Below, piece after piece: positions 1-33,621 of a DNA stretch of 33,621 nucleotides. Made by a program: the position numbers and the translations under genes. The notes under the pieces were generated by a model that saw nothing but the letters and a program-made list of their open reading frames with translations, ran no database searches and was not told the origin of the DNA. Source of the DNA: Gemmatimonadota bacterium (lineage in GTDB: Bacteria > Gemmatimonadota > Gemmatimonadetes > Gemmatimonadales > Gemmatimonadaceae). Every line of letters starts with the position of its first letter. The first letter of the stretch is position 1. The stretch is from NCBI GenBank assembly GCA_947504615.1, contig CANNKR010000003.1, positions 1 through 33,621 on the forward strand, given 5' to 3'.

Positions 1-150
1 GATTCCTCCAACACGCGCAAGTTTGGCGGCAGCGGGTTGGGGCTCACCATCAGCCGCTCGCTCTGCGAGGCGATGGGGATTCGCATCGACGTCGAGAGCC
101 GTCCCGGATCAGGCTCGACCTTCACCCTGACATTCGCCAAGCCGGCGTAG
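1..150 (+). CDS. C-terminal fragment of a histidine kinase (HATPase domain), truncated by window edge
   Basis: Frame 1 reads [49 protein letters not shown], with the G2 box [10 protein letters not shown] and the GSGSTF motif of HATPase_c. Confidence 0.9.
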
Positions 151-158
151 AGGCAGTC

Positions 159-662
159 ATGCACATTCCGTGTCGGCGCGAGCGCCGCGTTCGTTTCATG
201 CTGGAAATGGCGGTGGTGGTGGCCTCCCTGGCCACCGTGTTTGCCGCCTCGGTAGCTGGCGCCCAAGTCGCGGCGCCAGTCGCGGCGCGAGCCCCGGTTG
301 TCGTCGGCCCCAAGGCGTGGGAGCCGCTCGCCTCGCTGGCCGGCGCATCGATCATGCGCCTGGTCGGCATGCCCACCGACACCGGACCGCTCGTCTACCG
401 GCTGAAGCTCCCGGCCGGCGCGCGCCTCGCTCCGCACATCCACTCGCAGGACCTCTACGTGGTGGTGCTCAGCGGCACGCACGTCATCCAGTACGGCGAA
501 GGCAACGAGCCCGCCAAGCTGCTGACGCTCAAGGCGGACGCCTTCATGATGCTCCCCGCCGGCGAGCCGCACACCGAATGGTGGCCCGAAGAATCCGTTG
601 TGCACCTCACCTCGCGCGGGCCCATCACCACCACGTTCCTCCCCGTCAAGCCGGCGCCGTAG
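159..662 (+). CDS. Secreted cupin-domain protein
   Basis: N-terminal hydrophobic signal; cupin-like APHIHSQDLYVVVLSGTHVIQYGEG and AFMMLPAGEPHTEWWPEESVVHL. Confidence 0.75.
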   Translation: MHIPCRRERRVRFMLEMAVVVASLATVFAASVAGAQVAAPVAARAPVVVGPKAWEPLASLAGASIMRLVGMPTDTGPLVYRLKLPAGARLAPHIHSQDLYVVVLSGTHVIQYGEGNEPAKLLTLKADAFMMLPAGEPHTEWWPEESVVHLTSRGPITTTFLPVKPAP

Positions 663-886
663 GCAGTACGCTGGCTGCGCCGGCTGCGCCCACAGTCCGC
701 GACGCGTGGCGCCCATCGTCACATTGTAACCGACGAGCCCCCGCGAGGGACACGGCGTCACTCCCCGAAGGGGACAAACAATCCCTGTTCGGTGCGTTTT
801 GTCCCTTCGCGCGAACGTGTTCCCCCTGTGACCGCGTGGTACGACCCTTGCTCTTACCTAGGGGCGTACACTCACAAGGCGGCCGT

Positions 887-1513
887 ATGTTTCGCGCGCT
901 CTTCGTAGGTGACCTCACCGCAGACCCCACCCGGCGCGCTCGCGCGGTGGAACTGATGCAACACTGCTCGCTGTACGGCGTCGAAGCGCTGGATGCCACC
1001 GTGAAGCTGCTCGCCCGCGTGGGCGACGTGCCGGTGGGAACCACCGCGGCCAACGCCGCTGCGTGGCGCCTGAGCGAGACCATGCACCATTTGGAACCGA
1101 TGGCCTTCTCGCACCCCAACCTCATAGTCGGGTTCGACCCGCTGGCCGTCGCACTGGCCTCGCGCGCCTTCCCCGGCACGCTCTGGGTGCTGCACGTCGA
1201 CGGCATGGGCGCCGGACTCCCCCAGTTGTCGCTCGAGCACGTCACCAAGCTCCCCGGGCTGCACGAAGTGCTGACCGCGGTCCTGCGCGGCGCCTCGTTC
1301 GTGCTGGTGAACAACCCGCGCAACGCCGCCACGCTGCAGCGTGAGTGGGGCGTCTCCGCCGAGCGACTGCACCACTGCCCGCTGGAAGCCGGCACCGCGG
1401 GCCCGCTGTACCTGGACGCCGCGATGGCTCCGACGCAGCAGGCGCCGACGAAATTCCATTGGTGGACGGATCTCTGGCACGCGCGGCCCACGGCCACCGC
1501 ACGCCTGGCCTGA
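887..1513 (+). CDS. Hypothetical protein, possibly a single Rossmann-like domain resembling the N-terminal half of a GT-B fold
   Basis: In-frame ATG at 887 inside the longer 170-1513 ORF; MFRALFVGDLTADPTRRARAVELM...ASFVLVNNPRNAATLQREWGVSAERLHHCPLEAG; protein-like composition only from this ATG on. Confidence 0.6.
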   Translation: MFRALFVGDLTADPTRRARAVELMQHCSLYGVEALDATVKLLARVGDVPVGTTAANAAAWRLSETMHHLEPMAFSHPNLIVGFDPLAVALASRAFPGTLWVLHVDGMGAGLPQLSLEHVTKLPGLHEVLTAVLRGASFVLVNNPRNAATLQREWGVSAERLHHCPLEAGTAGPLYLDAAMAPTQQAPTKFHWWTDLWHARPTATARLA

Positions 1514-1515
1514 CC

Positions 1516-2970
1516 TTACTTGATCTGGCGCAGGTAGCCCTCGGCGGCGGGCGGGAGCAGAAGGCGCACCGTCGTGCCGCGGCCGGGTTCGGTGTCGATG
1601 TCCCACGACCCGTGCGCGCCGTCGAGCATCCGGCGCACTGACCAGAGCCCGAGCCCCGTCCCCTGCCCTTCGGCCTTCGTGGACACAAAGGGCTCGCCCA
1701 GACGATCGCGCACACGGGGGTCCATGCCGGTGCCGCTGTCGCGCACCGTGATCTCAACCCAGCCGTCGCCCGAGGCGCGCGGCGCCACGCTGATGGCCAG
1801 CACCCCACCGGCCGGCATCGCGTCACGCGCGTTGGTCGCCAGGTTCACGAGCGCCTGTTCCAGCTGGTAATCGGCAATGCCCACCAGGCACGGCACCGAG
1901 GGCACCGACAGTTCCACGGTGATGGTCAGGGGCACCAGCGACGGCAGCAATCGGGCGGTATCGGTGGCCACCACGGTGGCGTCGCAGTTGCCGCCCGGCA
2001 GTTCGGTGCCTCGTCGCGTGAAGCCCAGCAGGTCGCGCGTCAGCTGCGAACCCCGGCGAATGGCGTTCCGCATTTCCACGATGGCCAACTGCGCCACGTC
2101 CATCGGCGCCGGGCCGCTGAGCGTGCGCAGGTGCACGATGCAGACCTGCAGCACTGTCGCGAAGTCGTGGGCCACCGACGCCGCCATTCGCGCGGTGGTC
2201 TCGAGCCGCTCGTGGTTGTGCACTTCGCGCGCGAACTTCCGCAGCGCCGTGACATCCGTGAGCACCAACTGCAGCGCGGGCTCGCCGATCCACTCCACGC
2301 GCCCGGCCACCACGTCGCACACCCGGGCGCCCGACGCCAGCGCCCACGAGGCCGCGTCGGTGACCATCGGCACGCCATCACGAATTTGTGCCAGCAACAC
2401 GCCCGCGGCGTCCCTCGCCGGACCATCGCCAAGCACGTCCGGCAACGTCCGGTCGACGAGCGGTGCCCCCAGCAGTTCCTCGGCGCGCGCGTTGGCAAAG
2501 CGGATCTGCCCGCTGGCTCCATCCACCACCAGCACGCCATTGGGCGACAGCGACACCAGGCTGTCGAGGCGCTGGCGTTCTTCGAGCACGCGCCGGACCC
2601 GGTTGAACCGGCAGATGGCCGACACGCGGGTGCGCAATTCCAGCCGGTCGACCGGTTTGGACAGGAAATCGTCCACGCCGGCTTCCAGCGCGCGCAGCTT
2701 CTCTTGCCGCCCCGTGTGCGCCGTGAGCATCAGCACGGGCACGTCACGTGTGGCCCCGGCGAGCCGCAGCCGCTCCGTGAGTTCCAGTCCGTCCATGCCG
2801 GGCATCATCAGGTCGACGACCATCACGTCCGGCGGATCGGCCACCGCCGCGAGCGCCTCGTCCGCCGAGGCGCACTCCACCAGATCGATGTCGAGGCCGG
2901 CTAGCGCCGACTGCACCACGGCGCGACTCGCCTTTTCGTCGTCGACGATGATCACCCGGGGACGCCGCAT
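1516..2970 (-). CDS. REC-PAS-histidine kinase (NtrB-like H box)
   Basis: MRRPRVIIVDDEKASRAV...VMVVDLMMPGMDGLEL (receiver), MAASVAHDFATVLQ (H box), NLATNARDAMPAGG and GTGLGLWSVRRM (HATPase); start overlaps stop of upstream gene (TGATG). Confidence 0.88.
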   Translation of the reverse strand: MRRPRVIIVDDEKASRAVVQSALAGLDIDLVECASADEALAAVADPPDVMVVDLMMPGMDGLELTERLRLAGATRDVPVLMLTAHTGRQEKLRALEAGVDDFLSKPVDRLELRTRVSAICRFNRVRRVLEERQRLDSLVSLSPNGVLVVDGASGQIRFANARAEELLGAPLVDRTLPDVLGDGPARDAAGVLLAQIRDGVPMVTDAASWALASGARVCDVVAGRVEWIGEPALQLVLTDVTALRKFAREVHNHERLETTARMAASVAHDFATVLQVCIVHLRTLSGPAPMDVAQLAIVEMRNAIRRGSQLTRDLLGFTRRGTELPGGNCDATVVATDTARLLPSLVPLTITVELSVPSVPCLVGIADYQLEQALVNLATNARDAMPAGGVLAISVAPRASGDGWVEITVRDSGTGMDPRVRDRLGEPFVSTKAEGQGTGLGLWSVRRMLDGAHGSWDIDTEPGRGTTVRLLLPPAAEGYLRQIK

Positions 2971-4430
2971 CACGCCACCTGACGCGGCAGCACGAGGCGT
3001 ACACGCACGCCGGCGCGGTCGCTGCGGTTCTCGATCAGGCACCGCCCGCCGGCGCCGCGCACGCGCGTGGCGACCAGCGACAGCCCCAACCCCATGCCGG
3101 GGACCTCGCCCGTGAGCGCCGGATCACCCTGCACGTACGGTTCCAGCGCGTGCTCCAGCTGTCCGGGTGTCATGGAGACGCCGTCATCCTCCACGTCGAT
3201 GCGCAGCCAGTCCGACCCCACCTCGGCCACATGCACCGTGACCAGCGGCGTCTCGCGGGGATGAAAGCGGCGCGCGTTCTCGATGAGTTCTCGCAGAATC
3301 GTGCGCATCGAGATTTCGCCGAGTGAGATCGCGGCGTCCGCGAGGGCCGCATCGATCTCCACCGACACGCGCTCCACGTGTTGCTCGGAGGCCGTTTCGC
3401 GGACCAGTTCGGCCAGGTGCCGCAGCGCCAGCGGCGCCTCGCGCTGGGCCCCCTTGTCCACGAAGTCCAGCACGTCCGTGACCGCATCGCTCAGCCGGCG
3501 GGCCGACTTCACGGCGATGTCGAGCATCCGCCGTTCGTTCTCGCCGGGCATCAGGTCGCGGCTGCGGGCCAGCAGGTCCACCGAGCCCACCACGCCGAAC
3601 AGCGGGGTGCGCAGCTTGTGCGAGACCAGCTCGTGGAACTCGAACTGTCGCATCTGCCGTTCCACCTGTTTGGTGACGTCGCGGATGTTCACCACCACCA
3701 TGCCTTCGGGATCGTGCGGATCGCGGTAGGGCGTCACCTGCATCCACTCGCTGTACGTCGCACCGGCCACGGCGCGCACCAGGTAGAACGGATCGGGCGA
3801 GACGCCCGGATCGCCCCAGTGCTCCCACGCCTTGGTGGGGTACGGCACGTTGTCGCGCGTGACCCGGGCCACAAAGTCGCCCTGCGCCGGTTCATCGACC
3901 CCAAAGCCCAGCAGGCGACGCGACGCTTCGTTGCAGTGCAGAATGCCGCCGGCCCGATCGAGCAGCACGAAGCCGTCGGCGGCGTGCTCGAAGACCCAGA
4001 AGAACCGGTCGCGCTCGGCGAGGGTGCGCTGCTGGTGCCCCAGCCGGATGAGGGCGCTGACCCGCGCGCGCAGCTCCCACTTGTTGAACGGCTTGCCGAT
4101 GAAGTCGTCGGCGCCGGCCTCGATGCCACGCGCCATCGAGTCGTTGTCCGACAACGCAGTGACCATCACCACCGGGATGCGCTGCAGGCGCGGGTCCTCG
4201 CGAATTTTCCGGCAGGTCTCGAACCCGTCCATCTCGGGCATCATCACGTCCAGCAGGATGAGGTCCGGCTGGTAGGTGACGGCCACGCGCAGGCACTCCG
4301 CGCCCGACGCCGCGTGCATGATCTCGTGCCCCTCGCGCACCAGCGTGGCCTCAATGGTGGCACGGGCGGACACCGTGTCGTCCACCACGAGCAGGCGGCT
4401 GGGACGCAACGGATTGGCGGTGGGGATCAT
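2970..4430 (-). CDS. REC-PAS-histidine kinase
   Basis: LLVVDDTVSARATIEATL...LILLDVMMPEMDGFE receiver; HELVSHKLRTPLFG H box; MGLGLSLVATRV G box. Confidence 0.9.
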   Translation of the reverse strand: MIPTANPLRPSRLLVVDDTVSARATIEATLVREGHEIMHAASGAECLRVAVTYQPDLILLDVMMPEMDGFETCRKIREDPRLQRIPVVMVTALSDNDSMARGIEAGADDFIGKPFNKWELRARVSALIRLGHQQRTLAERDRFFWVFEHAADGFVLLDRAGGILHCNEASRRLLGFGVDEPAQGDFVARVTRDNVPYPTKAWEHWGDPGVSPDPFYLVRAVAGATYSEWMQVTPYRDPHDPEGMVVVNIRDVTKQVERQMRQFEFHELVSHKLRTPLFGVVGSVDLLARSRDLMPGENERRMLDIAVKSARRLSDAVTDVLDFVDKGAQREAPLALRHLAELVRETASEQHVERVSVEIDAALADAAISLGEISMRTILRELIENARRFHPRETPLVTVHVAEVGSDWLRIDVEDDGVSMTPGQLEHALEPYVQGDPALTGEVPGMGLGLSLVATRVRGAGGRCLIENRSDRAGVRVRLVLPRQVA

Positions 4431-6718
4431 GAGAGCACTCCGGCTTCAGGAACCCCAATGTAGCTCGCAATCTGTTCGCGCAGCTGCTTGAGGCTGGTAG
4501 GCTTGCTGATGTAACCGGACGAACCGGCGGTCATGCAGCGTTCGCGGTCGCCGGGCATGGCGAGCGCCGTCAGCGCGATGATCGGAGTGTCGTCGAATGC
4601 GGGATCGGCGCGCAGCTGGCGGATGGCCTCCAGCCCGTCGAGCCGCGGCATCTGGATATCCATGAGAATAAGGGCCGGACGCACGTCGCGTGCGACGGCC
4701 AGCGCCTCGATGCCGTCCTTGGCGACCACGACGGTATAACCTTTGGCCTGCAGGTAGCCCACATACGTGTGCACGTTGGCTTCATCGTCCTCGGCCAGCA
4801 GCAGGGTGCTGCGCGACTGGGGCGTGCGCAGCCGGGTGATCCTGGCCACGACGTCCTCATCCTCGTCGGGCGACAGCGGGATGGCGCTCCGGGGGACGGT
4901 CACGGTGAACGTGCTTCCCTTTCCCACGTCGCTGTGCACGTCGACGGTCGCGTGCAGCTGCTCGGCGAGCCGCCGCACCAGCGCCAGCCCCAGCCCTGTG
5001 CCGCCATAGGGGCGCGCGAGTCCCTGCTGCAACTGCACGAAGGGCTGGAAGAGCCGCTCCATGTCCTCGGTGGCAATGCCGATCCCCGTGTCGATCACCC
5101 GGCACACCACCGCGTCCCGAGCCGCGTCGTTGGCAATCTCCAGCGCGACGCGCCCTCCCGGCTCGGTGAACTTGACGGCGTTGTTGAGCAGGTTCAGCAG
5201 AATCTGCATGAGCATGCGTCCGTCGGTCTGCACCATGGTGCCCTCGTCGGGCAGCACGGAGTCCACCTGGATGCGTCGCTCCATGGCCAGTTGGCTCACC
5301 AGCCGCAGCGTCGACGACGCCGTGTCCTTGACGTCCACCATCGTGACTTCGGGCAGCAGCTTGCCCGCACCGATCTTGGACAGGTCCAGAATGTCGTTGA
5401 TCAGCGACAGCAGGTGCTGCCCGCTCTCCTGCACCAGTTGCAATTTCTCATCCTGCTGGTCGGTCAGCGGTCCCCAGATGCGCTCCAGCGTGGCCTCGGT
5501 CATGCCGAGGATCGCGTTGAGCGGAGTGCGCAGTTCGTGGCTCATGCTGGCCAGGAACTCGTCCTTCAGGCGTGCGGCGCGCGCGAGGTCCGTGTTGGCG
5601 TCGGTCAGTTCGAGCGTCCGCTCCGCCACCAGATGTTCGAGGTGCGCGCGATTGCTCACCAGCTGCTCTCGCGCCTCGACATCGGCCGTGATGTCCTTGA
5701 AGGCACCGACGTGCATCGCGAGGATGTTGTCGAACCCCGGATCCAGCACCATCGCGTGGCGCACGTGCCGCCAGCCGCCATCGTGGGTCGCCACTCGGTA
5801 ATCGACGCTGGAACTGACCGCCGGAAACTCCTCGGAGCGCAGGAAGGCCGCAATGCACCGCTCGCGGTCGTCCGGGTGGATCTGGTTGATCAACCAGTCG
5901 CGCGGATCCATGCCGGAGGGTCGCTCAGGCATCGGGATCATGTTGCCCACCACCTCAAACCGCACGGCGCGGCTTGATACGTCGAACTCGTACGCCACGT
6001 CGCAGGAAACCCGCGTGGACAAGCGCAGCCAGCGTGCCATGCGTCGCAGTTCCTGCTTGCCGCGCTTCACCTCGGCGAGCTCGTACGCGTGCTGCGCCCG
6101 CAGCAATCGGTACTCCTCCGCCGCCGCCACGGTTTTCGCCAGCCGGGCCAGGAAGAAGGTCTCGGCCTTCATCACTTCGGTGTCGGCGCCGCAGCGCACC
6201 ACGCGGCACACGCCGATCACCTGCTCCTCCACGAGCACGGGGACAACGATGACGCTCCCCGTCGGCAGCACCGGGCAGGTGGCGCAGGCGGCCGGCATGT
6301 CCACCGGCTCCTCGCCGGCGCGCCGGTCCTGCAGCACGATGGACCGCGATGCCACCGCACGATGCAACAGCGCGTGGTCCTGCAGAAGACCGGCGCAGTG
6401 CCGATTGTCGTCGGGCAACGCCTCGAACGCCAAATTGAACTGTCCCTCGGCGTCGAGCCGCAGGAAGTAGAACCGCACGTCGCCTGCCCCCGACAACGTC
6501 AGGTGCTCCGGCGGCGCGCCCGCGTCGCTGTACCTCAGCTTCTTCACGGCATGCCCAATGGCATCGTACACGCGATACAGTCGGCCCACGGCCTTCGCGT
6601 CGTCTTCCGTCGATGCATCGACCAGGTCATCCGTCAGCGCCGATTTCGTTATCCCTGAGAGCGAATGCACTTCCAGAAGATCGGACAGCGGGATGCTGAG
6701 TTCCGCGTGCACAATCAT
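4427..6718 (-). CDS. GAF/PAS hybrid sensor histidine kinase with C-terminal receiver
   Basis: GAF-like region, PAS-like region, KDEFLASMSHELRTPLNAILG H box, GGTGLGLALVRRLAEQL, C-terminal LLLAEDDEANVHTYVGYLQAKGY...LILMDIQMPRLDGLEA. Confidence 0.92.
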   Translation of the reverse strand: MIVHAELSIPLSDLLEVHSLSGITKSALTDDLVDASTEDDAKAVGRLYRVYDAIGHAVKKLRYSDAGAPPEHLTLSGAGDVRFYFLRLDAEGQFNLAFEALPDDNRHCAGLLQDHALLHRAVASRSIVLQDRRAGEEPVDMPAACATCPVLPTGSVIVVPVLVEEQVIGVCRVVRCGADTEVMKAETFFLARLAKTVAAAEEYRLLRAQHAYELAEVKRGKQELRRMARWLRLSTRVSCDVAYEFDVSSRAVRFEVVGNMIPMPERPSGMDPRDWLINQIHPDDRERCIAAFLRSEEFPAVSSSVDYRVATHDGGWRHVRHAMVLDPGFDNILAMHVGAFKDITADVEAREQLVSNRAHLEHLVAERTLELTDANTDLARAARLKDEFLASMSHELRTPLNAILGMTEATLERIWGPLTDQQDEKLQLVQESGQHLLSLINDILDLSKIGAGKLLPEVTMVDVKDTASSTLRLVSQLAMERRIQVDSVLPDEGTMVQTDGRMLMQILLNLLNNAVKFTEPGGRVALEIANDAARDAVVCRVIDTGIGIATEDMERLFQPFVQLQQGLARPYGGTGLGLALVRRLAEQLHATVDVHSDVGKGSTFTVTVPRSAIPLSPDEDEDVVARITRLRTPQSRSTLLLAEDDEANVHTYVGYLQAKGYTVVVAKDGIEALAVARDVRPALILMDIQMPRLDGLEAIRQLRADPAFDDTPIIALTALAMPGDRERCMTAGSSGYISKPTSLKQLREQIASYIGVPEAGVLS

Positions 6719-8253
6719 CGCGTGAATCCACTGGCGCCCGGCTCACCGCTGTCGTCGGTGACGACGCCGGTGACGTCGTCGGTGTCGTCGTCGGTGTCGT
6801 CGTCATGGTCGGCGTTCTCACTCCCGACGGCGGTGGGGGTGAGCCCACGCTGCGCGATGGCCTTGAGTTTGCGGCGCAACGTGCGCACGTGCATTCCGAG
6901 CAGCGTCGCAGCCGCCGTGCGGTTGTTGGCGCAGCGTTCCAGCGCCAGATGGATCAGCCGTTCCTCGGCTTGCATCACATCCAGATCGTCGAGCATCAGC
7001 ACTTCGCGGCCGCTCGGCGTCATGGACGCGTCCGCCCCATCCGGCTCGCCTCCCCCGTGCACGAGCGCGAAGTGCCACGCCTCCAGCGGGCCGCCCCCGC
7101 TGGTGGCCACCGCGCGCTCCACGGCCTGCTGCAGTTCGCGCACGTTGCCCGGCCAGTCGTGCAGCTCCAGCAGTCGCATCGCCGACAGGGTGATGGCGTC
7201 GGGGGCGCACTCCTCGGTGCCGAGGGCGCGCGCGGCAAACTGTCGGGCCAGCAGGGGAATGTCCTCGCGCCGTTCGCGCAGCGGCGGCACCCGCAGGTGC
7301 ACCACGTTGAGCCGGTAGAACAGGTCCTTGCGGAACGTGCCGGTGCGCACGCTGGCGGCGAGGGGACGATTGGTGGTCGCCATGATGCGCACATCCACCG
7401 GCTGCGCCTCGGTGCCGCCGACGCGCGTGAATTCGTGCTCCTGCAAGGCGCGCAGCAGTTTGCCCTGGAGCTCGAGCCGCATTTCCGAGATTTCGCCCAG
7501 CAGCAGGATGCCGCCATTGGCGCGCTCCAGCGCGCCGATGCTGCGCTTGGCCGGGCCGCCGAACACGCCGCTTTCATTGCCGAGCAGCGCCCCCTCCAGC
7601 AGTTCCTCGGGGAGCGCGGCGCAGTTGAGCATGATGAACGGGGCGTCCGCACGGTCGCCCAGGTCACGGATCGCCTGCGCCACGGCGTCCTTCCCCGTCC
7701 CGGGTTCGCCTTCGATGAGCATCGACCCGCGGCTCGTCACCGCCTCTTCCATGGCGCGCACCAACTGGCGAAAGGCGAAGCTTTCGCCCACCAGCTGCCG
7801 TCCCGGCTGGGCCAGCGCCGCGCCGCGGCGGCGCGTGGTGGGAGCTTCCGCCTTGCGCGCGACGTCCAGCGACAGGGTGATCGCCGCGCTCAGCACCTCG
7901 GGATCGACCGGCTTCACCAAGTAGTGATGCGCCCCGCGCTGCAGCGAATCCACGGCATCCTCGATGGCGCCGTACGCCGTCAGGATGATGACCGGCGTGT
8001 CCAGTCCCTCGGCGCGCAGCATCGCCACCAGGTCGATGCCCCGCAGCGAGGGCATCTGCTGGTCGGTGACGACCAGATCGATCACCTCGTGCCGCGCAAT
8101 GTCCAGCGCCTCAGCCACCGAACTGGCCGCGCGCGGGGTGTGGCCGCCAAGGCGTGCGACGACTTCGAGCGCCCGGCACATCTGCGGGTCATCATCTACG
8201 CACAGGACGCGGGCGGGCAACCGGAGCTGGTTCTTTGCAGGCATGGGCGTCAT
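6715..8253 (-). CDS. NtrC-family response regulator (REC-AAA+-Fis HTH) with degenerate sigma54-interaction motif
   Basis: REC VLCVDDDPQMCRALEVV; Walker A GEPGTGKDAVAQA; Fis-like NNRTAAATLLGMHVRTLRRKL; GAFTGA position reads GVFGGP. Confidence 0.9.
   Translation of the reverse strand: MTPMPAKNQLRLPARVLCVDDDPQMCRALEVVARLGGHTPRAASSVAEALDIARHEVIDLVVTDQQMPSLRGIDLVAMLRAEGLDTPVIILTAYGAIEDAVDSLQRGAHHYLVKPVDPEVLSAAITLSLDVARKAEAPTTRRRGAALAQPGRQLVGESFAFRQLVRAMEEAVTSRGSMLIEGEPGTGKDAVAQAIRDLGDRADAPFIMLNCAALPEELLEGALLGNESGVFGGPAKRSIGALERANGGILLLGEISEMRLELQGKLLRALQEHEFTRVGGTEAQPVDVRIMATTNRPLAASVRTGTFRKDLFYRLNVVHLRVPPLRERREDIPLLARQFAARALGTEECAPDAITLSAMRLLELHDWPGNVRELQQAVERAVATSGGGPLEAWHFALVHGGGEPDGADASMTPSGREVLMLDDLDVMQAEERLIHLALERCANNRTAAATLLGMHVRTLRRKLKAIAQRGLTPTAVGSENADHDDDTDDDTDDVTGVVTDDSGEPGASGFTR
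6751..6816. repeat. GTC-rich short tandem repeat (12-bp GGTGTCGTCGTC core) in the coding region
   Basis: gtcgtcggtgacgacgccggtgacgtcgtcggtgtcgtcgtcggtgtcgtcgtcatggtc; encodes the tail DHDDDTDDDTDDVTGVVTDD. Confidence 0.8.
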
Positions 8254-8557
8254 CGGTCTCTCACGGGAATACTGACGGGCACGGGGGCTCGAATGCCCAT
8301 TCTTAGTGCATTTGCCGTGCCGTGATTACCGAGCGTGGCGATTTGTCCTCAAGTGACGATGGCGGGTCGTGAAGTGACGGCGCCACGGCTGTTTTTCGTC
8401 CTGTACCGTCCCGGCGACGGTGGACGCGCCCCCGCAGGAGACATCCTGTTCATCGGCAGGGGACAGAGTGGCCGTAACTGCGCGGCGATTTGTCCCTGTT
8501 CAACGCTGCGTCAGGGCGCCTCATTGACCTGCGCGCGCTCCGCGCCACATTCGGGAG

Positions 8558-10381
8558 ATGAAAAAGACGATCGCAGCACTCGCGCTGGCCCTCCTCGGCC
8601 TGGCGACCGGGGCGGCCACCGGGGCGGCGCAGGCGCCGGCGCACACATTTGCCCTCTCGGCCACCGATTTCCTGCTCGACGGCGCGCCGTTCCAGATCAA
8701 GTCGGGGGAGATGCACCCGGGGCGCATACCGGCCATGTACTGGCGGCATCGCATCCGGATGGCCAAGGCCATGGGGTTGAACACCATTGCCGCCTACATC
8801 TTCTGGAACCAGCACGAGGAGTCCGAGGGGCACTTCGACTTCACCACCGGCAGCCGCGACATCGCCCGGTTCATCCGCATCGCGCAGGACGAGGGGATGT
8901 GGGTGCTGCTGCGCCCCGGCCCGTATGTATGCGCCGAGTGGGATTTCGGCGGACTCCCCCCGTACCTGCTGCGCGACCCCGAACTCCGGATCCGCTCGCT
9001 CTCCCCGCGCTATTTCGCGGCCGCCGAACGCTATCTCGCCAGGCTCGCCGACGTGGTGCGCCCCCTGCTGGTGACGCACGGTGGCCCGGTGCTGATGGTG
9101 CAGATCGAAAACGAGTACGGCAGCTACGGCAACGACCGCAACTATGTGAAGCGTCTCAAGGACGTGTGGATCAAGCACCGCATCGACGTCCCCTTCTTCA
9201 CCGGCGACGGCCCCACGGCGTACATGCTCGAGGCCGGCCACGTGGACGGCGCGGCCGTCGGACTCGATTCCGGCTCAGACGAGAAACACTGGGACCTCGC
9301 GCGAAGCATCGTTCCGGGGGTCCCCATCTTCTCGTCCGAGACGTACCCCGGCTGGCTGACCCACTGGGGCGAGGCGTGGGCACGCCCGTCGGTGGACGAA
9401 CTGAAGACGGAAGTCACTTTTCTTCTGAACGCGAAGAAGTCGTTCAACTTCTACGTCGTGCACGGCGGCACCAACTTCGGCTTCACCGCCGGCGCCAACG
9501 CGGGGGGCAAAGGCTACGAGCCCGACGTCACCAGCTACGACTATGACGCCCCCATCGACGAGCAGGGGCGTGCAACACCCAAGTACCTGATGCTGCGCGA
9601 ACTGCTCGGCGCCACGCTGCCGGCGGGGCAGTCGCTGCCGCCGATCCCGGAGCCGATCCCGTCCATCACCGTGCCCGAGTTCGCCATGCAATTGTATGCG
9701 TCGATCTGGGGCAACCTGCCCGCACCGGTGGCGTCCATTCACCCGCGCCCATTCGAGATGTACGGGCAGAACCAGGGGCTCGTGCTCTACCGGACCACGC
9801 TCGTCGGGCGCAAGAGCGGCAAGCTGATGATCACCGACCTGCACGACTACGCGACCGTGTTCGTCGATGGCGTGCTGGTTGGCACGATCGACCGGCGACT
9901 CGGCGAGAAGAGCATCGACCTGCCGAAGGTCACCACCCCCAACCCCGTACTCGACCTCCTGGTCGAGGGGATGGGCCACATCAACTTTGCGCAGGAGATG
10001 ATCGACCGCAAAGGGATCACCGACCGCGTGACGCTCTCGGGGATGACGCTGATGAACTGGAGCGTGCACCTGTTCCCGTTGCGCGACGCGTGGGTGGCGG
10101 CGCTGCCGGCGTCCGCGGCACCGGGCACACGCCCCGGGCTTTTCTTCCGCGGCGCATTCACGCTCGCCAAGCCGGCCGACACCTTCATTGATATGACCGG
10201 GTACCGCAAAGGCGTCGTCTGGGTGAACGGCCACAACCTCGGACGCTACTGGGACATCGGCCCGCAGTCGCGGCTCTATTGCCCCGCGTCGTTCCTGAAG
10301 GCGGGGCGCAATGACGTGGTGGTGCTCGACCTGCTGAAGACGGAGGCGTCACCGTTGCGCGGGGCGGCCACGCTGCAGTAG
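8558..10381 (+). CDS. Glycoside hydrolase family 35 beta-galactosidase, secreted
   Basis: Signal peptide MKKTIAALALALLGLATG; GH35 motifs RPGPYVCAEWDFGGLPPYL, MVQIENEYGSYG, FSSETYPGWLTHWGE, HGGTNFGFTAGAN. Confidence 0.93.
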   Translation: MKKTIAALALALLGLATGAATGAAQAPAHTFALSATDFLLDGAPFQIKSGEMHPGRIPAMYWRHRIRMAKAMGLNTIAAYIFWNQHEESEGHFDFTTGSRDIARFIRIAQDEGMWVLLRPGPYVCAEWDFGGLPPYLLRDPELRIRSLSPRYFAAAERYLARLADVVRPLLVTHGGPVLMVQIENEYGSYGNDRNYVKRLKDVWIKHRIDVPFFTGDGPTAYMLEAGHVDGAAVGLDSGSDEKHWDLARSIVPGVPIFSSETYPGWLTHWGEAWARPSVDELKTEVTFLLNAKKSFNFYVVHGGTNFGFTAGANAGGKGYEPDVTSYDYDAPIDEQGRATPKYLMLRELLGATLPAGQSLPPIPEPIPSITVPEFAMQLYASIWGNLPAPVASIHPRPFEMYGQNQGLVLYRTTLVGRKSGKLMITDLHDYATVFVDGVLVGTIDRRLGEKSIDLPKVTTPNPVLDLLVEGMGHINFAQEMIDRKGITDRVTLSGMTLMNWSVHLFPLRDAWVAALPASAAPGTRPGLFFRGAFTLAKPADTFIDMTGYRKGVVWVNGHNLGRYWDIGPQSRLYCPASFLKAGRNDVVVLDLLKTEASPLRGAATLQ

Positions 10382-10425
10382 CGTCGGCCGAAGTGTGCTC
10401 GGCGGGGCCGGCTGGCCGTTCCGCA

Positions 10426-10488
10426 ACCGTCCACCGTCCACCGTCCACCGTCCACCGTCTACAGTCTACCGTCTACCGTCTACCGTCT
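10426..10488. repeat. Heptanucleotide tandem repeat ACCGTCY, nine units
   Basis: Four ACCGTCC units, then ACCGTCT, ACAGTCT, ACCGTCT x3, ending on the stop codon of the minus-strand methyltransferase. Confidence 0.9.
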
Positions 10489-11086
10489 ACTCCGCCCGCT
10501 CCAGCGCCAACGTCGCCCCGCGCAACTGCGCCCCCACGTAGCAGTGCATCCCCACCGCCGTCAGCCCGGCATCACGAAACGCGTGCCGGTACCATGCCGG
10601 CGTGCGCTGGTGCCAGAGGCGCTTGTCCCCTTCCAACTCGTCGGCATTCGTGAACGCCTCCAGATACGCCACGCCGTCGAGCATGGATTCCAGAGCGCGC
10701 AGCCCCGGCCCAAGCTCCTCGGCCCGCACGTACTGCAGGACGTCGCAGCAGACCACCAGATCGAACCGTCCGACCAGTCCCACCTGCCCCACCGTGCCGA
10801 AGGTCCCGTGCCGGATGCCCCGCGTGCGCCCGAAACGTTCCACCACGTAGTCGCTGGAATCGATGCCGACGTACTCCGCCTTGGGACGCTCGTCCAGAAA
10901 GTGCGATCGCCACGGCGCCTCGCCGCACCCGATGTCGAGGATGCGCTTCACCGGCCGCTCCAGCAGCACCTCGGCGACGCCGAGCGAGTGCCGCACCTTG
11001 CGGCGGACGCCGGCGGGGGTATTCACGCGGTGGCGCGGGTCGCGATACCAGCGGTCAAAGTAGGCCTGATCGTACTGCTTGGTCAT
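10487..11086 (-). CDS. Class I SAM-dependent methyltransferase
   Basis: MTKQYDQAYFDRWYRDP; motif I RILDIGCGEAPWRSHF; ATGA overlap with upstream gene. Confidence 0.85.
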   Translation of the reverse strand: MTKQYDQAYFDRWYRDPRHRVNTPAGVRRKVRHSLGVAEVLLERPVKRILDIGCGEAPWRSHFLDERPKAEYVGIDSSDYVVERFGRTRGIRHGTFGTVGQVGLVGRFDLVVCCDVLQYVRAEELGPGLRALESMLDGVAYLEAFTNADELEGDKRLWHQRTPAWYRHAFRDAGLTAVGMHCYVGAQLRGATLALERAE

Positions 11087-11838
11087 GGCGTATTCGAACG
11101 TTCGTTCGATGGCGCGATCACGCGCGCCGCCGCGCGAATGTCGGCCGCGTCCACCGTCGTGCGGCCATCGGGGGCGTCGAGCGCCAGGCGCACCATCCCC
11201 GCGGCGAGCGCGTCGCCGGTGAGCGTCGACCACCGGTCGCGCAGTCGCCCGGCACCGAAGAGCGCCGCGCCCTGCAGCAGTACGTCCACGGCGACGCTCG
11301 CCACCCGCTCGGCGACGCGTCGTTCATCGCGGTCGCTCCCCGAGATGAACGATGGCTGCACGATGAGGTGCGGCAATCCGCTGGCCCGCAACTCGTTCTC
11401 GAAGCGCCCACGCACGGCCAGGTACGGGTTCCCGCTCGCCGCATTGGCCCCGATCGACGAGAGGTACACGACGAGCGGACGGATGCCCGCCGACCGCGCG
11501 GCGCGCAGCAGCAACGCCGACAGTCCATAGTCCACCGCGTCGTAGCCCGCCGCCTTGCCGGTGGCTCGCTCGTCGCGCGCGGTGCGGGCACGCGTGGTGC
11601 CGAGCAGCGCGAACACCACATCGGGGCGCAGACGCCCCATCGTGCGCGCCATGTCGTCGTCGATCCACGGCGTGCTGTCCGTTTCGGCGCCCGCCGCCGA
11701 GAAGCGCGACATCCAGGCACCGAGCGATGGCGAATCAGGACGCACGTGGGCGACGGCGCGCACCCCTTCGCGCGCCAGGCGCTCGGTGACGTGGCGCCCC
11801 GTGTATCCGGTGGCGCCGGCAACGAAGGCGATCGTCAC
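11083..11838 (-). CDS. NAD(P)-binding atypical SDR/NmrA-like protein
   Basis: MTIAFVAGATGYTGRHVTERLAREG (GxxGxxG Rossmann), VVYLSSIGANAASGNPYLAVRGRFENEL. Confidence 0.85.
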   Translation of the reverse strand: MTIAFVAGATGYTGRHVTERLAREGVRAVAHVRPDSPSLGAWMSRFSAAGAETDSTPWIDDDMARTMGRLRPDVVFALLGTTRARTARDERATGKAAGYDAVDYGLSALLLRAARSAGIRPLVVYLSSIGANAASGNPYLAVRGRFENELRASGLPHLIVQPSFISGSDRDERRVAERVASVAVDVLLQGAALFGAGRLRDRWSTLTGDALAAGMVRLALDAPDGRTTVDAADIRAAARVIAPSNERSNTP

Positions 11839-11881
11839 GCGAGTTCCCCGCGGTCGCCGAGCCCCGCACGCACGGGCGCGC

Positions 11882-12388
11882 TCACGCCGGCGGCGGCGAG
11901 GCCGGCGTGTCGGGCGGCGTTTCGTTCCACGTCAGGATGGCCAGCAGCACCGCACCGCAGGTGACCCCCGAATCGGCCACGTTGAAGGTCCAGAACCGCG
12001 ACGCGCCAATGCCCACGTCGATGAAATCGACCACGCCGCGCACGCTGCGCATGCGATCAATCAGGTTGCCGGTCGCGCCTGCGGCGATCATCGCCAGCGC
12101 GGCCGACAGCCAGGTGGTCGTCGGCGGGAGCCCGCGCCACATGCGCACGATGATCACCACCATCACCAGGGCGAGCACGGAGAAGACCGTGCGCGACCAC
12201 CCGCCCAGCGACATGTTCATCGCCGCGCCGGTGTTGTACGTCAGCGTCCAGCGCACCCAGTCGCCCACGACCTGCTGCGGCACGTGCAGCGGCAGCCGCG
12301 ACTCGGCGATGCGCTTGGTGACGATGTCGCCGGCCAGTATGCCAAGGGCGATGGAGACGAAGATGCGGTCGCGGGGGGAAGAGAGCAT
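11882..12388 (-). CDS. lspA: Prolipoprotein signal peptidase (signal peptidase II)
   Basis: LTYNTGAAMNMSLG, GAAGNLIDRMR-like GATGNLIDRMRSVRGVVDFIDV, FNVADSGVTCGAVLL: both catalytic Asp motifs present. Confidence 0.93.
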   Translation of the reverse strand: MLSSPRDRIFVSIALGILAGDIVTKRIAESRLPLHVPQQVVGDWVRWTLTYNTGAAMNMSLGGWSRTVFSVLALVMVVIIVRMWRGLPPTTTWLSAALAMIAAGATGNLIDRMRSVRGVVDFIDVGIGASRFWTFNVADSGVTCGAVLLAILTWNETPPDTPASPPPA

Positions 12389-12493
12389 GCGGGCGGAATG
12401 AGGTGCCGTCGTGGACTACGGTGAGCGTGCGGTCTAACTTACCGCCGCGACGCCTGCGCCGGGAACCCGTCCGGCGCTCTCACCCCTCCGGAC

Positions 12494-15046
12494 GTGCCGG
12501 CGCCCAGACTTCCCATCGACGACGTCATTCCCGCCCTGCGCGATGCACTGCGCACGGCGCGGCACGCCGTGCTGGTGGCGCCGCCCGGCGCGGGCAAGAC
12601 CACGCGGGTGCCGCTGGCGCTGCTTGGGGAACCGTGGTGCACGGGGCGCGTGCTCGTGCTGGAACCACGGCGACTGGCCGCGCGCGCCGCGGCGCACCAG
12701 ATGGCGCGCCTGCTCGACGACGAGATTGGCGGCACCGTGGGGTACCGCGTGCGGCTCGAGTCGCGGGTCTCGGCGCGCACGCGCATCGAAGTGATCACCG
12801 AGGGGGTGCTCACCCGAATGCTGCAGGACGATGCCACGCTCGACGGCGTGTCGGCGGTGCTGTTCGACGAGTTCCACGAGCGCAACCTGCAGGGCGACCT
12901 CGGGCTCGCGCTCACGCTGCGCACGCGCGAGCTGGTGCGCGACGATCTGCGCCTGCTGGTGATGTCGGCGACGCTCGATGCCGCCCCGGTGGCCGCGCTG
13001 CTCGGCGGCGCGCCGGTGATCGAAAGCCACGGACGCCTGCACCCCGTGGAGACGCGTCATCGTCCGACGCGCGAGGGCCAGTGGATCGACGCGAGCGCCG
13101 CGAGCGCGGTGCGCGCCGCGCTGGCCGACGACGCGGGCGACCTGCTCGTCTTTCTTCCGGGTCAGGGGGAAATCGCCCGCACGGCGACCGCGTTGTCCGA
13201 CGTGGACGGCGCCATCGACGTGATTCCACTGTACGGCGCCATGCCGCTGGACGCGCAGGACCGGGCCATTCGCCCCAGCGCCGACGGGCGTCGCAAGGTG
13301 GTGCTGGCCACGGCGATCGCCGAGACCAGCCTGACCATTGAAGGGGTGCGGGTGGTCATCGACAGCGGGTTGTCGCGTGTGCCGCGCTTCGACCCCCGCA
13401 GCGGCATGTCGCGGCTGGCGACCACCCGCGTGTCGCGTGCGAGCGCCGACCAGCGGCGCGGGCGCGCCGGCCGTCTGGGGCCCGGCGTCTGTTACCGGCT
13501 CTGGGCCGAAGGCGACGACGCGCAGTTGCTGGCCCAGCGCACGCCGGAAATTCTCGAGGCCGATCTCGCGCCGCTGGCGCTCGAGCTGGCCGCGGCCGGC
13601 ATCGATGATGTGCGGTCGCTGGCCTGGCTCGACGCGCCGCCGCCCAGCGCGCTGCTGCAGGCGCGCACGTTGCTGCAGGAACTCGACGCCCTCGACGCCG
13701 GCGGCGCGAGCGCCGGCGGCGCGAGTACCGGCGGGGCGATCACCGCGCACGGCCGACGCATGGCCTCGCTGGGCGTGCATCCGCGGCTCGCGCACCTGGT
13801 GGCGCGCGGCGCGGAACTGGGGCACGGCGCGACGGCGTGCGACGTGGCGGCGTTGCTGGGGGAGCGCGACATCTTCAACCGCGAATCGGCCGAAGGCGAT
13901 GCCGACCTCGCCGACCGCGTGCGTGCCCTGCGCGACGCGGATTTTGCGCGCACACACCGTGCCGACCGCGGCCGCCTGCAGCGTGTGCGGCAGGAGAGTG
14001 ACGCGCTGCGCCGCGCCATCGGTGTGCCACGCGCTGCGCCGCATGGGGCGCAGCGCGACGCCGCCGCTCCGGATGATCGCATCGTGGGGCTGCTGGTCGC
14101 GCTCGCCTACCCCGACCGGCTGGCGAAGCAGCGCCCCGACGCGCCGGGCAAGTACCTGATGCGCAACGGGCGCGGCGCGACCTTCGCGGTGCCGCAGACG
14201 CTGGGCGCCGCCGAGTGGCTGGCCATCGCCGACGTGGACGGCGACCCGCGCGAGAGCCGCATCTGGATGGCCGCGGAGATCGATGCCGACGACGTCGCCG
14301 CGCACTTTGCCGCACACGGGTCCGACGAGGTCGTCCGCCACTGGGACGCCGACAAGCGCGTGCTGAAACTCTCGCGCGTCACGCGCCTGGGCGCCATCAC
14401 GCTGCGCGAGAAGCCGCTGCGCGCGCCATCGGCGGAGGACGCCGCCGCGGCGTTGCTCGAGGTGGCGCGCAGCGAAGGGCTCGCCGTGCTGCGCTGGGAT
14501 GAGCGCGCCACGCGCCTGCGGCAGCGGCTGGCCTTTGCGCATCGCATCGACGACGCGTATCCCGCGGTGAGCGACGATGCGCTGGCTGCGACAATCGACG
14601 ACTGGCTGCTCCCCGCCCTGCAGTCGCTCGGCACGCTGAATGCGCTCGCCAAGGTGGACGTGGCCGACGCGCTGCTGGCGCGACTGACGTGGAAGCAGCG
14701 CGAGCGACTGGACGCGCTGGCGCCGACGCACTGCACGGTGCCCAGCGGGTCGCACCTTCCCATCGACTACGCCGACGCCGAGTCGCCGGCGCTCGCCGTG
14801 CGTCTGCAGGAACTGTTCGGGCTGGCGGAGACGCCGCGCGTGGGCGATGGGCGCGTGCCGCTGACGTTGCAGTTGCTGTCGCCGGCGCAGCGTCCGGTGC
14901 AGGTGACGCGCGACCTGGCGGGCTTCTGGGCGCGCTCATACTTCGATGTGCGCAAGGATCTGCGCGGCCGGTATCCGCGGCACTACTGGCCCGAGAATCC
15001 GCTGGACGCCGAGCCGACGGCGCGCGCGAAGCGGCGCGGGACGTGA
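12494..15046 (+). CDS. hrpB: ATP-dependent helicase HrpB
   Basis: APPGAGKTTRVPLALL, LFDEFHERNLQGDLGLAL, MSATLDAAPVAALL, ATAIAETSLTIEGVRVVIDSGLSR, QRRGRAGRLGPGVCYRLW; C-terminal LTRDLAGFWARSYFDVRKDLRGRYPRHYWPENP-type ending. Confidence 0.95.
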   Translation: MPAPRLPIDDVIPALRDALRTARHAVLVAPPGAGKTTRVPLALLGEPWCTGRVLVLEPRRLAARAAAHQMARLLDDEIGGTVGYRVRLESRVSARTRIEVITEGVLTRMLQDDATLDGVSAVLFDEFHERNLQGDLGLALTLRTRELVRDDLRLLVMSATLDAAPVAALLGGAPVIESHGRLHPVETRHRPTREGQWIDASAASAVRAALADDAGDLLVFLPGQGEIARTATALSDVDGAIDVIPLYGAMPLDAQDRAIRPSADGRRKVVLATAIAETSLTIEGVRVVIDSGLSRVPRFDPRSGMSRLATTRVSRASADQRRGRAGRLGPGVCYRLWAEGDDAQLLAQRTPEILEADLAPLALELAAAGIDDVRSLAWLDAPPPSALLQARTLLQELDALDAGGASAGGASTGGAITAHGRRMASLGVHPRLAHLVARGAELGHGATACDVAALLGERDIFNRESAEGDADLADRVRALRDADFARTHRADRGRLQRVRQESDALRRAIGVPRAAPHGAQRDAAAPDDRIVGLLVALAYPDRLAKQRPDAPGKYLMRNGRGATFAVPQTLGAAEWLAIADVDGDPRESRIWMAAEIDADDVAAHFAAHGSDEVVRHWDADKRVLKLSRVTRLGAITLREKPLRAPSAEDAAAALLEVARSEGLAVLRWDERATRLRQRLAFAHRIDDAYPAVSDDALAATIDDWLLPALQSLGTLNALAKVDVADALLARLTWKQRERLDALAPTHCTVPSGSHLPIDYADAESPALAVRLQELFGLAETPRVGDGRVPLTLQLLSPAQRPVQVTRDLAGFWARSYFDVRKDLRGRYPRHYWPENPLDAEPTARAKRRGT

Positions 15047-15068
15047 GGGGCTGAGATTCGTTCTTTTC

Positions 15069-15209
15069 AACACGGAGACCGGAGATAACGGAGGGCCACG
15101 GAGAACGACAACTGCAATAAGGGGGCGTGGGGGACAGGTCCGTCCGCCACACCCCCTCTGAGCTGTTGCAGTACTCCGTGGCCCTCCGTGCAACTCCGGT
15201 CTCCGTGTT
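15069..15209. repeat. Long-palindrome element, copy A (141 bp)
   Basis: Outer arms AACACGGAGACCGGAG / CTCCGGTCTCCGTGTT; inner arms ACGGAGGGCCACGGAG / CTCCGTGGCCCTCCGT; apical GGGGGCGTGGGGGAC / GTCCGCCACACCCCC. Confidence 0.92.
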
Positions 15210-15243
15210 AAAGCAACCAAACCCAGCCGAGACCGGTTCGTTC

Positions 15244-15384
15244 AACACGGAGACCGGAGATAACGGAGGGCCACGGAGAACGACCACTGCATAAAGGGGG
15301 CGTGGGGGACTGTACCGTCCGCCACACCCCCTCTGATCTGTTGCCGTACTCCGTGGCCCTCCGTGCTCCTCCGGTCTCCGTGTT
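15244..15384. repeat. Long-palindrome element, copy B (141 bp)
   Basis: Same architecture as copy A, start 175 bp later, 34-bp linker aaagcaaccaaacccagccgagaccggttcgttc between copies. Confidence 0.92.
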
Positions 15385-15409
15385 ATAGAAACCGAACTCG
15401 CCTGAACCG

Positions 15410-16327
15410 CTACACCAGCCAGCGCCGCGTGGTATCGAGCAACTCCTGGTACGGCGCGCCGAATTTCTTCAGCAGGTAGCGTTCCTCGCGCAACACCACC
15501 CCCCAGTGCAGCAGCGCCCACGACGGGACGAGCAGCACCAGGTCCCACGGGTTGTTGCGCAGCACCCCCACACCCGCCTGCGCCAACAGGAACCCCAGGT
15601 ACATCGGATTGCGCGTGAAGGCGAAGGGCCCGCCGAGCACGAGCGCTCGCGGCGCGCGCCACGGCACCGCCGGCGTGCGCCGCTTCACGAAATGCTCGTG
15701 CGCCCAGTACGCCAGCCCCGCGCCGGCGGCGATGAGCACGAACCCCGTCCAACCGGGCCAGCCCAGCCGCCACGTGATGCCACTGAAGTGGCTCAGCCCC
15801 TCGCCGAGCAGCAGCGCGGTGATCGGCACGAACGGCGCCGGCAGCAGCACATTGGCCACTGCCTCCTTCTGCAGCGCGAGCATCGCCACCTGCCCCGCAT
15901 GATACGCGAGATGCTGCACCACACCATCGAGCATCGTGGTGCGGCTGTACCCGCGCTCACCCACCGGCGCCGCCAGTTCGTCGGCCGTCATCACCGACAC
16001 CCGAGCAGCCAGTTGCTCAATGGCGTCGCCGAGTCGCGCCACGTCCTGCGCCCACTGTTCCGCGCTCACGGCCGACGGATCGGGGAACTCCTCGCCGTCC
16101 GGGGGATCGCACGACGGGTCGTCGAGGCGCAGACGCGGCGTGTCGACCCAGGTCGTGAGGTGCCGCAGCAGCTGCCACGGCGTGTGCGAGCTGCGTGCGC
16201 GACGCGACGCCGCCTGCGGCGCCGTGAGCCGAGCGAGCACCTCGGCCACCGATGGTCCGTGCCACGGCGCGCCGTTCCACGCGCGCCGCAACTCGGCGGC
16301 CAACCGTTCGCCCGGCGTCACCGGCAT
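15410..16327 (-). CDS. DinB-like domain fused to ICMT-like membrane methyltransferase domain
   Basis: N-terminal HTPWQLLRHLTTW...VVQHLAYHAGQVAML (DinB metal-site pattern); C-terminal LVLGGPFAFTRNPMYLGFLLAQAG...EERYLLKKFGAPYQELLDTTRRWLV (ICMT/PEMT family). Confidence 0.8.
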   Translation of the reverse strand: MPVTPGERLAAELRRAWNGAPWHGPSVAEVLARLTAPQAASRRARSSHTPWQLLRHLTTWVDTPRLRLDDPSCDPPDGEEFPDPSAVSAEQWAQDVARLGDAIEQLAARVSVMTADELAAPVGERGYSRTTMLDGVVQHLAYHAGQVAMLALQKEAVANVLLPAPFVPITALLLGEGLSHFSGITWRLGWPGWTGFVLIAAGAGLAYWAHEHFVKRRTPAVPWRAPRALVLGGPFAFTRNPMYLGFLLAQAGVGVLRNNPWDLVLLVPSWALLHWGVVLREERYLLKKFGAPYQELLDTTRRWLV

Positions 16328-16331
16328 GCCA

Positions 16332-16826
16332 TCATCCGACCTTGTAGCTCATCGCGGAGCCGGTCAGGTGCTTGCGCAGCATCGACAGCTGCCCCAGGTG
16401 ATAGCTGTCGTGTTGCGTGAAGAAGGCCAGGATGCCGCCCACCGAACGGTCGGCCACCGGCAGCTTGAACTCGGTCATCTGCGCCGCGCCGTCGGCGGTG
16501 AGCGCGGCCATGGCCGACTCCAGCGACGTGCTCGCCGCGGTCCACGCCGCGAGCAGCTCGACCATCGTGGGCCACGACGTCACCGCGTCGATGGGCGTGC
16601 GTGGCGTGATGTAGGCGTCAATCGGATTGTCTACCGGCGCCGCGCCGGCGGTACGCGCCATCAGGAACCGTGACCCGATGATGTGCGCCAGGAGGTAGGC
16701 CACGGAGTTGGCGCCATCCAGCGGGCGGGTGCGCGAGGCGTCATCGCCGATGCCGTCCACGGCGTTGCGGACGAGCCCGGTGTTGAGCGTGATGATCGCG
16801 TGCAGGGGGGCGATGTAGGGAATCAT
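16332..16826 (-). CDS. DinB-superfamily protein
   Basis: SVAYLLAHIIGSRFLMART...GGILAFFTQHDSYHLGQLSMLRKHL. Confidence 0.85.
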   Translation of the reverse strand: MIPYIAPLHAIITLNTGLVRNAVDGIGDDASRTRPLDGANSVAYLLAHIIGSRFLMARTAGAAPVDNPIDAYITPRTPIDAVTSWPTMVELLAAWTAASTSLESAMAALTADGAAQMTEFKLPVADRSVGGILAFFTQHDSYHLGQLSMLRKHLTGSAMSYKVG

Positions 16827-16830
16827 GATC

Positions 16831-17136
16831 CTATTTCTTGGTGACAGTGTCTTCGCGCAGGATCGTCTTGGCCATCCAGAAAACGATGAACGCCACGACA
16901 ACGAAGTCGATGCCCGACCCCAGCACCTTGCCGAGTTCGAACTTGATGCCGAGCAATTCCGGCTTCCAGTCGCGCCAGTCGCCGCCGGTGACGGCCGTCA
17001 GGCGGCCGACGATCGGCATCAGCAGACCGCTGACGACCGCCGACACGAGATCATTGAGCTTGCCGCCGATGATCACGGCAATGGCCAGGCCGATGACGCC
17101 ATAATGCTTGAGAAACGAGGTGAATTCCTTGATCAT
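16831..17136 (-). CDS. mscL: Large-conductance mechanosensitive channel
   Basis: MIKEFTSFLKHYGVIGLAIAVIIGGKLNDLVSAVVSGLLMPIVGRL...GSGIDFVVVAFIVFWMAKTI. Confidence 0.9.
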   Translation of the reverse strand: MIKEFTSFLKHYGVIGLAIAVIIGGKLNDLVSAVVSGLLMPIVGRLTAVTGGDWRDWKPELLGIKFELGKVLGSGIDFVVVAFIVFWMAKTILREDTVTKK

Positions 17137-17161
17137 GCAGTGCTCCGGGCAGGGGGAAAGA

Positions 17162-17608
17162 TCAGACGCCGAACTGCGTCAGGTGATGGTCCGTATGCTT
17201 GTGCAGCAGCACGCCCCAGTCGCGGGCGGCCAAGACGCCGAACGCGGGGTGCGCCTGCCATGTTCCACCCACCGACTGCGCCGCCGCCCGCTCCATGAGC
17301 GCGGCGAGTGCCGCCTTGTCCGACGCCCAGTCGTCCGGCGCGCGCGACAACAACTGCGGCGCGGTGGGCGCTCCCTTGGGGAATGGGAAGACGTGGATGA
17401 TCAGGTAGCGCATCACGCGGTTACTGAGGAACGTCTGGCGCGGGGGCACGGGAAGGTCGCCCAGGGCCATGCGCGCCCCTTCGATAAGGTGCGACACCAT
17501 GCGGGGGGCCGTGAGCGTGCCCCAGCGCGCGGGGGCGGTGGCGTCCAGGCTCTCGAGGCGCGCGAGCAGCGTCCGGCGGGCGGATGGATCGAACAGGGTT
17601 TTTGGCAT
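17162..17608 (-). CDS. DUF1569-like (DinB-superfamily) protein
   Basis: MPKTLFDPSARRTLLARLESL...TAPRMVSHLIEGARMALG...HPAFGVLAARDWGVLLHKHTDHHLTQFGV. Confidence 0.82.
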   Translation of the reverse strand: MPKTLFDPSARRTLLARLESLDATAPARWGTLTAPRMVSHLIEGARMALGDLPVPPRQTFLSNRVMRYLIIHVFPFPKGAPTAPQLLSRAPDDWASDKAALAALMERAAAQSVGGTWQAHPAFGVLAARDWGVLLHKHTDHHLTQFGV

Positions 17609-17704
17609 CCGGAATTCTTCACGCGTGCACGCCCGGCGTCCAGTCTCCTTCATCGATTGCCGGGCGGTCGCCATCCTCCAGCCCCAGTCGCCGAGTCGCG
17701 TGGC

Positions 17705-18823
17705 CTACCGCGTCGCCCCCCGGGCGCTCACTGGCCACAGCGCTTCGACCACGCCGCGCCGCACGCAGACGAACCAGTCGTGCAGGTTGACCGTCGGATC
17801 GCAGTGGCCGGGCACCAGGAGCAGTTTTTCTCCCAGGGCGGGAGTCGCCGCACCGGGAGCGACGGCAAAGACGAAGTGCTCGTCGGAGTCGCTGACGCAG
17901 GTCAACCCGTCCTGCTGCCACACCTGCGGTAGCCCCGAATCGACACTGACCGATTTGAGTCCGGCGTCGACCACGACGCGCACGGCAGCCGAACGGCTCA
18001 TCACCGTGCTCCACACGAACAGGCTCTGCTCGAACGGCGGCCAGGCGGCATCAAACTCGTTACGGTTGTAGTCGGCGTCCATGAAGATGTAGGAGCCGGG
18101 CTGCACTTCATCATAGGCGCCGCTCGCGAGTTCCAGCGGAAAGCTGCCGGTGCCCGCGCCAGTGACCGTCTCGCACGGAATGCCGCTCTGCTCGATCAAG
18201 GCGCGGGTCGAACGCACCAGTTCCACCGCACGGGTGATCACGTCGCGCCGGTCGGCAACGGTGCGCACGTGCTGGGCGCTGCCATGATACGCCTGCAGCC
18301 CGGCAAAGCGCAGATGGCGACTGTCCGCAACGGCGCGCGCCACCGCCAGCGCCGGCGCGAGTGCATCGGCGCCGCACCGGTTGCCGCCCACGTTGACTTC
18401 CACCAACGCGTCGAGCCGCACCCCGGCGCGCTCCGCCGCCGCTGCCACGTCCGCCACGTTCTCCACGGCATCGACGCAGACGGCGATCCGCGCCCCGCGC
18501 GCGAGGGCGGCAACGCGATCGAGTTTGTCGGCGCCCACGATTTCATTCGAGATCAACACGTCGGGCACGCCGCCCGCCACCAGCGCCTCGGCTTCGCTGA
18601 CTTTCTGGCAGCAGACCCCCACCGCGCCGGCCGCCATCTGACGCAGGGCGATCTCGGCGCACTTGTGGCTCTTGGCATGCGGGCGCAATCGCACGCCGCT
18701 GCCGCGCAGTGCATCGGCCATGCGGGCCACGTTGCGCTCGAAGGCGTCGAGGTCGAGGATCAGCGCCGGCGTATCGACGGCGGCCAGCGGCATCCCGACG
18801 GCACCCGGGGCGGAGATGGTCAT
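17705..18823 (-). CDS. D-threonine aldolase / D-serine dehydratase-like PLP enzyme (alanine racemase N-terminal fold)
   Basis: VDTPALILDLDAFERNVARMAD...LRPHAKSHKCAEIALRQMAAGAVGVCCQKVSEAEALV; C-terminal LLLVPGHCDPTVNLHDWFVCVR (metal-binding HxC motif). Confidence 0.9.
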   Translation of the reverse strand: MTISAPGAVGMPLAAVDTPALILDLDAFERNVARMADALRGSGVRLRPHAKSHKCAEIALRQMAAGAVGVCCQKVSEAEALVAGGVPDVLISNEIVGADKLDRVAALARGARIAVCVDAVENVADVAAAAERAGVRLDALVEVNVGGNRCGADALAPALAVARAVADSRHLRFAGLQAYHGSAQHVRTVADRRDVITRAVELVRSTRALIEQSGIPCETVTGAGTGSFPLELASGAYDEVQPGSYIFMDADYNRNEFDAAWPPFEQSLFVWSTVMSRSAAVRVVVDAGLKSVSVDSGLPQVWQQDGLTCVSDSDEHFVFAVAPGAATPALGEKLLLVPGHCDPTVNLHDWFVCVRRGVVEALWPVSARGATR

Positions 18824-18999
18824 GGAGAGAAATCCGCGAAGAAGTGGAGACGCTCAATTCTATGCTGCCGCCAGGCGCATCGCCCGCTCGCGTGGCGATC
18901 GCCCCGTCGCGGCGCCATCTTTTCTGCACGGCTCGAGTGGCCGCGATGCACGCTCCTGTTTCCCTGCAACACTTTCCCTTTACAATACGGAATCCTGCG

Positions 19000-21126
19000 A
19001 TGCCCGCCCGTTACCCGGCCCTGGCACTCTGCCTGACCCTCCTTGCCTGCAGCAGCCCCAAGCCGACCATGACCTTCACGTCCGACAATCCATTCGCCAA
19101 TCCGAGTCCCCTGCAGTACCAGGCCCCGGTATTCGACAAGATTCGCAACGAACACTTCCAGCCGGCGATCGAAGAGGGGATGCGCGTGCAGATCGCCGAG
19201 GTTGGTGTCATCGCCAGTGACACCGCGCGGCCGACGTTCGACAACACGATCGTGGCGCTTGAGCGATCGGGGCAGCTGCTGACGCGCGCGAACAGCGTCT
19301 TTGGCGCCCTCACGCAGGCGAACACGAGCGACACTCTGCAGGGGCTGCAGACGGAACTCGCTCCCAAGCTGGCGGCGCACTCCGATGCGATTCGCCTGAA
19401 CGCCGCGCTGTTCGCCCGCATCAAGACCCTCCACGACGCCCGGACCTCGCTCGGCCTCGACACGGTCCAGCAGTTCCTGCTGGAGCGCTACTACAAGGAT
19501 TTCGTGCGGGGGGGCGCGCTGCTCTCCGAGGCCGACAAGACCGCGCTGCGCGCACTGAACGAAGAGGAGTCCAAGCTCAGCACGGAGTTCCAGATCCGCC
19601 TGCTCGCGGCCACCAAGGCCGGGGCGCTCGTCATCAGCGACAAGGCCGAGCTGGCCGGCATGAGCGACGCGGACATCACCGCGGCCGCGGCCGCCGCCAA
19701 GGAACGGAAGCTCGAGGGCCAGTGGGTGCTGCCGTTGCAGAACACCACGCAGCAGCCGTACCAGGTGTCGCTCACCAATCGCGCCGTGCGCGAACGGCTC
19801 TTCCACGCCTCCACCACGCGCGCCCAGCGCGGCGACAGCAACGATACGCGGGCGCTCGTGCTGCGGCTCGCCGCCTTGCGGGGGGACCGCGCCAAACTGC
19901 TCGGGTTCCCAAGCATCGCGGCGTACGTGCTCGATGACCAGATGGCGAAGACTCCCGCGCAGGCGCTCAAGCTGCTGACCGACATGGTGCCCGCGATCAA
20001 CGCCAAGGTGGCGGCCGAGGCGGCCGCGATGCAGGCGCTCGTCGACCAGCAGAAGGGCGGCTTCACGATTGCCCCGTGGGACTGGCAGCACTACGCCGAG
20101 CAGGTGCGCAAGGCGCAGTACGCACTGGACGAGAGCCAGCTGAAGCCCTACTTCGAGCTCGATCGCGTGCTGAAGGACGGCGTCTTCTTTGCGGCGCATG
20201 AACTGTTCGGGCTCACGTTCGTGGAGCGCAAGGACCTGCCGGTCTACCACCCCGATGTGCGGGTGTTCGAGGTGTTCGACGCCGACAGTACGTCGGTGGC
20301 GCTCTGGTACTGCGACTATTTCAAGCGCGACAACAAGAGCGGCGGCGCGTGGGAGGGGAGCTTCGTCGACCACGCGGGGCTGCTCAAGGCCAAGGCGGTG
20401 ATCTACAACGTCGGGAACTTCAGTCAGCCGGCGGCGGGCCAGCCCGCGCTGCTGAGCTTCGACGAAGCCTCCACCATGTTCCACGAGATGGGACATGCGC
20501 TGCATGCGATGCTCGCGGACGTCGAATACCCGCGACTCACCGGCACGAACGTGGCGACGGACTTTGTCGAACTGCCGTCGACGCAAAACGAGCACTGGGC
20601 GCTCGACGCGCGCGTGCTGGCGAACTACGCCAAGCACTACCAGACGGGTCAGCCCATGCCGGCGGACCTCGTGTCGAAACTCAAGAAGGCGCGCACCTTC
20701 AACATGGGGTTCACGAGCAGCGAGGTGGTGCAGGCCATGCTGCTCGACATGGCGTGGCACACGCTGGCGCCCGGGGCGACGCAGAAGGACGTGGCCGCGT
20801 TCGAGGCGGCCGCGCTCACGCGCTTCGGCGTGGCCACGCCGCTCGTGCCGCCGCGCTATGAGACGCCGTACTTCGCGCACATCTGGGGTGGGGGCTACAC
20901 GGCCAACTACTACGCCTACATGTGGAGTGAAGTGCTGGCCGAGGATGCAAACGGCTGGTTCACCGAGCACGGCGGACTGACGCGCGCCAACGGGAAGCGC
21001 TACCGCGACATGATCCTCTCGCGTGGCGGGACCAGCAACGCCGATGTCCTCTACCGGGCATTTCGCGGGCGCGATCCGCAGGTCGGGGCCATGCTCGAGG
21101 CGCGGGGCCTCAAGACCACCCGCTGA
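19000..21126 (+). CDS. M3-family metallopeptidase (Dcp/oligopeptidase-like), predicted lipoprotein
   Basis: Lipobox-like LTLLACSS; active site TMFHEMGHALHAMLAD; HIWGGGYTANYYAYMWSEVLAEDA. Confidence 0.93.
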   Translation: MPARYPALALCLTLLACSSPKPTMTFTSDNPFANPSPLQYQAPVFDKIRNEHFQPAIEEGMRVQIAEVGVIASDTARPTFDNTIVALERSGQLLTRANSVFGALTQANTSDTLQGLQTELAPKLAAHSDAIRLNAALFARIKTLHDARTSLGLDTVQQFLLERYYKDFVRGGALLSEADKTALRALNEEESKLSTEFQIRLLAATKAGALVISDKAELAGMSDADITAAAAAAKERKLEGQWVLPLQNTTQQPYQVSLTNRAVRERLFHASTTRAQRGDSNDTRALVLRLAALRGDRAKLLGFPSIAAYVLDDQMAKTPAQALKLLTDMVPAINAKVAAEAAAMQALVDQQKGGFTIAPWDWQHYAEQVRKAQYALDESQLKPYFELDRVLKDGVFFAAHELFGLTFVERKDLPVYHPDVRVFEVFDADSTSVALWYCDYFKRDNKSGGAWEGSFVDHAGLLKAKAVIYNVGNFSQPAAGQPALLSFDEASTMFHEMGHALHAMLADVEYPRLTGTNVATDFVELPSTQNEHWALDARVLANYAKHYQTGQPMPADLVSKLKKARTFNMGFTSSEVVQAMLLDMAWHTLAPGATQKDVAAFEAAALTRFGVATPLVPPRYETPYFAHIWGGGYTANYYAYMWSEVLAEDANGWFTEHGGLTRANGKRYRDMILSRGGTSNADVLYRAFRGRDPQVGAMLEARGLKTTR

Positions 21127-21160
21127 TCACGCCGGGCAACAGCGTCCGGTGCCGCGACCG

Positions 21161-21529
21161 CTACTCGGTCGGGGCGCCGGCGCTGGTCCAGTCCCTCCAC
21201 CCTCCCGCCATCGACGCCACGTTGGTGTAGCCCATCTGCTGCAGCGCATCGGCCGCGAGCACCGACCGAAAGCCGCCGCCGCAGTACAGGATGATCTCGG
21301 CGTTCTTGTCGGGCACCAGCGCCTCGATGTCGCGTTCGATCACGCCCTTCCCCACGTACTCGGCGCCCGCGGCGTGCCCCGCCGCCCATTCGGACTGTTC
21401 GCGCACGTCGATCAGGTGCGCCCCGGCGGACGCGCGCTCGCGCGCCTGCGCCACGGTGACTTCGCGCACGCGCGGGCGCATCGATTCAATGAGGGCCAGA
21501 AATCCCGGAGCGTGCACACGTCCTCGCAA
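21161..21529 (-). CDS. Rhodanese-domain sulfurtransferase (start codon uncertain)
   Basis: GAHLIDVREQSEWAAGHAAGAEYV, active-site loop ILYCGGGFRSVLAADALQQMGYTNVASMAGGWRDW. Confidence 0.9.
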   Translation of the reverse strand: MRGRVHAPGFLALIESMRPRVREVTVAQARERASAGAHLIDVREQSEWAAGHAAGAEYVGKGVIERDIEALVPDKNAEIILYCGGGFRSVLAADALQQMGYTNVASMAGGWRDWTSAGAPTE

Positions 21530-21603
21530 TGGTTGATGACGAGAGGAAAGTGCGCCGCTCGCGTCCCGGAGGGAAGTGCCGCGAAACGCGGGTCCGGTTC
21601 GTT

Positions 21604-21656
21604 CAACACGGAACTACGGGGTATGAGACGCAGGGCCACGCGAGTCCGGTTCGTTC
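21604..21656. repeat. Decayed / internally deleted copy of the long-palindrome element
   Basis: caacacggaactacggggtatgagacgcagggccacgcgagtccggttcgttc keeps the AACACGGA start and the linker end gtccggttcgttc. Confidence 0.7.
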
Positions 21657-21796
21657 AACACGGAGACCGGAGGCGCACAGAGGGCCACGGAGGACCGCGA
21701 AACCTTGAAGGGGCTTGTGCGGACGGTCCTGTCCGCCGAGCCCCTTTGAGTTGCTGTACTCCGCGGCCCTCAGTGTTCCTCGTGTTCCTCCGTGTT
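21657..21796. repeat. Long-palindrome element, copy C (140 bp)
   Basis: AACACGGAGACCGGAGGCGCACAGAGGGCC ... CTCCGTGTT with apical GCGGAC-ggtcct-GTCCGC. Confidence 0.92.
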
Positions 21797-21830
21797 ATAG
21801 AAACCGATCCCAGCCGGGTCCGGTTCGTTC

Positions 21831-21970
21831 AACACGGAGACCGGAGGCGCACAGAGGGCCGCGGAGGACGGCGAAAACTTGAAGGGGCTTGTGCGGACGG
21901 TCCTGTCCGCCGAGCCCCTTTGAATTGCCGTACTCCGCGGCCCTCTGTGTTCCTCGTGTTCCTCCGTGTT
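21831..21970. repeat. Long-palindrome element, copy D (140 bp)
   Basis: Near-identical to copy C, 174 bp later; identical 34-bp linker atagaaaccgatcccagccgggtccggttcgttc on both sides. Confidence 0.92.
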
Positions 21971-22004
21971 ATAGAAACCGATCCCAGCCGGGTCCGGTTC
22001 GTTC

Positions 22005-22148
22005 AACACGGAGACCGGAGGCGCACAGAGGGCCACGGAGGACGGCAACAGCAAATACTTTATGGGGTCGTGGCGGGAAGTACTGTCCGCCGAGCCCCTT
22101 TGAATTGCTGTACTCCGTGGCCCTCCGTGGACCTCCGGTCTCCGTGTT
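22005..22148. repeat. Long-palindrome element, copy E (144 bp, mosaic)
   Basis: Left outer arm like C/D, right outer arm CTCCGTGGCCCTCCGTGGACCTCCGGTCTCCGTGTT like A/B. Confidence 0.9.
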
Positions 22149-22224
22149 GAATGACTCGATCTCGAGTGAATGACTCGATCTCGAGTGAACGACTCGATCC
22201 CGAGTGCCCGACCCGATCCCGGGT
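22149..22224. repeat. Four tandem 19-bp palindromic units (GAATGACTCGATCTCGAGT family)
   Basis: Units at 22149, 22168, 22187, 22206; each has ACYCG..CGRGT arms. Confidence 0.92.
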
Positions 22225-22245
22225 GAACGAAACCACCGTCGGACG

Positions 22246-23304
22246 CTAGCAGATCCGCGGCAACTGGTCGCCCGGCAGCAGGTCCACCACCCGCGTGCCG
22301 CCCAGCGCCGTGCGCAACGCCACCAGGCGCGGGTGCGCCGCCACCACCGCGCCTATGCGCACCGCCCCCTCGCCCAACGGGTGCGCGCGCAACGCCGAGA
22401 GCGCCTGCTCCGCGCCGGAGGCCGGCACGAAGGCCACCAGCACGCCTTCGTTGGCCACATACAGCGGGTCCAGTCCCAGCATCTCGCACGCCGCACGCAC
22501 ATCGCCGGGCACCGGCAGCGCGCCCTCGTCGATCTCGATCCCCACGAGCGACGCCACCGCGATCTCGTTGAGCGCACTCGCCACGCCGCCACGCGTCGGG
22601 TCGCGCAGCACGTGCACATCCACACCGGTGGCGCGCAGGTTGTCCACCAGCGGAAAGAGCGCCGCGCTGTCGCTGGTGATCGCGCTCTCGAACGACATCC
22701 CCTCGCGCGCCGCCATGATCGCCATGCCGTGACGGCCGATCGCGCCGCTCACCAGGATCACGTCGCCCGGGACCGCGCGCGTTGGCGACGGCCGGAAGGT
22801 GGGGTCGATCACCCCAACACCGGTCGTGTTGATGTACAGCCCGTCCGCCTTGCCGCGCTCCACCACCTTGGTGTCGCCCGCGACAATCGGCACACCGGCC
22901 TCGCGCGCCGCGCGCGCCATTTCCACGATCACGCGGTCCAGCACGTCCAGCGACAGCCCTTCCTCGATGATGAACCCCGCGGTCAGGCACACGGCGCGCG
23001 CGCCCATCATGGCCACGTCGTTCAGCGTGCCATGCACCGCCAGCGACCCGATGTTGCCCCCCGGAAACTCGAGGGGCTGCACCACGAAGGAATCGGTGGA
23101 GATGGCAATCTCGCCGCCCGTCACGTTCACAATGGACGCATCACCCAACTGCGCCAGCGCGGGGTTCTCGAAGTGCGGCAGGAAGTGGCGCGCCACCAGC
23201 TGCGCGCTGAGCCGCCCGCCCGACCCGTGTCCCAACTGCACCCGGTCGTTGGCCTCCAGCGGCACCGGGCACTGCAGCGCCACGGGATTCCCCGGCGACG
23301 TCAC
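22246..23304 (-). CDS. hypE: Hydrogenase expression/formation protein HypE
   Basis: [60 protein letters not shown]-terminal LPRIC; GTG start overlaps hypD stop (GTGA). Confidence 0.95.
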
Positions 23305-24434
23305 GACGGCCTCGCGGGCGCGCTCACCACGGCGTCCGCGTCCGCGGTGCGGTACTTGGCGATGTTGTAGTACGCCGAGCAGGCGCCTTCGGTGCTCACC
23401 ATCGGGGCGCCCAGCGGGCGCTCCGGCGTGCACAGCGTGCCAAACGCCTCGCATTGCGGCGGCTTCAGGCGCCCCGTCAGCACTTCGCCGGCGCGGCACG
23501 CCGCCGGCTCCGTCACCTTGATGTCGCTCACGCCAAACTTCGTTTCGGCATCGTACGCCGCAAACTCGGCGCGCAGTGCCAGCCCGCTCATCTTGATCTC
23601 GCCCAGCCCGCGCCACGGACGATCGGCCAGCTCGAACACCTTGGCCACCAGCGCGCGCGCCGGCTCCGTGCCCAGGCGGCGCACCGAGCGCACGTACTGG
23701 TTTTCCACCTCGTGCCGCCCTGCCTCCAGCTGGTTCACCGCCATCGCCATCCCTTCCAGGATGTCCACCGGCTCGAACCCCGTGACGACGATCGGCACCT
23801 TGTACTGCGCGGCGATCGGCTCGTACTCCGTGTAGCCCATGACGGCGCAGACGTGCCCCGCCGCCAAAAAGCCCTGCACCCGGTTGTCCGGCGCCTCCAT
23901 GATGGCCCGGATCGCCGGCGGCACCGTGACATGCGAGACCAGCACGCTGAAGTTCGTCACGCCCAGCTCACGCGCGCGAAAGACCGCCATCGCGTTGGCT
24001 GGTGCGGTGGTCTCGAAACCCACGGCAAAAAAGACGACTTCCTTTTCCGGATGCCGCTGGGCCAGCGCCAGCGCGTCGAGCGGCGAATAGACGATCTTCA
24101 CGTTGCCGCCGCGCGCGCGCACCTGCTGCAGGTCGCAGTCGCTCCCCGGCACGCGCAGCATGTCGCCGAACGAGGTGAAGATCACCTCGGGGCGCGCCGC
24201 GATCGCCAGCGCCTTGTCGATCTGCTCGAGCGGCGTCACGCACACCGGACACCCCGGGCCGTGGATCATCTCCACCGCCCCCTCGAGCATTTCGTCGAGC
24301 CCCTGCCGCACGATGGTGTGCGTCTGGCCGCCGCACACTTCCATCAGCGTCCACGGCCGGGTGGCCCGCGCCTTGATGCGCGCAATCAGCGCCTTGGCAA
24401 TCTCGGCGTCGCGATACTCCGACAGGTACTTCAC
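23301..24434 (-). CDS. hypD: Hydrogenase formation protein HypD
   Basis: [54 protein letters not shown] start overlaps hypC stop. Confidence 0.95.
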
Positions 24435-24724
24435 GAGGCGCCGTCCGCCAGCTTCAGCGACTCGTCCGCCACCTCGGCCATCCACTCGAGTTCCTCGAGC
24501 TGGCTCATCTCCTTCAGCACCTCGAACGTCCGCCGCGCCTCATCCTCGTCCACGCGCGTGATGGCAAAGCCCACATGCACGATCACGTAGTCGCCCACCG
24601 CCACTTCGTCCTGCACGTACTGCAAGCAGACGTCGCGACGCACACCGCCAAAATCGACGATGCCCATCGACAGGCCGGCGTCATCGCGGATCGTCGTGAT
24701 CTTTCCTGGGATGCCCAAGCACAT
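24431..24724 (-). CDS. hypC: Hydrogenase chaperone HypC
   Basis: [37 protein letters not shown]...[21 protein letters not shown]. Confidence 0.95.
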
Positions 24725-24797
24725 GAGTCGGGGGGGGTTAGGAGGAGGCGGTGCTGGGTGCGGGGTGGCGGGTGCAGGTGAGGGGGGACGGGTCGCT

Positions 24798-27086
24798 CTA
24801 TTCGTGGATCAGGCGCCAGGCGGCCACCGCGGCTTGTCCATAACTGATCGCGCCATCATTGGGTCCAAGCTGGCGCGGCACCAGCACGCGCAATCGCGCC
24901 GCCGTCAGCCGCCCCTCAATGCTGGCGAGCAGGCGCGCATTCTGGAAGGAGCCCCCGCCCAGCGCCACCGTATTGATGCCGTGGTCGGCGGCCACCCGGC
25001 GCGCGACCTCGGCCGCCGCGTATGCCACGCTTTCGTGAAAGCGCGCGGCCAGCAGTCCAACGTCCACGCCGTGCTGGCGTCCCTCGCCCAGTGCGATCAG
25101 CAGCGGCACGGGGTCCATGATCAACCGGTCGCCCCCGTCCAGAATGGGGAACGGCAACGGCATCGCCCGCGTCTCCCCGGCCAGCGCCTCGAGTTCCATG
25201 GCCGCCTGCCCTTCGAACGACGCGTGCCGCCGCACGCCGAGTACGGCCGCCGCCGCATCGAACAGACGCCCCATCGACGACGCCATCGGCGAGTTGACGC
25301 CGCGCGACAGTTGCTGCGCCGCGCCCACGCGCGTGGCCATCGGCACGCCGTAGTAGGCCAGCGAGAATGCCCGCGTCTGCTCGCCGGCGAGCGCCTCGTA
25401 TCCCAGCGCCACGCGCCACGGTTCTCGTGCCGCCAGGTCGCCGCCGGGAAGCCCGGCATAGCGCAGTTGCGCCGCGCGGTGATAGCCCGCAAGGTCGGCC
25501 ACCAGCACTTCGGCGCCCCACACGTGGCCGTCGTCACCGTACCCGGTGCCGTCAAAGGCGATCCCGACCACCCGCGACGTGATGCCGTGCTCGGCCGCCA
25601 CGGCCGCAATGTGCGCGTGATGATGCTGCACGCGGATCACCTGCGGCAGCCCCAACTCCTCGGCCAGGCGCGTGGAGAGGTACCCGGGGTGCAGGTCGCG
25701 CACTGCCACCGTGGGGTCAATGCGAAAGAGCGCGCGAAACCGGTCGTACGCCGAATGCCAGTGGGCCAGCGCTTCCAGATCTTCCAGGTCGCCGATGTGC
25801 GGGCTCACGAACGCCTGGTCGCCGCGCACCAGCGTGAAGGTGTTCTTGAGGTGCGGCCCCACGGCGATGATCGGCTCGGGCGCGGCGACCGGCAGGCGCA
25901 CCGGAGTCGGCGCCAGCCCGCGCGCGCGGCGCACGATCACTTCGTGCGCGTCCACCACGCGCACCACGGAATCGTCGCAGCGCGACAGGATCTCGCGGTC
26001 GTGCAGCAGGAACAGGTCGGCCAGCGTGCCCAGCCGCTCGCGCCCTTCCGCGATGCCGATCGCAATCGGTTCGTCACTCAGGTTGCCGCTGGTCATCACC
26101 AGCGGACGCGCCGCCCCCTCGAGCAGCAGGTGGTGCAGCGGCGTGTACGCGAGCATCACGCCCAACCGGTCGAGCCCCGGTGCCAGCGCAGCGCTCAATG
26201 CGGCGGTGGCCTTGGGCCGCAGCAGCACGATGGGACGCGCCGCCGAGCGCAGCAGGGCGGCCTCGCGCTCGCTCACCACGGCGATCGCCTGCACGTCGTC
26301 GAGGGTGCGCACCATCACGGCCAGCGGTTTGGCGTCGCGCTGCTTGCGCTCCCGCAGGCGACGGATCGCGGCATCGTTGGTGGCGTCCACCACCAGGTGA
26401 AAGCCGCCCAGTCCCCGGAGTGCGATCACGGCCCCCACGCGCAACGCGGCGGCGGCGAGCAGGATCGCCGTGTCGCCGGCGGCGCGCTCGGTGCCGCCGG
26501 GCTCCTCCAGCCACACGCGCGGCCCACACTGCGGGCAGGCCACCGTCTCGGCGTGGAAGCGGCGATCGCTCGGCGTCGCGTATTCCGCGGCGCACACCGG
26601 GCACGGCACGAACGCCTTCATCGACGTGCGCTCGCGATCGTACGGCAGCGCGTCAATGATCGTGTAGCGCGGCCCGCAGTCGGTGCAGGTGATGAACGGA
26701 TGCCGGTAGCGCCGATCGTCGGAGTCGAACAACTCGGCTTCGCAGTGCGCGCAGGTGCCCACGTCGGGGGCTACCGGGCGCGCGCTGTCGGCATCGATGC
26801 TGTGCGTGATGATGAACGATTCCGCGCCGTCGGCCGTGGCGCTCGCCGACTCCACCGCGTCGATGCGGGCCACCGGCGGCGCCTCGGTGCCCAGCGCTCC
26901 CACGAACAACGCCAGCACGTCTTCGGGGCCCTCGACGTGAATCTCCACCGCGCCGGCCACGTTGCGCACCCAGCCGCCGAGCCCCAGCCGCGTGGCCAGC
27001 CGATGCACGAACGGACGGAAGCCCACGCCCTGCACCACGCCGGTAATGCGGAGCCGGCGTCCAGCCACGGGAGGTGCGCCCTTCAC
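24798..27086 (-). CDS. hypF: Carbamoyltransferase HypF
   Basis: Acylphosphatase-like RITGVVQGVGFRPFVHRLA; two zinc fingers CAHCEAELFDSDDRRYRHPFITCTDCGPRYTII and CPVCAAEYATPSDRRFHAETVACPQCGPR; GTG start overlapping hypB stop. Confidence 0.95.
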   Translation of the reverse strand: MKGAPPVAGRRLRITGVVQGVGFRPFVHRLATRLGLGGWVRNVAGAVEIHVEGPEDVLALFVGALGTEAPPVARIDAVESASATADGAESFIITHSIDADSARPVAPDVGTCAHCEAELFDSDDRRYRHPFITCTDCGPRYTIIDALPYDRERTSMKAFVPCPVCAAEYATPSDRRFHAETVACPQCGPRVWLEEPGGTERAAGDTAILLAAAALRVGAVIALRGLGGFHLVVDATNDAAIRRLRERKQRDAKPLAVMVRTLDDVQAIAVVSEREAALLRSAARPIVLLRPKATAALSAALAPGLDRLGVMLAYTPLHHLLLEGAARPLVMTSGNLSDEPIAIGIAEGRERLGTLADLFLLHDREILSRCDDSVVRVVDAHEVIVRRARGLAPTPVRLPVAAPEPIIAVGPHLKNTFTLVRGDQAFVSPHIGDLEDLEALAHWHSAYDRFRALFRIDPTVAVRDLHPGYLSTRLAEELGLPQVIRVQHHHAHIAAVAAEHGITSRVVGIAFDGTGYGDDGHVWGAEVLVADLAGYHRAAQLRYAGLPGGDLAAREPWRVALGYEALAGEQTRAFSLAYYGVPMATRVGAAQQLSRGVNSPMASSMGRLFDAAAAVLGVRRHASFEGQAAMELEALAGETRAMPLPFPILDGGDRLIMDPVPLLIALGEGRQHGVDVGLLAARFHESVAYAAAEVARRVAADHGINTVALGGGSFQNARLLASIEGRLTAARLRVLVPRQLGPNDGAISYGQAAVAAWRLIHE

Positions 27087-27754
27087 GCGGGTGCCAGCGG
27101 CCTGACCGATCGGCGCAGAAAGTCGAACCACGCCACCAGCCCGTCGCCGGTCATCGCCGAGAGGTGCATGAACTGCAGCCCCGGGTTCACCTGCAGGCAG
27201 TTCCGCACGGCGCGCTCGCTGTCGAACGGCACGTAGGGGAGCAGGTCGGTCTTGGTGACCACCACCCAGTCGGCCTTCTCGAACATCTTGGGGTACTTCA
27301 GCGGCTTGTCCTCGCCTTCCGTGACGGCGAACAGCACCACGCGCGCCTGTTCGCCCAGGTCCCAGGCCGCCGGGCAGACCAGATTGCCTACGTTCTCGAT
27401 GATGAGCAGACGGATGGTGGCGAGGTCCAGATTGTCGAGCGCGGCACTCACCTGCAGCGCATCCAGGTGGCAGGCGCCGCCGGTCACCACCGCCTGCACC
27501 AGGCGCGCGGTGTGGGCGGCCAGGCGATCGGCGTCGTTCTGCGTCTGGCAGTCGCCGGCGATCACGGCCATGTCCAGCGGCTCGCCCAGCAGGGCCAGCG
27601 TGCGCTCGAGCAGCGTGGTCTTGCCCGAGCCGGGCGACGACATGAGGTTCAGCGCGGTGATGCCGTGCGTGGCGAGCCGCGCACGCACCTGTGCGGCGAG
27701 CTCGTCATTGCGCGCCATCACCCGCTCGCGCACTTCAATCGTTCGGACCGTCAT
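27083..27754 (-). CDS. hypB: Hydrogenase nickel-incorporation GTPase HypB (no N-terminal CXXCGC or His-rich region)
   Basis: LMSSPGSGKTTLLERTL, IAGDCQTQNDADR, TGGACHLDA, IENVGNLVCPA, VTKTDLL. Confidence 0.94.
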   Translation of the reverse strand: MTVRTIEVRERVMARNDELAAQVRARLATHGITALNLMSSPGSGKTTLLERTLALLGEPLDMAVIAGDCQTQNDADRLAAHTARLVQAVVTGGACHLDALQVSAALDNLDLATIRLLIIENVGNLVCPAAWDLGEQARVVLFAVTEGEDKPLKYPKMFEKADWVVVTKTDLLPYVPFDSERAVRNCLQVNPGLQFMHLSAMTGDGLVAWFDFLRRSVRPLAPA

Positions 27755-27995
27755 CGTCCTCGATCTCGAAATAGGTGACCTGAAAGATGTCACCGGCGGG
27801 GCGCGTAATGGCAGCCTTGGCGCCGACCCACGGCGGATGGCTGAGCACGGCCTCCAGGCAGAACTCCAGCGCCGAGGGCTCCACGCCGCTCTCGGTGCCG
27901 ACTTCCACGCCGACCGTCACGCACCGCGCCACCGAGGGTCCCAGTTTTTCTTCCGCCAGGCGCCCGATCTCGATGGCGAGGCTCAGTTCATGCAC
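27735..27995 (-). CDS. hypA: HypA-like nickel protein lacking the zinc-ribbon domain
   Basis: MHELSLAIEIGRLAEEKLG...VGVEVGTESGVEPSALEFCLEAVL...ITRPAGDIFQVTYFEIEDDDGPND; 86 aa with no CxxC. Confidence 0.85.
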   Translation of the reverse strand: MHELSLAIEIGRLAEEKLGPSVARCVTVGVEVGTESGVEPSALEFCLEAVLSHPPWVGAKAAITRPAGDIFQVTYFEIEDDDGPND

Positions 27996-28491
27996 CGATG
28001 GCGACCTCTCGTCTGGTGCACGTGTGGCCCCACAGGCGCAGCCGCACGATCACCTGCTCGATGCACGCATCGACGCTCGCTGCCACCACCGGGCTCAGTT
28101 CGGTGGCGATGTCGATCACCGCCGGCACCACGCCGATGGCGCACGTCTGCCCGGGCAGCGTCCCGCGAAACTCGGAGATCGCCATGACCTCCTGCAATCC
28201 CACCTGGTGCGGCGACAGCTTGTTGTGGTCCGTCACCAGGGGAATTTCGTCCTTCTCCAGCACCAGCACGGTGCCCGGGGGATGCCGCTGCGTATTGATG
28301 GCATCGAGGAACATCAGCCGGTCGGCATCCTCGATGTCCGGCAACAGCTTCATCCCCCAGGTCCCCCCGTCGATCAGCGCCACGTCCTCGAGCACCCATT
28401 CCTGCTCCAGGCGCTCGAGCACGTGCAGGCCCAGCCCGTCATCACCCATGACGGGACTGCCCACGCCGATGACGGTCGTTCCGGTGGCCAC
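27988..28491 (-). CDS. Hydrogenase maturation endopeptidase (HyaD/HupD family)
   Basis: VIGVGSPVMGDDGLGLHVLERL, LIDGGTWGMKLLPDIEDADRLMFLDAINT, HNKLSPHQVGLQEVMA; GTG start overlapping cytochrome b stop (TAGTG). Confidence 0.92.
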   Translation of the reverse strand: MATGTTVIGVGSPVMGDDGLGLHVLERLEQEWVLEDVALIDGGTWGMKLLPDIEDADRLMFLDAINTQRHPPGTVLVLEKDEIPLVTDHNKLSPHQVGLQEVMAISEFRGTLPGQTCAIGVVPAVIDIATELSPVVAASVDACIEQVIVRLRLWGHTCTRREVAIGA

Positions 28492-29285
28492 TAGTGGTGC
28501 TTCGACTTCCACGGTTCCGACGGCTGGTCGTGAATGTTGAAGTCCTCGAACGTGTCGTGCGACGAGACGAAGCGCCCGCCGGTGAGGATGGAGGAGACGC
28601 CGCCCGCATGCTCCACGGAATCGGCACGGATGGCGAGATAGACGTGAATCAGCACGAACATCGGGTACACCCAGAGCAGCGTGTGATGGATCAGGCGCAC
28701 GCGCTGCAGCCCGCCCACCAGCGGCGGCAACCAGCCGAAGATCGTGTCGAAGAAACCGCCCGGTGCCGCCTGGCCGTACATGCTGAAGCCGGTGACGATC
28801 ATCGCGGCGGTGACAAAGTAGATCGTGGTGTACGCCAGCTGCGCCAGCGGGTTGTGCCCCACGAAGTGCGGCTGTTTCTCCAGCCGCATCGTGAAGTACG
28901 ACTTGAGCACCAGCCAGACGTTGCGCAGGTTCCTGGGCGTCACCGGGAAGAGCGCCGGCCACCGTTCGTACACGTTGCCGACGAACAACCAGTAGACGCG
29001 CACGATGGCCGCCATCACGATGATGGCCGCCGCCAGGAAATGCGCAAAGCGGAAGCGTCCCATCAGGAAGTGACTGCTGGCCTCGCCGCCGGCCATGAAG
29101 TACGGCTGCCCGATGTAGAGCCCCGTCACGACCAGCGTGATGATGCTGAACACGGAGACCCAGTGCATCACGCGCAGCGGCGCGCCCCACAGGTAGACCC
29201 ACGTGAAGTCCCCGTGGACTCGAGGCACCCGCGCCTCGAACCACGGGATCTCCCGGCGCGGCCGGGATTCGGTGGCTGGCGTCAT
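28491..29285 (-). CDS. Hydrogenase cytochrome b subunit (HyaC/HupC-like)
   Basis: MHWVSVFSIITLVVTGLYIGQPYF, RFAHFLAAAIIVMAAIVRVYWLFVGN, RLIHHTLLWVYPMFVLIHVYLAIRAD; ATGA overlap with large subunit stop. Confidence 0.92.
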   Translation of the reverse strand: MTPATESRPRREIPWFEARVPRVHGDFTWVYLWGAPLRVMHWVSVFSIITLVVTGLYIGQPYFMAGGEASSHFLMGRFRFAHFLAAAIIVMAAIVRVYWLFVGNVYERWPALFPVTPRNLRNVWLVLKSYFTMRLEKQPHFVGHNPLAQLAYTTIYFVTAAMIVTGFSMYGQAAPGGFFDTIFGWLPPLVGGLQRVRLIHHTLLWVYPMFVLIHVYLAIRADSVEHAGGVSSILTGGRFVSSHDTFEDFNIHDQPSEPWKSKHH

Positions 29286-30997
29286 TGGACCTTCACCTCG
29301 GCGAGCAGACCTCCGTCGGCGTCGAGCACGTGCACGCCGCACGCCAGGCAGGGATCGAACGAGTGGATGGTCCGCAGGATCTCCAGCGGCTGGTCGGGCC
29401 TGGCCAGCGGATGGTTGTCCACCAGCGCCGCTTCGTACGCGCCCATCTGCCCCTTGGCATCACGCGGCGAACAGTTCCACGTGCTGGGCACCACGCACTG
29501 GTAGCGCGCGATCTTTTCGTCCTCGATCTGCACCCAGTGCCCCAGCGCGCCGCGCGGGGCGTCCAGGAAGCCATAGCCCTGCGCCTTCTTGGGCCACGAC
29601 GACGGCTCCCACTTGTCCTTGGTGAAGGTCGCCGTGTCGCCCGCCTTCACGCGCGTGATGAGCTCGTTAAACCAGGTCTGCATCTTGTTGGCGATCAGCA
29701 CGGTCTCGATGCCGCGCGCCGCGGTGCGGCCGAGCGTCGAGAAGAGGGCCTCGGGGCCCACCTTCAGCGTGCCCAGCGCCTGGCCCACCAGTTCCTTGAT
29801 GTCCTTGTGGCCGTGCGCGTAGCCCACGAGCATGCGCGCCAGCGGCCCCACCTGCATCGGCTTCCCCTCGTACCGCGGGGCCTTCATCCACGTGTACTTC
29901 TTCTCGCCCTGCAGGTACTCGTACGGCGCCTTGGGCCCCGTGTACTTGGGCGTGGTCTCGCCCGCGTAGGGATGCAGCCCCTTGTCGTCGCCGCCTTCGT
30001 ACGTGTACCACGACGAGGTGATGTACTCCTCCACCTTCTGCTGATCGTACTCCACCACCTTCGACAGGTCCTTCCCCATGATGATGCCGCGCGGGAAGTA
30101 GAGCGACCCCAGGTCGCGGATGTCGGTCTCGGGGAATTCGCCGCAGGCCAGGAAGTTCGGCACGCCGCCGCCAATGGCGCCCCATTCCTTGTAGAAGCCG
30201 GCGATGGCCACCAGGTCGGGCCAGTACACCTGTTCCACAAAGTCCTTCGCCTTCTTGATCATCCCCTGCACGTCCGCCAAGCGGACCGCGTTGATGGTCG
30301 CCGTCTCGTCCAGGTTGATGGCGCTCGCCATGCCGCCGACCAGGAAGTTCGGGTGCGGGTTCTTGCCGCCGAACACCGTGTGCAGGCGAATGACGTCGCG
30401 CTGCCAGTCGAGCGCTTCCAGGTAGTGCGCCACGGCCATCAGGTTCGCTTCAGGCGGCAGCTTGTAGGCCGGGTGGCCCCAGTAGCCGTTGGAGAAGATG
30501 CCCAGCTGTCCCGTGCCGACGAACTTCTTCAGCCGGTCCTGCACGGCGCGGAACTCCGCCTCGCCGTTGTTCGGCCACGGCGAGATCGACTTGGCCAGCG
30601 CGGCGGCCTTGGCCGGGTCGGCGCTGAGCGCGCTCACCACGTCCACCCAGTCCAGCGCGTGCAGGTGATAGAAGTGGATCACGTGGTCCTGGATGTACTG
30701 CATGCCATGGACCAGGTTGCGGATCGTGTTCGCGTTGGCCGGGATCTTGATGTCCAGCGCGTCCTCGACCGCACGCACCGACGCGATGGCGTGCACCGTG
30801 GTGCAGACACCGCAGATGCGCTGCACATACGCCCACGCGTCGCGCGGGTCGCGCCCCGTCATGATCGTCTCGATGCCGCGGAACATCGTCGCGGTGGCCC
30901 ACGACCCGCTGATCTTGCCCTGATCGGCCTGCACTTCGATGCGCAGGTGCCCTTCGATGCGGGTGATCGGATCGACGACAACTTTCGTGCTAGCCAT
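29282..30997 (-). CDS. Group 1 [NiFe]-hydrogenase large subunit
   Basis: L1 RICGVCTTVHAIASVRAVE; L2 SFDPCLACGVH followed by cleavable tail VLDADGGLLAEVKVQ. Confidence 0.97.
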   Translation of the reverse strand: MASTKVVVDPITRIEGHLRIEVQADQGKISGSWATATMFRGIETIMTGRDPRDAWAYVQRICGVCTTVHAIASVRAVEDALDIKIPANANTIRNLVHGMQYIQDHVIHFYHLHALDWVDVVSALSADPAKAAALAKSISPWPNNGEAEFRAVQDRLKKFVGTGQLGIFSNGYWGHPAYKLPPEANLMAVAHYLEALDWQRDVIRLHTVFGGKNPHPNFLVGGMASAINLDETATINAVRLADVQGMIKKAKDFVEQVYWPDLVAIAGFYKEWGAIGGGVPNFLACGEFPETDIRDLGSLYFPRGIIMGKDLSKVVEYDQQKVEEYITSSWYTYEGGDDKGLHPYAGETTPKYTGPKAPYEYLQGEKKYTWMKAPRYEGKPMQVGPLARMLVGYAHGHKDIKELVGQALGTLKVGPEALFSTLGRTAARGIETVLIANKMQTWFNELITRVKAGDTATFTKDKWEPSSWPKKAQGYGFLDAPRGALGHWVQIEDEKIARYQCVVPSTWNCSPRDAKGQMGAYEAALVDNHPLARPDQPLEILRTIHSFDPCLACGVHVLDADGGLLAEVKVQ

Positions 30998-32138
30998 TGT
31001 TGCGCTCCTCGCCGGAGGTTGATCCGGAGTCCGGTGTCTGGTGCGCCTTGCGGCGGCGGATCTGGTGCATGACGGTCATCGTGGCGTGCGCGGCGACCCC
31101 TGCGGCGGCACCGACGGCCAGCGAGGCGCCGATGGTATCGATGCGGTGCTCGACGCCGAAGCCCGAGACGTTCGGCAGGCGGTTGTAGAAGGGCGCCATC
31201 GTGTCCCAGAAGTACGGCTCGGTGCAGCCGATGCACGGATGCCCCGCGCCAATGGGCCAGTTGGTCCGCTGGTTCCACTGCACGATGGGGCACGGCGAGT
31301 AGGTGGCCGGGCCCTTGCAGCCCATCTCGTACAGGCACCAGCCCTTGCGGGCGCCTTCGTCGTCGAAGCTCTCCACGTACTGGCCAGCGTCAAAATGCGC
31401 GCGGCGCGAGCACTGGTCGTGAATGCGATTCCCGTAGGCGAAGAGCGGGCGCCCCTCGCGATCCACCGCCGGCAGGCGGCCGAAGGTCAGGAAGTGCACC
31501 ACCGTGGCCGTCACAACGTCGCCAATGGGCGGGCAGCCCGCGATGTTCACGATCGGCTTGTTCTTGATGATGTCGCGCACGCCCACGGCGCCTGTCGGGT
31601 TGGGACGCGCGGCCTGCACCGATCCCCAGTGCGCGCACGCACCCAGCGCGATGATCGCCGCGGCCCCTTCGGCGGCTTCCTCGAGGTGCTGACGGATCGT
31701 CCTGCCCGCCACGGTGCAGTACATGCCGTCTTCCTTGGTGGGCACGGACCCGGTGACGACCAGGACGTACTTCCCCTTGTTCTTGGCCATCGCGTCGGCC
31801 TTTGCCTTCTCGGCCGCGTGGCCGGCGGCCGCCATCAGCGTTTCGCTGTAGTCGAGCGACACGACATCCAGCAGCAGGTTGCCGATCGTCGGCGCCTCCG
31901 TGCGCAGCGTGCTCTCCACGCATCCCGTGCACTCCTGCATTTCCAGCCAGATGACGGTTGGCCGCGCCTGCGACTCGAGCGCCTTGGCCACGGACGGGGC
32001 GGCCGCACTGCCCAACCCCAGAATGACGGCCATCTCGGTGCAGAACTCCAGGAACGACCGGCGCGATACGCCCGTCTCCTCGAGGTGTTCACCTAGGGAC
32101 GAGCCGTCCATCCACGGCTCCGCGTTGCGAACAAACAT
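30990..32138 (-). CDS. Group 1 [NiFe]-hydrogenase small subunit with Tat signal and C-terminal membrane anchor
   Basis: Tat motif SRRSFLEFC; proximal cluster ECTGCVES; HDQCSRRAHFDAG...GWCLYEMGCKGP; HPCIGCTEPYFWD; C-terminal hydrophobic IGASLAVGAAAGVAA; SD-like AAGGGGGG upstream of ATG. Confidence 0.96.
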   Translation of the reverse strand: MFVRNAEPWMDGSSLGEHLEETGVSRRSFLEFCTEMAVILGLGSAAAPSVAKALESQARPTVIWLEMQECTGCVESTLRTEAPTIGNLLLDVVSLDYSETLMAAAGHAAEKAKADAMAKNKGKYVLVVTGSVPTKEDGMYCTVAGRTIRQHLEEAAEGAAAIIALGACAHWGSVQAARPNPTGAVGVRDIIKNKPIVNIAGCPPIGDVVTATVVHFLTFGRLPAVDREGRPLFAYGNRIHDQCSRRAHFDAGQYVESFDDEGARKGWCLYEMGCKGPATYSPCPIVQWNQRTNWPIGAGHPCIGCTEPYFWDTMAPFYNRLPNVSGFGVEHRIDTIGASLAVGAAAGVAAHATMTVMHQIRRRKAHQTPDSGSTSGEERNNG

Positions 32139-32299
32139 GCCGGTTTGCCCCCCTTCAAGGCGCTCTGTTTTGGATCGAACGCTAGGGAGCCCAGCGACTG
32201 CGCACCGCGAAAAGGCCGGCCACGCAACGGGCGCGTACAATCCACCGTGCCCGACGGGACGCCGGACCCTAGAAGGTCGGGATGCCTTCAGGGGGCGAC

Positions 32300-32362
32300 A
32301 ATAGGCAAACCTCTCGCCTCTAGTCGGGGTTAGCCGTACATCGGTAGGGCATTTTGCCTATT
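32300..32362. promoter_or_regulatory. Perfect 10-bp inverted repeat AATAGGCAAA / TTTGCCTATT with 43-nt spacing upstream of the hydrogenase operon
   Basis: Arms at 32300-32309 and 32353-32362 in the only long non-coding gap between the hydrogenase operon and the NAGPA gene. Confidence 0.5.
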
Positions 32363-32382
32363 TCAGCGGCCCCTGGACCGCT

Positions 32383-33603
32383 TTACCGACGACGGCGCTC
32401 CACCAGCAGCGCATTCCCCACCACGCGCTCCCCCGTGGGATCACTGGGCACGTTCACGACCTTGCCGTCGATGACCAGGGTCGTCGAGCCACCGCCGTCG
32501 AGGTTCAGCGCGTGCGCCACGCCCAGCGTGCGCAGAAAGTCGGCCACCTCCACCAGCGTCATGCCCACGCTCGCCGTGCTCCGTCCGTCGACGGCCACGA
32601 GATACAGGTGGCTGGTGTCGGCGTCGAATCCAATGAGGGAGCGCGGGTGCCGCACGGCGGCATTCCCCACGTTCGTCAACTCGCGCGTCGCCGACTCGAC
32701 CACCGTGCTGATGCCGTCACGCAGGATCACGGGCCACCCGCCCACCAGTTCGTCGATTGGCCCGACGCTCGGCAGCCAGTCGGCGCGCGCGGCGAATGGG
32801 AGTGACAGCGCGGCGAGCGAATCGAGGCGCGGCGCCGTGGCCCCGTACGCCACCAGCACCCCCTCGCCACCGGGCACGGGCATCGAATCGGCGCCCGTCA
32901 CCGCGCCGCGCCCCTGCAGCATCAGCGCATCGCGCCAACTGCCGCGCACCACGCGGACCCGCAGTTCGCGGCCAGGGCGCGTGCTGTCGGCGCGCGGCCG
33001 TCCGTTCGCCTCGGGGAGCCAGAGGACCAGCCCCTGCCCGTTGGACGGCACGGCGTTGACGCCGTCGAGCGCCCACCGCTGACGGCCCGCGCTCAGCACA
33101 CCGGCAAAGACGAAGCGGTCGATCACCGGCCGGCCGCGACGGTCCACGCCGAACTGTCCGCGCGCGCTCTTCACCGCGCCACCGGGCGTGCCGCTCATCG
33201 ACAGCGCCTTCCACACGCGCCCCGCGCTCACCTGGTTGTTGACGGCCTCGCCGCTCTTGAGGTCGAAGAAGTCGGCGTTGAGCGCCACGCGCACGTCGCG
33301 CCCCGCGACGCGGGCACGCTCGGCCATCGCGGTGGTCTTCTCGCGGCCACGCAGGGAATCAAAGGCGCGCGCGCTGCGCAGCACATAGTCCCCGCTCCGC
33401 AGATCAATGCGTACCACGTGCACCCGCCACGGCCCCTGCGCCCGCACGTAGGCGACATGCACCAGCCCGGGGGCCACGGTATCGGTGACCGTGGAATCGC
33501 CCGCGGGCTGCTGCGCCCGCAACAGGGCACCGCAACGCAACGCGGGCGACAGCGCCGGCGACAGCACCAGCAGGAGCGACAGGATCAGTCGTCGACGGAA
33601 CAT
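32383..33603 (-). CDS. Secreted phosphodiester glycosidase (NAGPA domain) family protein
   Basis: Signal peptide MFRRRLILSLLLVLSPALS; VALNADFFDLKSGEAVNNQVSAG; ALNLDGGGSTTLVIDGKVVN. Confidence 0.88.
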   Translation of the reverse strand: MFRRRLILSLLLVLSPALSPALRCGALLRAQQPAGDSTVTDTVAPGLVHVAYVRAQGPWRVHVVRIDLRSGDYVLRSARAFDSLRGREKTTAMAERARVAGRDVRVALNADFFDLKSGEAVNNQVSAGRVWKALSMSGTPGGAVKSARGQFGVDRRGRPVIDRFVFAGVLSAGRQRWALDGVNAVPSNGQGLVLWLPEANGRPRADSTRPGRELRVRVVRGSWRDALMLQGRGAVTGADSMPVPGGEGVLVAYGATAPRLDSLAALSLPFAARADWLPSVGPIDELVGGWPVILRDGISTVVESATRELTNVGNAAVRHPRSLIGFDADTSHLYLVAVDGRSTASVGMTLVEVADFLRTLGVAHALNLDGGGSTTLVIDGKVVNVPSDPTGERVVGNALLVERRRR

Positions 33604-33621
33604 CGGCAGCTCGCGCGAGGA

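Follow-up and report, generated by a model that had tools for sequence, protein, structure and literature searches.

Two arrays of palindromic repeats in a 33,621-nucleotide stretch of a Gemmatimonadota genome (contig CANNKR010000003.1; hereafter the window) belong to a dispersed family of REPIN-like, non-autonomous palindromes that are probably moved in trans by a GxxExxY nuclease. There is good support for the palindromes being mobile. We observed their placement behind genes, the lack of a detectable target duplication, interchangeable arms, and tandem arrays. These repeats are the species-specific version of an inverted-repeat superfamily that crosses phyla, and ends of this superfamily bracket GxxExxY genes. 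The role of the nuclease in moving the palindromes is what we infer from these observations.

The array of copies C, D, and E was analyzed in greatest detail. A repeat search of the window sequence places the three palindromes, each ~140 bp long, at starts of 21657, 21831, and 22005 (spacings 174 and 174 bp), as the original prediction had stated. Identity is 95–97% between copies 1 and 2 and 81% between copies 1 and 3. Linkers C-D and D-E match at 34/34 positions and match the linker of the other array, A-B (15210–15243), at 28/34, confirming that they are identical to each other and similar, at the same length, to the distant one. Local tandem duplication accounts for the linker identity within this array. 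Both hairpins folded are very stable, with z scores of -7.9 (21657–21796) and -11.1 (22005–22148) and equal stability in 0/200 shuffles each. The fourth, “decayed” copy did not hold up, as it is merely a solo left end of family D5 (27 bp, 52 bp upstream of the array) plus a few similar bases and not a whole decayed palindrome. On the other side, the last copy is directly followed by four tandem 19-bp palindromes (GAATGACTCGATCTCGAGT) that resemble repeated outer arms. See Table 1 for the coordinates of all features.

Table 1. Repeat features and neighboring genes at the two arrays of the window
Feature	Position	Strand	Basis
hrpB-like helicase gene, 3' end faces array A-B	12494..15046	+	PF08482; empty sites
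Copy A, palindrome core	15069..15209	+	
Linker A-B	15210..15243	+	28/34 identical to C-D
Copy B, palindrome core	15244..15384	+	
PEMT/DinB gene, 3' end faces array A-B	15410..16327	-	PF04191, PF12867; empty sites
Rhodanese-domain gene, left of array C-D-E	21161..21529	-	Pfam PF00581
Solo left end (formerly “decayed copy”)	21586..21612	+	27 bp, 96% identical to end at 21638
Copy C with both outer 15-bp arms (core 21657-21796), T1...T2 unit	21642..21811	+	Repeat, fold
Linker C-D: right outer arm of C + AGCC + left outer arm of D	21797..21830	+	
Copy D, palindrome core, T1...T2 unit	21831..21970	+	97% identity to C
Linker D-E, same as C-D	21971..22004	+	34/34
Copy E, palindrome core, T1...T1 unit, mixed centre types	22005..22148	+	Fold, end typing
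19-bp tandem units resembling outer arm	22148..22223	+	Family D3
AIRS-domain gene, hypE-like, beside hypD; 3' end faces array C-D-E	22246..23304	-	PF00586/PF02769, neighbor HypD

As judged from the sequence, the repeat unit is a palindrome of ~170 bp that includes its outer 15-bp arms. It had been proposed that the unit is a palindrome plus a separate linker; instead, the window linker (ATAGAAACCGATCCC + AGCC + GGGTCCGGTTCGTTC) consists of the 15-bp outer arms of two adjoining copies with 4 bp between them, and it is not separate cargo, because copies that stand alone have these arms at both ends. We took 37 further copy-bearing stretches of the window’s own genome (G000) to study the anatomy. 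Most inter-copy linkers measure 34–40 bp and are made up of two adjoining outer arms and a few additional bases. Alignment of 56 outermost ends gives a boundary of about GGGATTCGGTTCTTTC, then AACACGGAGACCGGAGG.GC.CGGAGGGCCACGGAGTACGGCAAC, and the sequence is single-copy beyond ~15 bp outside AACACGG. Each arm is a CACGGAG-like word repeated imperfectly four times, and a nested hairpin forms the centre of the element. There are two end types, T1 (GGAGACCGGAG) and T2 (GGAGGAAAACGAGGAAC), and units are mostly T1...T1 or T1...T2, with end orientation alternating along the arrays, as do the end spacings of about 140 bp and 34–61 bp. A strict array grammar, with T2 at internal right ends and T1 at outer ends, is a tendency only and is broken by 15069–15384 and by two further loci (L026 and L028). 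The unit at 22005–22148 combines halves of different centre types. Furthermore, in a pairing test, two halves from the same unit paired no better than halves taken from separate units; therefore, the palindrome belongs to the family consensus rather than being maintained within individual copies. Integron attC sites were considered and dropped because the copies are dispersed, have 34-bp linkers, and carry no cassettes.

Beyond the window, the rest of the genome holds many further copies. The G000 assembly spans 3.15 Mb in 323 contigs and is 87.7% complete, and its end motifs number 112 forward and 97 reverse, compared to 2 and 3 for a reversed-pattern control. This corresponds to roughly 100 copies genome-wide, bearing out the dispersed, amplified element of the original prediction. 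Linkers are related across loci as well, with a mean identity of 0.54 between arrays, 0.78 within arrays, and 0.31 when shuffled. Neither an absence of further copies nor unrelated linkers elsewhere, either of which would have spoken against such an element, was observed. Many contigs begin or end in or beside arrays (e.g., C23, C39, C64, C84, C102, C143, and C289), so the true copy number is probably higher, and the arrays longer, than estimated.

We analyzed placement in 42 sampled clusters, a sample of the G000 copies, using genes called by a simple codon-usage script. None (0/42) overlaps a called gene. Elements are intergenic and usually lie just past gene ends, typically 20–45 bp behind a stop codon. 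Among the 18 clusters with both neighbors called, none is in a divergent gap, compared to 16 divergent gaps out of 67 longer than 60 bp (P = 0.003), and eight are in convergent gaps (P = 0.002). In sister species G001, convergent gaps hold 16/28 clusters (P = 2e-5) and divergent gaps hold four.

Comparison with sister species shows the empty sites at both window arrays, one of the checks suggested at the outset. The hypE-rhodanese gap measures about 35–150 bp in nine sister species versus 716 bp here, and the convergent gap between hrpB and the PEMT/DinB gene measures 6–36 bp in eight sister species versus 363 bp here. These short empty gaps indicate that both window arrays are insertions in this lineage. 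The search for target-site duplications, also suggested, covered lengths of 2–9 bp in 24 bounded clusters and detected none in excess of the shuffled expectation. Adjoining the array is a 3.5-kb block (17705–21126) with a D-serine dehydratase-like gene (17705–18823) and an M3 peptidase gene (19000–21126). The genes flanking this block are adjacent in most sister species; the block was either gained in this lineage or lost elsewhere.

The ~40-bp arm is common to sister species at the DNA level. Their elements have an outer arm of TTTTTCACCACGGAG[AG]CACGGAG and a palindrome of similar size, and each species has its own homogenized version of the end: TTCAACACGGAGACCGGAG in G000, TTCACCACGGAG[AG]CACGGAG in G001 (38 forward and 38 reverse), TTCATCACAGAGACAC[AG]GAG in G005 and G008, and CTCACCACGGAG[AG]CACGGAG in G002. 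No such ends were found in G003 and G007 at the stringency used. A 38-mer of the own-type arm had no match in the genome contig collection, so we used a generic end, CACCACGGAG-N-CACGGAG, for the wider search. Its 23-base form matched at least 119 contigs from at least ten phyla by record title. The taxa include Gemmatimonadota, Acidobacteriota, Planctomycetota, Bacteroidota, Verrucomicrobiota, Chloroflexota, Myxococcota, Desulfuromonadaceae/Geobacteraceae, Nitrospiria, Methylomirabilota, Latescibacterota, and Pseudomonadota. Some of these records are MAGs, and single phylum assignments may be binning errors, but the overall spread is not. The generic ends mostly form inverted pairs 40–170 bp apart. 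A literature search for the end sequence as text gave no match.

In G001, the gene between two neighboring elements encodes a PDDEXK_3/GxxExxY nuclease (PF13366, TIGR04256). A profile built from this nuclease found GxxExxY genes between inverted motifs in several motif-selected contigs of other phyla. PF13366 is present in 42/50 motif-bearing genomes and in 8/11 genus members, with three genes in G000. We then looked for a generic end within 260 bp of each locus. PF13366 loci have one on both sides in 18/46 cases and on one side in 6/46, compared to 0/50 for Y1 control loci and, for shifted positions, 0/79 on both sides and 1/79 on one side (P = 2e-7 and 1e-9 for both-sided bracketing against Y1 and shifted controls, respectively). 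Only two of the both-sided loci (L322 and L333) come from genomes picked via the nuclease flank itself (L119, L064). Additionally, GxxExxY genes not chosen by motif were analyzed. The gene is rare on plasmids (five records), and only two viral contigs carry it; four of these seven have inverted flanks scoring ≥16. One such flank is TTCACCACAGAGGACGCAGAGGACACGGAG in Bacteroides finegoldii, and others are differently spelled but similarly built runs, e.g., CGGAATAAACGGAATAAACGGAA. Nuclease relatedness matches end sequence weakly across 21 loci (Mantel r = 0.28, p = 0.035). On a Sphingomonas parapaucimobilis plasmid (NZ_CP155749.1), a GxxExxY gene lies between fabD and fabG (L371), 33 bp behind the former and 2 bp before the latter, as if inserted into the fatty-acid operon.

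The strict generic-end test does not score G000, as its ends are a divergent version. However, inverted own-type ends were found on both sides of a GxxExxY gene in this genome. Contig C294 (L317) has an intact gene at 147–539 on the minus strand, a complete own-type element at 587–742, 48 bp upstream of the gene, and an own-type end (CCGTGTTAAAGAAACCGG) directly past its stop codon. This nuclease and the neighboring AraC-type gene align with the G001 locus, which is orthologous. G000 and two sister species each have a GxxExxY gene next to elements at one orthologous locus. The other two of the three G000 genes adjoin a different repeat. They are near-identical paralogues (L312:1089-1459 and L305:1-210, on contigs C64 and C68) preceded by a 160-bp tandem repeat that contains the palindrome GGATAACGGCCGA...TCGGCCGTTATCC, which suggests that a separate repeat family may accompany other copies of the nuclease. 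A further spelling, CCACGGATGACACGGAT...ATCCGTGTGCATCCGTG, occurs beside GxxExxY genes at L310, L311, and L324 (in the sister species G003 and G004 and in G063). PF13366 is present without the ends described here in G003 and G004.

The GxxExxY protein matches the TIGR04256 profile at 132 bits (cut-off 35). Residues D74 and K86 of the catalytic site are invariant, and E84 is nearly so. An AlphaFold2 model (mean pLDDT 93) adopts a PD-(D/E)XK fold. The nearest solved folds are SSO0001, a Cas4 protein, then LHK-Exo and lambda exonuclease, yet at TM-scores of only about 0.5 and 10–21% identity; the predicted fold thus bears a modest similarity to these enzymes and does not indicate membership in their families. 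The literature searched, which left out most subscription journals, mentions GxxExxY/PF13366 only incidentally, in three papers, and an earlier description is possible.

Elements also crowd around the nuclease gene. On a 700-kb contig of G001, elements occupy 8/12 of the eligible gaps that lie no more than 10 kb from the nuclease (P = 2e-6, an approximate value because the 28 occupied gaps include four divergent ones, which fall outside the eligible set). This crowded zone also holds dnaN and rpmH and is near the GC-skew minimum, and five loci of the window’s own genome (L024, L026, L030, L037, and L048) map to it, at 260–315 kb. In G093, a member of another genus, 5/9 motif matches (≤1 mismatch) fall in a 60-kb stretch ending at the GxxExxY gene, and two of the five bracket the gene. 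Clustering at oriC as such was rejected: the G001 zone adjoins dnaN, but the G093 elements are near the nuclease with no dnaN match in the 100 kb read around it. The two cases together, and they are two only, indicate that crowding follows the nuclease rather than the origin. No crowding of elements was seen around the GxxExxY gene of Longilinea.

Because the same ends bracket the nuclease gene in many phyla, the nuclease is a candidate mover. The palindromes have entered gaps behind stop codons with no detectable target duplication. We propose that the GxxExxY nuclease, acting in trans, would cut or resect at the repetitive ends, and the palindromic ends may then fold back or switch template. 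The template-switch step is borrowed, by analogy, from the Rpn nucleases (PMC5350276). A new copy would be joined at a nearby gene end, and copies would in this way accumulate around the nuclease gene. As read from the sequences, tandem arrays then grow as whole units are duplicated, and copies exchange halves. Whether GxxExxY nucleases form a new mobile class, mobilizing their own inverted ends and palindromic derivatives in trans, transposase-free and across at least ten phyla, in convergence with RAYT-REPIN, seems to us an even question.

A real rival, which we consider possible but clearly less probable than movement by the nuclease, is that another enzyme or host replication and repair moves the palindromes, and that the GxxExxY gene is a passenger landing at, or carrying, their ends. 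In G000 and G001, the gene is indeed between two complete palindromes and not inside one, and G002 has elements with no PF13366 match. In other phyla, however, the gene sits within a single inverted pair with little else, the plasmid and viral genes not chosen by motif have inverted flanks with similarly built ends too, and elements crowd around the gene in two genera. A selected function is unlikely. Bidirectional terminators or mRNA 3'-end stabilizers, as RNA or DNA hairpins amplified for their usefulness, would fit the very stable hairpins, the short distance behind stop codons, and the enrichment in convergent gaps, but an Rfam search of the window gave no match, same-copy halves show no better pairing than halves from separate copies, and sister species do without the element at either window site. 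The elements may still affect mRNA ends as a side effect.

Known kinds of transposase are improbable movers as well. A REP/BIME family moved by a RAYT (Y1, HUH) that was lost or is missing from the assembly would share the alternating inverted ends, two spacer classes, intergenic position, tandem arrays, and absence of a target duplication, and an assembly that is 87.7% complete leaves some room for a missed gene. This reading is mostly refuted and very unlikely, as there is no Y1_Tnp in G000, in the element-rich G001 (99% complete), or in G002, G008, G093, G121, and G260. Moreover, the generic end flanks none of the 50 Y1 loci, whose inverted flanks are different sequences. PF01797 has no match in G000, and the presence of Y1 across the phylum does not follow the repeats; the check for a RAYT-like transposase elsewhere in the genome was thus negative, and the earlier statement that no transposase is nearby stands. 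Highly improbable is a MITE derived from an ordinary DDE insertion sequence: despite the terminal inverted repeats, small size, and intergenic spread, the 24 bounded clusters lack the 2–9 bp target-site duplication, and these ends were not seen on any insertion sequence.

If this is true, palindromic repeats of many phyla gain a candidate enzyme, and the common, functionally uncharacterized GxxExxY family gains a testable role. The REPIN lifestyle would then also have arisen a second time, independently, with an exonuclease-like enzyme replacing the HUH transposase. REP/REPIN elements and their RAYTs (REPtrons) consist of dispersed intergenic palindromes and an enzyme gene bracketed by the same repeats (PMC3116915, PMC3733652), and reviews of REP describe Y1 partners as well as untagged inverted repeats around Y1 genes (PMC3733652). 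The family described here is similar in having many dispersed intergenic palindromes, as singles and clusters, with species-specific ends and a bracketed enzyme gene. It is different in its boundary consensus, GGGATTCGGTTCTTTCAACACGGAGACCGGAG, which has no GTAG or CGTC tag and is not itself a 20–40-bp hairpin, and in having no Y1 transposase, as the bracketed gene encodes a PD-(D/E)XK nuclease. Like the Rpn nucleases (PF04754; PMC5350276), GxxExxY is a small PD-(D/E)XK nuclease, and RpnA has been proposed to promote RecA-independent joining via primer-template switching; the Pfam families are different, however, and the Rpn abstract names no bracketing repeat family (PMC5350276).

Two enterobacterial families complete the comparison. 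BIME arrays have ends that alternate in orientation and two alternating spacer lengths. The G000 arrays work like BIMEs, with ends of alternating orientation and alternating spacers (about 140 and 34–61 bp), but their sequence is unrelated, their units are much longer, and they have no RAYT. ERIC is an imperfect palindrome of ~130 bp found between genes, for which no transposase is known. The G000 elements are likewise imperfect palindromes between genes; unlike ERIC, to which they are unrelated in sequence, they belong to a family that spans phyla and has a candidate nuclease partner.
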